From Acidobacteriota bacterium (lineage in GTDB: Bacteria > Actinomycetota > Acidimicrobiia > Acidimicrobiales > Palsa-688): a stretch of 64,000 bases of DNA. Positions 1 through 64,000 of the stretch are shown in pieces. The translations under genes and the position numbers were made by a program. The notes below the pieces were generated by a model. It worked only from the letters and a program-made list of their open reading frames with translations, did not search any database and had not been told where the DNA came from. How positions within the stretch are numbered: position 1 is the first letter of the stretch; each line of letters begins with the position of its first letter. The stretch is taken from the NCBI GenBank assembly GCA_028876385.1, contig JAGWSF010000028.1, positions 1-64,000 on the forward strand, in the 5' to 3' direction.

Positions 1-102
1 CGTCGCCGCGCCGGGCCGCGTCGCCCCGGTGGGCGGCCGCCCGGCCGCCCGAGCCCGCGCCCGCCCGCCGGGTGGGGCAGCCACTTCGGCCAGAATGGCG
101 GG

Positions 103-795
103 GTGGCCGACACCCGAGCCGTCGTGTTCGACTTCTACAACACACTTGCTGCTCCCAACGCCGACGACTTCTGGTCCCGTCTGCCCGACCTGGTGGCCGC
201 CGCGGGCGGCGAGATGGACGGCCGGGCGCTCGAGGATTGGGAGCGCCTCCAGCCCGTCGAGCACCTCCGACACTCGACATCCGAGGCCGCTTACCGGGCG
301 TGGCAGGCCCGGCGCCTGGAGGAGCTGTTGGAGCAGTGTGGCGTGCCCCGCGCCGCCCACGCGGCGATAGTGGCCGAGATCGAGGACGTTCGCTATAACC
401 GGCTGTTCCAGGTCTTCCCTGACGTGGCTGATGTCCTGGCCGACCTGCGGGACCGGGGCCTGGTGGTCGGGATCTGCTCCAACTGGGACTGGGACCTCGA
501 GCGGCACCTGCGCCACAACCGCATACACGACCTCATCGACTTCTTCGTCTGCTCGGCCATCCACGGTCACCGCAAACCGCATCCCGCCATCTTCGCCACC
601 GTGATCGACCAGGCCGGTGTGGCGGCGGAGCGGATCGTGTTCGTCGGGGACAGCCTCACCGACGACATCGCCGGATCGATGACGGCGGGGCTGCGGCCGG
701 TGCACATCGCCCGCCACCACGCCTGCTCGCCCGACGGCCACGACGGGGTGCCCTGCCTGCCCGATCTCCACGGCCTGGCCGCCCTCATCGCGTAG
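103..795 (+). CDS. HAD-superfamily hydrolase
   Basis: A 230-residue haloacid-dehalogenase-fold hydrolase. All four core motifs are visible: FDFYNTL with the nucleophilic Asp at residue 10, the Ser of GICSNW near 125, the Lys of HRKPHP near 158, and VGDSLTDD near 181. Motif I reads D-x-Y rather than D-x-D, a pattern known from the 2-haloacid dehalogenase side of the HAD-IA subfamily, where the second Asp is not used for general acid catalysis; many ordinary phosphatases have D-x-D. The substrate cannot be read from sequence. The GTG at the start is followed immediately by the conserved motif, so the start is close to right. It stands alone ahead of a tandem repeat and the transglutaminase-like gene. 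Confidence 0.85.
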   Translation: MADTRAVVFDFYNTLAAPNADDFWSRLPDLVAAAGGEMDGRALEDWERLQPVEHLRHSTSEAAYRAWQARRLEELLEQCGVPRAAHAAIVAEIEDVRYNRLFQVFPDVADVLADLRDRGLVVGICSNWDWDLERHLRHNRIHDLIDFFVCSAIHGHRKPHPAIFATVIDQAGVAAERIVFVGDSLTDDIAGSMTAGLRPVHIARHHACSPDGHDGVPCLPDLHGLAALIA

Positions 796-871
796 TCGGG
801 TCGGCCGCCTCCTGGGGATCAACGCCGCCAGCCGACGGGAGCCGGATCGGCCCCGTCTCCCCCGGTTGGCC

Positions 872-919
872 GTCCCCACCCTGGGCCGTCCCCACCCTGG
901 GCCGTCCCCACCCTGGGCC
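872..919. repeat. three tandem copies of a 16-bp repeat
   Basis: Three perfect head-to-tail copies of GTCCCCACCCTGGGCC, followed by a degenerate fourth start. They lie in the intergenic space just ahead of the transglutaminase-like gene. No coding role is evident; the function is unknown. Confidence 0.8.
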
Positions 920-1013
920 GTCCCCGCCGGTGCGAACCGGCCACGCATCGCCGACCGCCCGGTATCTCGAAGGCCGGACCCGAAAGCCCGCTTCATGGGC
1001 CAGAGTGGACGGG

Positions 1014-1832
1014 GTGCTGCTCGAAGTCGGTTGTGAGTTCTCCTACCTGGCCGAAGTCCCCACCCACAGCGTGTTCCAGGTCGAACCCCGCTTCGACCGC
1101 GGCGTGCTCGCCGTCGACGAGAGGTGGACGACCACCCCTCCGACCGGGCTGTCGCGCTACCTGGACGGGTTCGGCAACATGTGTCGACGGACGACCCTCC
1201 CGTCGGGCCTGTCCTCATGGCGTTACGGCGCCACGATCGAGGTACCCGACGGCCTCGACGCCGAACGACTCGACGCCCGTGAGATGGCCGCCGAGTACCT
1301 CCCCGACACCGCCCTGGTGTTCACCCTGCCCAGCCGCTTCTGTCCGGTGCAGGAGCTGGCCGACCAGGCGTGGAGCCTGTTCGGTCCCGTCGAGCCGGGA
1401 TGGCGCCGGGTCCAGGCGATCTGCGACTGGGTCCACGACGGGATCACCTTCGACTATCTCGGCACGGCTCCGCTGGCCACTGCGGCCGACGTGGTCGACA
1501 CCGGGGTCGGGGTGTGCCGCGACTTCGCCCATCTCGCCGTGACCTTCTGCCGGGCGTTCAACATCCCGGCCCGCTACGCCTTCGGCTACCTGCCCGACAT
1601 CGGGGTCGAGCCGTCGGCCGAGGAGACCGACTTCTGCGCCTGGATGGAGGCGTACCTCGAGGGCCGGTGGTGGACCTTCGACCCCCGCAACAACCGGCGC
1701 CGGACCGGGCGGACCCTCATCGCCGTCGGCCGCGACGCGCTGGACGTGGCCATGGTGTCCACCTACGGAGGTCCCGAGCTGCTCGACATGACGGTGCGCG
1801 CCGAGCTGGTCGGCTCGCCCGCAGCGGACTAG
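1014..1832 (+). CDS. transglutaminase-like cysteine peptidase family protein
   Basis: A protein of about 272 residues with a transglutaminase-like (PF01841-type) core in its second half. The triad is visible: Cys in GVCRDFAHLA, His-equivalent region in the segment ending FCAWMEAYL, and Asp in WWTFDPRNN. Ahead of it is the beta-rich N-terminal region typical of bacterial transglutaminase-like proteins (VGCEFSYLAEVPTHSVFQV). These proteins act as peptidases or amidases, usually on unknown substrates. The frame is open upstream to 930, but homologous proteins usually begin near LLEVGCEF, so I take the GTG at 1014 (1005 is also possible). There is no signal peptide. The stop overlaps by 4 bp the stop of the convergent downstream gene. 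Confidence 0.75.
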   Translation: MLLEVGCEFSYLAEVPTHSVFQVEPRFDRGVLAVDERWTTTPPTGLSRYLDGFGNMCRRTTLPSGLSSWRYGATIEVPDGLDAERLDAREMAAEYLPDTALVFTLPSRFCPVQELADQAWSLFGPVEPGWRRVQAICDWVHDGITFDYLGTAPLATAADVVDTGVGVCRDFAHLAVTFCRAFNIPARYAFGYLPDIGVEPSAEETDFCAWMEAYLEGRWWTFDPRNNRRRTGRTLIAVGRDALDVAMVSTYGGPELLDMTVRAELVGSPAAD

Positions 1833-2821
1833 GAAGCGGCGCTCGCACCGGGCACCGGGCTCGGCAGTGCATCGGGGCGGCCACCGGTGCTGTGGTAGCG
1901 GAGGGAGAGGCCCAGCGGGGCACCACCAGTGGCGCCGCGGTCATGGCCATCGGGCGCCCGGGAGTGGTCCGGGTGCAGGTACCAGGGGCGGGTGCCGTCG
2001 ATGAAGAACGCCCGGCATATGCGGTCGGCCTCATAGGACACGAGGGCCCGGTGCAGGTCACGATCGAGTCGGGCCAGGGGGGAGGCCTCCCCTCCGGCCG
2101 GCTCCACGGTCGCGTTCGGCGAGGTCCAGTTCGACCGGAACTCGCGGGGCGGCTCCCCGGGGGCGTAGCGGCAGATCACCGGCCCGGCGTCGTCGAAGCC
2201 GATGGTCGTCGCCGGCATGTAGGTGTAGCGCCCCGCCCTGGCCGGCGCCCCCTCCGCGGCGGCGACCGTCCCTCCGGCCGGGTGGGCCAGGCCGTCGGGA
2301 GGCGGAGGCGGACCCGCCGCGTCGGGTCCCGAAGGGAAGGTGACCTGGAGTTCCACGCCCCCGTTCCCCTGGTCGCGGGGATCGACATTCGGCGAGTGGG
2401 CGGGGAAGACCCGATGACCATCGAAGCGGAACCACTCGCCGATCTCGTGCACCGCGTTGAGGATCAGGTTCTCTATCGCGTACCTGCCGACCACCTCGAG
2501 CAGTTGGTCGTCGTCGGCACCGTCGTGGACGAGCGCCGGCACACCCGCACACGGCTCGCTGCTCTGCCAGTCCCACGACCGGCTCTCCCCCGTGTCGGCC
2601 GGCCAGAGGTCCGAGTCGGCCCCGGTCATGGTCACTTCGAGCCAGACCGGCGGACCCCAGAAGCGCAGCCCGACGTCGGACCGGCGGAACTCGATCCGGT
2701 CGAGGATGGCCTCCCACCGGCCCTGGACCCACCAGCGTTCGGAATCATCTTCGCAGCTGGGTGTCTCCGCGCCTCTCGCTGCGGCGGGAAGGGAGTTCGT
2801 ACTCGACGTGCGGGCTCCCAC
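1829..2821 (-). CDS. hypothetical protein
   Basis: A 330-residue protein I do not recognise. It has a soluble, Trp/Asp-rich composition with ordered segments such as NLILNAVHEIGEWFRFDGH near the middle and a short region rich in Pro/Gly around residues 165-185. The N-terminal 25 residues are low complexity, so the true start may lie slightly downstream, although no other good start codon is present in frame before the conserved-looking ERWWVQGRW segment. It has no signal peptide or membrane segment. It is convergent with the transglutaminase-like gene and divergent from the P450. Codon use and amino-acid composition look genuinely coding. Confidence 0.6.
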   Translation of the reverse strand: MGARTSSTNSLPAAARGAETPSCEDDSERWWVQGRWEAILDRIEFRRSDVGLRFWGPPVWLEVTMTGADSDLWPADTGESRSWDWQSSEPCAGVPALVHDGADDDQLLEVVGRYAIENLILNAVHEIGEWFRFDGHRVFPAHSPNVDPRDQGNGGVELQVTFPSGPDAAGPPPPPDGLAHPAGGTVAAAEGAPARAGRYTYMPATTIGFDDAGPVICRYAPGEPPREFRSNWTSPNATVEPAGGEASPLARLDRDLHRALVSYEADRICRAFFIDGTRPWYLHPDHSRAPDGHDRGATGGAPLGLSLRYHSTGGRPDALPSPVPGASAAS

Positions 2822-2998
2822 TGGAACCCCCGATCTGCTCCCGAGAAGGGAGTGCGTTGCTCAACCTGAGCCTTCCCATCCTACCAGTCGGGTCGTTATC
2901 GGGCGGTGCCGCCGTCCGGGACGGTGGCGGCTGATCGGGCGCCCGGGCCGGGCCACCTGGGTTTAGATTTGGGTCGGATCATGGATAGGGAGGGAAGC

Positions 2999-4207
2999 GT
3001 GACCATCACCAACAGCGCCCGCTACGACATTTACGACCCCGATTTGTACGTCGACGGACCGATCCATGAGATATTCGCCGAGCTGCGCCGCACCCAGCCG
3101 GTCTACTGGCAGGAGATGCCCGGTGAGCCGGGCTACTGGGCGGTCATGAAGCACGCCGACCTGGCCCACGTGGCCCGTCACCCCGAGATCTTCTCGGCCG
3201 AGGTGGGCGGCGTGATCCTCGAGGACCAGCCCCCCGAGCGCCTGGAGCAGAGCCGCAACATGCTGCTCATGATGGACCCGCCCCGCCACACCGCCTACCG
3301 ACGGCCGCTCGTCGACAGCTTCAAGGCCCGGGTCATCGCCCGCATGGAGGACCAGATCCGGGCCATCTGCCGCGACATATTCGAACAGGTGGGCCGATCG
3401 GAGGTGGAATTCGTCCACGACGTGGCCGGGCTGCTCCCCTCGAGGGTGGTCGGCGAACTGGTCGGGATCCCGCGCGAAGACTGGTCCCAGATCCGCAAGT
3501 GGGCCGAGGAGTCCACCTCCAGCCAGGACCCCGATCTGGCCGCCTCGGACTCCTACGCCCAGACCGGCATGACCGACATGGCCATGTACGCCATGGCCTT
3601 CGCCGCCAAGCGCCGCAGCGAGGAGCCCCGCGAGGACCTGGCCAGTCTGATCCTCGCCGGCAACTTCGGGGACGGACCCATGTCCGACATCGAGTTCGCC
3701 AGCTTCTTCGTGCAGCTCGTCACGGCCGGCAACGACACGACCAAGACCATGCTGTCGTCGGGACTGCAGGCCCTCCTCGATCACCCCGACCAGATGGCCG
3801 AGCTGCGTGAGGACCGGCGCTTGCTGGCTTCCACGGTCGAGGAGATCCTCCGCTGGGCCAACCCCCTGCACTATTTCCGCCGGACGGCGACCGCCGACAC
3901 CGAGCTGCGGGGGGTTCAGATCCGGGCCGGTGAGAAGGTCGCCATGTGGTACACGTCGGCCAACCGTGACGAGGACGTCTTCGCCGACCCGCAGGCCTTC
4001 GACATCCACCGCCACCCGAACCCCCACCTGAGCTTCGGGATCGCCCAGCACTTCTGCCTGGGCGTGCACCTGGCCCGCCTCGAGGGCCGGGCCTTCTTCG
4101 ACGAGTTGCTCGGCCGCTACCCCGAGATCCGCCAGACCGGCGACGCCGTGCGCATCCGCTCGAACCTCAACAACGGCCTGAAGACCCTGCCCGTCCGACT
4201 CGGCTGA
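2999..4207 (+). CDS. cytochrome P450
   Basis: A bacterial class I cytochrome P450 of about 402 residues, a haem mono-oxygenase that would need ferredoxin and a reductase from elsewhere. Visible motifs are the oxygen-binding I-helix AGNDTTK, the ExxR of EEILRWANP, and the haem-thiolate signature FGIAQHFCLGVHLARLE with the ligand Cys. The C-terminal NNGLKTLPVRLG resembles actinobacterial CYP families acting on sterols or linear terpenoids and alkanes (CYP124/125/142-like), but the substrate is not assignable. Two starts are possible: ATG at 2981 and GTG at 2999. GTG 2999 has AGGGAGGG directly ahead, so I chose it. No redox partner gene is adjacent. Confidence 0.9.
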   Translation: MTITNSARYDIYDPDLYVDGPIHEIFAELRRTQPVYWQEMPGEPGYWAVMKHADLAHVARHPEIFSAEVGGVILEDQPPERLEQSRNMLLMMDPPRHTAYRRPLVDSFKARVIARMEDQIRAICRDIFEQVGRSEVEFVHDVAGLLPSRVVGELVGIPREDWSQIRKWAEESTSSQDPDLAASDSYAQTGMTDMAMYAMAFAAKRRSEEPREDLASLILAGNFGDGPMSDIEFASFFVQLVTAGNDTTKTMLSSGLQALLDHPDQMAELREDRRLLASTVEEILRWANPLHYFRRTATADTELRGVQIRAGEKVAMWYTSANRDEDVFADPQAFDIHRHPNPHLSFGIAQHFCLGVHLARLEGRAFFDELLGRYPEIRQTGDAVRIRSNLNNGLKTLPVRLG

Positions 4208-4208
4208 C

Positions 4209-4233
4209 ATGACCGGCCCCGGGGCCGGGTCAT
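4209..4233. terminator. palindromic hairpin, probable bidirectional terminator
   Basis: A nearly perfect 25-nt G+C-rich palindrome (ATGACCGGCCCC and its complement, with one unpaired G) starts 2 bases after the P450 stop and lies in the 50-nt gap to the convergent aldo/keto reductase. It can end transcription from both sides. There is no U-tract, which is common for actinobacterial terminators. Confidence 0.55.
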
Positions 4234-4257
4234 AAGTACCTTTGCCGTGGTAGCCGG

Positions 4258-5283
4258 TCAGCTGCTGCTGGAGCGACTCCACAGGTTGATGCCCGAGTCG
4301 GTGGCGTGACGGTCGATCTCGGCCAGTTCGGCGGCGTCGAAGTCGAGGCGGTCGAGGGCGGCCACGTTCTCCTCCAGCTGCTCGACCGAACTGGCGCCGA
4401 TCAGGGTGGAGGTGACCCGCGCGTCCCTCAAGGTCCAGGCCAGGGCCATCTGCGACAGCTTCTGTCCCCGGGACTCGGCGATCCCGGCCAGGGAACGGAC
4501 CTTGGCCAGGGTGTCCTCGGAGAGCATGTCCTCCTTGAGCGACCCGTTGCGGCTGGCGCGCGAGCCCTCCGGCACGCCGTTGAGGTAGCGGTCGGTGAGC
4601 AGCCCCTGGGCGAGGGGCGAGAAGACGATGCAGCCCGCACCTTCGGCGTCGAGGGCGTCGAGCAGTTCGGGTTCGATCCAACGGTTGAGCATTGAGTACG
4701 ACGGCTGGTGGATCAGGAGCGGCGTGCCCATGGCCGAGAGCAGTCCGGCCGCTTCGGTGGTGCGGGCCGCCGAGTACGACGAGATACCGGCATAGAGGGC
4801 CTTGCCCTGGCGGACGGCGGTGTCGAGGGCGCCCATGGTCTCCTCCAGCGGCGTGTCGGGGTCGAAGCGGTGGGAGTAGAAGATGTCCACGTAGTCGAGT
4901 CCCATCCGCCGCAGGCTCTGGTCGAGGCTGGCCAGCAGGTACTTGCGCGACCCCCATTCGCCGTAGGGTCCCGGCCACATGTCGTACCCGGCCTTGGTGG
5001 AGATCACCATCTCGTCGCGGTAGGGGGCCAGGTCGGAGGCGACGACCCGGCCGAATACCTCCTCGGCCGACCCGTAGGGCGGCCCGTAGTTGTTGGCCAG
5101 GTCGAAATGGGTGATGCCCAGATCGAACGCCCTCAGGAGGATGGCTCTCGACCCGTCGAGCGGCCGGCTCCAACCGAAGTTCTGCCACAGCCCCAGGGAG
5201 ATGGCCGGCAGCTTGAGGCCGCGGCGGCCGCAGCGCCGGTAGGGCATCGACTCGTAACGGGATCCTGAGGCGTTCCAGGGCAT
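4258..5283 (-). CDS. aldo/keto reductase, YghZ/AKR14-like
   Basis: A 341-residue NADPH-dependent aldo/keto reductase. The catalytic tetrad is visible: Asp and Tyr in HFDLANNYGPPYGSAE, Lys in ISTKAGYDMW, and His in FYSHRFDPDTP. The insertion around GPYGEWGSRKYLLASLDQSL and the NNYGPPYGSAE motif are characteristic of the AKR14 (YghZ, L-glyceraldehyde-3-phosphate reductase) group, whose members reduce small aldehydes such as methylglyoxal. It lies 27 nt downstream of the 2OG-oxygenase-like gene and is probably in one operon with it and the LacI regulator, so it is likely controlled by the ligand of that regulator. Confidence 0.88.
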   Translation of the reverse strand: MPWNASGSRYESMPYRRCGRRGLKLPAISLGLWQNFGWSRPLDGSRAILLRAFDLGITHFDLANNYGPPYGSAEEVFGRVVASDLAPYRDEMVISTKAGYDMWPGPYGEWGSRKYLLASLDQSLRRMGLDYVDIFYSHRFDPDTPLEETMGALDTAVRQGKALYAGISSYSAARTTEAAGLLSAMGTPLLIHQPSYSMLNRWIEPELLDALDAEGAGCIVFSPLAQGLLTDRYLNGVPEGSRASRNGSLKEDMLSEDTLAKVRSLAGIAESRGQKLSQMALAWTLRDARVTSTLIGASSVEQLEENVAALDRLDFDAAELAEIDRHATDSGINLWSRSSSS

Positions 5284-5310
5284 TCGGGCTCCTAGGTGTA
5301 GAGGGCGGTT

Positions 5311-6198
5311 TCAGGTGGTCGGACGGGGGAGGTCGTCGGGGGGTTCGTCTTCGGCTCCGATCTCGATACCCCGGATGGCCCGGAGACGATCGCGCAGCAG
5401 CTCGAAAGCGGTGGTGTCGCCGATGCCCACGTCGTCGGCGGCGTGCAGGAACAAAGGGGTGGACACCCGGGATCGGGCCGCCTCGTCGCCTTCGGGGAGC
5501 ACCACCCGGTGGGTGGTCGAGGGGTAGAAGCCGCCGGTCGCCCAGCTGAGCATGTCACCGCTGTTGACCACCAGGCTCCCAGGGTCGCACGGCACGTCAT
5601 GCCAGGCCCCGGACAGGTCGAGGACCTGCAGGCCGGGTCGGTCGGCGGCCGGCAGGACGGTCAGCAGGTTGATGTCCTCGTGGGCCGCGGCCCGCATCGC
5701 CCCGGGCGGCGGAGGGGAGAGGACCGGCGGGTAATGCAGTATGCGCAGGAGGGTGCGGCGAGAACCGGCCAGCATCAGAGCGAGGGGCATGGACAGCTGA
5801 GCGCTCACCTCGGGCGGGGTCACCCGGTCCAGCCATCCGAGCAGAGTGGTGGCCACCGCCGTCGCTTCGCGGTGCAGTTGGGCCGCCGACCGGCTCGGGC
5901 CCTCGGGCCGGGCCCCCCACGGGTACCAGTGGAAGTACTCCTTCAGGTCTTTGGCGGCCGCCCCCACCGCGGTCTCGGAGACCTCCAGGGGGTGGTAGCC
6001 GTCCTGGCGGCCGGGGGCGGGGAGGTAGCGGTACTTCTCCTCGCCGGCGAACCAGGCCAGCCATTCCCGCTGGACCCGGGCGATCACCTCGGGGGTGATG
6101 GGATGGGAGACCACCACGGCGAAGCCGGTGGTCCGCAACGACTCGGCCAGGGCCTCGGCCGCGTCGGGGGATCGGTAGTCCACGGTGAGAAGGGTCAC
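5311..6198 (-). CDS. isopenicillin N synthase-like 2-oxoglutarate/Fe(II) oxygenase
   Basis: A 295-residue non-haem iron dioxygenase of the isopenicillin N synthase/2OG family. The double-stranded beta-helix iron ligands are visible as HEDINLLTVL (His-x-Asp) and the distal His in TTHRVVLPEG, followed by RSRVSTPLF, where the Arg-x-Ser pair binds the co-substrate carboxylate. The N-terminal DIOX_N-like part ends in YRYLPAPGRQDGYHPLEVSE. The substrate is unknown. Its ATG overlaps the TGA of the upstream LacI gene by 4 bp, so the two are translationally coupled; the aldo/keto reductase follows. Confidence 0.85.
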   Translation of the reverse strand: MTLLTVDYRSPDAAEALAESLRTTGFAVVVSHPITPEVIARVQREWLAWFAGEEKYRYLPAPGRQDGYHPLEVSETAVGAAAKDLKEYFHWYPWGARPEGPSRSAAQLHREATAVATTLLGWLDRVTPPEVSAQLSMPLALMLAGSRRTLLRILHYPPVLSPPPPGAMRAAAHEDINLLTVLPAADRPGLQVLDLSGAWHDVPCDPGSLVVNSGDMLSWATGGFYPSTTHRVVLPEGDEAARSRVSTPLFLHAADDVGIGDTTAFELLRDRLRAIRGIEIGAEDEPPDDLPRPTT

Positions 6199-7262
6199 AG
6201 GCCTCCTGTCGTCGCTGTGGGCGGCGGGGTGCGCCGCTTGGCCCGAACCACCGGGTCGGGGCAGCCGCAGGACCCCCGGGTCAGGAGGTCCACCGGGAAC
6301 ACCACCCGTTCGGGGGGTCCGTCGAGGAGGAGATCGACGGCCTTGACGGCCATCTGGTCGACGGGCTGGACCACCGAGCTCAGACCCGGCACCGAGAAGG
6401 CCGCTTGGGAGATGCCGTCGAATGACACCACCGCCAGGTCATCGGGCACCCGCCGGCCGGCGTCCACCGCGGCCCGCAGCACCCCGAAGGCCTGCTCGTC
6501 GGTGGTGACGAACACCGCCGAGGGGGGACGGGCCCGGCGCAGGAGCCGGGCGGCCGCCTCGTAGCCGGCGCCGCGGTCGATGCTGGCGTGCACCACCGGG
6601 CAGGCACCGCGCCCCAGTCCCATCTCGGCCACCGCCGCGCTCCAGCCCTTCTCCCGTTCGGCCGTCGGCCACAGCGGCGGCGGCCCGGAGATGCAGGCGA
6701 TGCGGCGGTGACCGTGGCCGGCGAGGTGCCTGGTCGCTTCGGCCGCCCCCCCGACGTTGTCGACGGTGACGGTGGCGGCCCGCAACCCGCCGACCGGGCG
6801 GTCGACGGCGACCACCGGGACGCCGCTTCGGTTGAGTTCCCTGACCGTGGCCGCCGCCGGTCCCACCGCCAGCAGGATGAGGCCGTCGACGCGCCGGTCG
6901 AGGAGCTGCTCGATCAGCAGCTGCTCGCGCTGGTGGTCCACCGCGCTGTTGGCCAGCAGCACGGTGTGGCCCCGCGCCGAGGCGGCCCCCTCCACCGCCC
7001 GGGCCACGTCGCTCATGAACGGGTTGGTGATGTCGGCGACCACCAGCCCCACCGTCTCGGTGCGCCGGGCGGCCAGCGCCCGGGCGATGCGGTCGGGGCG
7101 GTAGCCGAGCTGGTTCACCGCGCCGAGCACCCGGGCCCGGGTCGCCGCCGCGACCGGTCGGGGGCCGCCGTTGACCACGTAGCTGACGACCGCCGTCGAC
7201 GTGCCGGCCAGGCGGGCCACGTCGGCGCGGGTCGGTCCGCGACCCTGCCGGCGGGCTGTCAT
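6195..7262 (-). CDS. LacI-family transcriptional regulator
   Basis: A 355-residue LacI/GalR repressor. The N-terminal helix-turn-helix is clear (RADVARLAGTSTAVVSYVVNG, about residues 12-32), followed by the hinge helix GYRPDRIARALA and a periplasmic-binding-protein-like sensor domain (TETVGLVVADITNPFM, VDGLILLAVG, VFVTTDEQAFGVL). It is co-transcribed with the oxygenase-like and aldo/keto reductase genes and divergent from the nucleoside hydrolase. The position suggests a sugar or nucleoside ligand and control of both sides of the 65-nt divergent gap (inference). The C-terminus ends in a short Cys/Arg/Pro tail beyond the usual fold. Confidence 0.9.
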   Translation of the reverse strand: MTARRQGRGPTRADVARLAGTSTAVVSYVVNGGPRPVAAATRARVLGAVNQLGYRPDRIARALAARRTETVGLVVADITNPFMSDVARAVEGAASARGHTVLLANSAVDHQREQLLIEQLLDRRVDGLILLAVGPAAATVRELNRSGVPVVAVDRPVGGLRAATVTVDNVGGAAEATRHLAGHGHRRIACISGPPPLWPTAEREKGWSAAVAEMGLGRGACPVVHASIDRGAGYEAAARLLRRARPPSAVFVTTDEQAFGVLRAAVDAGRRVPDDLAVVSFDGISQAAFSVPGLSSVVQPVDQMAVKAVDLLLDGPPERVVFPVDLLTRGSCGCPDPVVRAKRRTPPPTATTGGL

Positions 7263-7327
7263 GATTCACCCCTACGGGATTCACCCCGGCCGGAACCACC
7301 CCGGGCGGGTCGTCGGCAGGAGGTCAG
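7263..7327. promoter_or_regulatory. divergent promoter region, LacI gene / nucleoside hydrolase gene
   Basis: A 65-nt gap between two divergent starts. It contains two direct copies of GATTCACCCC (7263-7272 and 7278-7287), centre to centre 15 nt apart, and then AGGAGG a few bases ahead of the hydrolase GTG. Direct repeats are not the usual LacI operator geometry, so a regulatory role is only a suggestion. Confidence 0.3.
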
Positions 7328-8281
7328 GTGGCGCAGCACAAGCTCATCCTCGATGGTGACTACGGCATTGACGACTCCATCGCCGCCCTGTACCTCTGCC
7401 GCCGATCGGATGTGGAGATCCTGGCCGTCGGCTCGGTGCACGGCAACGCCACCGCCGCCGACGCCGCCCGTAACGCCATATCGGTGCTCGACCTCGGAGG
7501 GCGCCCCGACGTCCCCGTCGCGGTCGGCGCCGGCCGGCCGATGGCCCAGGCCGTCAGCATCAGCTCCATGGTCCACGGCGACGACGGCCTCGGGGGAGTG
7601 GCCCCGTCCCCGCCGCCCGACCGCCGGCCGGTCCCCACCCCCGCCGCGGTGCAGCTGATAGAGGCGGTCCGCTCCCACCCGGGGGAGTGCACCGTGGTGG
7701 CCACCGGTCCGCTCACCAACCTGGCGCTGGCTGTCCTGCTCGACCCGGAGGTGCCTTCCCTGGTCGCCAACGTGGTCATCATGGGTGGCACCGTCGACCA
7801 TCCCGGAAATGTAGGCCCTAACGCCGAGGCCAACATCGCCCACGACCCCGAAGCCGCCCAACTGGTCCTCGGAGCCGACTGGCCGGTGACCCAGGTCGGC
7901 CTCGACGTCACCATGCCCACCTGGCTCGGCCCCGACGACCTGGCGCGGGTGGAAGCCTCCACCACGCCCACCGGACGGTTCGTGTGGGGGATCCTGCAGC
8001 ACTACCTGGCCTTCTACGCCGCCCGCCACCGCCGTCACGGCTGTCCGGTCCACGACCCGAGCGCCGCCCTCGTGGCCCTCGACCCCTCCCTGGCGCAGTG
8101 GTTCGAGGCTCCCGTCGACGTCGAGCTGCGCTCGCTGCACAACCGGGGCATGCTCGTGGTCGACCGGCGGGAGTTCGCCGCGTCGGAGCGGACCGAGGAG
8201 CGACCCCCGGTGAAGATCGTCACCGCCCTCGACTCCCGGAGGCTGATCGACAGCCTCCTCGACGGCCTGCTCGGCGACTGA
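7328..8281 (+). CDS. nucleoside hydrolase (IUNH family)
   Basis: A 317-residue inosine/uridine-preferring nucleoside hydrolase, which cleaves the N-glycosidic bond of ribonucleosides to give base and ribose. The N-terminal calcium-binding Asp cluster is visible as LDGDYGIDDSIAAL (family form DTDPGxDDA), and the second conserved block is IMGGTVDHPGNVGPNAEANIAHDPEAA with the Asn/Asp substrate contacts. The late His-Asp element HGCPVHDPSAAL is also present. The first motif reads DGDYGIDD, slightly off the usual form. GTG 7328 is preceded by GGAGG. Freed purine base could feed the amidohydrolases and molybdenum hydroxylase encoded just downstream (inference). Confidence 0.92.
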   Translation: MAQHKLILDGDYGIDDSIAALYLCRRSDVEILAVGSVHGNATAADAARNAISVLDLGGRPDVPVAVGAGRPMAQAVSISSMVHGDDGLGGVAPSPPPDRRPVPTPAAVQLIEAVRSHPGECTVVATGPLTNLALAVLLDPEVPSLVANVVIMGGTVDHPGNVGPNAEANIAHDPEAAQLVLGADWPVTQVGLDVTMPTWLGPDDLARVEASTTPTGRFVWGILQHYLAFYAARHRRHGCPVHDPSAALVALDPSLAQWFEAPVDVELRSLHNRGMLVVDRREFAASERTEERPPVKIVTALDSRRLIDSLLDGLLGD

Positions 8282-8322
8282 CCGCCGCCGGGCTCCTGCC
8301 GCCACCCGTGGAGAGGCCGGCC

Positions 8323-9648
8323 TCACCGCCCGACCCGTCCGAGGAGAGCCCGCCGCTCCCTTTCGGCCCCGTCCAAAATATCCGGCAGCGATTGTGTCAG
8401 TAGATGGCCGTCGCCGACGACATGGCGGCCGTCGACCACCACGTCGGTGACGTCACGGTCCCCGCATGCGTAGACCAGATCGGAGTAGGGGTCTCCGCCG
8501 GCGGTTGGCCGGCAGTGGGCGCCCCGCCGTGACACGACGACCAGGTCGGCGGCCTTGCCCACCTCGATGCTGCCGATCCGGTCGCTCAGCCCGAGCGCCC
8601 GGGCTCCGCCCCGTGTGGCCATGGCGAACACCACCGGGGCGGCCATCGCCGCGGGACCCGCTGTCGGCTTGTGCAGCAGGGCGGCCAGGCGCATCTCGTC
8701 CAGGGCTGACAGCGTGTTGCTGCACGCCGCCCCGTCGGTCCCGAGGGCCACGTTGATCCCGGCTGCCAGGTACTCGGGGACCGGTGCCACGCCCGACGCC
8801 AGCTTGAGGTTGGACGACGGGCAGTGGCAGATGTGGGCCCCCCTGTCGCGCACCAGGGCCCGCTCGGTCGCGTCCAGCCACACGCCATGGGCCATGACCA
8901 GTGCCGGCCCGAGCGCACCGTAGCGGTCCAGGGCGTGGACGTCACGGCCGTCCCCGTCGCGGGCCAGACGCTCGGCCTGCTCCCGGTTCTCGTTGACATG
9001 GGTGTGCATCACCAGCCCGTGGCGTGCCGCCAGCCCCACGCATTCGGCCCACAGCTCCGGGGTGGCGTTCCTCGGACCCCGCGGTGACACGGCGACCCCC
9101 AGGCGGCCGCCCGCCGCCCCGTTCCAGTCGCTGATCAACGCGTGGAGGTCGGCGATGGCCTCGTCGGTCCCGCGGCCCACCATCTCCGTGCCGGGCTCCA
9201 GGCGGTCCATCAGGGCCGGGCCCAGGCGGGCCCGGATGCCGAGGGCCGCGGCCGCGTCGAAGGCCACGTCGGTGTATCGGGTCGTCTCCATGCCGAGCAC
9301 CGTCGTGGTGCCCCCGAGGAGCAGTTCGGCGATCCCGAGCTCGGCCGAGGCGCGTATCGACGCCTCGTTGTGGGCCTGCTCGAGCGGCCAGATCCGCTCC
9401 CTCAGCCATTCCACGACGTCCATGTCGTCGGCCAGCCCGCGAAACAGCGTCTGGCACAGGTGGACGTGGCACTGCACGAACCCGGGGACCACCAGGCACC
9501 CCGACGCGTCGATGACCGTCGAGGCCCGACGACGCCGGCTCGGTACCTCCACCACCAGTCCGTCCTTGACGTAGACCGAGCCCAGGACCACTCCGGCCGG
9601 TCCACCGGTCAGGACGGTGCCGTCGGCGATGAGCAGGCCGTCAGCCAC
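8323..9648 (-). CDS. amidohydrolase, ATZ/TRZ/SsnA-type deaminase family
   Basis: A 441-residue metal-dependent amidohydrolase of the chlorohydrolase/guanine deaminase branch. The metal and catalytic residues are visible: HVHLCQTLFRG (HxH), MHTHVNENREQ, HGVWLDATE, and Asp in LGTDGAACSNTLSALDEMRL. This branch includes 8-oxoguanine deaminase, S-adenosylhomocysteine deaminase and the atrazine chlorohydrolases, and removes amino or chloro groups from aromatic N-heterocycles. It overlaps the upstream paralogue by 8 bp, and both sit downstream of the Rieske oxygenase gene in one minus-strand operon. The neighbourhood of purine-type enzymes favours a purine-like substrate. Confidence 0.88.
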   Translation of the reverse strand: MADGLLIADGTVLTGGPAGVVLGSVYVKDGLVVEVPSRRRRASTVIDASGCLVVPGFVQCHVHLCQTLFRGLADDMDVVEWLRERIWPLEQAHNEASIRASAELGIAELLLGGTTTVLGMETTRYTDVAFDAAAALGIRARLGPALMDRLEPGTEMVGRGTDEAIADLHALISDWNGAAGGRLGVAVSPRGPRNATPELWAECVGLAARHGLVMHTHVNENREQAERLARDGDGRDVHALDRYGALGPALVMAHGVWLDATERALVRDRGAHICHCPSSNLKLASGVAPVPEYLAAGINVALGTDGAACSNTLSALDEMRLAALLHKPTAGPAAMAAPVVFAMATRGGARALGLSDRIGSIEVGKAADLVVVSRRGAHCRPTAGGDPYSDLVYACGDRDVTDVVVDGRHVVGDGHLLTQSLPDILDGAERERRALLGRVGR

Positions 9649-10975
9649 GCAGAATCCCCGCTTTGATCAAAAGGTCGGCCGTCTCCCGCGCCACCAGGTC
9701 CCTGACCTCGGCGGCGTCGATGGTGGCGACGACCCGGTCCTCCATGAGGATCCGACCGGCCACCACCGTGCTGCGCACGTCCGAGGCGTGGGCCGAGTAG
9801 ACCATGTGCTCGGCCACGTTGGACAGCTCCCCCCGCTGCACCGGCCACATGTGGGGTTGGTCCAGCCCGACCACGATCAGGTCAGCCGCCGCTCCTTCCC
9901 GCAGCGACCCGGTGATCCCGCCCAGGCCCACGGCGGCCGCGGAGGCGGTGGTCGCCAGGCCGATCACCTGCCCGACGGGCATCACTTCGGCGTCGCCCAG
10001 GCGGAGCTTCTGCACCAGGGCGGCGAGCCTCATCTCCTCGAACATGTCGAGGTCGTTGTTGGTCATCACCGAGTCGGTGCCCAACCCGACGGTGACACCG
10101 GCGGCGATCATCTCCGGAACCGGGGCGGTGCCGTTGCCGAGCTTCATGTTGGAGGTGGGGCAGTGGGCCACCGCCCAGCGGCGGGCCGCGACCAGGTCGA
10201 TGTCGGCCGCGTCGAGGTGCACGCCGTGAGCGACGAGCACGGGGTGGCCGGGCCCGATCAGCCGGTCGAGGTAGGCGGCCGGTCGCAGGCCGGTCCGCTC
10301 CACGATCTCCGCCGTCTCGGCGCCGCTCTCGGCCAGGTGGGTGTGCATACCGAGCCCCCGCCGGGCCGCCTCCTCGCTCATGACGGCGAAGGTCTCCTCG
10401 TCGCACGAGTAAAGGGCGTGAGGCCCGAACCACGGCCGGACGCGGGGGCAGCGGTCCTGCCATCGCTGGACGAAATCCAGGTTGGCCTCCAGAGTCTCCC
10501 CCGGTCCCGGCGGGCGGTCGATGACCTGAGGGCTGATGACGGCCCGCAGACCCGACGACACGGCCACCTCGGCCGCCTGGTCGGGGTGGCGGAAGATGTC
10601 GATGAAGGTGGTGGTCCCCCCGCGGATCATCTCCAGTTGGTTGAGCAGGGCCGCCGCCCTCTGGTGGCGGGGCTCGTAGGCCCGGTCCTTGGGGAGGGCG
10701 AACTCCTGCAGCCACCGGGTGAAAGGCAGGTCCTCGAATATGCCGCGCTCGAGGCATTCGTGCATGTGGGAGTTGACCAGTCCCGGCATCACCACCGAGT
10801 CGGTGGCGTCGAGGACCCGCCCGGCCGAGCGGTGGGGCAGGTCGCCCACACCCACGATCCGGCCGTCCCGGACGGCCACGTCCCCCTCGACCACGGTGAC
10901 GCCGGCCGGCCCACCGGGAACCACCAGGAGCCCGCCCCGCACGAGGAGGTCGAAGGGCGGCTCCGGGGTGGACAT
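9641..10975 (-). CDS. amidohydrolase, second ATZ/TRZ-type paralogue
   Basis: About 444 residues, same family as the following gene but clearly diverged. Motifs are NSHMHECLERG (HxH), GMHTHLAESGAE, VAHGVHLDAAD and LGTDSVMTNNDLDMFEEM. The frame is open far upstream, but MSTPEPPFDLLVRGG at 10975 is the natural start because typical family members begin with this beta-strand. Its start overlaps the TGA of the Rieske gene in the arrangement TGATG, so translation is coupled. Two tandem non-identical deaminase-type enzymes suggest two successive hydrolytic steps or two related substrates. Confidence 0.87.
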   Translation of the reverse strand: MSTPEPPFDLLVRGGLLVVPGGPAGVTVVEGDVAVRDGRIVGVGDLPHRSAGRVLDATDSVVMPGLVNSHMHECLERGIFEDLPFTRWLQEFALPKDRAYEPRHQRAAALLNQLEMIRGGTTTFIDIFRHPDQAAEVAVSSGLRAVISPQVIDRPPGPGETLEANLDFVQRWQDRCPRVRPWFGPHALYSCDEETFAVMSEEAARRGLGMHTHLAESGAETAEIVERTGLRPAAYLDRLIGPGHPVLVAHGVHLDAADIDLVAARRWAVAHCPTSNMKLGNGTAPVPEMIAAGVTVGLGTDSVMTNNDLDMFEEMRLAALVQKLRLGDAEVMPVGQVIGLATTASAAAVGLGGITGSLREGAAADLIVVGLDQPHMWPVQRGELSNVAEHMVYSAHASDVRSTVVAGRILMEDRVVATIDAAEVRDLVARETADLLIKAGILRG

Positions 10976-12027
10976 CACGCCGGGAGGCGGGCCCCGCCCG
11001 GCGGGGGCGGCGTCGGCGGCGGAGGCGGAGGCGGGGCGGGCGGCCCCAGGGCGGCCAGCTCGGCCAGGATGCGGCGGTACTCGACGGTCATGCGGTCGGC
11101 CCGGGTGTGCACCTCGGAGGTGATGTCCAGGGGGAAGTCGGCGTCGATGGCTTCCAGTATCAGCCGGTCCTCGGCCTGGACGGCCCGGTCCACGGCGATG
11201 ATGTCGGGCCACTTCTCCTCGGGCGGGTCGTCGTTGCGCCCGATGAACTGGAAGAACAGCGTCGTCTCGTCGTCGACGGGCGTGCACGTCTTGAACAGGA
11301 CGTGGCGCAGCCCGGTCTCGTAGACGAGGGCTCCCCGGAACACGAACGGCTGCACCAGCTCGGCCTCGGTGGTGCGGGTGACCACCCCGGCGAGGCCCAC
11401 GTTGGTGACCTGGGTGCCCCGCACGTGGGACTTGTAGGTCACCTCGAAACGCAGGCGATGTCCCTCCCGCTCCACCGCGAAGTCCGACAACCGGGCCGCG
11501 TCAGGATCGCCGACGGTGCCGCGGTGGACGAAGGCGACGTGGCTCACGTCGAGGGCATTGTCGATCATGCGGGGGGCCGACGCCGTCCAGTACTCCTTGA
11601 GTTCGTGGATCAGCGTGTAACCGAGGTTCAGTTCGGTGAGGTCCGGGATCGGCTCGCGTTCGTCTCCCACGAGCAGCCACACCAGGCCGTAGCGTTCGGC
11701 GGCCGACACGCAGGCCAGTCGGGCCCGGCTCGTGATCGGCGTGGCCGGGTCGAGCGCCGGGATGGTCACGCACCGGCCCTGGGCATCGAAGCGCCAGCCG
11801 TGGTAGGGGCAGACCAGGGCCTCCTGGTCGACCCAGCCCTGGGAGAGACGGGCGGCCCGGTGGGGGCACTCGTCGACCGCCGCCCGGACCGGTCCGCCGG
11901 GCCGGTCCCGCCACACCACGTAGGGCGACCCGAATAGGCGGGCCTGGAGGGGCTGGTCGTCGACCTCGTGGCCGTAGGCGACCGGGTACCAGTAGCCCCG
12001 CAGGGCGGGGATGTCGCTGACGCGCAT
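10975..12027 (-). CDS. Rieske-type non-haem iron oxygenase, alpha subunit
   Basis: A 350-residue ring-hydroxylating or N/O-demethylating oxygenase. The N-terminal Rieske [2Fe-2S] site is seen as CPHRAARLSQGW and CPYHGWRFDAQG (C-x-H ... C-x2-H), near residues 54 and 74. The catalytic mononuclear iron site is NALDVSHVAFVHRG (Asp and two His). Length and layout match the VanA/ketosteroid-oxygenase/N-demethylase group of single-component alpha subunits rather than alpha-beta dioxygenases. No reductase is adjacent. The C-terminus ends in a Pro/Gly-rich stretch of low complexity. It heads the operon with two amidohydrolases, which fits oxidative attack on a heterocycle substituent followed by hydrolysis (inference). 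Confidence 0.88.
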   Translation of the reverse strand: MRVSDIPALRGYWYPVAYGHEVDDQPLQARLFGSPYVVWRDRPGGPVRAAVDECPHRAARLSQGWVDQEALVCPYHGWRFDAQGRCVTIPALDPATPITSRARLACVSAAERYGLVWLLVGDEREPIPDLTELNLGYTLIHELKEYWTASAPRMIDNALDVSHVAFVHRGTVGDPDAARLSDFAVEREGHRLRFEVTYKSHVRGTQVTNVGLAGVVTRTTEAELVQPFVFRGALVYETGLRHVLFKTCTPVDDETTLFFQFIGRNDDPPEEKWPDIIAVDRAVQAEDRLILEAIDADFPLDITSEVHTRADRMTVEYRRILAELAALGPPAPPPPPPPTPPPPGGARLPA

Positions 12028-12170
12028 GGCCGAACTCTACCCGCGTAGACCATTTGGGCCTCCCCCGAAACCCACCATTCGCCCGGCTGTAACAGAGACG
12101 TAACGCCGGCTGCTTAGTGTCGCCCCCCGAGGGAAGCCGCTTCTCCGCAGATACGGGCACAGGAGGGAAT

Positions 12171-13307
12171 GTGGAAGACAAGTTGAGCCGCCGTCGGTTT
12201 CTCCGGCACGGAGCGAAGACCGTGGGCGGCGTTGCCGTTCTCGGCATCGCCGGGCCCACGCTGCTCGAGGCCTGCTCGTCGAGCAGCAAAGCCAGTTCGG
12301 CGAGTACCGCGGCGACGGCCACCACGGCGGTGGCCGGGAGCGCCGGGAGCACCCCGGCGGCCGGCTCGCTCGGCGCCCTGCAGTTCATGGGGTCGTGGGT
12401 GCCCGACGTCGAGACCGGCGGGGAGTACGTCGCCCTCTCCAAGAACTACTGGGTCCAGCAGGGCTTCTCCTCGGCGACGGTGATCCCCGGCGGTCCCAAC
12501 GCCACGCCGCAGGAGACCATGGTCCAGACCGGCAAAGCGTTCATCGCCGTGTCGTCGCTCGACTCGTCGGCAGCCGCCATCGAGAAGGGCTTCGACATCG
12601 TCTGCATCGGGGCCCAGTACCAGAAGAACCCCTTCGCCATCATGTCGCCGGCCACCAAACCGCTCAACACCCCCCAGGACATGATCGGCAAGAAGATCGG
12701 CGTCCAGTCCGACAACGATGCAGTCTGGGCGGCTTTCCTCAAGGCCAACAACATCGACCCGTCCAAGATCAACAAGGTCCCCGTCGGCTTCGATCCCACC
12801 CCGCTCACCCAGGGCACGGTGGACGGCTGGTTCTCCTTCATCACCAACGAGCCCATCGAGCTCGGCCTCAAAGGCTTCAAGACGGTCACGTTCCTCCTCG
12901 CCGACTACAACTATCCGGAGGTGGGCAACGCCTACATCGTCGCCAAGTCGTCGCTGCAGAGCGCCCGGGCCAAAGTCAAAGCGGCCATGGTCGGTGACAT
13001 CCTCGGCTGGAAGGACGCGCTGACCAACCCGTCCCTTGCCGCCAGCCTGTCGGTGGCCAAGGGCCAGGGGCTCACCCAGCAGCAGGAACTGCTGCAGGCC
13101 TACGCCCAGTCCAAACTGATCGTGGCCGGTGCGGCCGACACCACCGGGTTGTTCTACGTGGCGCCCGACGCCCAGGCCGCCAACGTCAAGACGCTGTCGT
13201 TCGGCGGTACCAACGTCACCGCCTCTCAGCTGTTCGACATGAGCATCCTCGATGAGATCTACGCCGACGCCACGATGAAGGCCGTTCCCACCCCCGTCAC
13301 CGGTTGA
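12171..13307 (+). CDS. ABC transporter substrate-binding lipoprotein, NMT1/THI5-like
   Basis: About 378 residues. It starts at GTG 12171 with AGGAGGG a few bases ahead. The N-terminus has a twin-arginine type signal ([16 protein letters not shown]) running into a lipobox ending LLEACSSSS, so a Tat-exported lipoprotein is predicted. The mature part fits the NMT1/SsuA-like family ([48 protein letters not shown]). Proteins of this family bind thiamine precursors, sulfonates, nitrate or purine/pyrimidine-like ligands. Located directly before a matching ATPase and two permeases, with the molybdenum hydroxylase downstream, it probably captures the substrate of that enzyme. Confidence 0.9.
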
Positions 13308-13320
13308 GCGGCGGGAAGTC

Positions 13321-14160
13321 ATGTCCGTGGTGACCATCAATGAGCAGCGCAGCGATCAGGCCGGGGATACCGGGGTCGACGGCATCCGTATCACCGGTCT
13401 GACCAAGAAGTTCAGTCTCGGTCGGTCCAGCCTCACCGCTTTGGAGCGGGTCGACATGACCACCGGGCAGGGATCGTTCCTGGCGTTGCTCGGTCCGTCC
13501 GGCTGCGGCAAGTCCACCATCCTGCGGGTGCTCGCCGATCTCGAGCAGCCGACCACGGGGGAGGCGCTGGTCCATGGTGAGCCGCCTTCGGTGGCCCGGC
13601 GCAACCACCACCTCGGCATCGCCTTCCAGGACGCCGCGCTGCTGCCGTGGCGTTCGGTGCGGGCCAACATCAAGCTGCCGCTGGAGGTCAGCGGGCTCAA
13701 GCTGGCCGAGTCGGCGGTGCAGGACCTGATCAACCTGGTGGGACTACAGGGCTTCGAGAAGGCCCGCCCGGCCCAGCTGTCGGGAGGGATGCGCCAGCGG
13801 GTGGCCATCGCCCGGGCCCTGGTCACCGAGCCGCGCATCTTGTTGCTCGACGAGCCCTTCGGGGCCCTCGACGAGATGACCCGCCAGCGTCTGAACCTGG
13901 AGCTGCTCAGGATCTGGTCGGAGCGGGTGACGACCACCCTGCTCGTCACCCACTCGATTGCCGAGGCGGTGTTCCTGGCCGACGTGGTCGCGGTCATGAG
14001 CGCCCGGCCCGGGCGGGTCGTCGCCACCGTGCCTGTGGACCTCCCCCGGCCCCGGACCCCCGAGCTGCTCCGCAGCCCGGAGTTCCACGCCCTCGAGGAC
14101 CGCCTGTCGGAGCTGCTGTTCAGCCGGGGCGGGGTGGCGTCGACCGGCGACGAGCTTTGA
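13321..14160 (+). CDS. ABC transporter ATP-binding protein (SsuB/TauB-type)
   Basis: A 279-residue ABC ATPase. Walker A is GPSGCGKST, the Q-loop is [10 protein letters not shown], the signature is [15 protein letters not shown], Walker B is [12 protein letters not shown], and the H-loop His lies in [10 protein letters not shown]. The pattern [11 protein letters not shown] is typical of nitrate/sulfonate/taurine/pyrimidine importers that use NMT1-like binding proteins. It starts 13 nt after the binding-protein gene and its TGA overlaps the TTG start of the first permease (TTGA), so the importer is a tight operon. Confidence 0.93.
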
Positions 14161-14972
14161 CCGTCGCCGCCGTCCCCGACCGCCGCTGGCGCGACTCCCT
14201 CGTTCCCCGCCAGCTACCCTCGTGGCGCGGGGCGCTAGGCGTGGCCCTCCTCGTCGCGGTGTGGGAAGTGCTGGCGGTGACCGTGTTCCACAAGGTCGGG
14301 TCGGGGGTTCCGACGCCGACATCGGTGCTCAGCCGCTTCTTTGGCGACTGGACCTCCGGCCTCTACGGGCGCAACGTCGGCCAGACCCTGCGCGAAGCCC
14401 TCAACGGGTACGTGGTGGCCAACGCCCTGGCGGTGGTGCTCGGGGTGGCCTTCGTGCAGCTGCCGATCGTGGAGAAGGCCCTCCTGCGGATCGCCATCGC
14501 CAGCTACTGCCTGCCCATCATCGCCATCGGGCCGATACTGACCTTCGTCCTGCACGGCGACGCCCCCCAGTCGGCGCTGGCCGGGATCCTGGTGTTCTTC
14601 CCCTCCCTCGTCGGGGTGGTGGTGGGGCTGCGATCGGCGGACAAGCAGTCTCTCGACGTGATCCGGGCCTGCGGGGGCGGGGCGTGGACCCAGCTGGTGA
14701 AGGTGCGCCTGCGGGCCGCTCTGCCCAGCGCCTTCTCGGGATTCCAGATCGCCGCCCCCTCGGCCATCCTCGGGGCCATAGTCGGTGAGTTCCTCGGCCA
14801 GCAGGGCAACGGGCTGGGCATCATGATGATCGACGCCGAGCAGGCCCTGGCCGTCGACCGCACCTGGGGTATCGCCCTGTTCTGCACCGTCGTGGCCGGG
14901 GTCGCCTACCTCGTCGTCGGACTGGTGGGCCGCCTGGTGGCGCCGTGGGCCCCCTCGGGGGTCCGACGGTGA
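14157..14972 (+). CDS. ABC transporter permease 1
   Basis: About 271 residues with six or so hydrophobic segments and the binding-protein-dependent permease (EAA-loop) region [21 protein letters not shown]. Belongs to the SsuC/TauC-like family. The frame is open well upstream inside the ATPase gene, but the only sensible start is TTG 14157, overlapping the ATPase stop as TTGA. It pairs with the second permease immediately downstream (heterodimeric channel). The ending overlaps the next GTG start (GTGA). Confidence 0.88.
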
Positions 14973-15871
14973 CCGTTCTGCCCGCCGGTTTCGACCAGCC
15001 CGCCCCGACGCTGGTCACCGACGACGGCGCCCGGTCCGGCCTGGGTCCCCTCGTCGCCCGCCGGGTGCTGCGCACCGGCGGGTCGGTGCTCCTGTCGGTC
15101 GTGGTGATTCTGGTCCTGTGGGAAGGCTTCATCCGCTTCTACCACATACAGCCGATCGTGGCCAAGAACCCCCTCGACGTGTGGCGCTACATGTTCACCC
15201 AGAAGGCCGACACCACCCACGGCCTGCGCAGCGCCGCCCAGAACCGCTCGGTGCTGTTCGAGAACCTGCGCGTCACCCTCCACGACGCCGGCCTCGGCTA
15301 CGTGGCCGGCATCGTGCTGGCCCTCGGCGTGTCGTGCCTGTTCACCGTGCTGCGCCCGCTGGAGGAGACGTTCATGCCCGTCGCCCTCATGCTGCGCTCG
15401 GTCCCGCTCGTCGCCATGACCCCGCTGATCACCCTGATCTTCGGTCGGGCCACCATGGCCGTGGCCGTCATCGGCGGGGTGGTCTGCTTCTTCCCGGCTC
15501 TGGTCAACATCATGTACGGCATCCGTTCCACCCCCCCGGCCCGCCTCGACCTGATGCGGGCCTACGGGGCCTCCCGTCTGCTGGTGCTGCGCAAGGTGCA
15601 GCTGCCGTCGGCGTGGCCGTCGGTGTTCGCGTCGCTGCGGATCAATGTTCCGGCCTCGGTCATCGGAGCCCTGCTGGCCGAATGGCTGGCCACCGGTAAA
15701 GGGTCGGGCCAGGAGATGCTGACGGTGCAGAACACCTTCGACTACGGCGAGCTGTGGTCGGCGGTGGTCCTCGTCACCCTGGTGTCGGTCGTGGCCTACT
15801 CGCTGGTCGCCGCCGTGGAGTCGCTCGTGCTGGCCCGCTTCGACCCCGACAGCCTCGATCGGGCGGCGTGA
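14969..15871 (+). CDS. ABC transporter permease 2
   Basis: About 300 residues, paralogous to the preceding permease. Membrane segments include SVLLSVVVILVLWEGF, GYVAGIVLALGVSCLF and VAVIGGVVCFFPAL; the EAA-like loop is RAYGASRLLVLRKVQLPSAWP. GTG 14969 overlaps the previous TGA (GTGA), which sets the start. With two different permeases and one ATPase, the importer would be a permease heterodimer over an ATPase homodimer. Confidence 0.88.
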   Translation: MTVLPAGFDQPAPTLVTDDGARSGLGPLVARRVLRTGGSVLLSVVVILVLWEGFIRFYHIQPIVAKNPLDVWRYMFTQKADTTHGLRSAAQNRSVLFENLRVTLHDAGLGYVAGIVLALGVSCLFTVLRPLEETFMPVALMLRSVPLVAMTPLITLIFGRATMAVAVIGGVVCFFPALVNIMYGIRSTPPARLDLMRAYGASRLLVLRKVQLPSAWPSVFASLRINVPASVIGALLAEWLATGKGSGQEMLTVQNTFDYGELWSAVVLVTLVSVVAYSLVAAVESLVLARFDPDSLDRAA

Positions 15872-15893
15872 CCGACCAAGCGGCGGGCGGTTC

Positions 15894-16862
15894 GTGGCGG
15901 TGAGCGTAGTCGTGCCCACGTCGGTGGCGGCCGCCCTCGAGGTCCTCGCCGCCCAGCCGGACGCCCAGGTGCTGGCGGGGGGCACCGACTTCATGGTGGA
16001 GCTCAACGACGGCCGGCGCCGCCCCGAGGTGGTCGTGGCCCTGCGAGCCGTGGAGGAGCTGTGCCAGGTGTCCATAGACGGCGACCACATCCGCATCGGC
16101 GCCGGGGTGACCTACCGCGACATGATGGGACCGGACCTGGCCTCGGTCCTGCCGGCCCTGGCCCAGGCCGCCCGCACCGTCGGGTCGCCCCCCATCCGCA
16201 ACGCCGGCACCCTGGGCGGCAACCTGGTGACGGCCTCGCCGGCCGGCGACACCCTGCCGGTGCTGGCCGCCCTCGACGCCCAGGTCGAGATCGTCTCCCT
16301 CGCCGGCCGCCGAAAGGTCCCGCTGTCGGAGTTCCTCGTCGGGCCCAAACGCCACGACCTGAGACCCGGGGAACTGGTGGAGGCGGTGGTCGTCGAGCGC
16401 CCCCGCGGCGGACAGGAGTACCTGAAGATCGGCGTGCGCAACGCCATGGTGATCGCCGTGGCCAGCCTGGCCATGACGGTGGACACGACCGGGCGGCGCA
16501 TCCGGGTGGCCATGGGGTCGGTGGCGCCGACCCCCCGCCGGGCCGCGCTGGCCGAGGACTGGTTGAACCACGCCGTCGACTGGTCGGGCGGATCCTCCGG
16601 GCCGGTGTGGCGCGACAGCCGGCCGGCGGCGGTGGACGCCACCCTCGAACAGCTCGCCGAGATGGTGGGCCGGGACGCCGCGCCGATTGATGACCACCGC
16701 TCGTCGGCGCGCTACCGCACCCACGCCGTGGGGGTCCTCGCCGCCCGGGCCGCCCGCCGGCTGATCCCCGATTCCCCCCCACCTGCGGGGAGTGGCCCCC
16801 TCCGTCCCCCCGGCCGCGGCGGGGACCGGGACGCGCCGGGAGAGCAGGGTGGGCCGCGGTGA
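15894..16862 (+). CDS. molybdenum hydroxylase FAD-binding subunit (XdhB/CoxM-like)
   Basis: A 322-residue FAD-binding medium subunit of a xanthine-dehydrogenase-family enzyme. The FAD pyrophosphate motif is VLAGGTDFMVELN near residue 27, and the second FAD loop is NAGTLGGNLVTASPAGDTLP near residue 102. It passes electrons from the Fe-S subunit to NAD or another acceptor. The gene follows the ABC permease by 22 nt and overlaps the Fe-S subunit by GTGA. Order (FAD, Fe-S, Mo) is the medium-small-large order common in actinobacteria. GTG 15900 is an alternative start two codons downstream. Confidence 0.9.
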   Translation: MAVSVVVPTSVAAALEVLAAQPDAQVLAGGTDFMVELNDGRRRPEVVVALRAVEELCQVSIDGDHIRIGAGVTYRDMMGPDLASVLPALAQAARTVGSPPIRNAGTLGGNLVTASPAGDTLPVLAALDAQVEIVSLAGRRKVPLSEFLVGPKRHDLRPGELVEAVVVERPRGGQEYLKIGVRNAMVIAVASLAMTVDTTGRRIRVAMGSVAPTPRRAALAEDWLNHAVDWSGGSSGPVWRDSRPAAVDATLEQLAEMVGRDAAPIDDHRSSARYRTHAVGVLAARAARRLIPDSPPPAGSGPLRPPGRGGDRDAPGEQGGPR

Positions 16863-17341
16863 CGACGCTTTCCTACCGGCTGCGGGTCAACGGCGCCGAA
16901 CTTCAGGTCAGCGACGGGTGGGTCGGGGAGAACCTGCTCTACGTACTACGCGAGCGCCTCGGCCTACCAGGAGCCAAACCGGCCTGCGAGCAGGGGGAGT
17001 GCGGTTCCTGCTCGGTGCTCGTCGACGGCGCTCTGGTCTGCTCGTGCCTGGTCCTCGCCGCCTCTGTGGAGGGCTGCGACATCACCACCATCGAGGGACT
17101 GCAGCCGCCCGAGCCGGGGGCGTTCAACCGGGTCCAGCAGGCCTTTCTCGACCACGGGGCGGTGCAGTGCGGTTTCTGCACCCCCGGCCTGGTGCTGTCG
17201 GTGACCAGCCTGCTCGATAGTGACCCCGCTCCCGACGAGCTCGAGATCAGGGAGGCCATCTCGGGGAACCTCTGCCGCTGCACCGGTTACGGGCGGATCG
17301 TCGCCGCGGTCCTGTCGCTGGCCGGCGGCGCCGATGACTGA
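16859..17341 (+). CDS. molybdenum hydroxylase 2Fe-2S subunit (XdhC/CoxS-like)
   Basis: A 160-residue iron-sulfur small subunit. The plant-ferredoxin-type cluster is CEQGECGSCSVLVDGALVCSC, and the all-helical second cluster domain carries CGFCTPGL and CRCTGYG. Both clusters are intact. Its role is to move electrons from the molybdenum centre to FAD. Start overlaps the FAD-subunit stop (GTGA) and its own end overlaps the start of the large subunit by 8 bp. Confidence 0.93.
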   Translation: MTTLSYRLRVNGAELQVSDGWVGENLLYVLRERLGLPGAKPACEQGECGSCSVLVDGALVCSCLVLAASVEGCDITTIEGLQPPEPGAFNRVQQAFLDHGAVQCGFCTPGLVLSVTSLLDSDPAPDELEIREAISGNLCRCTGYGRIVAAVLSLAGGADD

Positions 17342-19619
17342 CTCCGCCACCCGGCTGGCGCCGGTCGCCCCGCCGGTTCCGGTCAGCGACGGGGTCGGCG
17401 CCAGCGCCGCCCGCCCCGACGGGGGCCCCAAGGTGCGCGGCGAGTTCGCCTTCACCAACGACATGTGGGCCGAGGGGATGCTGTGGGGGGCCACCCTGCG
17501 CTCCCCGCATCCGTCGGCTCGCGTGCGGTCCATCGACACCAGCCGGGCCGCAGCCATCCCCGGGGTGGTCGCCGTGCTCCGCGCGCCCGACGTCCCCGGC
17601 GAGCTGTACTACGGCCTCGATACCGCCGACCAGCCGGTCCTCGCCCACGAGGTCGTCCGCTACGTGGGCGAGCCGGTGGCTGTGGTCGCCGCCGATCACC
17701 CCGAAACGGCCCGGCGGGCGCTGGCCGCCATCGAAGTGGACTACCTACCGCTGGCGGCCGTCGTCGACCCCGCAGAAGCGTCCGACGCGCCGGCCCTCCA
17801 CCCCGACGGCAACCTCTACCGCCACCTGGTGGTGCGTCGCGGCGACCCCGACGTGACCGGCCCGCTCGTGGTGGAAGGCACCTACGAGGTGGGGATGCAG
17901 GACCAGGCGTTCATGGGTCCCGAGTCGGCCCTGGCCATCCCCGCCTCCGACGGCGGCGTCGACCTGTTCGTCGCCACGCAGTGGCTGCACTCCGACCGGG
18001 GGCAGGTGGCCCGCGCCCTCGGGCTGCCCGAGGAGAAGGTGCGCCTCACCATGGGCGGGGTGGGCGGGGCGTTCGGGGCCCGGGAGGATGTGAGCCTGCA
18101 GATCCACGTCGCCCTCCTGGCCCGTGCCACCAATCGCCCGGTCAAGATGACCTACTCCCGGGAGGAGTCCTTCCTCGGGCACGTGCACCGCCACCCGGCC
18201 CGCATGTGGTACCGCCACACCGCCGACGCCGACGGGCACCTGCTCAAGGTGGAGGCCAGCATCCTGATGGACGGCGGGGCCTACCGGTCCACCTCGTTTC
18301 ACGTCCTGGCCAACGCCGTGTGCTTCTCCACCGGCCCCTACCGGGTGGGGTCGGCCCACATCGAAGGCCGGGCGGTGCGGACCAACAACCCCCCCTGTGG
18401 GGCCATGCGGGGGTTCGGGGCGGTGCAGGTGTGCTTCGGCCACGAGGCCCAGATGGACCAGCTGGCCCGGCTGGCCGGGATCGACCCGGTGGAGATCCGG
18501 CTGCGCAACGCGCTCGCCCCCGGCGACGCCATGATCACCGGCCAGCGCATCACCGGGGCTCTGCCGGTGGCCCGGGTCGTGCGCGAGACCGCGGCGCTGC
18601 CCCTGCCGGCCGGCGAGGGCGGGGACGGCCCCTACCTGGCCCGCCCCGGCGGCTCCGGGAGGACCACCGACGGGCGCCACGTGCGGCGCGGCATCGGGTT
18701 TGCGGTGGGCATCAAGAACCTCCTCTACGCCGAGGGATTCCCCGACGAGTCCCACGCCACGGTCACCCTCGCCGGGGACTGCGCCACGGTGCGCAGCGCC
18801 GCCGCCGAGGTCGGCCAGGGATGGGTGGCGCTGGCCCAGCAGATCGCCCGCACCGTGATCGGGGTGGAGCGCGTCGTGGTGGCACCCGCCGACACCCTCG
18901 GCGGATCGGCCGGATCGTCGTCGGCCAGCCGGCAGTCGTGGATGTCCGGCGGGGCGGTGGCCGCCGCCGCCGAGGAGGTACGCCAACGGCTGGTCCAGTC
19001 TTTGTCCCGGATCACCGGTGTCGACGCCGGCTCGCTCGACGTGCGGGGCGGGATGGTGACCGGACCCGGGTGGCGCGAGCCGTTGAGCGTTCTGGCCGGC
19101 GACCTGTGGATCGAGGAGACCGCCGTGTTCCGCCACCGGCCGACCGTGCCGCTCGACGGCCAGGGGCAGGGCGACGCCCACGTCTCGTTCGTGTGCGCCG
19201 CCCACCGCGCCGTCGTGGACGTCGACGTCGAGCTCGGCCTGGTCAAGGTGGTCCGGATCGACACCGCCCAGGACGTCGGCCGGGTCCTCAACCCGCTGTC
19301 GGTGCAGGGCCAGATCGAGGGGGGGATCGCCCAGGGCGTGGGGTTGGCGGTCATGGAGGAACTGGTCCTCGACGGGGGGCGGATACGCAACCCGTCGTTC
19401 ACCGACTACCTGATCCCCACCGCCCTCGACATGCCCGAGGTCCGCTACCGCCTCATCGAGGAGCCCGAACCCGGCGCTCCTTTCGGGGCTAAAGGGGTGG
19501 GGGAGGCGCCCACCATCTCCTCGACTGCGGCGGTGGCCGCGGCCATTCGCCAGGCCACCGGCCTGGCCCTGGCGCGGGTGCCCATCCGCCCCGAGGACAT
19601 CGCCCTGGCTGGCCGCTGA
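17334..19619 (+). CDS. molybdenum hydroxylase catalytic subunit (xanthine dehydrogenase type)
   Basis: About 761 residues, the Mo-cofactor subunit. Visible are GGVGGAFGARE (molybdopterin loop), NNPPCGAMRGFGAVQ (the AxRGFG active-site loop of xanthine dehydrogenases), AEVGQGW, and AKGVGEAPT holding the catalytic Glu near the C-terminus. The CO dehydrogenase signature (AYxCSFR) is absent, so this is not CoxL. Members hydroxylate purines, aldehydes or other N-heterocycles next to a ring nitrogen. I chose ATG 17334, inside the end of the Fe-S gene; the open frame extends upstream but only as overlap. The gene context favours a purine-like substrate, though isoquinoline- or nicotinate-type substrates remain possible. 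Confidence 0.9.
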   Translation: MTDSATRLAPVAPPVPVSDGVGASAARPDGGPKVRGEFAFTNDMWAEGMLWGATLRSPHPSARVRSIDTSRAAAIPGVVAVLRAPDVPGELYYGLDTADQPVLAHEVVRYVGEPVAVVAADHPETARRALAAIEVDYLPLAAVVDPAEASDAPALHPDGNLYRHLVVRRGDPDVTGPLVVEGTYEVGMQDQAFMGPESALAIPASDGGVDLFVATQWLHSDRGQVARALGLPEEKVRLTMGGVGGAFGAREDVSLQIHVALLARATNRPVKMTYSREESFLGHVHRHPARMWYRHTADADGHLLKVEASILMDGGAYRSTSFHVLANAVCFSTGPYRVGSAHIEGRAVRTNNPPCGAMRGFGAVQVCFGHEAQMDQLARLAGIDPVEIRLRNALAPGDAMITGQRITGALPVARVVRETAALPLPAGEGGDGPYLARPGGSGRTTDGRHVRRGIGFAVGIKNLLYAEGFPDESHATVTLAGDCATVRSAAAEVGQGWVALAQQIARTVIGVERVVVAPADTLGGSAGSSSASRQSWMSGGAVAAAAEEVRQRLVQSLSRITGVDAGSLDVRGGMVTGPGWREPLSVLAGDLWIEETAVFRHRPTVPLDGQGQGDAHVSFVCAAHRAVVDVDVELGLVKVVRIDTAQDVGRVLNPLSVQGQIEGGIAQGVGLAVMEELVLDGGRIRNPSFTDYLIPTALDMPEVRYRLIEEPEPGAPFGAKGVGEAPTISSTAAVAAAIRQATGLALARVPIRPEDIALAGR

Positions 19620-19665
19620 AGCCCCCGGCCCACACCGCATCAGGACCTTCACCGCATCAGAACCT

Positions 19666-20448
19666 TCAGAGCATCACCTCGCCGCCGTTGACGTTGAGCT
19701 CGGCGCCGGTGATCACCTTGGCCAGGTCCGAGGCCAGGAAGGCCACCGCGTTGGCGCAGTCGGCGTCGTCGGGCACGAACCCGAGGGGGATGTCCCGGGT
19801 GATCTCGGCCATCACCTCCTCGCGGGAGCGGCCCGCCGCCACGGCGCCTTCGACGTAACTCTCGACCGGCGGCCCCCACATCCAGCCCATGTAGGTGGTG
19901 TTGACCCGGATGCCGTAGGGCCCGAGCTCCTTGGCCAGCATCCGGGCCGCCACGGCCAGGGCGCCCTTCTCGATGGCGTAGCCGGCCTGGGCCGGCAGGG
20001 GCTTCTTCTGGATCATCGAGTTGACGAACACGATGGACCCGCCACCGGCCTGGCGCATGACCGGCACCACCGTCTGGGTGAGCTGGAGGGTGCCGAACAC
20101 GGTGACCTCGAACGCCGCTCTCCAGTCGTCCAGGTCGGCGCTGTCGAACATGGCGAACGGGGGCGGGACGTAGGCGCTGTTGACGAGCACGTCGATGCGG
20201 CCGAACTCGGCGACGGTGGCCTCCACCAGCCGGGCGGTCTGCCCGGCATCGCTGATGTCGGTCGGGCACACCAGGGTCCGGGCCTGCGGCCACTCCTTCT
20301 TGATGTTGGCCTCGACCTCTCTCAGCTTGGATTCGGTGCGGGCGGCCAGGACCACGTGGCCTCCCTCCCGGGCGAACACGTAGGCCAACTCCTGGCCCAG
20401 GCCCGGCCCCACCCCGGAGATGATCGAAACCTTGTCCTCGAGCAGCAC
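19666..20448 (-). CDS. short-chain dehydrogenase/reductase
   Basis: A 260-residue classical SDR. The nucleotide motif is ISGVGPGLGQELAY near residue 9, followed by DVLVNSAYV, the catalytic Ser in VNSMIQKK and YAIEK (YxxxK), and the C-terminal NVNGGEVML typical of the family. Substrate unknown. It is convergent with the molybdenum hydroxylase gene and lies upstream of nothing obvious; it may be transcribed alone. Confidence 0.88.
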   Translation of the reverse strand: MLLEDKVSIISGVGPGLGQELAYVFAREGGHVVLAARTESKLREVEANIKKEWPQARTLVCPTDISDAGQTARLVEATVAEFGRIDVLVNSAYVPPPFAMFDSADLDDWRAAFEVTVFGTLQLTQTVVPVMRQAGGGSIVFVNSMIQKKPLPAQAGYAIEKGALAVAARMLAKELGPYGIRVNTTYMGWMWGPPVESYVEGAVAAGRSREEVMAEITRDIPLGFVPDDADCANAVAFLASDLAKVITGAELNVNGGEVML

Positions 20449-20537
20449 GCCCGGCCCCCCTTGTCGTGGCGCGCCTGCCTTCGAGGCGCGCCGGCTACAC
20501 CGTAGGGTAGAGCGCGGCGCGGGCCGGGCGCCGACGG

Positions 20538-20921
20538 TCAGCGCTGGCGGGTGCCGTCCCAGAACGAGCGCAGAGAGGCCAGCTTCCCGTTGGGGGAGCG
20601 CTTGTAGATGTTGACCAGGTCCATGTCGAGGGACCCCCCCGCGCCGGTGATCTGGAAGTTGACCACGACGGCCACCTCGTCGCCGCCGGTGTAGGCCCGC
20701 TCGATGGCGTACTCGAAGTTCTGCACCCCGGAGATGACCGAGTCGTGGAACTTGGCGATGGCCTCGATGCCCTGGTGCCCCTGGCCCGAGGGATCGGTGG
20801 GCGACGGACCGACCGGGTCCTGCACCACGGCGTCGTCCTCGAAGAGGGCCAGCCAGCCGTCGCGGTCTCCGGCCTTGGTCAGGGCGAGCGAGGTCTCGGC
20901 CAGCTCGAGCGGTGTCTTCAC
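20538..20921 (-). CDS. SnoaL/NTF2-like protein
   Basis: About 127 residues with the NTF2-like cone fold signature LALTKAGDRDGWLALFEDDAVVQDPVG, then HQGIEAIAKFHDSVI and VNFQITGAGGSLDMDLVNIYK. The frame is open further upstream, but GTG 20921 (VKTPLEL) is preceded by GGAGG and begins where family members begin. Members include polyketide cyclases, ketosteroid isomerases, limonene epoxide hydrolase-like enzymes and non-catalytic binding proteins; the reaction cannot be assigned. It lies next to the SDR, which sometimes forms functional pairs with this family. Confidence 0.75.
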   Translation of the reverse strand: MKTPLELAETSLALTKAGDRDGWLALFEDDAVVQDPVGPSPTDPSGQGHQGIEAIAKFHDSVISGVQNFEYAIERAYTGGDEVAVVVNFQITGAGGSLDMDLVNIYKRSPNGKLASLRSFWDGTRQR

Positions 20922-21019
20922 AGGTTGCCTCCGGGTTTCGGCCTTGGTTGCCGATGGGCAGTCTGACAAATATCGCGAGCCCCGCGCCGGGTGCCGCCCC
21001 CCTGCGTCGAGCGATCCGC

Positions 21020-22216
21020 TCAGGGAACGCACTTGCCCGTGCCCACCGGGGCGGCGGCCTGCCCGGCCGCGGTGACGGCCGCAGCGACGGCGCCCATGGA
21101 CAGGGCGTAGCCGGTCCGCTCCGCGGTGGTGGAACTGGCGAACACCACGCCGATGACCGTCCCGGGGCTGAGACCGGAGGTACCCACGGACTCGCCGCTC
21201 GCCACCAGCGGTCCGCCGGAGTTACCCGCTCGGACCTGCCCGTGTATCTCGTACACGTCCCGGGTGGTGATCCCGGTGCCGTAGATGTCGAGTCCGGTGG
21301 CCCGGACCCGGGCGTTCACCGCCGCGGCAGTGGCCTGGAGGGGTCCGCCGAGGGGGTAGCCCATGATCGCCGCGGTGGTGGCGCGCGCCACCGGGTCGGT
21401 CCGGATGGGTAGCGGGGCGCCCGACAGGCCGCTGACCCTCAGGACCGCCACGTCGAGCTTGGGGTCGAACAGGACCACCGCACCGGGGTGGCGGCCCGAA
21501 CCGTCGATCACGTCGGTGCGGGCCTCGCCGGCCACCACGTGGGCGTTGGTCACGACCAGCCCCGGTGCCGCCACGAACCCCGACCCCGTCTCGATCCGCC
21601 CGCAGGCCTGCCCGACGATCTCGACCGTTGACGCCTGAGCGGCCCGAAAAGCCGCCTGGATGGTCACGTCGGCGGGCAGGTCGGCGGCGGCGATGAGGCC
21701 CGGGGGCAGGTTGGCGAACACGACCGGGTAGCCCCGGCCGGACAGGAACGACTCCACCCGGGCCAGGACCTGCGGGAGCGGGGGGAGGACCGCGGCCGTC
21801 GCCCGCACCACCCGTGAGTCGTCTATGGCCCGGTTCAGGGCCGGGTAGGGGCTGACCGACAGCAGCGTGCCCAGCACCCAGGTGGCCACGAGGGCGGTGG
21901 CCGCGCCCACCGCCACGCCGACGACGGCGTCGGGGCCGCCCAAGTGGCTCCGGTCGAGGGTCGGACGGAGCCGCCGCCCCAACCACTCGCCCGCGGCGCT
22001 CCCGGCGAAGGGGCACACGACGAGGATGACGAGCGCCACCAGCGAACGTGTCGTCCCCGAGGCCAGGCCGGCCAGAGGCGGTATCAGCAGCCCGCCGGCC
22101 AGGAGGCCGATGAACACCCCGACCAACATGAGGGCCTGGGTGACCGCCCCGAGCCCGAAGCCCCGCCACGCGTAGACGGCCACCAACGCGATGGCGGCCC
22201 AGTCGAACCACGTCAC
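21020..22216 (-). CDS. marP: MarP-like membrane serine protease (CvpA plus trypsin-like)
   Basis: A 398-residue protein with four N-terminal membrane segments (CvpA/colicin-V-production domain, about residues 5-130) and a periplasmic chymotrypsin-like protease domain. The triad is visible: His in VVTNAHVVAGE, Asp in DPKLDVAVLRV, and Ser in RAGNSGGPLV. This architecture matches mycobacterial MarP (Rv3671c), known for acid and oxidative stress resistance. Initiation is at GTG 22216 directly before the first membrane helix. The gene is followed by the SnoaL-like gene about 100 nt away. Confidence 0.88.
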   Translation of the reverse strand: MTWFDWAAIALVAVYAWRGFGLGAVTQALMLVGVFIGLLAGGLLIPPLAGLASGTTRSLVALVILVVCPFAGSAAGEWLGRRLRPTLDRSHLGGPDAVVGVAVGAATALVATWVLGTLLSVSPYPALNRAIDDSRVVRATAAVLPPLPQVLARVESFLSGRGYPVVFANLPPGLIAAADLPADVTIQAAFRAAQASTVEIVGQACGRIETGSGFVAAPGLVVTNAHVVAGEARTDVIDGSGRHPGAVVLFDPKLDVAVLRVSGLSGAPLPIRTDPVARATTAAIMGYPLGGPLQATAAAVNARVRATGLDIYGTGITTRDVYEIHGQVRAGNSGGPLVASGESVGTSGLSPGTVIGVVFASSTTAERTGYALSMGAVAAAVTAAGQAAAPVGTGKCVP

Positions 22217-22291
22217 GGGTCGCCCGCCCGCCCGCCGGGAAGCCCCTCCGTCCCGGGCCGCGACTCGCGGCGGGGTGACCCGGTCCGCTCC

Positions 22292-22894
22292 CTAGGCGCA
22301 GCGCTCGAAGGCCGGCAGATGATTGTCACGGGAAACGCTCTGGAGGTTCTGCAGCGCCGTGGTGACGTCCGGATAGGCCGAAACCTCGGGAATCTGAGCC
22401 GAGTACAGCGATATCACCTGCTGCTCGACGGCCACGCCCAGACCGCAGGCGGCGCGGAGGGTGGAGGGGGCCGCCTGGCCCGCCGACGAGGCGGGGACCG
22501 GGAGGCCATGACGGGTGAGCAGGCCCGTGACGGTCGCCACGTGCTGCTCCTCGGCGACGATGACATTTGGGAAAGGTCCCACCGAACCGAGGGCGGAAAC
22601 CACGTTTCGGTAGGTCGCCAGAGCCCCCGTCTCGGCCTGGTAGGAGGCGTTGAGCACCGACGACAGAACCGTGCTGTTGCCCGACGTCGTGGAGCTCGCC
22701 GGGCCGGGCAGGCTGGTCGCGCCACCCGGCGCCGTGGTGGGACCTGGAGTCGTGGTCGGCGCCGCGGTGGCCGACGGTGGCGGAGCTGATGTGGGGCTGC
22801 TCGACGAACACGCCGGGCCGAGCAGGGCCACGGTCAACAGAGCAGGAACCGCCCAGTGCCGGGCCATCGACGAGGTATTCAAGTGACGGGCCAT
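22292..22894 (-). CDS. ferritin-like (DUF2202-type) lipoprotein
   Basis: About 200 residues. An N-terminal signal (ALLTVALLGPACSSSS) carries a plausible lipobox, followed by a Pro/Thr/Ser-rich linker to about residue 65. The mature part has SYQAETGALATYRNVVSALG and NVIVAEEQHVATVTGLLTRHGLPVP, a helix pair with Glu and ExxH like the diiron ligands of DUF2202 ferritin-like proteins, then VEQQVISLYS. The start at ATG 22894 has GGAGG two bases ahead; a second ATG ten codons downstream is possible. It may store or oxidise iron at the outer face of the membrane. Another three ferritin-like genes lie elsewhere in this window. Confidence 0.72.
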   Translation of the reverse strand: MARHLNTSSMARHWAVPALLTVALLGPACSSSSPTSAPPPSATAAPTTTPGPTTAPGGATSLPGPASSTTSGNSTVLSSVLNASYQAETGALATYRNVVSALGSVGPFPNVIVAEEQHVATVTGLLTRHGLPVPASSAGQAAPSTLRAACGLGVAVEQQVISLYSAQIPEVSAYPDVTTALQNLQSVSRDNHLPAFERCA

Positions 22895-23091
22895 GACCTC
22901 CACGGTCCGGTGTCGTCCGCTCTTCGGGCAGAGCCGAACGTCACCGATTTCCAAATGCCTACGGCCGACCCAGCCCCTACGGCGCAGCTTCGGGCAGTTC
23001 GCCTCTAACCGGGATCGTCCCGCCGGCGCGACTCTCGGGGCAGCCGTACCGTCGGTGCGAAGAGCCCCTTCTGCGACGAGGAGAGCCGAAC

Positions 23092-26000
23092 ATGTCTTTA
23101 GTCAAAAAAGGTGTCATAAGTATTGTCACCGCGGCGGCGATGTCGGCGATGTTGGCGATCCCCGCCCAGGGCGCGTCCGGGTCGGGAAGTGGGGGCGGAA
23201 ATAGCAGCGGTGGGACCGGAGGGAGTAGCAGTTCGGGATCGGTTTACGCCGACATGACCGTGGACCTGCGCGCCGCCGACGGGAGCACCCTCTTGAAGGC
23301 CTACCAGGTACCGTCGACGTCGGGATCGGGGCAGCCGACCACCGAGTACTGCGCCCAGCCCGTTTCCTTGCAGCCCGTCCCGGGGATCAACGCGTCGCTC
23401 AACCCGGTGGACGGCCGCCAGGTCTGGGTGATCCCGCTCCAAGGGGAGTGGCTCACCAATCCCCCCGACCCGCTGCCGGTGGCGACGATCTCTGCGTGTG
23501 ATCCTCAGCCGCAGTACGCCATGTTCGTCTCCGACGTGAACATGGAGCGGCTCAACCAGGCCCGGTCGACTGACTCCTTCCTGGCGACGAAGTTGGCGGC
23601 GGTCACCGCCAAACTGCTCCAGGGGTCCAGCATCACCCTGGAGTCCACCGGGCGCATCAGCATCGACGGAGTGCCCATCGACGCCCCACCGGAGAACGCG
23701 GCCGTCTACCAGTCCCTGATGCTGACCGGCACCGTGCCCGGCCTGCCCGCCGGCATGGCCGGACCCCCGGCGTTGATCGGGCCTACACCCGCCGGGCCGA
23801 ACTCCAACAGTCAGTTCGACGCGTGGGAGCTGGCGGCGGCGGCCATCGGGGCGGCGGCCAGCAAGGATGTGCCGGTCACGGTGGACACGGTGGAGTACTA
23901 CAACCGCATCCTGGGGTTCCCGCCCAGCACCTCCTCGTCGGGTGCGGCGTACGTGTCACCCTGGGGGGTCAGCTTCGTGCGATCGGTGGATCCCGGTACC
24001 GGCGTCGCAATGACCACCGGTGAGCAGTTCATCGACTACAGCGGGTTCAGCTACAACCGTTCGCAGACCTTCACGGGGAGCGTCACCTGGCTCGACGTGC
24101 CGACCATGACATGGAAGGTCAGCCGCATCGCCGACGTCGTCCCGTTCACCAACCTGTCCTCCTATCCCGAGATCGGCGACCGCACGCTCCACGGGGTCGT
24201 GGCCTTCGCCCAGCTCGCCGACGACGTCCGGGCCCTGTGCAACTTCATCCCGGACAACACCTTCATTCCCGGCTTCTTCATGGACGTCCCTGGCACCGAC
24301 ACGACGGCCGCGCAGCTCCGGACCATCGTCGACCCCGCCGTCGGGTTCGGATCGCTGCCCGCCAGCGCGTTCGAAACCTACCCCTTCCACATGACCGCAT
24401 CCCTGCTCAACCCCTTCGCCGGCAGTGCCATCACCGACGCCCGGATGCGCGTCACAGTGCACGCCCCTGAGGCGCTCAACGCCGATGATGTGACCGTGGT
24501 GGCCGCCGACGGCCAGCCCGTGACCTTCGGTGTCGGCGGGTCCGATCTGGTCGGGTGGTGGGGACCACCGTCGGGATTCCCGGTCCCCCCCGGCTACAAC
24601 GTCTCGACCGACTTCGCCGTGACCGTGGCCGACCACGCTCCGACCGGTGTCTATCAGGTCACCCTGGATCTGGTCCGGGCCAGCGACCCCTCGCAGGTTC
24701 TGGCTTCCACCACCGCCTCGACGAACGTCCTGGCCAACCAGCCGACCGTCCTGTGGGGGCCGGCCGTCCCCAAACTGGCGACCGAAGGGGTGGCGATGGC
24801 GCTACCGCTGCAGGTCTACTCTCCGGCCGAGACCGGTGGTCGGTTGGCGCTCGACGTGAGCGGCCCCCCCACCCTCGGTGTCGCGGACGTATCTGTCTAC
24901 GGGAGCAACGGGGCCCAGATGGTGGCCATGCCGCTGACTCTCGACGCGTCGGGTCATCTGGTGGGGACGTGGGATGTCTCCCTCGCCGCGGGCTACACGC
25001 CGGTCACGTGGTACGCGACGGTGGCGGTCGGCGCACCGGTGGGCATCTACAGCTTCGGGGTCGGGCTCCAGGGAGCCAACACGCTGGCTCCGAGTGACGT
25101 GTCGGTCGTCGCTCCCGAGAGCCACGGTCAGAAGCCGCCCGGGGCGGGGGAGGACACCACGGCACCGACCGTCACGGTCACGGCCGTCGGCACTCCCGCG
25201 GCGACGGCCTCGTTCGCTCTCGCCGCGGATGAGACCAACGTGAGCTACACCTGCCAGCTGTTCGTCGACGGGGTGGCCCAGCCGCCGGAGGCCTGCACCT
25301 CGCCCGTGTCGTTCCGCGACCTCCAGCCCGCGGTCTATGTCCTGGCCGTCACCGGGACCGACGCCGCCGGCAACGTCTCGACTCCGGTGATCGTGACCTG
25401 GACCGTGGGTGCCCCCGCCTCGGGGGTCGTCATCACCAGCGCCCCCAGCGGCACCCTGACCGTCGGCCAGTCAGGGTCTGTCTCCTTCTCGGCGACCGGC
25501 CCGGCACCACTGCAGCTGGCCGCCGTCGGGGCGCTTCCCGCCGGGGTCACCTTCACTGACAATGGTGACGGCACGGCCACGCTGGGCGGAGCCGCCGTCG
25601 CCGGCACCGAGGGAACCTACGAGTTGGTGGTCGTGGCCTGGTCTGGGAACACCGCGACTTCGCAGACCTTCGTGCTCACCGTGGCCGCGGCCACCACTGC
25701 CCCGGGGACCACCAGCCCCGGCACCCAGACGTCGGGACCGGGCTACTGGTTGGTGGCGTCTGATGGTGGGGTGTTCGCGTTCGGTGATGCCGGGTTTTAT
25801 GGTTCGGCGGGGTCGGTGAGGCTGGCTGCGCCGATTGTGGGTATGGCGGCGTCGTCGGATGGTCGGGGCTACTGGTTGGTGGCGTCTGATGGTGGGGTGT
25901 TCGCGTTCGGTGATGCCGGGTTCTATGGTTCGGCGGGGTCGGTGAGGCTGGCTGCGCCGGTAGTTGGACTGGAGCGCGACCGCCAGACAGGGGGCTATTG

Positions 26001-26109
26001 GCTGGTCGGCTCTGACGGCGGGGTGTTCGGGTTCGGGGCCCCCTTCGCCGGCTCGGCCGGGGCGTTGCCCCTGCGCCAGCCGGTGGTGGTGATGTCCTCC
26101 GCCGCCTGA
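23092..26109 (+). CDS. large secreted protein with Ig-like domains and C-terminal GYWLVASDGG repeats
   Basis: A 1005-residue exported protein. Residues 1-28 form a signal peptide (LVKKGVISIVTAAAMSAMLAIPAQG), followed by a Gly/Ser linker. Residues about 45-650 form a beta-rich region with no family I recognise. Residues about 690-780 and 780-870 look like two Ig-like domains (AVYVLAVTGTDAAGNVS; putative-Ig GDGTATLGGAAVAGTEGTY). From residue 884 there are two near-identical copies and one diverged copy of a unit beginning GYWLVASDGGVFAFGDA, a repeat abundant in secreted proteins of Acidimicrobiia. ATG 23092 follows GAGGAGAG. There is no sortase or membrane anchor; it is probably a cell-surface or extracellular structural or binding protein. 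Confidence 0.82.
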   Translation: MSLVKKGVISIVTAAAMSAMLAIPAQGASGSGSGGGNSSGGTGGSSSSGSVYADMTVDLRAADGSTLLKAYQVPSTSGSGQPTTEYCAQPVSLQPVPGINASLNPVDGRQVWVIPLQGEWLTNPPDPLPVATISACDPQPQYAMFVSDVNMERLNQARSTDSFLATKLAAVTAKLLQGSSITLESTGRISIDGVPIDAPPENAAVYQSLMLTGTVPGLPAGMAGPPALIGPTPAGPNSNSQFDAWELAAAAIGAAASKDVPVTVDTVEYYNRILGFPPSTSSSGAAYVSPWGVSFVRSVDPGTGVAMTTGEQFIDYSGFSYNRSQTFTGSVTWLDVPTMTWKVSRIADVVPFTNLSSYPEIGDRTLHGVVAFAQLADDVRALCNFIPDNTFIPGFFMDVPGTDTTAAQLRTIVDPAVGFGSLPASAFETYPFHMTASLLNPFAGSAITDARMRVTVHAPEALNADDVTVVAADGQPVTFGVGGSDLVGWWGPPSGFPVPPGYNVSTDFAVTVADHAPTGVYQVTLDLVRASDPSQVLASTTASTNVLANQPTVLWGPAVPKLATEGVAMALPLQVYSPAETGGRLALDVSGPPTLGVADVSVYGSNGAQMVAMPLTLDASGHLVGTWDVSLAAGYTPVTWYATVAVGAPVGIYSFGVGLQGANTLAPSDVSVVAPESHGQKPPGAGEDTTAPTVTVTAVGTPAATASFALAADETNVSYTCQLFVDGVAQPPEACTSPVSFRDLQPAVYVLAVTGTDAAGNVSTPVIVTWTVGAPASGVVITSAPSGTLTVGQSGSVSFSATGPAPLQLAAVGALPAGVTFTDNGDGTATLGGAAVAGTEGTYELVVVAWSGNTATSQTFVLTVAAATTAPGTTSPGTQTSGPGYWLVASDGGVFAFGDAGFYGSAGSVRLAAPIVGMAASSDGRGYWLVASDGGVFAFGDAGFYGSAGSVRLAAPVVGLERDRQTGGYWLVGSDGGVFGFGAPFAGSAGALPLRQPVVVMSSAA
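25741..25959 (+). repeat. 93-bp near-identical direct repeat inside the secreted-protein gene
   Basis: Copies at 25741-25833 and 25867-25959, offset by 126 nt (42 codons), with one difference that is synonymous (TTT versus TTC). The repeats keep a T-richer, distinct codon choice (GATGGTGGG, TTTTAT, GGTTCG) compared with the surrounding gene. A third, strongly diverged copy begins at about 25999 with the codon style of the rest of the gene. Confidence 0.9.
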
Positions 26110-26164
26110 CCGGTGTCCGGTCGAAGGCAGGGGAGCGAGGACTCGCCTGGTATCGCCGCCGATT

Positions 26165-26876
26165 TCAGCTGAGGGAGTCGGAGCGATCACTCTCGGCGGG
26201 GGGGAGAAGCCTCCCGCCGACGAGGGTGACGGTCCGGCCGGCTCGAGCGGCCACCGCCTGATCATGGGTGACCATCACCCCAGCCCCACCTGGCCGACCA
26301 GCGACGATGATGGTCCCGATGAGCAGGGCCAGCATGGTCGCGCCGGTCCGGGCTGCGGCCAGGAACTCCATATTGCGGTCGACCCGACCGAATTCACTGG
26401 CCAGACGCACGGTCGCCAGATTCGGGTACTCGGTCTCGATCCCTTTGCGGACCTGGTCCACTACGGCGCCTTGTCGCACCTGGACGGCGATCAGGGTCAC
26501 TGTCCCGGGTTTGCGCTCCTGGGCCTGCATGGCGATCAGCGGCAGCATCGACGCCGTGTCCCCGAACACCTGTTGAAGCGAGTAGAGCCCCACGATCCGG
26601 TAAGTGGTGCGGTCGACCGCCACGCCGCTCACCTGGGTGTCGGTGACGACACTGTCGAGGATGCCCGGCGACCCCTTCTGGGCCACGACGAAGTCGGCCC
26701 GTCCGATCTGGAGGACCGCCGCCGCCGAGTTCTGCAGGCTCTTGGTCACGACCGTCAAGGTCACGATGGCCATGACGCTGATGGCCACGGCTATGGCCGT
26801 GAGAGTCGTTTCGGGCCGGTCGGCTGGCCAGATCACGGCCTATCAGCCCCCGGAAGGAGAGGCTGCGGTACCGCAC
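26165..26876 (-). pseudogene. decayed ABC exporter: permease fragment joined to an ABC-ATPase tail
   Basis: The reading begins (GTG 26876) with YRSLSFRGLIGRDLASRP, the typical N-terminus of a MacB/FtsX-type ABC permease. The continuation ETTLTAIAVAISVMAIVTLT is in another frame, so about one extra base lies near 26820-26835. The permease part continues to ARTGATMLALLIGTIIVAG (second membrane segment) and then abruptly changes to VMVTHDQAVAARAGRTVTLVGGRL, the C-terminal H-loop tail of a LolD-like ABC ATPase. The rest of the permease, and the start and middle of the ATPase, are missing. This is best read as an internal deletion that fused two neighbouring genes, plus a frameshift. Confidence 0.65.
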
Positions 26877-26902
26877 GGGGGCAGCCACGGCGGCCGCGGG
26901 CC

Positions 26903-26995
26903 TCAATCCTGCTGCCGCCGGCGCCGCACAAGCAGTACGAGGACGGCCATGGAGATCAGCCACGCGCCGACCGCCGCCACCCAGGACTCATCCAT
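26903..26995 (-). CDS. tiny single-pass membrane protein
   Basis: A 30-residue frame starting [16 protein letters not shown], with one hydrophobic helix and a C-terminal RRRRQQD cluster that would hold the tail in the cytoplasm. Its ATG overlaps the TGA of the DUF4389 gene in the string ATGGATGA, so it would be translated by coupling. No homologue is known to me. The overlap geometry and the clean helix-plus-basic-tail composition are the only evidence. Confidence 0.4.
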
Positions 26996-27725
26996 TCGGC
27001 TGCCGATCACCGGGCATCGGCACACCGCCCGGCGCCGGAGGGGATGTGAGGACCACGCTGCCGGGGGACTCTGTTCCCCCCATGTCCAGCCGGAACGGCG
27101 GGTACTCGTCGGTCATCAGTGCGGCGTAGGCTGCCACTCGCAGGACCCATCGGTTGAGCCCCAGTACGAAGTCGAATATCTGGCGGGGGTAACGACCGGT
27201 GACCGTGAGCACGACCGCCGCGATCAAGACCAGCAGTCCGATCAGGCCGCCCCCCCAGCCACCGCTGTTGCGATCCGTCTGAAACGCCGCCCACGCCCCG
27301 CCGCCGGCGAAGACGGCCACGACGAGGTAGTGCGGTACGGCCAGTAACCACCACTTGACCAGCACGAGGGGCCGTGACAGGTGCTCAGGATGGTCGACAT
27401 CGAGATGGGCCGGGTAGTCGGGGATGTCACGCAGGGTGAAGGGCGGGTAGCGGTCCGTTCCGAGCGCTCCGTAGCTGTAGTACGCCACCCTCCAACTCCA
27501 GCGCAGCACACCGACGTTGAACTCGAACAGGGACGGCGGGTAGCGCCCGGTGAAGAGGATGGCGAAGAAGGCGCCGACGCTCACGAAGGCGAAGGTCACC
27601 CACAAGAAGAACAGCACCACGTAGTGGGGGACGGCCAGAAGCCACTTGATCATCCAAAGCCACCGGCTCAATCCCTGATCGAGCGTGGCTTCCACCCTTA
27701 CGGGATATGCCGAGCCGACAGACAT
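26988..27725 (-). CDS. DUF4389 membrane protein
   Basis: A 245-residue protein with two repeated halves, each containing a WW-like helix and the motif TGRYPP: the first half has [21 protein letters not shown] then [20 protein letters not shown]; the second has [17 protein letters not shown] then [20 protein letters not shown]. These are hallmarks of DUF4389, a family of unknown function found mainly in actinobacteria. About four membrane segments are present. The C-terminal 40 residues are disordered and polar. It overlaps the tiny membrane protein gene downstream. Confidence 0.85.
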
Positions 27726-27968
27726 GGTCGCTCACCTCCGAGTGCTCCGCGCCCTGGCCCTCATTCTCCGACGCTCAGGTCAGCCCTACCAGGGCCGTCG
27801 GTCATCTACCGGTGGTCACCGCCCGCTCTACGGCGCCCCCCGGTGTCCCCCGCCCGGGGAGCCAGCTGACCAAGGTCCCTTTCCGCCGTGGAGGTTCCGC
27901 CATCACACTGGCAGGGTGTACCGCCGAAGTCGCCGTCGGTGCCGGGCCTCGGTCGCCGGGAGCGCCGG

Positions 27969-28883
27969 GTGATCCCGTCGGTGCTGGCCGCGCTCGCCGC
28001 CGCCGGCTGCTTCGCCGGCGCCGCCGTTCTCCAGCAGGAGGCGGCCCAGGCCACGTCCGCCGCCGATTCATTGCGGATCGCGCTGCTCGTACACCTCCTC
28101 GGCCGACCGAAGTGGCTGGGCGGGATCGCCCTGCTGGTGTGCGGGTACGGCTTCCAGGCGGTGGCCCTGGCCTACGGACCGGTGGCTCTGGTGCAGCCCG
28201 TCGTGGTCACCGAGCTGGCCATCGCCATCCCCATCGCCATGTGGCGCCGCCGACGCCACCCCCTCGCCCGGGACTGGATCGGCATCGCCTCCGTCCTCGG
28301 AGGCATCAGCGGCTTCCTCGTGAGCGCCTCACCGCAACCGGGGGTCGCCGACCCCGACGACGCCACCTGGATCGCCTGCCTGACCCCGGTGGTGGCGGCG
28401 GTGGCGATCCTGATCGTCCTGTCGGTCCCTGCCCGGGGTCCCGCCCGGGCCATGCTCCTCGGGGCCGCCGCCGGCTGCGCCTTCGGGATGCTCGCCGTGC
28501 TCACCAAAGCGGTGGCCTACCAGGTCGGTCGCGGGGTCAGTGGTGCGCTGACCGGTTGGCAGGTCTACCTGCTGGTGGCCTCGGGGATCGGGGCGCTGCT
28601 CGTATCCCAGAGCGCCTACCAGGCCGGCCCGCTCGCCTACTCGATGCCCATGATCGGCGTCCTCGAGCCGGTGCTCGCCGTGCTGATCGGCGACACCGCA
28701 TTCGGCGAGGAGATCAGGCTGAGCGGTGGCTATCTGGCGGCGCAGATCGCCACTGCGGCGGTGGCCATCATCGGCATCGCCCTATTGGCGAGCTCGCCGA
28801 CGGTGCTCAGCATCTACGAGGAACAGAGCCCGGCGGCGCCCCCGGGAGGGTGTCACCGCACCGGCAGCGCGCCGAAACGGTAG
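27969..28883 (+). CDS. DMT-superfamily transporter (EamA/YdcZ-like)
   Basis: About 304 residues with around nine to ten hydrophobic helices, for example VLAALAAAGCFAGAAVLQQ, WLGGIALLVCGYGFQAVAL, DWIGIASVLGGISGFLVSA and IATAAVAIIGIALLASS. The pattern (two five-helix halves) fits drug/metabolite transporters; actinobacterial members of this type are mostly uncharacterised. The frame is open upstream to ATG 27888, but that segment is hydrophilic and Pro-rich, so I take GTG 27969. The last 31 nt overlap the 3' end of the convergent dioxygenase-like gene. Confidence 0.8.
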   Translation: MIPSVLAALAAAGCFAGAAVLQQEAAQATSAADSLRIALLVHLLGRPKWLGGIALLVCGYGFQAVALAYGPVALVQPVVVTELAIAIPIAMWRRRRHPLARDWIGIASVLGGISGFLVSASPQPGVADPDDATWIACLTPVVAAVAILIVLSVPARGPARAMLLGAAAGCAFGMLAVLTKAVAYQVGRGVSGALTGWQVYLLVASGIGALLVSQSAYQAGPLAYSMPMIGVLEPVLAVLIGDTAFGEEIRLSGGYLAAQIATAAVAIIGIALLASSPTVLSIYEEQSPAAPPGGCHRTGSAPKR

Positions 28884-29665
28884 CCGGAGGCCACCGCGCC
28901 ACCCATCGAGCCGTGGTAGTTGCGCACCGCCGGTTCGTCCTCGGCCGCGCCGAGGGCCACCATGAGGGGGAGCAGATGGTCCTCGCGGGGATGGCAAATC
29001 CGGGCCGCCGGAGCCTGCTCCCAGCCGATGAGCTCCTTGGTCCGCGTCGTCGGGTCGGCCTCCATCGCCTGGTGCAGCCAACCGTCGAAGTGTTGCGACG
29101 GCTCCGCCGCGTCGGGGCCGAACCGGCGCAGATTGTGGTAGCTCAGCCCGCTGCCCACGATGAGCACCCCCTCGTCGCGCAACGGTGCGAGAGCCCGTCC
29201 GACCTCGAGGTGGTCCACCGGGTCGAAGCCAGCCTTGATGGACATCTGCACGACCGGCACGGCGGCGTCGGGCCAAGCCACGAAGAGGGGGACGAAGGTC
29301 CCGTGGTCGTAGCCGCGCCGGGGGTCCCGCCCGGCGGGGATGCCCGCCGCTCCGAGCAGTTCGGCCACCCGCGCCGCCACCCCGGGATGTCCGGGGGCCG
29401 GATAACGGAGGTGGTAGGTGAAGTCCGGGAAACCGCCGTAGTCGTAGAGCATCGGCGGTTCGGCGCCCGTCCCTACGGTGAACTGCGGGGCCTCCCAGTG
29501 GGCGGTCACGCACAGCACCGCGGTGGGGTCGCCGACCTCGCCGGGAATGGACTGCAGTGACTCCTCGAGATCGCCGAAGTCGAACGGGATCAGCTCTTTG
29601 ATCCACGGCCACGGTCCGCCGCCGTGGGAGATGAAGAAGGTGGGCAGGCGGGTGGTGGGATCCAC
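28853..29665 (-). CDS. class III extradiol dioxygenase family protein (4,5-DOPA dioxygenase-like)
   Basis: About 270 residues of the LigB/YgiD family, which cleaves catechols or related substrates using Zn or Fe. Metal-ligand regions are visible: FFISHGGGPWPW near residue 12, VTAHWEAPQFTV, HGTFVPLFVAWP and GSGLSYHNLR. The frame is open upstream to 29974, but the conserved N-terminus begins at GTG 29665 (VDPTTRLPTFF), with AGGAG nine bases ahead. It lies upstream-adjacent to the MarR gene in the same direction, suggesting the two may be co-transcribed. Confidence 0.87.
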   Translation of the reverse strand: MDPTTRLPTFFISHGGGPWPWIKELIPFDFGDLEESLQSIPGEVGDPTAVLCVTAHWEAPQFTVGTGAEPPMLYDYGGFPDFTYHLRYPAPGHPGVAARVAELLGAAGIPAGRDPRRGYDHGTFVPLFVAWPDAAVPVVQMSIKAGFDPVDHLEVGRALAPLRDEGVLIVGSGLSYHNLRRFGPDAAEPSQHFDGWLHQAMEADPTTRTKELIGWEQAPAARICHPREDHLLPLMVALGAAEDEPAVRNYHGSMGGAVASGYRFGALPVR

Positions 29666-29714
29666 GGTCGGGCTCTCCTGGGTAGCGTCTCGGTCGGGCG
29701 GGGTTCTCAGGTGC

Positions 29715-30233
29715 TCAGTCGGGCGGGGTCGGGTTAGGCAGGTGCGACGAGCTGAGCTCGAGGTCCAAAAGGCCCATGGCTTTGACGAAGGTGGCGCGCT
29801 CCTCGGGGCTGAGCTGCTCGAGGACGCGCGCCACGGGAGCGCTCGAACCTTCGAGCCACCGGTCGACGCACCGTTGCCGTTCGGGGCAGACCGAAAGGAG
29901 CGTGCGCCGCCGGTCCGTCGGGTCCGGCGTGCGCCGTACGAAACCGGCCCGCTCCAGATCGGCGACCACGCCACTGACCGTCGGGAGGGTCAGAGCGAGG
30001 TGGGAGGCCAGGGCGCCGACGGTGAGCTCGCCCTCGCGGATCTGAGCCAGGGCCGAGCGGTGACGGGGCCCCAGGCCGGGCGGGGGTTCGTCGACCCGGG
30101 GGGTGGTGCGGCGCAGGCCCCGGGTGATCCGGGGGAGGAGCTGCACGAGCCGCTGCACTCCCTCGTGCACGGTGCAGCCCTTCTCCCCGGCCGGGCCATC
30201 GGTCTCACTGGCGCTCGGGGATCGTCGGGCCAC
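29715..30233 (-). CDS. MarR-family transcriptional regulator
   Basis: A 172-residue winged-helix regulator. The HTH is ELTVGALASHLALTLPTVSGVVADLERAG (about residues 67-95) and the wing is RRTPDPTDRRRTLLSV. The family usually represses a divergent or downstream gene and responds to phenolic or oxidant ligands. It is divergent from the yceI gene with a perfect palindrome in the gap, and lies ahead of the DOPA-dioxygenase-like gene, so it may control both. Confidence 0.9.
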   Translation of the reverse strand: MARRSPSASETDGPAGEKGCTVHEGVQRLVQLLPRITRGLRRTTPRVDEPPPGLGPRHRSALAQIREGELTVGALASHLALTLPTVSGVVADLERAGFVRRTPDPTDRRRTLLSVCPERQRCVDRWLEGSSAPVARVLEQLSPEERATFVKAMGLLDLELSSSHLPNPTPPD

Positions 30234-30269
30234 GTCGACATCCTACGCCGAGATGCTATGGTTCGTACA

Positions 30270-30284
30270 ACCAAAGTATTTGGT
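30270..30284. promoter_or_regulatory. perfect palindrome, candidate MarR operator
   Basis: ACCAAAGTATTTGGT: 6-bp arms with a 3-bp spacer, in the 78-nt gap between the divergent marR and yceI genes and 27 nt ahead of the yceI ATG. Size and position suit autorepression and control of yceI by the MarR protein. Proposed from geometry only. Confidence 0.5.
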
Positions 30285-30311
30285 CAGACGAAGAGAAAGA
30301 GGAGCGACGAA

Positions 30312-30839
30312 ATGCCGATCACCGATTTGAGCCTTTCCGACCTGAGCCGCTACGCCGGTACCTGGACCCTGGACCCCGCACAGACGGCCGTGACCTTCCG
30401 GACCAAGGCCATGTGGCTGCTGCCGGTCAAGGGGACGGCCAAGGCCGCCGGCGGAGCGGCCAAGGTCGACGCCGACGGTCAGGTCGAGGGGAGGTTGAGC
30501 ATCGACATGAAGTCCATCTCGACGGGGATGGCCAAGCGGGATCAGCACCTGCAGACGGCCGACTTCTTCGACACCGAGAAGTACCCGACGATGGAGTTCG
30601 AGCTGAGCGGCGTGCGCGCCCAGGGCGACGGCCTGGCCCTCGACGGTCAGCTAACCGTCCACGGTCAGGAACAGCCTGTCTCGCTGGTGGCTCGGGTCAG
30701 CGTCGAAGGTGAGCGGGCGACCATCGTCGCGTCCATCGACGATCTGGATCGCCGGCGTTGGGGTATCGACTGGACCAAGATGGGAGCCGGCGTCCACAAC
30801 CGGGTCGAGGTGACCGCGGTGTTCGCCAAAGACGCCTAG
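30312..30839 (+). CDS. YceI-family protein
   Basis: A 175-residue YceI lipocalin-like protein, a fold that binds long isoprenoid chains. Characteristic segments are YAGTWTLDPAQTAVTFRTK, GRLSIDMKSISTGMAKRDQHLQTADFFDTEKYPTMEFE and DGQLTVHGQEQPVSLVA. No signal peptide is visible, so this copy is probably cytoplasmic, unlike the periplasmic enterobacterial YceI. ATG 30312 has AGAGGAG ahead. Expression is probably under the MarR protein encoded divergently. Its 3' end overlaps, on the opposite strand, the tail of a membrane protein gene. Confidence 0.9.
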   Translation: MPITDLSLSDLSRYAGTWTLDPAQTAVTFRTKAMWLLPVKGTAKAAGGAAKVDADGQVEGRLSIDMKSISTGMAKRDQHLQTADFFDTEKYPTMEFELSGVRAQGDGLALDGQLTVHGQEQPVSLVARVSVEGERATIVASIDDLDRRRWGIDWTKMGAGVHNRVEVTAVFAKDA

Positions 30840-31746
30840 ACGACACCGTGGCCCCGGAGGCCGGTGCCGGGCTCGTCGCCGGGCCGGTCGTCACTTCGAC
30901 GGCCAAGGCCAGCAGGACCAGCAGTGGCGCTGAGCCGGGGTCGGTGGAGCCCCCGCCGGCCAGGCCTCCGAGGGCCTGGACGGTGAACCAGAACAGTAGA
31001 GCCAGGGCCGTGCCGGCGAACAGCGCCGGGCGGCGGGTGCGCCGGTCGATCACACCGAGGCCCACGGCGAGCTGAGCGATGAACAGCGCCGCCGGTACCA
31101 GGAGCGGGTGGCGGCCCACGAGGTGGTAGGCGCCGGAGGACATCAGGGTCAGCCAATGGGGCTGACCCTGCCCGTTCTGCTCTATGTTGGCCTGCAGGAC
31201 GGTCGCCGCCGGTCGCTGCCACGGCAGGCCTGCGATGGCTCCGCCGGCCCAGATGCCGACCCAGCTGCCCAGGGCCAGGCGGCCGCGCCACTGAGTATCG
31301 AAAGCCTCCTTGGCCCTGTCGTGGGCCGGCCAGCAGATAATTCCCACGAGCGGGTAGAGAAGGGCCGGACCGGGCAACCCCCCGGCCACCACCGCGAAGC
31401 CGGTGGGTAGGGCGCCCAGCCCCTCACCGATCCACCAGATGCTCAGCGCCCAGGGTACGGACGCGATGAGTGCCACCCGCTCGAAGCGGCCGAGTAGCAA
31501 GCACAGTCCGATCCCGGCCTGGACCGCCACCGCCGACGCGTCGGCGAGCGCGGCGTGCGGGGCGATCAGACCGATCACCCACAGGATGCTGTGGCTGATG
31601 GCGGCCGGTTGGCCCATAACCGACTGGGCCAGGTCGCCGGTCCACCAGTCCCTACTGAAGAAGTGTGGTTGAGCTTGGAGTATCGCGTCGATCAGCCAGA
31701 TGCCGCCGAGGGCCGCCCGGATCCGTCTCGGGGACAGGGCCGACAT
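30697..31746 (-). CDS. polytopic membrane protein, DoxX-like appearance
   Basis: About 349 residues. Roughly seven to eight hydrophobic helices, including IRAALGGIWLIDAILQ, ISHSILWVIGLIAPHAAL, RVALIASVPWALSIWWIGEGLG, GSWVGIWAGGAIAGLPW and ALFAGTALALLFWFTVQAL. Overall appearance recalls DoxX/SURF4-type or other small redox membrane proteins, without a family motif I can name. The start is ATG 31746. The last 47 residues are low-complexity, Arg/Pro-rich, and run 143 nt antisense into the yceI gene; a one-base shift would give a stop at 30836, so the C-terminus may be artificial or frameshifted. Confidence 0.65.
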   Translation of the reverse strand: MSALSPRRIRAALGGIWLIDAILQAQPHFFSRDWWTGDLAQSVMGQPAAISHSILWVIGLIAPHAALADASAVAVQAGIGLCLLLGRFERVALIASVPWALSIWWIGEGLGALPTGFAVVAGGLPGPALLYPLVGIICWPAHDRAKEAFDTQWRGRLALGSWVGIWAGGAIAGLPWQRPAATVLQANIEQNGQGQPHWLTLMSSGAYHLVGRHPLLVPAALFIAQLAVGLGVIDRRTRRPALFAGTALALLFWFTVQALGGLAGGGSTDPGSAPLLVLLALAVEVTTGPATSPAPASGATVSSRRLWRTPRSPRPGCGRRLPSWSSRYPNAGDPDRRWTRRWSPAHLRR

Positions 31747-31893
31747 CACGCTTCGCACAACTCGCACTGATCCATCCAGACGTATTCGGAGCCGGTCGCC
31801 TATCCGGATGAGGGGTCGTGGGTGAAGTGGGAAACAAGGTTTTTTATCTGATTTGTGTCGTCCGGGGTGCCGGTCGGCCCCGAAGATGCTCAC

Positions 31894-32301
31894 GTGATCG
31901 CCCCCCGAGAAACCCTCCGTCGGCGGCCCATCCCCAAGCACTTCGCCGGGATAGGGGTCGCAGCAATCGCTTCGGTAGCCGCGCTCAGCGGCTGTGGATC
32001 GTCGTCGCACGCCGCGACCGCTCCTACGTCGAGCCCGGCGTCGGCCGGTGCAACGATCGTCATCAAGAACTTCGCTTTCGTTCCGTCCACCCTGACGGTG
32101 TCGCCGGGGGAGAAGGTGACGGTCCGCAACACCGACTCGGCCACTCACACCGTGACGTCCACGGCCGCGACCAAGGCTTTCGACACCGGAAATATCAATC
32201 CCGGACAGACGGTCACCTTCACCGCACCCAATGTCACCGGCTCCTACGCCTACATCTGCCAGATCCACCAGTTCATGCACGGGACTCTGACCGTCCGCTG
32301 A
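31894..32301 (+). CDS. cupredoxin-domain lipoprotein
   Basis: About 135 residues. The N-terminus is basic then hydrophobic with a lipobox ending AALSGCGSSS, so a lipoprotein is predicted. The mature part is a type I copper (plastocyanin/azurin-like) domain: INFAF-type strand IKNFAFVPSTLTVSPGEKV, copper ligand His in THTVTS, and YICQIHQFMHG holding Cys, His and Met. It should carry electrons or copper outside the membrane. Possible starts are GTG 31855, 31867 and 31894; I take the last because it leaves the usual length before the hydrophobic core. It starts a plus-strand run that continues into two ferritin-like genes and tatABC. Confidence 0.83.
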   Translation: MIAPRETLRRRPIPKHFAGIGVAAIASVAALSGCGSSSHAATAPTSSPASAGATIVIKNFAFVPSTLTVSPGEKVTVRNTDSATHTVTSTAATKAFDTGNINPGQTVTFTAPNVTGSYAYICQIHQFMHGTLTVR

Positions 32302-32352
32302 CGCCGACTCCACCCCCGAGAGCACCAAATGAGAGAACAGAAGGAGAGACAA

Positions 32353-33225
32353 GTGATATCAGACGACCGGGAACTCGATCTGCTGATCGAGCAATCCCAG
32401 GACATCCATTCGGACGCCATGGCTAAGAGCCGGGAATCCCTGGCCGAACTGGTCGAGGTCGGCCACGAGACGCGGGCCAGCGGCGACTTGGACGTCGAGG
32501 AGTTCCGGCAGTCGGCCCGGGCCACCCACGACGGCGTGCGCAAAGGACTGGTAGCCGGTGGGACGCTCGCCACCGCCGCATTCGGTGCGACGCTGATGGG
32601 GTTGACCGCCTCCGCGGCGTTCGCCGACACGCCCACGGACATCCAGATGCTCCAGACTTCGGCATCGCTGGAGAACCTGGCCGTGAGCACTTACACGACG
32701 GCCCTCACCCTTCCCTACATCGGCGGGTCGTCGGCCAATCCGGTCATCAAAGCGTTCGCCCAGACCACCATGGGTCAGCACTCCCAGCACGCCCAGGCCT
32801 TCAACGCCGCGGTGAGCGCCCTGGGGGGTAAGGCTCAGACCGGGCCCGACCCGAAGTACGTGCCGACCGTCAACAGCGCGGTCGCATCGATAGGCAAGCT
32901 TTCCCCCGCCGACGGGGCGCTGGCCGTGGTCGGTCTGGCTCTGACCCTGGAGAACGTGGCCGCCGAGACCTACGTGGCCAACTGCTCGAAGTTCGCCGAC
33001 AACAACGCCAGGAAAGTTACCGCGTCGATCATGGGTGTCGAAGCCCAGCACGTGGCCACTCTCCTGGCGGTCCAGGCACTGCTGAAAGCGGGGGCGTCGC
33101 AGTTGATCGCCCTCAGCCCCACCGTCGTCACCCAGCTCCCGGCTGCGGCCGGCAGCGTGGGCTTCCCCAACAGCTTCTACCCGACCGATATGGCCAGCCC
33201 CGCCACCGAAGGAGCCCTCTCGTGA
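32353..33225 (+). CDS. ferritin-like exported protein 1
   Basis: About 290 residues of the ferritin-like PF13668 type. After a charged N-terminal extension of about 65 residues (IEQSQDIHSDAMAK, LAELVEVGHETR), a hydrophobic export segment VRKGLVAGGTLATAAFGATLMGL ends at ASAAFA-DT. This lacks a twin-arginine pair (VRKG). The mature four-helix part shows diiron-like ligands: SLENLAVSTY, HSQHAQAF, LTLENVAAETY and VEAQHVATLL. GTG 32353 has GGAG six bases ahead and is preferred over ATG 32329. The stop overlaps the next GTG (GTGA). Confidence 0.78.
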   Translation: MISDDRELDLLIEQSQDIHSDAMAKSRESLAELVEVGHETRASGDLDVEEFRQSARATHDGVRKGLVAGGTLATAAFGATLMGLTASAAFADTPTDIQMLQTSASLENLAVSTYTTALTLPYIGGSSANPVIKAFAQTTMGQHSQHAQAFNAAVSALGGKAQTGPDPKYVPTVNSAVASIGKLSPADGALAVVGLALTLENVAAETYVANCSKFADNNARKVTASIMGVEAQHVATLLAVQALLKAGASQLIALSPTVVTQLPAAAGSVGFPNSFYPTDMASPATEGALS

Positions 33226-34082
33226 ATCTCCGCCGCCGATCCCAGCACATATCCGAAGCTGAGCTGACCGCCATGACGGTCGAGCTCGACCAGATGCACC
33301 GCGATCAGACCCTGCCCGCCATGCAGGCCGCGGTGGCCGAGTGGGCCGATTCGATCCGTGCCGACGGCACCGATTCGCCCCGGACGGCCAGTCGGCGGAC
33401 CTTCCTGCTCGGCGCGGCCGGGGTGGGCGCCGGGGGTCTGCTCCTCGCGGCCTGCTCCTCGTCGTCGAAGGTCACCGCGCCGACCACGATCGCGCCGAGC
33501 GGCTCTTCGTCGGCGGCCGGCTCGAGCTCGGGGGCCCTCACCGGTGACCTGGCCGTGGCGGCCATGGCCGCCAGCCTGGAGAACCTGGGCGTCTTCGCCT
33601 ACAACGCCGGGCTACAGGCCGCCCAGGCCGGCAAGCTCGGCACCGTACCCCCGGCGGTGGCGACCTTCGCCCAGACGGCCATGGCCCAGCACAAGGACCA
33701 CGCCCAGGCGTGGAACTCGGTGCTCACCGCGGCGGGGAAGCCGGCGGTCACCGCTACGGACCCGGCGCTGACCCCGACCGTTCAGCAGAAGTTCTCCCAG
33801 GTCAAAGACGTCGCCGGGCTGGCCGAGCTGGCCCTGCTCATCGAGAACATCGCCGCTCAGACCTACCAGAACGGCATAGGCGTGCTCTCGTCGAGCAAGG
33901 CGGTGGCCGTAGCGGCGACCATCCAGCCCGTCGAGATGCAGCACGCCGCCATCTTGTACTACGCCCTCGGCCGTTACCCGGGTATTCAGGGCGACGCCTC
34001 CGCCAGCTATTCGATGGGCCAACCCCTGGCCTTCAATCCGACCACCCTGGCTCGGCCCCCGGCCGACTACCAGGGCAGCTGA
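33222..34082 (+). CDS. ferritin-like Tat lipoprotein 2
   Basis: A 286-residue paralogue of the preceding gene. It too has a long charged N-terminal extension (about 55 residues: LTAMTVELDQMHRDQTLPA) before the signal, here a clear twin-arginine lipoprotein signal: SRRTFLLGAAGVGAGGLLLAAC. A Ser/Thr linker follows, then the ferritin-like domain with SLENLGVFAY, HKDHAQAW, LLIENIAAQTY and VEMQHAAILYYAL. Translation is coupled to ferritin-like 1 by GTGA. The two probably form a heteromeric or interlocked unit outside the membrane, one anchored by lipid. The tatABC genes follow within 56 nt. Confidence 0.85.
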   Translation: MNLRRRSQHISEAELTAMTVELDQMHRDQTLPAMQAAVAEWADSIRADGTDSPRTASRRTFLLGAAGVGAGGLLLAACSSSSKVTAPTTIAPSGSSSAAGSSSGALTGDLAVAAMAASLENLGVFAYNAGLQAAQAGKLGTVPPAVATFAQTAMAQHKDHAQAWNSVLTAAGKPAVTATDPALTPTVQQKFSQVKDVAGLAELALLIENIAAQTYQNGIGVLSSSKAVAVAATIQPVEMQHAAILYYALGRYPGIQGDASASYSMGQPLAFNPTTLARPPADYQGS

Positions 34083-34137
34083 CACCCCACCGCTTCTCCC
34101 GTCCGATCCCCTCAAGTGGAAGGAATGCCCACATCCC

Positions 34138-34410
34138 ATGCTCGCCGTAATCAATGACACAGGAATACTCGTGGTGCTCGTCGCCGTGGTGCTGCTCTTC
34201 GGCGCCAGCCGAATACCCAAGCTGGCCCGCAACCTCGGAGAGGCCAGCCGGGAGTTCAAGCATGCCCAGGACGACGCCCTGACGACTACCCAGCCGACCG
34301 CCCTGCCGGTGCCGGAGACGGTCACCATGACTCGGTCCGAGCTCGACGCCCTGCTCGCCTCCCGGAACGCCGCGGTGGTGCAGCCGGGAACGGCCCGCTC
34401 GGTCTCGTAG
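34138..34410 (+). CDS. tatA: twin-arginine translocase subunit TatA
   Basis: A 90-residue TatA: short N-terminus, membrane helix TGILVVLVAVVLLFGASRIPKLAR with the FG hinge and Pro, then the amphipathic helix LGEASREFKHAQDD, and a polar tail. It forms the protein-conducting pore of the Tat system with TatB and TatC. It directly follows the Tat-dependent ferritin-like lipoprotein, so this tat set probably serves its neighbours. ATG at 34138 lies 55 nt after the previous stop. Confidence 0.9.
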   Translation: MLAVINDTGILVVLVAVVLLFGASRIPKLARNLGEASREFKHAQDDALTTTQPTALPVPETVTMTRSELDALLASRNAAVVQPGTARSVS

Positions 34411-34425
34411 GTCGAACGGATCGCC

Positions 34426-34773
34426 ATGCTCGATCTCAGCCCCGAAAAGCTGACCATGTTGCTGGCCGTGGGCTTGGTCGTGCTCGGCCCCGAGAAGTTG
34501 CCCGCCGCGGCCCGCACCATGGCCCACGCCATGGTGCGGGCCCGGCGCCTGGCCAGCACTCTCACCGGTCCCATCGACGAGGCGCTGGGCCAGACGCTCG
34601 GATCGGGCCGCGCCACGCCGGGCGAGCCGACGCCGATCGAGTCGCTCAGGCGGCGGGCGTCAGAACCGGCTCAGGCGGTGCGTGACGCGGTCGCCGACCT
34701 GCGCAGCACCATCGCCTCGCATCCCCTCCCCACCGCGGCCGCGCCAGCGGTCCCCGACCCCCCAGGCGAGTAG
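34426..34773 (+). CDS. tatB: twin-arginine translocase subunit TatB
   Basis: A 115-residue TatA/B-family protein. The motif LAVGLVVLGPEKLPAAARTMA with GPEKLP is the TatB form (E and P after the hinge), and the amphipathic region RARRLASTLTGP with a long Pro/Ala-rich tail follows. TatB contacts the signal peptide on TatC. It lies between tatA and tatC with 15 nt and 3 nt gaps, completing a three-gene tatABC order that is unusual in actinobacteria, where tatA-tatC and a distant tatB are more common (general knowledge, not checked). Confidence 0.85.
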   Translation: MLDLSPEKLTMLLAVGLVVLGPEKLPAAARTMAHAMVRARRLASTLTGPIDEALGQTLGSGRATPGEPTPIESLRRRASEPAQAVRDAVADLRSTIASHPLPTAAAPAVPDPPGE

Positions 34774-34776
34774 GCC

Positions 34777-35550
34777 ATGTCCGTCCTCGACACCGAACTC
34801 ACCGGCTCCGACCGCGTCGCTCCCACCGAGATGACGTGGGTCGAACACCTCGTCGAGCTACGCCGTCGCCTGCTGATCTGCCTGGCCGCCCTCGCCGCGG
34901 GGACGCTGGTCGCCTGGTTCGCCTACGACCACCTGCTCAGCTTCATGATCGCCCCCTACCGGGACTACCTCCTCCACCATCCGGCCAAGGACGTATCGCA
35001 CGGCGACCTGGTGACCACCGGGCCGCTGGAGGGTTTCACCACCCGGCTCCAGGTGTCGGGCTACGCCGGGGTGGCGTTCAGCGCCCCGGTGTGGATATGG
35101 CAGTCCTGGCGGTTCGTGTCCCCCGGCCTCTACCGCCACGAGCGGCGGCGCAGCCTGGCCTTCGCCGGTTCGGCGGTGGCGCTGTTCGTCCTCGGGGTGG
35201 TCACCGCCATCCTGGTCTTCCCCAAGGCCGTGGACTGGATGATCTCGGTCTCGGGAGCGGGGATCGCCCCGCTCTTCTCGCCCTCGCGGTACCTGGGCCT
35301 CTACACCCTGGCCTGCGTGGTGTTCGGAGCCGTGTTCACCTATCCGGTGTTCCTGGTCGGATTGGAGGTGGCCGGTCTGGTCACCAGCGCCCGGCTGCGC
35401 TCCTGGCGTCGATACGCCATAGTGGTCTGCGCCACGGTGGCGGCGTTCATCACGCCGAGCAGCGACCCCTTCTCCTTCCTCGCCATGGCCGTGCCCATGG
35501 TCGTCTTCTACGAAGCCGCGATCCTGGTCGGCCGATGCCTCGGCAAGTGA
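34777..35550 (+). CDS. tatC: twin-arginine translocase subunit TatC
   Basis: A 257-residue TatC with six membrane helices. Characteristic sequences are MTWVEHLVELRRRLLICLAAL at the N-terminus (signal-binding Glu), FTTRLQVSGYAGVAFSAPVWIWQSWRFVSPGLY, ALFVLGVVTAILVFPKAV and RYAIVVCATVAAFITPSSDP with the conserved ITPSSDP. It starts three bases after TatB. The 3' end overlaps the start of a small membrane protein. Confidence 0.93.
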   Translation: MSVLDTELTGSDRVAPTEMTWVEHLVELRRRLLICLAALAAGTLVAWFAYDHLLSFMIAPYRDYLLHHPAKDVSHGDLVTTGPLEGFTTRLQVSGYAGVAFSAPVWIWQSWRFVSPGLYRHERRRSLAFAGSAVALFVLGVVTAILVFPKAVDWMISVSGAGIAPLFSPSRYLGLYTLACVVFGAVFTYPVFLVGLEVAGLVTSARLRSWRRYAIVVCATVAAFITPSSDPFSFLAMAVPMVVFYEAAILVGRCLGK

Positions 35551-35951
35551 TTCGCGGGGCCGGCGCCGATCTCGTAGTTAGGGTCGTGCTGGCCGCCCTC
35601 GCCGGCACCATCGCCGGGATCCACTTCGACCTGTGGAACAGTTACGGCTACCGCCACATCCCCCACATCGGGCCGCTGTTCCTCCTCGACGCCGCGGCGG
35701 GAGTGGCCCTGGCCGTGGCCTCGCTGGTCCTGCCGGCGAGATTGGTGGCCCTGGCCTGGCTGGGCGTGGCGGGCTACGGGGCGGCGACCCTGGCGGCGGT
35801 GCTGGTGAGCTTGGGGTCGGGTCTGCTGGGCTTCAGCGAGACGACATCAGCGCCGCTGCTCACCCCGGCCATTGCGGTGGAGGCCGCCGCGTTCGTGATC
35901 GGAGCGGGCGCCGCTCTGCGGGCGAGGCACCGGACCCGGCTGCGTTCCTAG
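35535..35951 (+). CDS. small polytopic membrane protein
   Basis: About 138 residues, with four hydrophobic helices (VVRVVLAALAGTIAGIHFDL, LLDAAAGVALAVASLVLPA, LAWLGVAGYGAATLAAVLV, AIAVEAAAFVIGAGAALRA). No family I recognise. It overlaps tatC: ATG 35535 lies inside the last codons of tatC, and the alternative GTG 35547 would overlap the TGA as GTGA, the style of many gene pairs here. Co-translation with TatC suggests a role in the same unit. It is convergent with the P-type ATPase, overlapping it by 4 nt. Confidence 0.6.
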   Translation: MPRQVIRGAGADLVVRVVLAALAGTIAGIHFDLWNSYGYRHIPHIGPLFLLDAAAGVALAVASLVLPARLVALAWLGVAGYGAATLAAVLVSLGSGLLGFSETTSAPLLTPAIAVEAAAFVIGAGAALRARHRTRLRS

Positions 35952-38299
35952 CGCACCGGGGCGGTCAGTTCCCCGCTGGCGTCCTCCCCGAGGGTGAGGT
36001 AGGCCTCCTCCTCCTGGGTGGTGTGCAGCTTCAGCACCGCGTACAGCCCGTAGAGCAACCTTCGTAGCTCTGCTGTGTCCTCGTCATCGGGTCCTTCGGG
36101 GCCGAACTCGTCGATTACCTGCCCGAGCCGGCGTATCTGGTGGGCGATCTCGACATGGGCCCGGCTCATCGGTCCGGTCGGGTCACGCCCACCGAGCAGC
36201 TTGTCCAAAGCCGGGTACAGCTCGTCCTGCTCGGCCGCCTCGTGGGGCTGGACCTCCTCCACGAGGAGACGGTGCAGTTCGGCGAGGGACGTGGCCGCCG
36301 TGGAGCGATCCATCTTCCCCAGGCGGTCGGCGGTGGCCCGTATCTGGTCGAGCGCGGCCCGTACCCTCACGTGCTCGACCTGGAACCGCCGGGCCAGCTC
36401 GGTGTCCTCGGCGCCGAGGCGGATCTCGGTGGACCGGGTCCGCAGCGCCCTCAGCGCGTTGGCTATCACCGCCACGTCGATGCCCTCCTGCAGCAGCGCG
36501 CCCCATACCGCCGGGAGCCAGCCGAGGGAGGCCACGGCCATGGCGATCAGCGACATGGCCATCCCGGCGACGACGCTCTGCAGGGCGATGCGGCGGCTGC
36601 GGTGGGCGATGGAGCGGGCCTCGCCGAGGCGGTCGAGCCGGTCCACGGTCAGCACCACGTCGGCGGTCTGGGAGGTGGCGGTGGCTCCCCGGGCCCCCAT
36701 GGCCACTCCCACGTCGGCGAGGGCGAGGGCCGGCGCGTCGTTGATGCCGTCACCGACCATGATCGTCGGGGCCCGCTCGTGCTCGAAGCGGACGGCGTCG
36801 AGCTTCTCCGCCGGTGTGCGGTCGGCCAGGACCTCGTCCACGCCGATCGCCGCGCCCACCGATTCGGCGACCTCGGCCCGATCGCCGGTGACCATGACTA
36901 TCCGGTCGATGCCGCTGCGGCGCAGAGCCCGCACCGTCCTCGCCGCGTCGGGGCGTATCACGTCGTCGAGCAGCAGTACCCCCGCGGGCTCCCCGTCGAC
37001 GGACACGAAGACGGTCATCGAGCCGTCGAGCCGGGCCCGTCGGCGAGCCGATCGGGCCCAGTGGGGATGGTCGGCGATCCCCACCCAGTCGGCCTTGCCG
37101 AGGGCCACCGTCCGGCTCCCCACCCGACCCCGGATGCCCTTACCTGGCACCTCCTCCACACCTGTCGGCAGGACCAGGGCGGACCCGCGGCTGGTGGCCG
37201 CCTGCACGACGGCGTGGGCCAGCACGTGGGGGGAGAGCTGGTCGAGCGACGCGGCCAGAGTGAGTATGTCCTCGGCGGGTATGTGACCGGCCGAGACCAC
37301 GTCGGCCACGGTGGGACGCCCTGTGGTCAGGGTCCCGGTCTTGTCCACGAGGAGGGTGGTACAGGTGGCCAGACGTTCGAGCACCGCCCCTCCTTTGGTC
37401 ACCACCCCCCGGCGAGCTGAACGCGACAGGCCCGACACCCACGCCACGGGTGCGGCGAGGATGAGCGGACAGGGGGTGGCCACCACGAGGACGGCCACCG
37501 CCCTCGCCGGGCCGGCGGCGGCCCACGACAGTCCCGCCGCGGCGAGAGTCAGGGCCAGGAACCACAAGGCGTAGCGGTCGGCCAGGCGCACGAAGGGAGG
37601 CCGGGACGTCTCCGCTTCCGACACCAAGCGGACGACACCGGCGTAGGTGCTCTCGGCCGCGGGTGCGGTGATGCGCACATCGAAGGGGGAGCCGGCGTTG
37701 ATCCCGCCGCTCCGCACGGGTTCACCCGACCGGCGCTCGACGGGCAGGGCCTCTCCGGTCAGGGCCGCCTCGTCGAGGACGGCGTCGCTCAGAAGGTTGC
37801 CGTCGGAGGGCACCAGCTCGCCGGTGCCGACCATCACCTCGTCGCCCGGCACCAACCGGTCCACGCCGACGGTGACCAGCGTTGCCCCCTCGTAGCGGTG
37901 GGCGAAGTTGGGGGCCCGTTGCAGGAGGGCGTCGAGATCGCGGTGGGCCCGCCCCGCCGCCCAGGACTCGAGCGCCCGGCCGGTGGTCACCATCACGCCG
38001 ATCACGCCGGCGGCCAGCAGCTCGCCGACGGCCATGGCCCCGACCACCGCGAGGAGGGCGATCACGTCGATGCCGAGGCGCCCCTCCCACAGGCTCCTAC
38101 CGGTCATCCACAGCGAGTACGCCCCTCCCACCGCCCCGGCCGCCATCCACAGGCGGTCGCCGGCGAGGGGTGAAGCCCCGGTGGCGTGCAGCAGACCTCC
38201 CGCGGCCAGACACGACAGGGTGGTCGCGACCATCACCATCGGGGCCAGCCCGGCCAGACGGTTGGGCCCGGCCCTTGGGCCTCGGCTCGGCGCCGTCAC
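35948..38299 (-). CDS. P1B-5-like metal-transporting P-type ATPase with C-terminal hemerythrin domain
   Basis: About 783 residues. The ATPase motifs are clear: TGE actuator loop (ALTGEALP, about 180), TPCPL in a membrane helix (275-279), DKTGTLT (319), and GDGINDAPAL. There is no N-terminal metal-binding domain. The TPC motif is the signature of the P1B-5 subgroup (Ni/Fe transport; Sinorhizobium Nia), distinct from CPC or SPC. From about residue 640 a hemerythrin-like domain follows with His/Glu clusters VEHVRVRAAL, VQPHEAAEQDELYP, MSRAHVEIAHQI and LKLHTTQEEEAY. P1B-5 enzymes with this domain are known. The start GTG 38299 overlaps the upstream TGA (GTGA). Confidence 0.85.
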   Translation of the reverse strand: MTAPSRGPRAGPNRLAGLAPMVMVATTLSCLAAGGLLHATGASPLAGDRLWMAAGAVGGAYSLWMTGRSLWEGRLGIDVIALLAVVGAMAVGELLAAGVIGVMVTTGRALESWAAGRAHRDLDALLQRAPNFAHRYEGATLVTVGVDRLVPGDEVMVGTGELVPSDGNLLSDAVLDEAALTGEALPVERRSGEPVRSGGINAGSPFDVRITAPAAESTYAGVVRLVSEAETSRPPFVRLADRYALWFLALTLAAAGLSWAAAGPARAVAVLVVATPCPLILAAPVAWVSGLSRSARRGVVTKGGAVLERLATCTTLLVDKTGTLTTGRPTVADVVSAGHIPAEDILTLAASLDQLSPHVLAHAVVQAATSRGSALVLPTGVEEVPGKGIRGRVGSRTVALGKADWVGIADHPHWARSARRRARLDGSMTVFVSVDGEPAGVLLLDDVIRPDAARTVRALRRSGIDRIVMVTGDRAEVAESVGAAIGVDEVLADRTPAEKLDAVRFEHERAPTIMVGDGINDAPALALADVGVAMGARGATATSQTADVVLTVDRLDRLGEARSIAHRSRRIALQSVVAGMAMSLIAMAVASLGWLPAVWGALLQEGIDVAVIANALRALRTRSTEIRLGAEDTELARRFQVEHVRVRAALDQIRATADRLGKMDRSTAATSLAELHRLLVEEVQPHEAAEQDELYPALDKLLGGRDPTGPMSRAHVEIAHQIRRLGQVIDEFGPEGPDDEDTAELRRLLYGLYAVLKLHTTQEEEAYLTLGEDASGELTAPVR

Positions 38300-39270
38300 G
38301 GACCGGCCGTCAGGTGCAGGTCGACCTCGTTCTGGGGGGTGCCGTCCTTGGCCGACAGGTCGTAGACCCGGAGCGTGCTCGTCGAAGCCGCCGTGGCCGT
38401 GAACCGGTAGGTGGTGTCGAAAGTCCCCCACGTGCCCGTACCGGCCGTCGCCATGACCGGCTGATCCACGAGGACATGCCCCGACCCGTCTATCAGCTGG
38501 ACGTGGAACTGCGCCTCGTAGACGTTGGCCATCCCGCTCAGGTGCAGCGACCCGTGGAGCACGTCGCCGACGGCGGGGTTCTCGACCAGTATGGCCGGCA
38601 GCGCGCCGAGCACGTCGCTGCGGCCGAGATCCCGGGTCAGGTCGACGGCGCCGCTGGCGAAGGTCATGGGCGTCGCCCCGTTGATCTGGAAGTTGACCGT
38701 CTGCACCGTTGGGAACTGCGTCAGGGTGAACACCACCTGGGCGATCCGGTTCAGCTCGCTCGACGGGGTCCCCGCCGTGGCGAAAGCAGAGTTGAGGTTG
38801 ACCGTGGCGCGCCCGTCGCTGACCGACAGGCCGAGCAGGATCGACCCGCTGGGGACGGCACTGGTCAGTCCCTCGGCCCCTTCGGCGGCACTGGTGCCAC
38901 CGAGCAGCGCGCCGACGGCGGCTCTACCCACCGAAGTGGTGTAGGCGACGCTGCGGTGAGCGACGCCGAGGTAGCTGCCTCTGAGGAAGTACACCGCCAA
39001 GGATGTGGTGGCGGGCACCGGCTGCGTCGTGGACGTCGAGGAGGTGCTCGTGGGGCTCCCGGGAACCGATGAGTTGGGTGTGGTCGGTGAGGCGGGTGAG
39101 GTCGGTGAGGTGTGCGGAGCGGAGGTGGGAGAGCTGACCGGGGCTTTGGCGGAGCTGCACTGTGTCGCCACCCCGGAGAGGAGCAACGCGACGACGACAG
39201 CCACCAGTCTCATCGGCTGGCGCTTCGTGGCCCCCTCGCGGTGGTTGAGACCCGCAGTGCTCTGCTCCAT
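38296..39270 (-). CDS. GerMN/Gmad2-domain lipoprotein
   Basis: A 324-residue secreted protein. The N-terminus is MRLVAVVVALLLSGVATQCSS-like with a plausible lipobox, then a long Ser/Thr/Pro linker to about residue 75. The GerMN-like domain includes LAVYFLRGSYLGVAHRSV, AVPSGSILLGLSVSDGRATVNLNSAF and VFTLTQFPTVQTVNFQING; the C-terminal Ig-like Gmad2 domain includes VYEAQFHVQLIDG and FTATAASTSTLRVYDLSAKDG. Such proteins occur in spore formers and also in non-sporulating actinobacteria, where they are thought to be cell-surface factors. It is translationally coupled to the metal ATPase downstream. ATG 39270 or the second ATG at 39213 (MRL) can be the start. Confidence 0.8.
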   Translation of the reverse strand: MEQSTAGLNHREGATKRQPMRLVAVVVALLLSGVATQCSSAKAPVSSPTSAPHTSPTSPASPTTPNSSVPGSPTSTSSTSTTQPVPATTSLAVYFLRGSYLGVAHRSVAYTTSVGRAAVGALLGGTSAAEGAEGLTSAVPSGSILLGLSVSDGRATVNLNSAFATAGTPSSELNRIAQVVFTLTQFPTVQTVNFQINGATPMTFASGAVDLTRDLGRSDVLGALPAILVENPAVGDVLHGSLHLSGMANVYEAQFHVQLIDGSGHVLVDQPVMATAGTGTWGTFDTTYRFTATAASTSTLRVYDLSAKDGTPQNEVDLHLTAGP

Positions 39271-39338
39271 ACGTTTTCAGTGTCCGGCCACCCCCGGCTG
39301 GGGGCTAGAGCCGTTGGTAACCGCCGGACCGACCCTTT

Positions 39339-39368
39339 TTTCTAATCTCATAGATGCTGGATTAGAAA
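39339..39368. promoter_or_regulatory. 9-bp inverted repeat in divergent gap
   Basis: TTTCTAATC and its exact complement GATTAGAAA, 12 nt apart, in an unusually A+T-rich patch between the GerMN/ATPase unit and the small CxxC protein gene. Position and symmetry suit an operator for a dimeric regulator (perhaps controlling the metal ATPase). The protein is unknown. Confidence 0.4.
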
Positions 39369-39541
39369 CTCCTAGAAGCGTGCCGGTCCTCGGCAGTCCC
39401 AGCCAGGTCAGCTCCGGCCAGGCCGTTTTCCTGGTCGGCGCCGTCGGCGAGACCGCCGACGCCGTCGAGGCGCTGTTCCCGGCGCTGTCTGAGCGGCTCG
39501 AACCCCATGGAGGCACCGGACGCGCCAGGATGGAGTCAGTC

Positions 39542-39949
39542 ATGCCCACCCGCTGCCTCCACGGCCTCGATCCTTCCGGTTGCCTGATCTGCCGCACTCT
39601 CGCCGGGGACGGGCCGCCGGGGGCGGCCGCCGCGCCCGGGCGAGGTACTCGGCGGGCGCAACGGCGGCAGGCCGCCCCCGGTCCTGATACCGGATGGGCG
39701 TCGGCCTCCCTGGCCCGGTCGGCGCCCCTGGCCGCGCCGGCCCCCCCGACAGGCCACCATCTCGGCCCGGTCGCCATGCTCGCCGTCGCCGTCGCCCTGC
39801 TGCTGGCCGTGGGCGCGGCGGTGTGGCTCCTCGTGGGGGTGGTGTTCACCATCCTGCGGGTATTCGAGCTGGTCGCCGTGGCCGGGGGAGCGGGATGGGC
39901 CGGCTACCGCATCGGCCACTTCAGGGGCTCCCGGCATCCCCGACGCTGA
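39542..39949 (+). CDS. small protein with N-terminal Cys cluster and two membrane segments
   Basis: About 135 residues. The N-terminus reads MPTRCLHGLDPSGCLICRTLAG, with three Cys (C-x8-C-x2-C) and a His that could bind a metal. After a disordered Arg/Ala/Pro-rich segment, two hydrophobic helices follow (VAMLAVAVALLLAVGAAVWLLV and FTILRVFELVAVAGGAGWAGY), with a basic C-terminus. I do not know a family. ATG 39530, four codons upstream, is an alternative start. It stands alone before the CoA-transferase gene. Confidence 0.5.
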   Translation: MPTRCLHGLDPSGCLICRTLAGDGPPGAAAAPGRGTRRAQRRQAAPGPDTGWASASLARSAPLAAPAPPTGHHLGPVAMLAVAVALLLAVGAAVWLLVGVVFTILRVFELVAVAGGAGWAGYRIGHFRGSRHPRR

Positions 39950-39991
39950 GATTCACCACGCCGTCGGCCCGGCGCGACTACAACCATTCCC

Positions 39992-42568
39992 ATGTCAGCA
40001 AACGGCGGGACGATTCCCACCCCCGAAGCAGCGGGTGCCTCACCGGCGGGGCGGGCCGCGACCACGCCCACCCGGCGATACGACGGCATGAGCGGCTCCT
40101 ACCGGCCGCTGCAGGGCCTGCGGGTAGTCGACATGGCCGACGAGAAGGCCGAGCTGTGTGGGCGCCTGATGGCCGATCTCGGAGCTGACGTGGTCCGGGT
40201 GGAGCCTCCCGGCGGGGCCCGGTCACGGGCGTTGCCGCCCCACATCGGAGCGGACAGCCTCTACTTCGAGGTCCGCAACACCAACAAGCGCGGCGCGGTG
40301 ATCGACCTGGGGTCGGACGGGGGGCGCCGACAGATGACGGAGTGGTTGGGCCAGGCCGACATCTGGGTGGAGACGTCGAGGCCGGGGGAGCTGGCCGCCA
40401 TCGGGTTGGACCCCGCCGAGGTGGCCGAGCGGTTCCCGCACCTCGTGGTCGTATCCGTCACCGACTTCGGCCACACCGGCCCGTACCGGGACTACCTCGC
40501 CACCGACGCGGTGATGGAGGCCATGGCCTGGATGCTCTTCCGGGCCGGGGTGCCGGAACTGCCGCCGGTCCTGCCGCCGGGCGCCATCGCCTACGACATC
40601 GCCGGTGTGTCGGCCGGGTTCGCCGCCCTCACGGGCTACCTGGACCGGCTCACCACCGGCGTCGGTCAGTGGATCGACCTGAGCGTCATGCAGGCGGTGG
40701 CCCAGACCACCGACTGGGGGCTCACCAGCTACTCGGTGGTCAGCCGCCAGGGCCTCTACGGCGAGGTGCGCGACGGGGGAGGGAAGGTCTACCCCATCAT
40801 CCGCTGCCGTGACGGGTACGTGCGACCGGCCATGGTGACCCGTGGCGAGTGGCGGAAGATACGGGAGTGGATCACCGAGGCGGGCCTGGGTACCGGCATC
40901 ATCGACCAGGACTACTGGGACGAGACCGTCGCCCGCGTCGGCGCCTTCGACGAGTTGCTGCGACCGGTGCTCGACGAGTTCTTCGCCCTGGGCGACATGC
41001 AGGACCTGGCGGCCACCGGGCAGGCCCGGGGCATCCCGATCACCCCCATGCTGACCCCCGCCGACGCCCTGCGAGCCGACCAGTTCGAGTGGTTGGGGTC
41101 CTTCACGACCCTGACCACCTCCTCGGGGGTGGAGGGCCGGGCCGCCAGCGGGTTCATGGTGGTCGACGGCGAACGCATCGGCTACCGCCGCCCCGCCCCC
41201 CCCGCACCCGGTTCGGCGACCGCCCCGACCGCCCCGACCGCCCCGACTGCCTCGACTGCCCCGACTGCCTCGACCGCCGCGACCGGAGCGTCGTGGTCCG
41301 AGCCGCCCGTAGCGGCCCCCTCCGGGGGAGGGGAGCCGGGGCGTCCCTACCGGGGCCTGCGGGTCCTCGAGTTCGGGGTGGCCGGCGCCGTGCCCGAGAT
41401 CGGCCGTCTGCTGGCCGAGTACGGAGCCGACGTGATCCGGGTGGAGAGCCCCAAGCGGATCGACATCTTCCGCCAGCTGGGGGGTCCCGGAGGGATGGGG
41501 AGCGTCTTCGCCTCCTCCAACCGGTCCACGAGGAGCATCGGGGTGGACTTCACCGATCCCCGGGGCGCGGGCATAGTCAGGGAGCTGGTCGGGTGGGCGG
41601 ACGTGGTCATCGAGAACCTGCCGCCGGGCACCCTGGAGAAGTTCGGACTGGGCGTCGACCAACTGCGCCGCATCGCACCCGGGCTCCTGATCGTCTCCAG
41701 CCAGACGATGGGCCGGTCCGGCCCGTGGTCGCACTGGAAGGGGTACGGGTCCAACACCCAGCTGCCGGGCGGGATGAGCTGGCTGTGGAGTCTCCCCGAC
41801 GTCGACGAGCCGGTCCCTCAGAACGTCGCCTTCCCGGATCATCTGGTGGGCCGCCTGGGGGCTTTCGTGACCGCCGCCGACCTGGTCGGCCGCCGCCACG
41901 GCCGCCGCCCCGGCGCTGAGGGGGGAGCCCACGTGGAGATCGTGCAAGCCGAGATGGCCCTCAACCTCCTGAGCGATCTGTACTTCAAGGAGTCGGTCGA
42001 CCCCGGCTCGGTGCGGCCCCTCGGTAACCGCTCGGAGCGGGGTGCCCCCTGGGGGGTCTACCCCTGCGCCGGGGAGCAGAGGTGGTGCGTCATCACCTGC
42101 CGTGACGACGCCGACTGGCAGCGGCTGCGCCAGGCCCTGGGCCACCCACCATGGGCTCTGGACCCCCGCCTCGACACGGTGGAGGGACGCAGGGACCATC
42201 ACGACCTCCTCGACGAGGGCATCGCAGCCTGGACCCGTCAGCGCCCCGACCGCGAGGTGATGTCGGTCCTCCAGGCCAACCTGGTGCCCGCCGGGATGAT
42301 GATGTACATGAGCGACCAGCCCGACGACCCCCACCTCGACGAACGCGGCTACATCCTGCACGTGGACCAGCCCGGTATCGGACCCGTGCTGATGGAGGGA
42401 CCGGCGTTCGCCGCCACCCGGCTGCCACCTCCGATCACCGAACCGGCACCGCTACTAGGCCAGCACACCCGCGAGATCGCCGCCTCGGTGCTCGGCTACC
42501 CGCCGGAGCGCATAGACGAGCTCGTCGACCTCGAACTGCTCATCGAGGCCCTCCCGGAGCCGGCCTGA
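39992..42568 (+). CDS. tandem-fused family III CoA-transferase (CaiB/BaiF-like)
   Basis: An 858-residue protein of two CaiB-type domains. Domain 1 (about residues 38-400) has LRVVDMADEKAELCGRLMADLGADVVRVEPP and the acyl-Asp site GPYRDYLATDAVMEA with Asp172. A low-complexity linker (about 405-450) follows. Domain 2 (about 450-850) begins LRVLEFGVAGAVPEIGRLLAEYGADVIRVE and at the equivalent site reads KGYGSNTQ with Gly586 where the catalytic Asp is expected. Family III enzymes move CoA between carboxylates through a covalent Asp intermediate. The fused architecture would mimic the interlocked dimer in one chain with a single catalytic site. ATG 40088 is an alternative start. Confidence 0.85.
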   Translation: MSANGGTIPTPEAAGASPAGRAATTPTRRYDGMSGSYRPLQGLRVVDMADEKAELCGRLMADLGADVVRVEPPGGARSRALPPHIGADSLYFEVRNTNKRGAVIDLGSDGGRRQMTEWLGQADIWVETSRPGELAAIGLDPAEVAERFPHLVVVSVTDFGHTGPYRDYLATDAVMEAMAWMLFRAGVPELPPVLPPGAIAYDIAGVSAGFAALTGYLDRLTTGVGQWIDLSVMQAVAQTTDWGLTSYSVVSRQGLYGEVRDGGGKVYPIIRCRDGYVRPAMVTRGEWRKIREWITEAGLGTGIIDQDYWDETVARVGAFDELLRPVLDEFFALGDMQDLAATGQARGIPITPMLTPADALRADQFEWLGSFTTLTTSSGVEGRAASGFMVVDGERIGYRRPAPPAPGSATAPTAPTAPTASTAPTASTAATGASWSEPPVAAPSGGGEPGRPYRGLRVLEFGVAGAVPEIGRLLAEYGADVIRVESPKRIDIFRQLGGPGGMGSVFASSNRSTRSIGVDFTDPRGAGIVRELVGWADVVIENLPPGTLEKFGLGVDQLRRIAPGLLIVSSQTMGRSGPWSHWKGYGSNTQLPGGMSWLWSLPDVDEPVPQNVAFPDHLVGRLGAFVTAADLVGRRHGRRPGAEGGAHVEIVQAEMALNLLSDLYFKESVDPGSVRPLGNRSERGAPWGVYPCAGEQRWCVITCRDDADWQRLRQALGHPPWALDPRLDTVEGRRDHHDLLDEGIAAWTRQRPDREVMSVLQANLVPAGMMMYMSDQPDDPHLDERGYILHVDQPGIGPVLMEGPAFAATRLPPPITEPAPLLGQHTREIAASVLGYPPERIDELVDLELLIEALPEPA
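41218..41280 (+). repeat. seven 9-bp repeats encoding the inter-domain linker
   Basis: Seven tandem units of the type GACCGCCCC/GACTGCCTC, read in the gene as alternating Ala-Pro-Thr and Ala-Ser-Thr triplets between the two CoA-transferase domains. The pattern suggests length change by slippage, and the encoded segment should be flexible and disordered. Confidence 0.85.
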
Positions 42569-42737
42569 GCCCACCCCGACGCCCGGGGCCACCGCCCGGT
42601 TCGCCCGGGGACGGCGCCCGGATGGCCCGGGGGACGGCGCGCTAGGTTCTGGCGACGGGCGCCGGCCCGGGGAGTAGGGGAGCGTTTACCGTCATGCCGA
42701 GTCGAATGGCCGCGACACCGTCGGGGAGCGGGGACCG

Positions 42738-43934
42738 GTGCCTCTGAGCGCCTGCGTGGCCGGTGTCGCCCAGCATCGGGCCCAGCGCCACTTTCGCGGC
42801 ACCCCCCTCTTCTCCATCGAGCAGTGGGCCAATCTGGCAGCCGAGGCTCTGAGCGACGCCGGGATCGAACCCGGCGAGGTCGACGGTATCTGCTGCGGCG
42901 GGGACATCATCGAGGCGTCGCGGTTCGTGCCGGCGACCATCGCCGAGTACTGCGGGTGGTCGGTGAACCTCGCCGAACGGGTGGACCTCGGAGGGGCGTC
43001 GGCGGTGGGGGCGGTCTGGAGGGCGGCCACAGCCATAGACGCCGGCCTGTGCGACGTGGTGGTCTGCGGTTTCGTCTCCGAGCCCAGGCCGCCCGATCCC
43101 CACCCCGGCCCGCCCGATCCCGGCTACGTCTACGGCGCCTCGAGCAACGAGTGGGGTTCACCGCAGGCCGAGTTCGACATCCCCTACGGCAACCTCGGGC
43201 AGAACTGCGGCTACGCCATGTACGCCCGGCGCTACCACGACCTCCACGGGTGGGACGAGACCAGCCGGGTCAAGATCGTCGTCGACCAGCGGGCCAGCGC
43301 CGCGGTCAACCCCGACGCCGTGTTCCATGGCGCCCCGGTCACCGCCGACGAGGTCCTCGCGTCGCCGGTGATCGCCACCCCGCTGCACATGTTCGAGATA
43401 GTCATGCCCGTGTCGGGGGCGGCCGCGGTGGTCGTCACCTCCCAGAAGCGGGCCCGCTCGGGGCGCCACCGCCCGGTGAGGGTCGCCGGCTTCGGGGAGC
43501 ACATCACCCACAAGACCCCGACCTACGCCCCCGACCTGCTCACCACGCCCGTCGCCGCCGCCGCCCAGAAGGCTTTCTCGATGGCCGGCATCACCCCCGC
43601 CGACGTGGACATGGTGCAGATCTACGACTGCTACTCGATCACGGTCCTGCTCACCATCGAGAACTCCGGTTTCTGCGGGCCCGGGCAGGGGCTGGCGTTC
43701 GTGCACGACCACGACCTGTCCTACCGAGGGGACTTCCCGTGCAACACCCACGGTGGCCAACTGGGCTTCGGTCAGGCCGGCCTGGCCGGCGGCATGTCCC
43801 ATGTGGTCGAGGCGGTGGCTCAGATCCAAGGACGCGCCGGTGAGCGTCAACTGGCCCGCCACGACCGCGCCTACGTCTCGGGCACCGGCGGGGTCATGAG
43901 CGAGCAGTCGGCGCTGGTGCTGGTCGGGCTGTGA
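42738..43934 (+). CDS. thiolase-fold protein, Ltp2/SCPx-like, lacking thiolase active-site residues
   Basis: A 398-residue thiolase-superfamily protein. The usual nucleophile block reads VDLGGASAVGAVWRAATAI, with no Cys; the usual GHP block reads NTHGGQLGFGQAGLAGG, with no GHP His; and the C-terminal CxG block reads SGTGGVMSEQ, again with no Cys. Such proteins, paired with DUF35, include Ltp2-type aldolases of steroid side-chain degradation. The MVQIYDCYSI segment keeps the family Tyr. The gene starts at GTG 42738 and overlaps the DUF35 gene by GTGA. It may cleave or condense acyl-CoA-bound substrates. Confidence 0.78.
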   Translation: MPLSACVAGVAQHRAQRHFRGTPLFSIEQWANLAAEALSDAGIEPGEVDGICCGGDIIEASRFVPATIAEYCGWSVNLAERVDLGGASAVGAVWRAATAIDAGLCDVVVCGFVSEPRPPDPHPGPPDPGYVYGASSNEWGSPQAEFDIPYGNLGQNCGYAMYARRYHDLHGWDETSRVKIVVDQRASAAVNPDAVFHGAPVTADEVLASPVIATPLHMFEIVMPVSGAAAVVVTSQKRARSGRHRPVRVAGFGEHITHKTPTYAPDLLTTPVAAAAQKAFSMAGITPADVDMVQIYDCYSITVLLTIENSGFCGPGQGLAFVHDHDLSYRGDFPCNTHGGQLGFGQAGLAGGMSHVVEAVAQIQGRAGERQLARHDRAYVSGTGGVMSEQSALVLVGL

Positions 43935-44362
43935 CACACGTGCCTGCCGCCGGATCGGAGCCCCCGGCCCGGCCGCTTCCCCGACCCACTCCCACCTCGG
44001 CGCCGTACTGGGAGGGACTGGCGGGGGGGCAGTTGCTGCTCCAGCACTGCCGGACCTGCGCCGCCTGGATCCACTATCCCCGGGTCCGCTGCCCGGCGTG
44101 TTTCGGCACCGACCTGGCCTGGGAGGCCGTTGAGGCCGCCGGGGTGCTCTACACCTTCACCGTTGCCGTCCGCCCCACCGCTCCCATGTTCGCCGGGTCC
44201 GTGCCCCAGGTGATCGGGGTGGTCGAACTGCCCGTCGGAGTGCGGATCACCACGACCATCGAGACCGACGCCCCCGACTTGCTGCGGGTGGGGACGGCGG
44301 TGAGAGGGGTGTTCGACACCTCGGAGGGGGTCGCCCTCCTGCGTTTCGCCCCCGACCGCTGA
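43931..44362 (+). CDS. DUF35 zinc-ribbon OB-fold protein, thiolase partner
   Basis: A 143-residue protein with an N-terminal zinc ribbon (LLQHCRTCAAWIHYPRVRCPACFG; two CxxC pairs) and a C-terminal OB-fold (VLYTFTVAVRPTAPMF). DUF35 proteins act as subunits of thiolase-like enzymes (ChsH2/Ltp2, HMG-CoA-type synthases). It is coupled to the thiolase-fold gene by GTGA, which supports a two-subunit enzyme. The upstream CoA-transferase could load the substrate onto CoA. Confidence 0.88.
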   Translation: MTHVPAAGSEPPARPLPRPTPTSAPYWEGLAGGQLLLQHCRTCAAWIHYPRVRCPACFGTDLAWEAVEAAGVLYTFTVAVRPTAPMFAGSVPQVIGVVELPVGVRITTTIETDAPDLLRVGTAVRGVFDTSEGVALLRFAPDR

Positions 44363-44409
44363 GCCGAGCCGACGGCCACCGCCCCCACGGGGCCCGTACA
44401 GTTCGACCG

Positions 44410-45039
44410 ATGGGCGACCAGGATCGGCTCCGTTGGGACGCCCGCTACGGGGCCGTAGGCGCCGCCGCGCCGAGTCCGGCGCCGGCTCTGCCCGAGGTGT
44501 TCTGCGCCCACGCGGCGCGCTTCCCCTCCGCCGGAGAGGCGATGGAACTGGCGTGTGGGACCGGTGCCAGCGCCGTCTGGATGGCCGAGCGGGGTATGGA
44601 GGTCTGCGCTATGGACATCTCCCCGGTGGCGCTGGACCGGGCCCGACAGTTGGCTGACGACCACGGGGTGGGCCATAGATGCCGCTTCGTGCTAGCCGAC
44701 CTCGACCGGGGACTGCCCACCGGACCACCAGCCGCGGTGATCCTCTGCCACATGTTTCGCGACCCCCGCCTGTACGCGCCGATGGCCGCCAGACTGGCCC
44801 CCGGGGGGCTGCTGGCCGTCGCCGTGCTGAGCGAGGTGGGCGACCGGCCCGGGCCGTTCCGGGCGGCGCGGGGTGAGCTTGGGCGCGCCTTCGGCTCGCT
44901 CCACTTCCTGGCCGGGGACGAGGGGGAGGGGCGGGCCTGGTTGCTGGCCGAGAAACCGCTCGTTCATCCCCCGCCCCCGGCCCGTCCGGAACGGGACCTT
45001 CGGCCTGAACCGTTTCCCGGTTGCCCCGACCCGAAATAG
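44410..45039 (+). CDS. SAM-dependent methyltransferase, class I
   Basis: A 209-residue methyltransferase. The SAM-binding motif I is AMELACGTGASAVWMAERGMEVCAMDISP near residue 43-70, followed by RCRFVLADLDRGLP (motif II region) and APGGLLAVAVLSEV. The length and the GMEVCAMDIS pattern recall small TehB/TPMT-like enzymes that methylate metalloids or small molecules. The substrate is unknown. The C-terminus is Pro/Arg-rich. It follows DUF35 by 47 nt. Confidence 0.82.
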   Translation: MGDQDRLRWDARYGAVGAAAPSPAPALPEVFCAHAARFPSAGEAMELACGTGASAVWMAERGMEVCAMDISPVALDRARQLADDHGVGHRCRFVLADLDRGLPTGPPAAVILCHMFRDPRLYAPMAARLAPGGLLAVAVLSEVGDRPGPFRAARGELGRAFGSLHFLAGDEGEGRAWLLAEKPLVHPPPPARPERDLRPEPFPGCPDPK

Positions 45040-45059
45040 CCGATGAGGCAACAGCGTTG

Positions 45060-45430
45060 TCATAAGTGTAGCGATGAACCCGAAAGGGGGTGGTGCCGCC
45101 GGATGACCAGTAGTGGGGCCTCCGCCGACCACTGCAAGGACGACGAGACCCGGCGGTAGCGCCGGGAGACCCGGATGAAGTGCGGATACCAGGTGGGACG
45201 GTTCCGTGGGCCGGAGCCCGAGTGGGCTCCCCAGGGTTGGCCGGTCCGATCAGGGCGTTCGGAGGTACATAGAGGAGTTGCCCGGTGGCCGGCGGTCGCC
45301 GGGCAACACCTGTATCCACGCACCCGTTGGACGTTCCGCGGGGCGATGCATCCTGTCAGCCTCGACGTCCCCATCGGGGACTCTTGGTGACCGCTAGGCT
45401 GCGGCAGCGACAGGTGATCTTGCAAGGAGG
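45060..45430 (+). other. gene-free stretch with several perfect hairpins, possible structured RNA
   Basis: No coding sequence between 45040 and 45437 looks real. The stretch contains three strong hairpins: CCCGGCG-GTAG-CGCCGGG at 45149-45166, GGAGCCC-GAGT-GGGCTCC at 45213-45230, and GTTGCCCGG...CCGGGCAAC at 45277-45307 (9-bp arms). The first two have 7-bp perfect arms and 4-nt loops. The spacing and the sequence between (ACCAGGTGGGACGGTTCCGT) look like a folded RNA, and recall domain I of a group II intron, but I could not verify that and no reverse transcriptase gene follows. A long structured leader of the ferritin-like gene is the alternative. Confidence 0.35.
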
Positions 45431-45437
45431 GGCCCCT

Positions 45438-45914
45438 GTGTCGATGACCGACGAGTCCAGCGCTGGGCCGTCCGCTTGGGAACGGCAGCTCTATTCGCAT
45501 CTGAAGGAGCATGTCCAAAGCGAGCGCGGCATGTTGGAGAGGTACGCCAAGGTGGCCGAGCAGGCCGAGTCCAAGGCGTTCGCCTACCTGGTGAAGATCC
45601 TGATCGACGACGAGATGCGCCATCACCGTCTCTTCAACGAGTTGGCGTCGACGCTCGAGACCGAGGCGCTCATGAAGAGCGAGGATCCAGCCGTCCCGTA
45701 CATGGACTTCCACCGGGTGGACCGCAACGCGGTGCTCGACGGGGCCCGGGAGCTGCTGGCCGGGGAGGAACGCGACGTCGGCGAGCTGAAGCGCCTGCAG
45801 CGCGAGATGCGCGACGTCAAAGACACGTCGCTTTGGAGCCTGTTGGTGGAGCTGATGCAGCGCGACACCGAGAAGCACATAGCCATCTTGAAGTTCGTGG
45901 TCGACCACACCTGA
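45438..45914 (+). CDS. ferritin-like/rubrerythrin-fold cytoplasmic protein
   Basis: About 158 residues, all-helical. Helix 1 has YSHLKEHVQSERGMLERYAKV with Glu; helix 2 has LIDDEMRHHRLFNELAS, an ExxHH pair; helix 3 has ARELLAGEERDVGELKRL; helix 4 has LMQRDTEKHIAILKFVV, another ExxH. These spacings match four-helix diiron proteins. No signal peptide. GTG 45438 has AAGGAGG seven bases ahead. It is the fourth ferritin-like protein of the window. The gene-free structured stretch lies upstream. Confidence 0.78.
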   Translation: MSMTDESSAGPSAWERQLYSHLKEHVQSERGMLERYAKVAEQAESKAFAYLVKILIDDEMRHHRLFNELASTLETEALMKSEDPAVPYMDFHRVDRNAVLDGARELLAGEERDVGELKRLQREMRDVKDTSLWSLLVELMQRDTEKHIAILKFVVDHT

Positions 45915-45939
45915 GCGGTCGGGTTCCGGGTTCGGTCGG

Positions 45940-46188
45940 CTAGCCGAAGCCGGCCCGGGCCACCCGCCCGTGGTGGATCAGGAGGTTGAGGCGCCGAGGG
46001 CGGAAGTCGGCGGTGAACACGTCGGGCCCGGGTGTGTCCCAGTCGGCTATCCGGAGTCCGCCCACCACCTCGTCGTGGGCTTTGGTCTCGGCTTCTTGGC
46101 GGGTGAGCCCCTCGTAGTCGACGGCTCGTCGCTCAGGGGTGAACATCCGGTCCCAGGCCGCGTACTCGTCGCTCGTCACCCCAGTCAT
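45940..46188 (-). CDS. small protein with I78 peptidase-inhibitor-like C-terminus
   Basis: About 82 residues. The last part, DFRPRRLNLLIHHGRVARAGFG, matches the pattern of I78-family inhibitors and related proteins (YRPxRLN ... V....G), though the usual final Cys is replaced here by Phe. There is no signal peptide. ATG 46188 directly follows GGAGGGGAGA, so I prefer it over the earlier in-frame start. It is convergent with the ferritin-like gene. Confidence 0.5.
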   Translation of the reverse strand: MTGVTSDEYAAWDRMFTPERRAVDYEGLTRQEAETKAHDEVVGGLRIADWDTPGPDVFTADFRPRRLNLLIHHGRVARAGFG

Positions 46189-46290
46189 TCTCCCCTCCGC
46201 CGCCACCCCCCGCACGTAGGGCCGCTCGGTACTGACCGAGAGGGTCGAGGGCCCGTAACTCCGGGCCCAGCGAATCTCCTCCCTATCGCC

Positions 46291-46728
46291 TCAGCCCCGC
46301 GGTGGCGGCACGATGAACACGGGACAGGCGCTGTGCTCGGCCACCTGGTGGCTGGTGCTGCCCAACATCAGCTCGCTGAACCCGCCAGCGCCGCGCCGAC
46401 CGAGCACGATCAGGTCAGCTTCCTCCTCCGACGCCGCGTCGAGTACCGCCAGCACCGGCGGTCCGTCCACGCACAACGTACGGTAAGCGACATGGCTCTG
46501 GGCCAGGGGAGCGCACCAGACCGACTCGAAGGTCGCCCGCAACTCGTCGCGGTGGGAATGGCTCGGGACCGGGGCACCCCCGTCGAGCCGGGTCAACAGA
46601 CCCACCGCGTGCACCGCGATGACCTCCGCTCCGAACGATCCCGCCAGGGTGATGGCCCACTCCAGGGCCCGGCGCGCGTTATCGGACCCGTCCACGCCGA
46701 CGAGGATCCGCTCGATGGATGGCGTCAT
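46291..46728 (-). CDS. universal stress protein (UspA-type)
   Basis: A 145-residue Usp domain with the ATP-binding loop GRRGAGGFSELMLGSTSHQVAEH (G-x2-G-x9-G-S/T) and N-terminal ILVGVDGSDNARRALEWA. ATP-binding Usp proteins modulate stress survival. It starts only 2 nt downstream of the stop of the histone-deacetylase-like gene, so the two form an operon. Confidence 0.9.
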   Translation of the reverse strand: MTPSIERILVGVDGSDNARRALEWAITLAGSFGAEVIAVHAVGLLTRLDGGAPVPSHSHRDELRATFESVWCAPLAQSHVAYRTLCVDGPPVLAVLDAASEEEADLIVLGRRGAGGFSELMLGSTSHQVAEHSACPVFIVPPPRG

Positions 46729-46730
46729 GT

Positions 46731-47759
46731 CTATGGCCCTCCCTCACTGAAGGTGTACCGGTAGTCGGCGACCCTGGCTCGGCCGTTGCCGCCGCTGGTT
46801 GCGGTCTCCGGCCGGTAGGGGACGTCGAGCAGGCGGGCTGCGCAGGCGGCCACCGAAAGCGAGAGAGCTCGTAGGTCGTAGCCGCCCTCGAGGAACATGA
46901 CGATGGGCGTCGCGGCGCCGAAGAGTCCCATCAGGCGTCCGGTCAGGTCGGCGAAATCAGCCGAGCTCAGACTCATGTCACCCAGGGGGTCGTCCCGGTG
47001 GGCGTCGAAACCCGCCGATACGAGGATCCAGGTGGGGGTGAACCGCTCGAGTGCGGGGAGGACGACCTCGTCGATACACGCCAGGTAGGTGTCGCCGGTG
47101 GATCCGGGGGGTAGCGGGAGGTTGATGGTGGCGCCCCGCCCGGCGCCCTCGCCGCGTTCGGTGACCCGCCCGGTCCCGGGGTACAGCGGCCACTGGTGGA
47201 GCGACACGTACAGTACCGAAGGGTCCGACCAGAAGATTTCCTGGGTGCCGTTGCCGTGGTGCACGTCCCAGTCGATGATGGCGACCTTCTCACCTCTCGC
47301 GGCCAGCGTGGCGGCGGCCACCGCGATGTTGTTGACGACGCAGAATCCCATGCCGGAGGCCCGCCCGGCGTGGTGGCCGGGCGGCCGGGACAGCACGACC
47401 GCGGCCCGGCCGGCGCCGCTGGCCACCGCATCTACGGCGGCCAGGCCGGCCCCGGCGGCGAAACGGGCGGTGTCCCACGATCCCGGGCTCACGACGGTGT
47501 CGGGGTCGATCTGGCCGCCCCCGACGGCGCAGAGGTCGATGATGCCGTTCAGGTAGCGGGGGTCGTGCACGGCCTGCAGCTCGCCTGGAGTCGCCGGCCG
47601 CGGGGCCAGCCACTCCAGGTCCCCGGCGAAAGCCTGACTACTGAGCGAGCTCACCGCGGCGCTCAGGCGACCGACCTGTTCGGGATGGTAGGGACCGGTT
47701 TCGTGATCGTCCTGTTCGAGGGTCGAGGCCACCACCAGCATCGTGCCATGGTGGGTCAC
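46731..47759 (-). CDS. histone deacetylase family amidohydrolase
   Basis: A 342-residue class II HDAC-like deacetylase. Zn-site and catalytic residues are visible: RPPGHHAGRASGMGFC (the His pair), IIDWDVHHGNGTQEIFW (Asp and His ligands), and VSAGFDAHRDDPLG (Asp). Bacterial members act on acetylpolyamines, acetoin-related substrates or lysine side chains. The family reference AcuC/APAH enzymes remove acetyl groups. A polyamine/amino-alcohol catabolic cluster lies 3 kb away, but a direct link is speculative. It is upstream of usp. GTG 47759 or ATG 47741 is the start. Confidence 0.9.
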   Translation of the reverse strand: MTHHGTMLVVASTLEQDDHETGPYHPEQVGRLSAAVSSLSSQAFAGDLEWLAPRPATPGELQAVHDPRYLNGIIDLCAVGGGQIDPDTVVSPGSWDTARFAAGAGLAAVDAVASGAGRAAVVLSRPPGHHAGRASGMGFCVVNNIAVAAATLAARGEKVAIIDWDVHHGNGTQEIFWSDPSVLYVSLHQWPLYPGTGRVTERGEGAGRGATINLPLPPGSTGDTYLACIDEVVLPALERFTPTWILVSAGFDAHRDDPLGDMSLSSADFADLTGRLMGLFGAATPIVMFLEGGYDLRALSLSVAACAARLLDVPYRPETATSGGNGRARVADYRYTFSEGGP

Positions 47760-47886
47760 CCGGCCCGTCTCGCGACAGGGCCGATGGACCCTGGACCCCG
47801 GCCCGGCCCGTCATCCCCCGCCCCGCCCCGCCCGGTTCCGGCGGCCCGGCGAGGCCGTCGCCCAGGCTCTTGGTCCCCTCCGTATC

Positions 47887-47921
47887 GAACAATATCTATG
47901 TTCAATATCACAGTCAGACTG
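47887..47921. promoter_or_regulatory. inverted repeats upstream of the DeoR gene
   Basis: GAACA...TGTTC (47887-47903; 5-bp arms, 7-nt spacer) and CAGTCAGACTG (47911-47921; 5-bp arms, 1-nt spacer) lie in an A+T-rich patch just ahead of the regulator start. These are candidate operators for autoregulation and control of the histone-deacetylase side. Confidence 0.4.
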
Positions 47922-47935
47922 TTTAGTCTTTGGGG

Positions 47936-48751
47936 GTGCAAGGTATCGAGCGCCGAGCTGCACTGCTGCGGACGCTCCAGGAATCCGGGCGGGTGGACGT
48001 GGCCGACGCAGCCCGGCGGTTCGGGACGGCCGAGATGACCATCCGCCGGGACCTCGACGCCCTCGTCGCCCGGGGGGCGGCCCGCCGGGTGCGGGGCGGA
48101 GCCGTGAGCCTGCTGCTGCGCGGCGAGGAACCTCCGTTCGCCCTGCGTTCGCTGGCCGCCCCCCGGGCCAAGGCGCGCATCGGTGCGGCGGCGGCGGCGT
48201 TGGTGGCCGACGGAGAGTCGGTGGTGCTCGACGGAGGGACGACCGCCTTGGAGGTGGCCCGGTCGCTGGCCGGTCGGCACCTCACGGTCATGGCCGTTTC
48301 GATGCACGCCGTCGGCCTGCTCAGCTCCGACGCCGCGGTGGATCTCGTGGTCGCCGGCGGCCAGGTCCGCCACGGCGAGCTATCCGTGGTGGGGCCACTG
48401 GCCACCGCCAGCCTGCGTTCTCTGCGCTTCGACACGGCCATCATCGGCTGCTGTGGCCTGGCCGACGGCTGGGTCACCGCCCATGACCTCGGTGACGCCG
48501 AGATCAAACGGACCATGCTGGAGGTCTCGGCCCGCCGCATCCTCGTGGCCGACAGCTCGAAGTGGGCCCGATCGGCCACCGCCGTGGTCTGCCGGATGGA
48601 GGACTTCGACGCAGTGGTCACCGATGGACCGGTCACCGATGGGCCGGACTTCGACGCAGCGGTCACCGACTCGCGGGTGACCAGCGGGGCGGTCCCCCCG
48701 ACGGTGGTGGCCGCCCTTCGTGAGGCCGGTGTCGAGCTCGTCACCGTCTGA
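47936..48751 (+). CDS. DeoR-family transcriptional regulator
   Basis: About 271 residues. The winged HTH is GRVDVADAARRFGTAEMTIRRDLDALVARG and the DeoR sugar-phosphate-sensor fold follows (VVLDGGTTALEVARSLAG, MAVSMHAVGLL, FDTAIIGCCGLADGW). DeoR proteins repress sugar or nucleoside catabolic genes and respond to phosphorylated sugars. The short inserted Asp/Gly/Pro/Val repeat near the C-terminus (VTDGPVTDGPDF) is a small coding duplication. A TTG at 47930 is an alternative start. The MFS gene begins inside its last codons. Confidence 0.87.
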   Translation: MQGIERRAALLRTLQESGRVDVADAARRFGTAEMTIRRDLDALVARGAARRVRGGAVSLLLRGEEPPFALRSLAAPRAKARIGAAAAALVADGESVVLDGGTTALEVARSLAGRHLTVMAVSMHAVGLLSSDAAVDLVVAGGQVRHGELSVVGPLATASLRSLRFDTAIIGCCGLADGWVTAHDLGDAEIKRTMLEVSARRILVADSSKWARSATAVVCRMEDFDAVVTDGPVTDGPDFDAAVTDSRVTSGAVPPTVVAALREAGVELVTV

Positions 48752-49994
48752 CGCACCGGTGCCCGCTCCGCCCGTCCCGGACCGGGCCGTCGGGGTGTGG
48801 CCGGTGGTGACGGTGTTCTTCGGGCTGGGCTTCGTGTCGGCCAACTGGGCCTCGCGCATCCCGGCCATCGCCGCCCCTCTGCACCTGCGCCCCCAACAGC
48901 TCGGCCTCGACCTGCTCGGCCCGGCCGTGGGGGCGGTCGCCGCCATGCCGGTGACGGCTTGGGTCCTCGGTCGGCTCCGACCCCGTGAGGTGGTGGGCGC
49001 CGCTTTCGTGCCCCTGACCGTGTCCCTTCCCTTCATCACCGTGGTCCGGCGCCCGTGGCAGCTGTTCGTGGTGCTGCTGGTCTGGGGCATCGCCGTCGGG
49101 GTAGTGGACGTCGGGATGAACGTGGAGGCGGTCGCCGTCGGCCAGCGCCTCGAGCGGCGGATCATGTCGCGCTTCCACGCCGGCTACAGCCTGGGGGGCC
49201 TGGCCGGGGCCGGGGCTGGCGCCGCCTCGGCCGCCGCCGGCATTTCGGCCCGGACCCAGATATCGGTGCTCAGCGCCGCCGCTCTGCTGGCCGGGCTGCT
49301 CGCCTGTCGGCGTTTCGCTCCCCCCACCCCCTTGGTCGGGGAGTCGGGTCACCCCGGAGGGCGACGGGAGCCGACAGCTAGCCGGCAGGCGGACAGGAGA
49401 CGGCTGCGCCCGTCGTGGGCGCTGGCGGCCCTGTCGGCCATGGCCTTCGCCTCGTTCCTGGCCGAGGGGGCGGCCAACGACTGGAGCGCGCTGTATCTGC
49501 ACAGCTCCCTCGGCGCCTCCTCGGCCCTCGCCGCGCTCGGCTACACCTGCTTCGCCGTGGCCATGGCCCTCGGCCGGCTGAGCGGCGACCATCTCACCGG
49601 CCGGTGGGGCCCCGGCCGCCTCGTCCGGGCGTCGGCCGCGGCCGGGGCCGCGGGGTTCGGGGGGGCGCTCCTGGTGGGTCGCCCGGTGGCGGCCATGGTG
49701 GGTCTGCTGCTGCTCGGAGCGGGCCTGTCGACCGTGGTGCCCAACGTCTTCTCGAGGGCGGCCGCCGACGGTCCGGCCGGCCCGTCGCTGGCTGTGGTCA
49801 CGCTCTGCGGGTACGGGGGCATGCTGGCCGGCCCCGCGGCCATCGGGGCCCTGGCCGGAGTCACCGGATTGCCGACCGCCCTCGGCGTGGTGGCCGGGCT
49901 CTGCGCAGTGGTGGCGGTGCTGGCCGGGGCTCTCGACGACCGGCCTTCGGTGACGGCGGTCAGGCCAGAAAGCCGCGCAGCAGAGCGGCCGTAG
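48720..49994 (+). CDS. MFS transporter, YbjJ-like
   Basis: A 424-residue major facilitator protein with about twelve helices. Sequences such as FFGLGFVSANWASRIPAIAAPL, RFHAGYSLGGLAGAGAGA, and LRPSWALAALSAMAFASFLAEGAANDWSALYL match the YbjJ group. In enterobacteria ybjJ lies next to a DeoR gene (ybjK region), and here it is also coupled to DeoR (32-nt overlap). The substrate is probably a sugar or related small molecule, not established. The convergent GntR gene overlaps its end by 35 nt. Confidence 0.85.
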   Translation: MRPVSSSSPSDAPVPAPPVPDRAVGVWPVVTVFFGLGFVSANWASRIPAIAAPLHLRPQQLGLDLLGPAVGAVAAMPVTAWVLGRLRPREVVGAAFVPLTVSLPFITVVRRPWQLFVVLLVWGIAVGVVDVGMNVEAVAVGQRLERRIMSRFHAGYSLGGLAGAGAGAASAAAGISARTQISVLSAAALLAGLLACRRFAPPTPLVGESGHPGGRREPTASRQADRRRLRPSWALAALSAMAFASFLAEGAANDWSALYLHSSLGASSALAALGYTCFAVAMALGRLSGDHLTGRWGPGRLVRASAAAGAAGFGGALLVGRPVAAMVGLLLLGAGLSTVVPNVFSRAAADGPAGPSLAVVTLCGYGGMLAGPAAIGALAGVTGLPTALGVVAGLCAVVAVLAGALDDRPSVTAVRPESRAAERP

Positions 49995-50847
49995 CCGACA
50001 GGTGCTCGGCCATGGCGTGGCGGGCGGCGGCCGGATCCCCGGCCACGATGGCCGCAACTATGGCCGCGTGCTGGTCCTCTGAGTGGGTGACGTTGCGCTC
50101 GAGCACCGGTATGGCGTCGAGGAAGCCGTTGATCTGCATGCGCACCTCGGCCACCGCCGCGGTGAGGGAGGGCGAGCCGGTCACCTCGGCCACCGCCAGG
50201 TGGAAGCGGGAGTCGAGGCGGCGGTACTCGGGTACGTCCTCGGCCCGGGCGCAATCCTCGTAGCAGGCCAGCAGCACGGCCGTCTGGTTCCCCTCGCCGA
50301 CCGCCGCCGACGGACCCTCCGGCCGGGCCGAGGTGCGGAAGTGAGTCGCCGCCTGCTCGGCCGCTCCGACCTCGAGGACGTGGCGCAGCACCAGCGTGTC
50401 GTCGAGGTCGTGACCGGTCTGGCGGTTGAGCCGTCGGGCCGCCGCCTTGCTCAGCTTGGGCAGGACCTGGCTGACGAACGTGCCCCCGTAACGGCCCCGC
50501 CGCGACTCGACGTAGCCACTGCGCTGCAGCGCCCGGATGGCCTCCCTCAACGTCACCCGGCTCACCCCGAGCCGTTCGGCCAGTTCCCGCTCCGGCGGGA
50601 GGCGCGACCCTGGCTCGGCCAGACCCAGCTTGATGGAGGTCAGCAACCGCTCGACGGTCTCCTCGAACGCGTTGCCCGCTCGGAGCGGGCGGAACACCAC
50701 GTCCTGGGCGCGGGCCCACGACGAGTTGTCAACGGCCGAGCCGGCCGAGCCGGCCGAGCCGGTCGAGGCGGTAGAGCCGGCCGAGCCGGTCGAGGCGGTA
50801 GAGCCGGCCGAGCCGGTCGAGGCGGCGGAGGCGGATGAACGGGGCAC
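49960..50847 (-). CDS. GntR-family regulator, FadR/FCD type, with repetitive N-terminus
   Basis: A 295-residue regulator. The winged HTH is AEPGSRLPPERELAERLGVSRVTLREAIRALQRSGYVESRRG (about residues 78-118), followed by the all-helical FCD domain (VLRHVLEVGAAEQAATHFR, RRLDSRFHLAVAEVTGSPSL, HSEDQHAAIVAAIVAGDPAAARHAM) with metal-binding His/Asp residues. The first 40 residues are Ala/Ser/Thr/Gly repeats encoded by a 27-bp minisatellite, unusual for this family; a start downstream at about residue 41 would give an ordinary length. It is downstream of the SDR in the same direction and probably regulates the gamma-glutamylation operon. Confidence 0.85.
   Translation of the reverse strand: MPRSSASAASTGSAGSTASTGSAGSTASTGSAGSAGSAVDNSSWARAQDVVFRPLRAGNAFEETVERLLTSIKLGLAEPGSRLPPERELAERLGVSRVTLREAIRALQRSGYVESRRGRYGGTFVSQVLPKLSKAAARRLNRQTGHDLDDTLVLRHVLEVGAAEQAATHFRTSARPEGPSAAVGEGNQTAVLLACYEDCARAEDVPEYRRLDSRFHLAVAEVTGSPSLTAAVAEVRMQINGFLDAIPVLERNVTHSEDQHAAIVAAIVAGDPAAARHAMAEHLSATAALLRGFLA
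50756..50826. repeat. 27-bp tandem repeat at the 5' end of the GntR gene
   Basis: About 2.7 copies of the 27-bp unit GAGCCGGTCGAGGCGGTA + GAGCCGGCC: copies at 50756-50782 and 50783-50809, then a partial copy. They encode a Ser/Thr/Gly/Ala repeat at the N-terminus of the regulator. Confidence 0.85.
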
Positions 50848-50860
50848 GAGCCGCGGCAGT

Positions 50861-51640
50861 CTAGAGCGGGGTCACGTAGGCACCCGAGATGCCACCGTCC
50901 ACCAGGAACGTGGAAGCGGTCATGAACGAGGAGTCGTCGCTGGCGAGGAAGGCCACCGCCGCCGCCATCTCCTCGGGCTCGCCGAAACGGCCGATGGGCA
51001 CATGGACCATGCGGCGGGCGGCCCGCTCGGGGTCCTTGGCGAACAACTCCTGCAGCAGCGGGGTGTTCACCGGACCGGGGCAGAGGGCGTTGACCCTGAT
51101 CCCCTCCCGGGCGAACTGGACCCCGAGCTCGCGGGTCATGGCGAGAACTCCGCCCTTGGATGCGGTGTAGGAGATCTGCGATGTGGCCGAGCCGAGCACC
51201 GCCACGAACGAAGCGGTATTGATGATCGAGCCCTTGCCCTGCTGCTGCATGTAAGGGATCACCTTCTGGCAGCAGAGGTAGACCGACTTCAGGTTGACGT
51301 CTTGGACCCGCGTCCAGGCGTCGACATCTGTGGTGAGGATGGAGTCGTCCTCGGGCGGCGATATCCCGGCGTTGTTGAACGCCACGTCGATGCGGCCGTA
51401 GGCCCGGTGGGCTTCGGCGAAGAGGTTGGCTACGTCATCGGCGTTGGACACGTCCGTGGCCACGAACAGGCCGTCGACGGAATCTGCGGCCTGTTTGCCC
51501 GCCTCCGGGTCCACGTCGGCGACCACCACCTTGGCTCCCTCAGAGGCCAGGCGCCGCACCGTCGCCAAGCCGATACCTCCAGCTCCGCCGGTCACCACCG
51601 CCACCCGGTCGACGAGTCGCCGGCAGACCATTTCTTCCAT
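50861..51640 (-). CDS. short-chain dehydrogenase/reductase of the amine cluster
   Basis: A 259-residue classical SDR. Motifs are TGGAGGIGLATVRRLAS, FNNAGISPP, NTASFVAVLGSATSQISYTASKG (YxxxK), and the C-terminal TFLVDGGISG. Family enzymes oxidise alcohols with NAD(P)+. In the order GS-like ligase, hydrolase, aldehyde dehydrogenase, SDR, it takes the place that PuuB (an amine oxidase) has in the E. coli putrescine pathway. The gap to the ALDH gene is 5 nt. It could oxidise the hydroxyl of a gamma-glutamylated amino alcohol. Confidence 0.9.
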   Translation of the reverse strand: MEEMVCRRLVDRVAVVTGGAGGIGLATVRRLASEGAKVVVADVDPEAGKQAADSVDGLFVATDVSNADDVANLFAEAHRAYGRIDVAFNNAGISPPEDDSILTTDVDAWTRVQDVNLKSVYLCCQKVIPYMQQQGKGSIINTASFVAVLGSATSQISYTASKGGVLAMTRELGVQFAREGIRVNALCPGPVNTPLLQELFAKDPERAARRMVHVPIGRFGEPEEMAAAVAFLASDDSSFMTASTFLVDGGISGAYVTPL

Positions 51641-51645
51641 GCTCC

Positions 51646-53010
51646 CTACTCCTCTGTCGCGATGAACACGTTCTTGGTTTCGGAGAACGAGTCGGGGGCG
51701 TCAGGTCCCAACTCGCGTCCGAGGCCCGACTGCTTGTATCCGCCGAAGGGGGTCCAGTAGCGGACCGAGGAGTGGGAGTTCACCGACAGGTTTCCCGACT
51801 CCACCCCCCGGGCGACGCGCAGGGCCCGCCCCACGTCCCTCGTCCAGATCGACCCGGACAGGCCGTAGTCGGTGTCGTTGGCCATGCGCAGGGCCTCGGC
51901 TTCGTCGGCGAAGGTGGCTACGGCCACCACCGGACCGAAGATCTCCTCCCGGAAGGCCGGCGAGGAGGTGGACAGCCCGGCCAGCACCGTCGGCGGGTAC
52001 CAGAAGCCGGGGCCGTCGGGGCAGCTGCCCCGAAACGCCACATCCGAGTCGTCGGGCACATAGGCCGCCACCGACTGGCGCTGGGCGGCGCTGATGAGCG
52101 GACCCATGTCGGCCTGCTCAGAAGCCGGATCCTCGACCCTGAGGGCCTTGACGGCCGGCTCGAGCAGCTCCATGAAGCGGTCGTAGGCGGACCGCTCGAC
52201 CAGGATGCGCGAGCGGGCGCAGCAGTCCTGGCCGGCATTGTCGAACACGCTCATGGGGGCGGTGGCGGCCGCCTTCTCGAGGTCGGCGTCGGCGAAGATG
52301 ATGTTGGCGCTCTTGCCGCCCAGCTCCAGGGTGACCCGTTTGACCTGCTCGGCGCAGCCGGCCATGACCCGCTTGCCGACCGCGGTCGAGCCGGTGAACA
52401 CCACCTTGCGGACATCGGGATGGGTCACGAAGCGCTCGCCGACCACCGAACCGGCCCCGGGGATCACATTGAACACATGCTCGGGCAGCCCCGCTTCGAG
52501 AGCCAGCTCGCCGAGACGGATGGCCGTCAGCGGGGTCAACTCGGCCGGTTTGAGGACCACCGTGTTGCCCGCCGCCAGAGCCGGGGCGAAGCCCCAACCG
52601 GCGATGGGCATCGGGAAGTTCCACGGCACGATCACCCCCACCACCCCGAGGGGCTCCTTGAAGGTGATGTCCACCCCGCCGGGGACCGGAATTTGGCGCC
52701 CGAACAGCCGCTCGGGGGCCGCCGAGTAGTACATCAGGCAGTCGCGAACGTTGCCGGCCTCCCAGCGGGCGTTGCCGATGGTGTGCCCGGAGTTGGTCAC
52801 CTCGAGGCGGGCCAGTTCCTCGCGGTGGCTGTCCACCGTCTCGGCGAAGCGGCGCAGGAGGGCCGCCCGGTCGGCGGGCGAGACGGCTCTCCAGGAGTCG
52901 AAGGCCCGTCGGGCCGCTTCGATGGCGGTGTCGGCCTCGGGCAGGGAGGTCTGGTCGATTCGGGCCACGACCTGCTCGGTGGCGGGATTGACCACTTCGG
53001 TGGTGCTCAA
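51646..53010 (-). CDS. aldehyde dehydrogenase (PuuC-like)
   Basis: A 454-residue NAD(P)+-dependent aldehyde dehydrogenase. Catalytic Cys is in [13 protein letters not shown], the general base Glu in [13 protein letters not shown], and the cofactor loop in [14 protein letters not shown]. The pair of Cys at the active site is common in the family. It starts at TTG 53010, overlapping the TGA of the gamma-glutamyl hydrolase gene (TTGA), so translation is coupled. In the gamma-glutamyl pathway it would turn the aldehyde into the carboxylate. Confidence 0.92.
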
Positions 53011-53741
53011 GCGTTCCTCTCGTTTCGGTAGGCGGCGGCCGCCTCGACCAGGGACTCGAAGAGGCGGTCGTCGGCGTCATTGCTCTCCGGGTGCCACTGC
53101 ACGCCGACGGTGAAGCGGTGTCCGGGAAGCTCGACCCCTTCGACCGTGCCGTCGGGGGCGCGGGCGACCACCTCGAGGCCCTTTCCCACTCGGTTCACGC
53201 CCTGGTGGTGATGACACATCACCTCGCCGGCCGGGCCGAGGACCGAAGCGAGCACGCTCCCCGTTTCGATCTCGACCGTATTGGGGGTCATCCGTCCCGG
53301 TACGGCCCGGTGGCGGTCGGTGCCGGTGACGTCGGGGAGATGCTGGTGAAGTGTGCCGCCGAGGGCCACGTTCATCACCTGCAGGCCCCGGCAGATGGCC
53401 AGGACCGGTAGGTCCATCTCGATGGCGGCCAGGCACAGCGCCGACTCCCATCGGTCGCGCTCGGTCCTCGGGCGGTCGGTGGACGGATGGGGCGGTGCTC
53501 CGTAGCGCGCCGGGTCGACGTCGGCCCCGCCGGTGAGGACCAGGGCCGCCAACGCGTCGAGGACCTCGTGGGGGTCGGCGGCCGAGGGCGGCAGGAGGAT
53601 GGGGGCACCTCCGGAGCGCACCACCGCCGACACGTAGGTCATCGGCAACAGCGCCGACACTTCGTCCCAGACGCCGTGGCGGGCGGACTCGACGTAGGTG
53701 GTGAGCCCGATGAGGGGCCGGTCAGAGCCGCTCGAAACCAC
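53007..53741 (-). CDS. gamma-glutamyl-GABA hydrolase-like class I amidotransferase (PuuD-like)
   Basis: A 244-residue peptidase C26 hydrolase. The nucleophile elbow is [16 protein letters not shown], and the His/Glu pair is [11 protein letters not shown]. It removes the gamma-glutamyl group from the final carboxylated intermediate. The start is GTG 53741, overlapping the end of the ligase gene by 20 nt. Position between the ligase and the aldehyde dehydrogenase is the hallmark of gamma-glutamylation pathways. Confidence 0.9.
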
Positions 53742-55071
53742 GGAACCTCTCCCAGTCGGTCACCGCCGCCGCGTAGGCGTCGAGCTCGATCCGGGCGGCA
53801 TTGACGTAGTGCTCCACCACGAGCCGGCCGAACGCCTTCTCGGCCACTTCGCTGCCGGCCAGGAGGCGGGCCGCCTCGTCGAGCGAGGCCGGCACCCGGG
53901 GCAGGTCGGCCCGGTAGGCGTTGCCGGTGAACTCCGCCTCGAGTGGCAGTTCGTGTTCCACGCCGTGCAGGCCGGCGGCGATGAGGGCGGCCACGGCCAG
54001 GTAGGGGTTCACGTCCCCACCCGGGACCCGGTGCTCCACCCGGAGGGAGTCCCCGTGACCGACGACCCGCAAGGCGCAGGTTCGATTGTCCCGGCCCCAG
54101 GCGACCGCGGTGGGGGCGAAGCTGCCCTCGACGTAGCGCTTGTAGCTGTTGATGTTGGGCGCCAGGAAGTAGGTGAGCTCCCGGGTGGTGGCGAGCAGAC
54201 CGGCGAGGAAGTGTTCCATGAGCGGGGAGAAGCCGTGCCGGCGGTCACCGGCCATGACCGCCTCGCCGTCGGTCGAGCGGAGGCTCAGGTGGATGTGGCA
54301 CGAGTTGCCCTCGCGCTCGTCCCACTTGGCCATGAACGTCAGGCTCATGCCTTCCTGGGCGGCGATCTCCTTGGCGCCGGACTTGTAGATGCTGTGGTTG
54401 TCGCAGGTGGCGAGGGCGTGGGCGTAGCGGAAGGCGATCTCGTGCTGGCCCAGGTTGCACTCACCCTTGGCCGACTCCACGTAGAGGCCGGCCCCCTCCA
54501 TCTCGGCCCGGATGCGCCGCAGCACCGGCTCGACCCGGGCCGTGCCCATGATGGAGTAGTCGACGTTGTACTGATTGGCCGGTTTGAGGCCCCGGTAGCC
54601 CTTGTCCCAGGCCTCCTCGTAGGAATCACCGAAGAGGATGAACTCCAGCTCGGTGCCGGCGTAGGGCACCAGGTTGCGCTCGGCCAGGCGGTCGAGCTGG
54701 CCCTTCAGGACCTGTCGGGGGGAGGCCTCCACGGGCCGGCCGTCCTCCCACTCGAGATCGCAGATGACCATGGCCGTGCCCGGGTGCCAGGGCACCCGGC
54801 GCAGGGTGGCGAGGTCCGGCTTCATCACGAAGTCCCCGTACCCCTTCTCCCAAGACGACATGGCGTAGCCGTCGACGGTGTTCATGTCGACGTCGACGGC
54901 GAGCAGGTAGTTGCACCCCTCGGCGGCGTGGGGGACGACCTCCTCGAGGAAGAACCGGGCTGAGCAGCGCTTGCCCTGGAGCCGCCCCTGCATGTCGGTG
55001 ATGGCCACCACGACGGTATCGATCCGCCCATCGGCGGCCATCTCGGTCAACTCGTCGAGAGTCAGTGTCAC
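53722..55071 (-). CDS. glutamine-synthetase-like gamma-glutamyl-amine ligase
   Basis: A 449-residue GS-family ligase. It has LLAVDVDMNTVDG and WHPGTAMVICDLEWEDG in the N-terminal half, metal-binding Glu region ESAKGECNLGQHEIAF, and the C-terminal loop KRYVEGSFAPTAVAWGRDNRTCALRVVG. This is the PuuA/GlnA4-type group, which ligates glutamate to putrescine, ethanolamine or related amines with ATP, rather than GlnA for nitrogen assimilation. It is the first gene of the minus-strand operon and diverges from the permease gene over an operator-rich 214-nt gap. Confidence 0.9.
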   Translation of the reverse strand: MTLTLDELTEMAADGRIDTVVVAITDMQGRLQGKRCSARFFLEEVVPHAAEGCNYLLAVDVDMNTVDGYAMSSWEKGYGDFVMKPDLATLRRVPWHPGTAMVICDLEWEDGRPVEASPRQVLKGQLDRLAERNLVPYAGTELEFILFGDSYEEAWDKGYRGLKPANQYNVDYSIMGTARVEPVLRRIRAEMEGAGLYVESAKGECNLGQHEIAFRYAHALATCDNHSIYKSGAKEIAAQEGMSLTFMAKWDEREGNSCHIHLSLRSTDGEAVMAGDRRHGFSPLMEHFLAGLLATTRELTYFLAPNINSYKRYVEGSFAPTAVAWGRDNRTCALRVVGHGDSLRVEHRVPGGDVNPYLAVAALIAAGLHGVEHELPLEAEFTGNAYRADLPRVPASLDEAARLLAGSEVAEKAFGRLVVEHYVNAARIELDAYAAAVTDWERFRGFERL

Positions 55072-55124
55072 CGAACCATTCCTACACCCGTCGCGAGAGC
55101 GTCACCCGCTCGAAACATTGGATT

Positions 55125-55159
55125 GAAACAATGGACTATGGACAGGCCATTGGTGTTTC
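55125..55159. promoter_or_regulatory. imperfect inverted repeat in divergent ligase/permease gap
   Basis: GAAACAATGG (55125-55134) and CCATTGGTGTTTC (55147-55159), complementary except for a 3-nt interruption, lie about 55 nt upstream of the GS-like gene. They are A+T-rich against the local base composition. A second GAAAC at 55112-55116 precedes the first arm. This looks like an operator for a second regulator, perhaps the FCD GntR. Confidence 0.4.
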
Positions 55160-55206
55160 TGCTCCAATACCTAGTGCAGGAAGGGATTGGCGCGCAAGCT
55201 GTCCAT

Positions 55207-55222
55207 TTGGGTCTAGACCCAA
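55207..55222. promoter_or_regulatory. perfect 16-bp palindrome, GntR/HutC-type operator
   Basis: TTGGGTCTAGACCCAA, a perfect palindrome 63 nt upstream of the permease GTG. Its core GTCTAGAC and flanks resemble the DasR-type dre consensus (TGGTCTAGACCA). The same 8-bp core occurs at 58238-58245 beside the HutC-like regulator gene, so that regulator is the likely ligand. Confidence 0.75.
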
Positions 55223-55285
55223 CCGGCCAGCGGTGTTACAGTCCGCTCGTTTCTCAGGGGAGGCACTTGTGAATAGGGAGGCAGT

Positions 55286-56942
55286 GTGTCGGATGTGATC
55301 CGGGACCGCTCGGCCGAGCTCGCCGGCATGGATGCCGATGAGCGACGGTTGGCCGAGTTGGGCTACAAGCAGGAGCTGAACCGGAGCTGGTCGGGGTTTC
55401 ACAACTTCGCCATCTCGTTCTCCATCATCTCGATCCTGGCCGGGTGTTTCACCACCTTCGGTACGGGGTGGAACGGCGGGGGCCCGGCAGCCATCGCCTG
55501 GGGGTGGCCCATCCTCGGGCTGGGCGTGCTGATGATCGGCCTGTGCCTGTCCGAGCTGGTGTCGGCCTACCCGACCTCGGGCGGCATCTACTGGTGGGCG
55601 TCCAAGCTGGGCGGTCCCAAGGCCGGCTACTACACCGGCTGGCTGAACCTGATCGGCCTGCTGGCCATCGTGGCGTCGGTGGCCTACGGGTGTGCCACCT
55701 TCTTCGACCTGATGCTCGGGTTCTTCGACTCCGGGTACACGTCGGGCAACCTCAACCACATATTCCTGTACTTCCTGGTGGTCCTCGTGCTGGCCTCGCT
55801 GGTCAACATCTTCTCGAGCCACCTGCTGGCCATCATCAACAGCGTTTCGGTGTGGTGGCACGTCTTCGGTGCCGCCGCCGTGGTGCTGATCCTGATCTTC
55901 CTGCCCCACCACCACGCCAGCCTGTCGACGGTGTTCACCAAGACGGTCAACAACACCGGCTTCTTCGGGGGTCGCACCGGCGGGTTCGGCTACATCTTCC
56001 TGATCCTGCCCATCGGAGCCCTGCTCACCCTCTACACCATCACCGGCTACGACGCCTCGGCCCACCTCTCGGAGGAGACCAAGTCGGCCGCCAACTCGGC
56101 GGCCCGGGGCATCTGGCAGTCCATCCTCTACTCGGCCATCGGAGGGTGGATCCTGCTGCTGGCCTTCCTCTTCGCCGTCCAACCGTCTGTCACTTCGACT
56201 GTCAATGGTAAGTCGACCACGATGAGCGGGGTAGACGCCGTCACCAATGGTGGTGGCGGGGTGTCGGTCATCTTCTCGCAGGCCCTCACCAAACAAGTGG
56301 GGTGGGATCGTCCTGCTCATCTCCACCGCCGGGCAGTTCTTCTGCACCATGGCCTGCATGACCAGCTGCACCCGGATGCTGTTCGCCTTCAGCCGGGACG
56401 GGGCCGTCCCCGGCCACCGCTACTGGTCGAGGCTCAACTCCAGCCGGGTGCCGGTCTACGGGGTCATCCTCACCGCCGTCATCTCGGTCATCCTGACCGC
56501 CCCGGCGCTGGTGAAGGTCAATATCAACGGGGCCCCGGTGCCGGTCGCCTTCTACGCCGTGGTGTCCATCGGCGTCATCGGGCTTTACTGGTGCTTCTCC
56601 ATCCCCATCTGGCTGCGTCTGAAGATGGGCGACCGTTTTGAGGGCGGGGGCTGGACCCTCGGCGCCCGCTACAAGGTGATCGCCCCCCTGGCCCTGCTGG
56701 TCGTCTTCATCACCACCATCTCGGCCTTCCTGCCCACCTCCAACGGGGGCGTGCCGTGGTCACCGCACGGGGTGTGGGGCTGGCGCTATGTGAACTACAC
56801 CATCCTGGTGGTCCCCGGCGCCATGCTGCTGCTGTGGCTCTACTGGCACCTGTCGGTGAAACACTGGTTCACCGGGCCCAAGCACAACATCGACGTGCCG
56901 GACCAGCCGGCTGCGGCCCAACCGGCGCCGGCAGCAGAGTAG
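55286..56942 (+). pseudogene. APC-superfamily permease interrupted by a single-base frameshift
   Basis: The protein would have about 551 residues and about twelve helices. It begins GTG 55286 (RBS AGGGAGG) and has LGYKQELNRSWSGFHNFAISFSI and TTFGTGWNGGGPAAIAWGWP, typical of the GABA/choline/polyamine branch. The first frame gives residues to about SQALTKQ at 56290-56300. The continuation WGGIVLLISTAGQFFCTMACM is found only one base further, in a second frame ending at 56942. One extra base in AAACAAGTGGGG explains it. The second part continues the helices and C-terminal tail normally, so the gene is otherwise intact: recent mutation, sequencing error, or true loss. Confidence 0.85.
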
Positions 56943-56954
56943 GGGGACGGGGCC

Positions 56955-57377
56955 GTGTACTCGAGCATCCTCGTGGCCGTCGACGACTCCGAGCAGTCGC
57001 AGAGGGCGGTGAGCGCGGCTGGTGAGCTGGCCAGGCTCTCCGGGGCCACCGTCCATCTCTTCCATGTCCGTGAACGCCAGGACGTCATCGGCAAGAGCGG
57101 CGGTTCTTTCGACGTCGAGGACGCCGAGGAGGTCACCGCTCTGCTCGAGCGGTCGGTCGCCGCGCTGAGCGACAGCGGGGTGACCACCACGACCAAGTCG
57201 GTGCACGTGCCCATCGGCCACGTCGCCAACGAGATCGTCAAGGCCGCCGCCGAGGCGGGAGCCGACACCATAGTGATGGGCTCCCACGGTCGTTCCAGCC
57301 TGGCCGCCGTAGTGCTCGGCTCCAACGCCTACAAGGTGCTGCACCTCGCCGACCGGCCGGTGCTGGTGGTGCGTTAG
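56955..57377 (+). CDS. universal stress protein (UspA-type)
   Basis: A 140-residue Usp domain. N-terminal SILVAVDDSEQSQRAVSAA and C-terminal ATP loop GSHGRSSLAAVVLGSNAYKVLH are intact. It starts at GTG 56955, 12 nt after the permease gene, in the same direction, so it may be co-transcribed. The 4-nt overlap with the end of the HutC-like gene is convergent. Confidence 0.9.
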   Translation: MYSSILVAVDDSEQSQRAVSAAGELARLSGATVHLFHVRERQDVIGKSGGSFDVEDAEEVTALLERSVAALSDSGVTTTTKSVHVPIGHVANEIVKAAAEAGADTIVMGSHGRSSLAAVVLGSNAYKVLHLADRPVLVVR

Positions 57378-58189
57378 GCGGAGGGGGCGACGCCCCCGGC
57401 TGAGGAGCCGGGGGCGGTTAGGCCGGTGCGCAGGGATATCCGGATACGGTCGGGGCGGAACAGGTCCCGGGCGAACTCCACCGGGCGCCCCGCCGCCGTG
57501 TAGGCGGTCCGCTCGATGAGCATCAGCGGGGCGGCCACGGCGATGTCCAGCAGATCGGCCTCCTCCCGGCGGGCGATGACCGGTTCGAGGGACTCGGCCG
57601 CGCTCGCCGGCACCTGACCGTAGCGGCGGCCGAGCAGTTCGTAGAGCGACCCGGTCAGGCGGTGGGCCAGGAGGTCGGGGAACGTCTCGGAGGGGAAGTA
57701 GGAGCGTTCGATGGCCAGGGGCTCGCGGCGGGCTGTCCGGACCCTGACCACCTCGTGCACGGCGGCCGCCCGGGGTAGCGCCAGGGCCGAGGCCACGGCC
57801 CGGTTGGCCGCTATGGTGCGGGCCGATATCACCCGGGCGCCGGCGCGCAGGTTGGCCCGGCGCATCTGCACGGTGAATCCGGCCAGCCCGGTCAGGTCGC
57901 AGTCGATGCGGGCCTCGCGGATGAAGGTGCCCCCGTTGCGACCGGCGCGCCGTTCCAACGTCCCGGCCGCCTGCAGCGCGGCGAGGGCCTGGCGGAGGGT
58001 CATGCGGCTGACGCCGAGCAGCGACGCGAAGCGGTCCTCGCGGGGGAGGCGGTCGCCGGCGACGAGGTCGCCGCGGGCCATGAGGTCGGTGAGCCAGTGG
58101 GTGATGGCGGCGTGCACCGGGGTGCCGTCGAGGCGCGACAGATCGGGGGCCGTGGCCAGCCAGTCCGGCTGGGTCCGGTCCTCGCTCAC
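57374..58189 (-). CDS. GntR-family regulator, HutC/UTRA type (DasR-like)
   Basis: About 271 residues. The N-terminal winged HTH is DRLPREDRFASLLGVSRMTLRQALAALQAAGTLERRAGR, followed by a UTRA ligand domain (VHEVVRVRTARREPLAIERSYFPSETFPDLL, LEPVIARREEADLLDIAVAAPLMLIERTAYTAAGRPVEFARDLFRPDR). The frame is open upstream for kilobases by chance, but VSEDRTQPDW at GTG 58189 is the sensible start. HutC members commonly bind GTCTAGAC-type palindromes, and such a site lies 49 nt upstream in the divergent gap and at 55207-55222. I infer that it controls the permease, kinase and flavoprotein genes. Confidence 0.88.
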   Translation of the reverse strand: MSEDRTQPDWLATAPDLSRLDGTPVHAAITHWLTDLMARGDLVAGDRLPREDRFASLLGVSRMTLRQALAALQAAGTLERRAGRNGGTFIREARIDCDLTGLAGFTVQMRRANLRAGARVISARTIAANRAVASALALPRAAAVHEVVRVRTARREPLAIERSYFPSETFPDLLAHRLTGSLYELLGRRYGQVPASAAESLEPVIARREEADLLDIAVAAPLMLIERTAYTAAGRPVEFARDLFRPDRIRISLRTGLTAPGSSAGGVAPSA

Positions 58190-58237
58190 AGATGAGGCCC
58201 GCGCACCATGCGACGCCGATGATAACCACCGGGTTCT

Positions 58238-58245
58238 GTCTAGAC
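58238..58245. promoter_or_regulatory. GTCTAGAC operator core, HutC-gene/kinase-gene gap
   Basis: GTCTAGAC at 58238-58245 lies between the divergent HutC-like regulator and the kinase-like gene. The flanks (TTCT and CTGA) are less symmetric than at the other site (55207-55222). Identical 8-bp core, only two copies seen in the intergenic regions of this part, supports shared control. Confidence 0.6.
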
Positions 58246-58276
58246 CTGAAAGCGGCGGAGCCCTATCCTGGCGGGA

Positions 58277-59209
58277 GTGGGGGGAAGCGTTCCGGCCGAC
58301 GACCAGGAGGTGCTGGAGCGCATCTTCCTCAGGGTGGAGGAGCTGAAGGGCCAGGTGGTCGCCGCCCAGCCGCTGCCCGGTGGGCTGACCAACCGCAACT
58401 ACCGGGTGGACACCCGGGACGGCTCGTTCGTCGTACGGGTCTCGCCCCGGCCGGCGGGGGGACTGCCCATCGACCGTGACCACGAGCACCGCAACTCGGT
58501 GATTGCGGCGTCGACCGGGGTCGGGGCGCCGGTCGTCGCCTACCTTCCCGACGAGCTCGCCATGGTGATCGGTTTCATCGACGGTGTCACCTTCACCGAC
58601 GCCTCGTTCGCCGACGACCGCCATGTGGAGCGGGTGGCAGTGGCCTGCCGGCGCCTCCACGACGGCCCCCGTTTCGTCAACGACTTCGACATGTTCGACG
58701 TCCAGGCCTCCTACCTGGATCTGGTGCGTCGCCACGGGTACCGGCTGCCGGCCGACTACTGCGACCACCTCGATGCAGTGGCGCGCATCCGGGGCGCCCT
58801 CACCCGGCGCTTCGAGGGGGTCGTCGCCTGTCACAACGACCTTCTCGCCGGCAACTTCATCGACGACGGCCGGGACGTGCGCATAATCGACTACGAGTAC
58901 GCGGGTAACAACGATCCGTGTTTCGAGCTGGGCAACATCTGGAGTGAGTGCCACCTGACGCTCGAGCAGCTGTCGGGACTGGTCACCGCCTACTACGGCC
59001 GCCACCGGGTGAGCCGTCTGGCCCGGGCCCGCCTGCTGGGGCTCATGTCGCAGTACGGGTGGACGCTGTGGGCGTCCATCCAGGAGGCCACCAGCCACAT
59101 CGAGTTCGACTACTGGGAGTGGGGCATGGAGAAGTACGAGCGGGCCGTGGCCACCTTCCGGGGGCCCGACCTGGACGGGTTGATCGAGCAGGCACAGGAG
59201 GACGACTAG
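58277..59209 (+). CDS. choline/ethanolamine kinase-like phosphotransferase
   Basis: A 310-residue APH-fold kinase. Visible are NRNYRVDTRDGSFVVRVSP (nucleotide loop), VACHNDLLAGNFIDDG (Brenner-like motif with catalytic Asp), and IIDYEYAGNNDPCFELGNIWSE (DYEYAxxND, the choline/ethanolamine kinase form of the metal-binding loop). The usual reaction is phosphorylation of choline, ethanolamine or similar alcohols. The ATG of the flavoprotein gene follows its TAG with no gap. Regulated probably from the GTCTAGAC site upstream. Confidence 0.88.
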   Translation: MGGSVPADDQEVLERIFLRVEELKGQVVAAQPLPGGLTNRNYRVDTRDGSFVVRVSPRPAGGLPIDRDHEHRNSVIAASTGVGAPVVAYLPDELAMVIGFIDGVTFTDASFADDRHVERVAVACRRLHDGPRFVNDFDMFDVQASYLDLVRRHGYRLPADYCDHLDAVARIRGALTRRFEGVVACHNDLLAGNFIDDGRDVRIIDYEYAGNNDPCFELGNIWSECHLTLEQLSGLVTAYYGRHRVSRLARARLLGLMSQYGWTLWASIQEATSHIEFDYWEWGMEKYERAVATFRGPDLDGLIEQAQEDD

Positions 59210-61696
59210 ATGACTTCCCCAGCGGCGGTGGGCGGCACTCTTCCGAGCCGGGCCGAGATCGTGGTCATCGGCGGCGGGGTCATCGGCACCAGCGTCGCCT
59301 ACCATCTGGCCCGGCTGGGCCGCACCGACACCGTGCTCGTGGAGCAGGGTCACCTGTCGGGGGGCACGACCTGGCACGCCGCCGGTCTGGTGGGCCAGCT
59401 GCGCACCACCGAGAGCGGTACCCGGCTGGTCCAGTACTCGGCCCGCCTGTACTCCGAGCTTGAGGCCGAGACCGGCCTGGCTACCGGTTTCAAGCGCTGC
59501 GGAGGGGTGACCGTGGCCCGGACCGAGGACCGCATGGTGCAGCTGCGGCGGACCGCGGCCACCGCCGAAGCCTACGATCTGGAGTGCCGCCTGCTGACGC
59601 CGGCCGAGGCGCGCGACCTGTACCCCGTACTCCGTCACGACGACCTCGTGGGGGCCATCTGGCTGCCCGGCGACGGAACCGCCAACCCCGTGGACGTCAC
59701 CGCGTCGCTGGCCCGCGGCGCCCGCTCGAGGGGGGTGCGCATCCTCGAGGAGACCCGGGTGACGGGGGTGACGGTCCGGGCCGGTCGGGTCGCCGGGGTG
59801 GACACCGACGCCGGCCCGATCGAAGCGGACATCGTGGTCAACTGCGCCGGGCAGTGGGCCAAGGCGGTCGGGCTCATGGCCGAGGTCAACGTCCCGATGC
59901 ACTCGGCCGAGCACTTCTACGTGGTGACCGACCGCATCGACGGCGTGGAACGAGACCTGCCCATCCTGCGCGACCCCGACGGCTACACCTATTTCAAAGA
60001 GGAGGTCGGGGGCCTGGTGGTGGGCGGTTTCGAGCCGCAGGCCAAGCCGTGGGTGGCGCCCGACCGCATACCTCACCCTTTCGAGTTCCAACTGCTCGAC
60101 GAGGACTGGGAGCACTTCTCGGTGCTCATGGACAGCGCTCTGCACCGCATACCGGTGCTGGCCGAGACCGGCATCAAGAAGTTCTACAACGGGCCCGAGA
60201 GCTTCACCCCCGACAACCAGTTCATCCTGGGCGAGGCGCCGGAGGTGGCCGGCTTCTTCGTGGGCGCCGGCTTCAACTCGGTGGGTATCGCCTCGGCGGG
60301 GGGAGCCGGTCGGGCCCTCGCCGAGTGGATCGTCGAGGGTGAGCCGACCAGCGACCTGACCGGCGTGGACATACGGCGCTTCGCCGGCTTCAACGGCAAC
60401 AACCAGTGGCTCCACGACCGGGTCGGGGAGATCCTCGGGCTGCACTACGCCGTGCCGTGGCCCAACCGGGAGCTCGAGACGGCTCGGCCGTTCCGGCGGA
60501 GCCCGGCCTACGAGCATCTCGCCCGGGCCGGAGCCGTGTTCGGCTCCAAGATGGGCTGGGAGCGGGCCAACGTGTTCGCCCCGGCCGGTCACGACCCGGT
60601 GCTCGACTACACATGGGGTCGGCCCGGGTGGCTCGAGTGGTCGGCTGCCGAGCAGCGGGCGACGAGAGACGCGGTGGCCCTGTTCGACCAGACGTCGTTC
60701 GGCAAATTGCTCGTCACCGGGCCGGATGCCGTCGACGTGCTGCAGTGGCTGTGCACCGCCGACGTGGACGTACCGGTCGGGCGTTCGGTGTACACCGGGA
60801 TGCTCAACCGCCGGGGCGGCTACGAGGCCGACGTGACCGTAACCCGCCTGACGCCGGACCAATTCCTGCTCGTCACCAGCTCCGCGTCGGCCAACCGAGA
60901 CATGGCCTGGATCCGCCGCCACGCCGGTGCGCCCGGAGGTCCGGGGGACCGCGTCGCGGTGGTCGACGTGTCGGCCCTCTACGCCGTCTACGGGGTCATG
61001 GGACCCCGATCGAGGGAGCTGCTGGAGCGCCTGACGCGCGCCGACCTCAGCGACGCCGCCTTCCCTTTCGGCACCAGCCGGGAGATCGACCTGGGCTACG
61101 CCACGGTGCGGGCCACCCGCATCACCTACGTCGGTGAGCTGGGCTGGGAGCTCTACGTGCCGGCCGAGTTCGCCGTGGGCGTCTACGAGCAGCTCGTGGC
61201 CACCGGCGCCGACCTCGGGCTGGTCAACGCCGGGTACTACACCATCAACTCGCTGCGCCTGGACAAGGGTTACCGGGCCTTCGGCAGCGACCTCACCCCG
61301 GACTACGGGCCGGTCGAGGCGGGACTGACCTTCACCTGCAAGCTGACGTCGGGCATCGATTTCGTCGGTCGCGACGCCGTGGAGAAGGTGCGCGCCGAGG
61401 GGCCCCGGCGCCGGCTGGTCTCGTTCCGCCTCACCGACGCCGAGGTGATGATGTGGGGAGGGGAGCTGGTCCTCTGCGACGGGCAGGCCGTCGGGCAGGT
61501 GACCTCGGCGGCGTGGTCGGCGACCTTCGACAGCTGCGTCGGGCTGGCCTACGTGTGGCGCAGGGACGGTGCCGCGGTGACCGCCGACCACATCCGGGCC
61601 AGTTCCTTCCACATCAACGTGGGCGGCACGGTGGCGCCGGCCGCGGTCAGCCTGCGGCCCCTCTACGACCCGGCCAACGAGCGCATCCGCAGCTGA
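59210..61696 (+). CDS. FAD-dependent oxidoreductase with aminomethyltransferase domain (dimethylglycine dehydrogenase-like)
   Basis: An 828-residue flavoprotein. The N-terminal half is a DAO-type FAD domain (VVIGGGVIGTSVAYHLARLG at about residue 17) with the covalent-flavin His in GGTTWHAAGL. From about residue 430 the C-terminal half is a GcvT-like tetrahydrofolate domain (SFGKLLVTGPDAVDVLQWLC, YTGMLNRRGGYEADVTVTRL, VGRDAVEKVRAEGPRRRLVSFRL). This is the dimethylglycine/sarcosine dehydrogenase architecture: oxidative N-demethylation with the one-carbon unit moved to folate. It immediately follows the kinase gene. Confidence 0.9.
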   Translation: MTSPAAVGGTLPSRAEIVVIGGGVIGTSVAYHLARLGRTDTVLVEQGHLSGGTTWHAAGLVGQLRTTESGTRLVQYSARLYSELEAETGLATGFKRCGGVTVARTEDRMVQLRRTAATAEAYDLECRLLTPAEARDLYPVLRHDDLVGAIWLPGDGTANPVDVTASLARGARSRGVRILEETRVTGVTVRAGRVAGVDTDAGPIEADIVVNCAGQWAKAVGLMAEVNVPMHSAEHFYVVTDRIDGVERDLPILRDPDGYTYFKEEVGGLVVGGFEPQAKPWVAPDRIPHPFEFQLLDEDWEHFSVLMDSALHRIPVLAETGIKKFYNGPESFTPDNQFILGEAPEVAGFFVGAGFNSVGIASAGGAGRALAEWIVEGEPTSDLTGVDIRRFAGFNGNNQWLHDRVGEILGLHYAVPWPNRELETARPFRRSPAYEHLARAGAVFGSKMGWERANVFAPAGHDPVLDYTWGRPGWLEWSAAEQRATRDAVALFDQTSFGKLLVTGPDAVDVLQWLCTADVDVPVGRSVYTGMLNRRGGYEADVTVTRLTPDQFLLVTSSASANRDMAWIRRHAGAPGGPGDRVAVVDVSALYAVYGVMGPRSRELLERLTRADLSDAAFPFGTSREIDLGYATVRATRITYVGELGWELYVPAEFAVGVYEQLVATGADLGLVNAGYYTINSLRLDKGYRAFGSDLTPDYGPVEAGLTFTCKLTSGIDFVGRDAVEKVRAEGPRRRLVSFRLTDAEVMMWGGELVLCDGQAVGQVTSAAWSATFDSCVGLAYVWRRDGAAVTADHIRASSFHINVGGTVAPAAVSLRPLYDPANERIRS

Positions 61697-61740
61697 ACCG
61701 CCGTCGTTGACGGGCGGGGGACGGAGTCAGCGGTCCCCGG

Positions 61741-61767
61741 CCGGCGGGGTCCGGCGGGGTCCGGCGG
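61741..61767. repeat. 10-bp tandem repeat between convergent genes
   Basis: Two and a half copies of CCGGCGGGGT in the gap between the flavoprotein and the convergent aldo/keto reductase. This may form part of a transcription stop region; no clear hairpin is present. Confidence 0.5.
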
Positions 61768-61770
61768 CGC

Positions 61771-62691
61771 TCAGGCCCCGACGATGGCCCGCACCTCGGC
61801 CAGTTCGCTCTCGCTCAGGCGCCACGCCCCGGCCGCGGCGTTGGCCTGCACCTGGTCCACCTTGGTCGCGCCGGCGATCACCGACGAGACCGCCGGCTGG
61901 GCCAGCAGGTAGGCGAAGGCCAGGTCGAGCAGGCCGTGGCCGTGGTCGCCGGCCCACGCCGTGAGGGCGTCCACCCGGTCGAAGTTGTCCTCGGTCAGGA
62001 CACTGTCGGCCATGCCCTGGCCCCAGCGCTCCAGGCGCGTGCCCTTGGCCGGTGGCTCGCCCCGACGGTACTTGCCCGTGAGCAGGCCGCTGGCCAGGGG
62101 GAAGTACGGCAGGTGGCCTATGCCCAGCTGTTCGCAGAGGGGGAGGACCTTGGCTTCGTCGTCGCGGTTGAGCAGGTTGTAGTGGTTCTGCACGCTGACA
62201 AAGCGCGCTCCGCCGGCCGCCTCCTCGGCCTCGCGCAGCTGAGCCTCGGAGAAGTTGGAGCAGCCGATCTCGCGCACCTTGCCGGCCGTCACCGCCTCGT
62301 CGAGGACCGCCAGGGTGTCGGCGATGGGTGTGGAGGGGTCGGGTCGGTGCAGTTGGTAGAGGTCTATGTGGTCGGTGCCGAGCCGGCGCAGGCTGGCTTC
62401 CAGGGCCCGGCGGACATAGTCCGGCGCGGCCCCGCCCGAGCCTTCCTCGCCGCGCACCGGGCTGCCGAACTTGGTGGCGATGAGGACCTGATCGCGGCGC
62501 GACCCGAGCGCCTCCCCTAGGCGCGCCTCGCTCGCCCCGTAGGAGTCGGCGGTGTCGAAGAAGTTGATGCCCGCCTCGATGGCCGCGTCGACCACGGCCG
62601 GTACCGCTTCGGCCTCCATGCCCAGGCCGAAGTTGTTGGTGCCGAGGCCGATCACGGTCACCTCGAGGGAGCCGATCTTGCGAGTTTCCAT
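61771..62691 (-). CDS. aldo/keto reductase
   Basis: A 306-residue AKR of the classical type (AKR11/12-like). The tetrad is seen as Asp/Tyr in FDTADSYGASEARLG, Lys in IATKFGSPV, and His in YQLHRPDPSTP; NADPH contacts are in SSVIAGATKVDQV. It starts at ATG 62691, divergent from the SDR. Not obviously part of the amine regulon, and the two lie on opposite strands. Confidence 0.92.
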   Translation of the reverse strand: METRKIGSLEVTVIGLGTNNFGLGMEAEAVPAVVDAAIEAGINFFDTADSYGASEARLGEALGSRRDQVLIATKFGSPVRGEEGSGGAAPDYVRRALEASLRRLGTDHIDLYQLHRPDPSTPIADTLAVLDEAVTAGKVREIGCSNFSEAQLREAEEAAGGARFVSVQNHYNLLNRDDEAKVLPLCEQLGIGHLPYFPLASGLLTGKYRRGEPPAKGTRLERWGQGMADSVLTEDNFDRVDALTAWAGDHGHGLLDLAFAYLLAQPAVSSVIAGATKVDQVQANAAAGAWRLSESELAEVRAIVGA

Positions 62692-62810
62692 ACATCCTCT
62701 CTACCACGCCCTCGAGGGGCCGTCGGCGCTCGACCCGGCCCGCTACCGTCGCGATGTCCGCCCCGGGAACAGGTCCCGGGCGGCGACCAAGCGAGGGGGA
62801 CGGGCCACCC

Positions 62811-63653
62811 ATGACCCAGCCAGTGGCATTGATCACCGGGGCCAGCCGGGGTATCGGCAAGGCGGTGGCCGTCCACCTGGCCCGGGCCGGCTACGACGTG
62901 GCTCTCGGGGCCCGCACCATGCAAGAGGGGGAGGCGAGGGAGCACTCCTCGACGGTCAAGGCCAGCAACACCAAGCCCCTCCCGGGGTCTCTCACCACCA
63001 CCGCAGCCCTGGTCGAGGCCGAAGGCCGCCGAGCCCTGGCGGTGTACCTCGACCTGCTCGACCGGGCATCGCTGGGATCGGCCGTGGCGACCGTGTTGGA
63101 GCGGTGGGGACACATCGATGTCCTGGTGAACAACGGGCGCTACATCGGTCCGGGGCACATGGACCTGTTCATGGACACCCCGGTGGAGTTGCACGAGAAG
63201 CACCTGGAGGCCAACGTGCTGGCCCCCATCATCCTGTCACGCCTGGTGCTGCCGCAGATGCTCGAACGCGGCAGCGGAGACATCATCAACATGACTTCCT
63301 CGGCCGGCAACGACAATCCGCCGGCTCCGGCCGGCTCGGGGGGATGGGGTCTCGGCTACGCCATGTCCAAAAGCGCCCTGCACCGCCTGGCCGGCATCCT
63401 CCATGTGGAGCTGAGCGACCGCGGTATCCGAGCCTTCAACCTGCACCCCGGGGCGGTGCAAACCGAGCGCCTCGCCGCCGACATGGGTGACTTCGGGTTC
63501 GACTCCAGCCAGTGGGCTCCCCCCGACGTAGTCGGCGCCGCCGCGGTGTGGTTGCTCACCACACCCGAGGGGCGGGCCCGCTCGGGGGAGTGGGTGGAGT
63601 CCCAGGATCTCTGCCGGCAGCTCGGCCTCGTGCCCGGCTGGCCCACCCCCTGA
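62811..63653 (+). CDS. short-chain dehydrogenase/reductase
   Basis: About 280 residues, starting at ATG 62811 (MTQPVALITGASRGIG) with GAGGGGGA twelve bases ahead. Motifs are TGASRGIGKAVAVHLARAG, DVLVNNGRYIG, NMTSSAGNDNPP and YAMSKSALHRLAG (YxxxK). A substantial insertion of Ser/Pro-rich residues lies near residues 45-65 (HSSTVKASNTKPLPGS), which is family-typical for some SDRs. Substrate unknown. Confidence 0.88.
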   Translation: MTQPVALITGASRGIGKAVAVHLARAGYDVALGARTMQEGEAREHSSTVKASNTKPLPGSLTTTAALVEAEGRRALAVYLDLLDRASLGSAVATVLERWGHIDVLVNNGRYIGPGHMDLFMDTPVELHEKHLEANVLAPIILSRLVLPQMLERGSGDIINMTSSAGNDNPPAPAGSGGWGLGYAMSKSALHRLAGILHVELSDRGIRAFNLHPGAVQTERLAADMGDFGFDSSQWAPPDVVGAAAVWLLTTPEGRARSGEWVESQDLCRQLGLVPGWPTP

Positions 63654-63714
63654 CCTCGGGCTGACCCCCCGCCGGCCGGGTCCGGCGGCCGTCCCGACCC
63701 GACGTCGGCGGCGG

Positions 63715-64000
63715 TCACCAGCCGTGGCGGGTGAGCCGATCGCCGCCGGCGCGCTTCGATTCGTAGGCCGCCCGGTCGGCGGCGGCTCTCACGTCCTCGA
63801 GGTGCTGGCTCCGGCCGCTGGCCACCCCCACGCTCAAGGCGATCTCCAGACCGGGGCTGATCCACTCCCAGGGCTGCTGGCGGCTCTGCTCGATGATGGC
63901 CGCCGCCCGCTCGGTGCTCACGTCGAGGTCGGCCCCGGCCAGTACCAGGATGAACTCGTCCCCGCCGAGCCGCACCGCCAGGTCACCGGGCCGCACGTTG
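63715..64000 (-). CDS. GGDEF-domain protein (diguanylate cyclase), partial
   Basis: The C-terminal 94 or so residues of a GGDEF protein that runs off the right edge. The active-site motif GGDEF is intact in LAVRLGGDEFILVLAG, with the following IALSVGVASG and AADRAAYESKRAGGDRL elements of the fold. The full motif suggests an active c-di-GMP synthase. Its sensor and start lie beyond the window. The convergent SDR gene ends 61 nt away. Confidence 0.85.
   Translation of the reverse strand, partial: NVRPGDLAVRLGGDEFILVLAGADLDVSTERAAAIIEQSRQQPWEWISPGLEIALSVGVASGRSQHLEDVRAAADRAAYESKRAGGDRLTRHGW

Follow-up and report, generated by a model that had tools for sequence, protein, structure and literature searches.

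A single-chain, two-domain family III CoA-transferase from an acidimicrobial genome with its predicted nucleophile in the second domain

Results

Gene, domains and linker

The window analysed here, a 64,000-nucleotide stretch of contig JAGWSF010000028.1, contains an uninterrupted ORF of 858 codons at positions 39992–42568 on the forward strand, to which all features below also belong unless stated otherwise. A profile search matched PF02515 twice and at full length in this ORF (E 4e-145; 483.9 bits, the cut-off being 23.3). It is a family III CoA-transferase with two complete CoA-transferase III domains, in line with the original prediction of two joined halves. Domain 1 (40097–41176) has chain A of the BbsEF structure 9fn0 among its best PDB matches (E 3e-28) and domain 2 (41330–42568) matched chain B (E 1.5e-54); we refer to them as the BbsE-like and BbsF-like halves. 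A same-genus genome (L001) carries the same fusion at about 94–95% identity, and substitutions between the two genes fall mostly at third codon positions. Codons 1–32 counted from the ATG at 39992 diverge by 22% in the DNA alignment with no codon-position bias; because these codons show no coding constraint against L001, the true start is probably the ATG at 40088 rather than that at 39992, giving a gene of 826 amino acids at 40088–42568. Residue numbers are nevertheless counted from the ATG at 39992 throughout. The dN/dS values were 0.29 and 0.11 for domains 1 and 2, respectively, and both halves are under purifying selection.

The interdomain linker (41177–41329) is of low complexity and rich in Ala, Pro, Thr and Ser, as originally described, with a dN/dS of 0.77; it is modelled as unstructured in its middle (pLDDT <50 at residues 415–432). 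The 9-bp units noted in the original prediction were also found, as a tandem repeat of 7.7 copies at 41217–41285, and 54 bp of this array are absent from L001. Judged from this pairwise comparison, the array is a species-level insertion, and it would represent a recent neutral expansion. Linker length and sequence also differ among the 26 fused ORFs collected in this study. Since unfused pairs of BbsE-like and BbsF-like genes are common, an artefact of assembly or a frameshift joining two genes might be suspected, but the presence of the same fusion in a separate same-genus genome, the third-position bias of the substitutions and the in-frame length difference of 54 bases, together with fused relatives in two further loci (L002 and L003) and a paralogue in the same genome, make such an artefact exceedingly improbable.

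Position of the nucleophile

CaiB has one catalytic aspartate, Asp169, and the same place is conserved in Frc and other members of the family (PMC9196870). The nucleophile of YfdE is Asp173, with mutational confirmation from the homologous enzyme UctC (PMC3720670). When the two halves were aligned with Frc, CaiB and YfdE of E. coli, Asp169 of both Frc and CaiB was aligned with Asp616 in domain 2 (41837–41839) and with Tyr201 in domain 1 (40592–40594). The conserved nucleophilic aspartate of family III is present in domain 2 and absent from domain 1.

The original prediction had placed the catalytic residue elsewhere, reading Asp172 in LATDAVMEA (40505–40507) as the active residue of domain 1 and Gly586 in KGYGSNTQ (41747–41749) as the mark of a dead domain 2. 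Both strings and the Asp/Gly pairing are real: Asp172, which opens a predicted helix spanning residues 172–178, does not vary among the aligned BbsE-like halves, and BbsF-type halves usually have Gly at this place. The column itself, however, lies 29 residues before the nucleophile column. Frc carries Glu at this place and CaiB carries Asn, and both are active enzymes whose nucleophile, Asp169, is located further downstream; the column therefore cannot be that of the nucleophile. BbsF likewise has Gly there, yet carries its CoA adduct on Asp178. A domain 1 active through Asp172 beside a domain 2 silenced by Gly586 is thus very hard to sustain, and the alignment to Frc and CaiB rules out Asp172 as the catalytic residue, so that its mutation would not probe the nucleophile. 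A different aspartate of domain 2, Asp616, takes the place of the one reported missing, which is the outcome that the original prediction had named as its own refutation, and the assignment of active and inactive halves is reversed.

The assignment in domain 1 carries a one-residue ambiguity. In a gapped phmmer alignment, Asp202 (40595–40597), which adjoins the nucleophile position, was paired with the SUGCT aspartate instead of Tyr201, and in the seven N halves of the acidimicrobial subclade, residue 201 varies (Y, H, S or E) while Asp202 is invariant (7/7). The low-confidence model of domain 1 alone also begins the relevant helix one residue later. Both sites could be active if domain 1 used Asp202, the next residue of the helix, as a nucleophile in addition to Asp616. 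Against this, the ungapped alignment on both sides of the site favours Tyr201, and placing Asp202 in the column requires one insertion and one deletion, the deletion falling inside a helix. Tyr201 and Asp616 moreover share the same helix position in the high-confidence full-length model, and outside the subclade a single Pseudonocardia sequence is the only one on the BbsE side with Asp at either place. The full-length model and the ungapped alignment both weaken the case for an aspartate in each half (Asp202 and Asp616); we retain it as an alternative but consider it unlikely. Its evolutionary form, in which a formerly inactive BbsE-like half of the acidimicrobial subclade gained Asp202 as a second nucleophile to give a single chain with two different active sites, appears quite unlikely.

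Structure models

The AlphaFold2 model of the full-length fused protein reached a pLDDT of 86.8 and a pTM of 0.91, and was confident even though MAFFT had placed unfused BbsE-like rows on the wrong half of its input alignment. In this model, helices begin at residues 199 and 614 (199–222 and 614–635), so that Tyr201 and Asp616 each occupy the third position. The same placement is known for MCT, in which Asp165 is third in a helix beginning at residue 163 (PMC9196870). Domain 2 was superimposed on 9fol chain D with a Z score of 26.8 and an rmsd of 1.7 Å over 397 residues, and Foldseek gave a TM score of 0.92 against 9fn0 chain D. The match between 9fn0 chain A (BbsE) and the full-length model had a TM score of 0.79, the matched half being assigned from its 26% identity.

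Domain 1 modelled alone with a corrected alignment gave a poor result (pLDDT 73; TM 0.50 and rmsd 19 Å against known single chains), probably due to the missing partner half. That domain 1 is modelled poorly by itself and is matched in the full-length model is weakly suggestive of a chain dependent on its partner half.

Phylogeny of the fused and unfused halves

We collected 135 domain sequences from 54 related loci and from the genome under study, including the 26 fused ORFs, with some genes represented in two loci. A 120-row tree was built by a quick method with SH-aLRT as its measure of support. The BbsE side (37 rows) and the BbsF side (40 rows) each received an SH-aLRT of 99, and domain 1 was grouped with BbsE and domain 2 with BbsF. 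Most N halves of fused ORFs likewise fell on the BbsE side and most C halves on the BbsF side. Aspartate occupies the nucleophile column in all 40 BbsF-side rows and in one of the 37 BbsE-side rows, the other residues on the BbsE side being Tyr (17), Glu, His and others. Pairwise distances on the two sides agree closely (r 0.956, 36 pairs), and none of 2000 permutations gave a correlation as high. The fused or separate state changed at least six times on the BbsE side and at least five times on the BbsF side; therefore, fusion or fission occurred several times.

Several individual loci deserve mention. The single BbsE-side aspartate belongs to a fused ORF of Pseudonocardia oroxyli (L015, 2577–5267), the only case in the set in which both halves have Asp in the nucleophile column. 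A second, separate group, consisting of L067 and L078 together with L061, an unfused pair, is split in the same way, its first half having Ser where Asp would be; the nucleophile thus seems to have been lost more than once across the tree. The genome under study (4.9 Mb) contains 39 CoA_transf_3 matches on several contigs, including about ten fused two-domain ORFs. Unfused pairs in this genome (L058 and L059, contig C8) show the opposite arrangement to the fused ORFs, with the BbsE-like gene following the BbsF-like one. The paralogue nearest in sequence, at about 50% identity, lies on contig C53 (within L107, 5584–13652); its first 4 bases overlap the end of a cytochrome P450 gene, and downstream of it come a half-length CoA-transferase covering only profile positions 4–205 and genes for a TetR regulator and for a luciferase-like monooxygenase. 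The order of P450, fused gene and half-length gene is the same in L111.

Neighbouring genes

Directly downstream of the fused gene lie a thiolase-fold gene (42738–43934; PF22691), probably a partner gene, and a gene for an OB-fold/zinc-ribbon (DUF35-type) protein (43931–44362; PF01796 and PF12172) that overlaps it by 4 bases. The thiolase-fold protein matched 9myr with 464 bits, and BbsB (7pxp) and 6ok1, an annotated lipid-transfer protein, also matched it. The stretch that usually holds the nucleophile (VDLGGASAVGAV) lacks a Cys, and the protein is possibly not a genuine thiolase. Elsewhere in the window, on the reverse strand, a P-type ATPase (35948–38431; E1-E2 ATPase and HAD domains) ends in a hemerythrin HHE domain that is part of the same polypeptide.

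Further genomes in the family (G012:C181, G002:C23, G025:C358 and G025:C474) also carry CoA-transferase and thiolase/OB genes no more than a few kb apart. Because they are neighbours in several genomes, a shared catabolic role is suggested, by analogy with known systems. BbsEF and BbsAB act together in toluene breakdown (PMC10818641). The neighbours of two 42%-identical relatives (L002 and L003) encode a peptidase M23, a sulfatase and a pyrophosphatase, and these gave no hint of a pathway.

Discussion

The gene product is very probably a single-chain, asymmetric family III CoA-transferase in which a BbsE-like half precedes a BbsF-like half, Asp616 is the nucleophile and the site of domain 1 probably does not turn over. 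The two halves would interlock as a pseudo-dimer. The domain 2 residue Asp616 would attack the donor acyl-CoA to give an acyl-aspartyl anhydride and then an aspartyl-CoA, from which CoA would be handed to the acceptor carboxylic acid. Domain 1 would complete the domain 2 active site and the interlocked ring, its own site, with Tyr201 in the nucleophile place, being probably without turnover. The substrate is probably a carboxylic acid activated for a beta-oxidation-like breakdown by the neighbouring thiolase/OB-fold pair. The general idea of a pseudo-dimer in which one of the two sites is catalytic and the other is not, put forward in the original prediction, agrees with the tree, the BbsE/BbsF comparison and the AlphaFold2 model; the choice of half does not.

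This analysis sets right a misassigned active site and gives an acidimicrobial protein that lacked annotation a place in a known class. More broadly, an asymmetric CoA-transferase pair has, on this tree, gone from fused to separate or back at least five or six times, with the aspartate kept in the BbsF-like member every time. The family thus offers a natural set for studying why enzymes retain a non-catalytic partner.

Comparison with known CoA-transferases

The closest parallel is BbsEF, the succinyl-CoA:(R)-benzylsuccinate CoA-transferase (PDB 9fn0 and 9fol), which, like the fused protein, consists of two homologous halves with an Asp in one (Asp178 of BbsF) and a Tyr in the other. The title of PDB 9fol describes a 'D178-CoA adduct' of benzylsuccinate CoA-transferase BbsEF, and Asp616 is aligned with Asp178 of BbsF by the residue count from the alignments and this title. 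In BbsE, residue 178 by its own numbering is Ala, and the place aligned with the nucleophile is occupied by Tyr171. With the CoA adduct on the Asp of BbsF and a Tyr in BbsE, the active and inactive halves of BbsEF therefore correspond to domains 2 and 1, respectively. BbsEF differs in being built from two separate subunits, and identity to it is only about 26–33%. The fused protein thus appears to work like BbsEF but is not BbsEF; the likeness is one of sequence and key residues and does not imply benzylsuccinate as the substrate.

The homodimeric family III enzymes Frc, CaiB, YfdE and SUGCT have the fold and nucleophile motif in common with the fused protein, which would also share their mechanism, whereas their subunits are identical, with one domain per chain and an Asp in each. 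Among two-domain type III enzymes, PtmU4 has tandem CoA-transferase domains, a poorly conserved linker and an essential Asp in the C-terminal domain, all of which are matched here, the last by the predicted nucleophile Asp616. A thioacid cassette with a PtmA3-like acyl-CoA synthetase is a further trait of the PtmU4 kind; in the window, annotated in part, the genes next to the fused gene encode the thiolase-fold and OB-fold proteins. Changing this residue of PtmU4, Asp430, lowered activity 125–400 fold (PMC6006322). PtmU4 serves to form thiocarboxylic acids, DddD acts as a DMSP CoA-transferase/lyase, and the fused protein is likened to both by architecture rather than by sequence relationship. 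Overall, the fused gene is a further member of the known two-domain CoA-transferase class, ordinary once its polarity is corrected.
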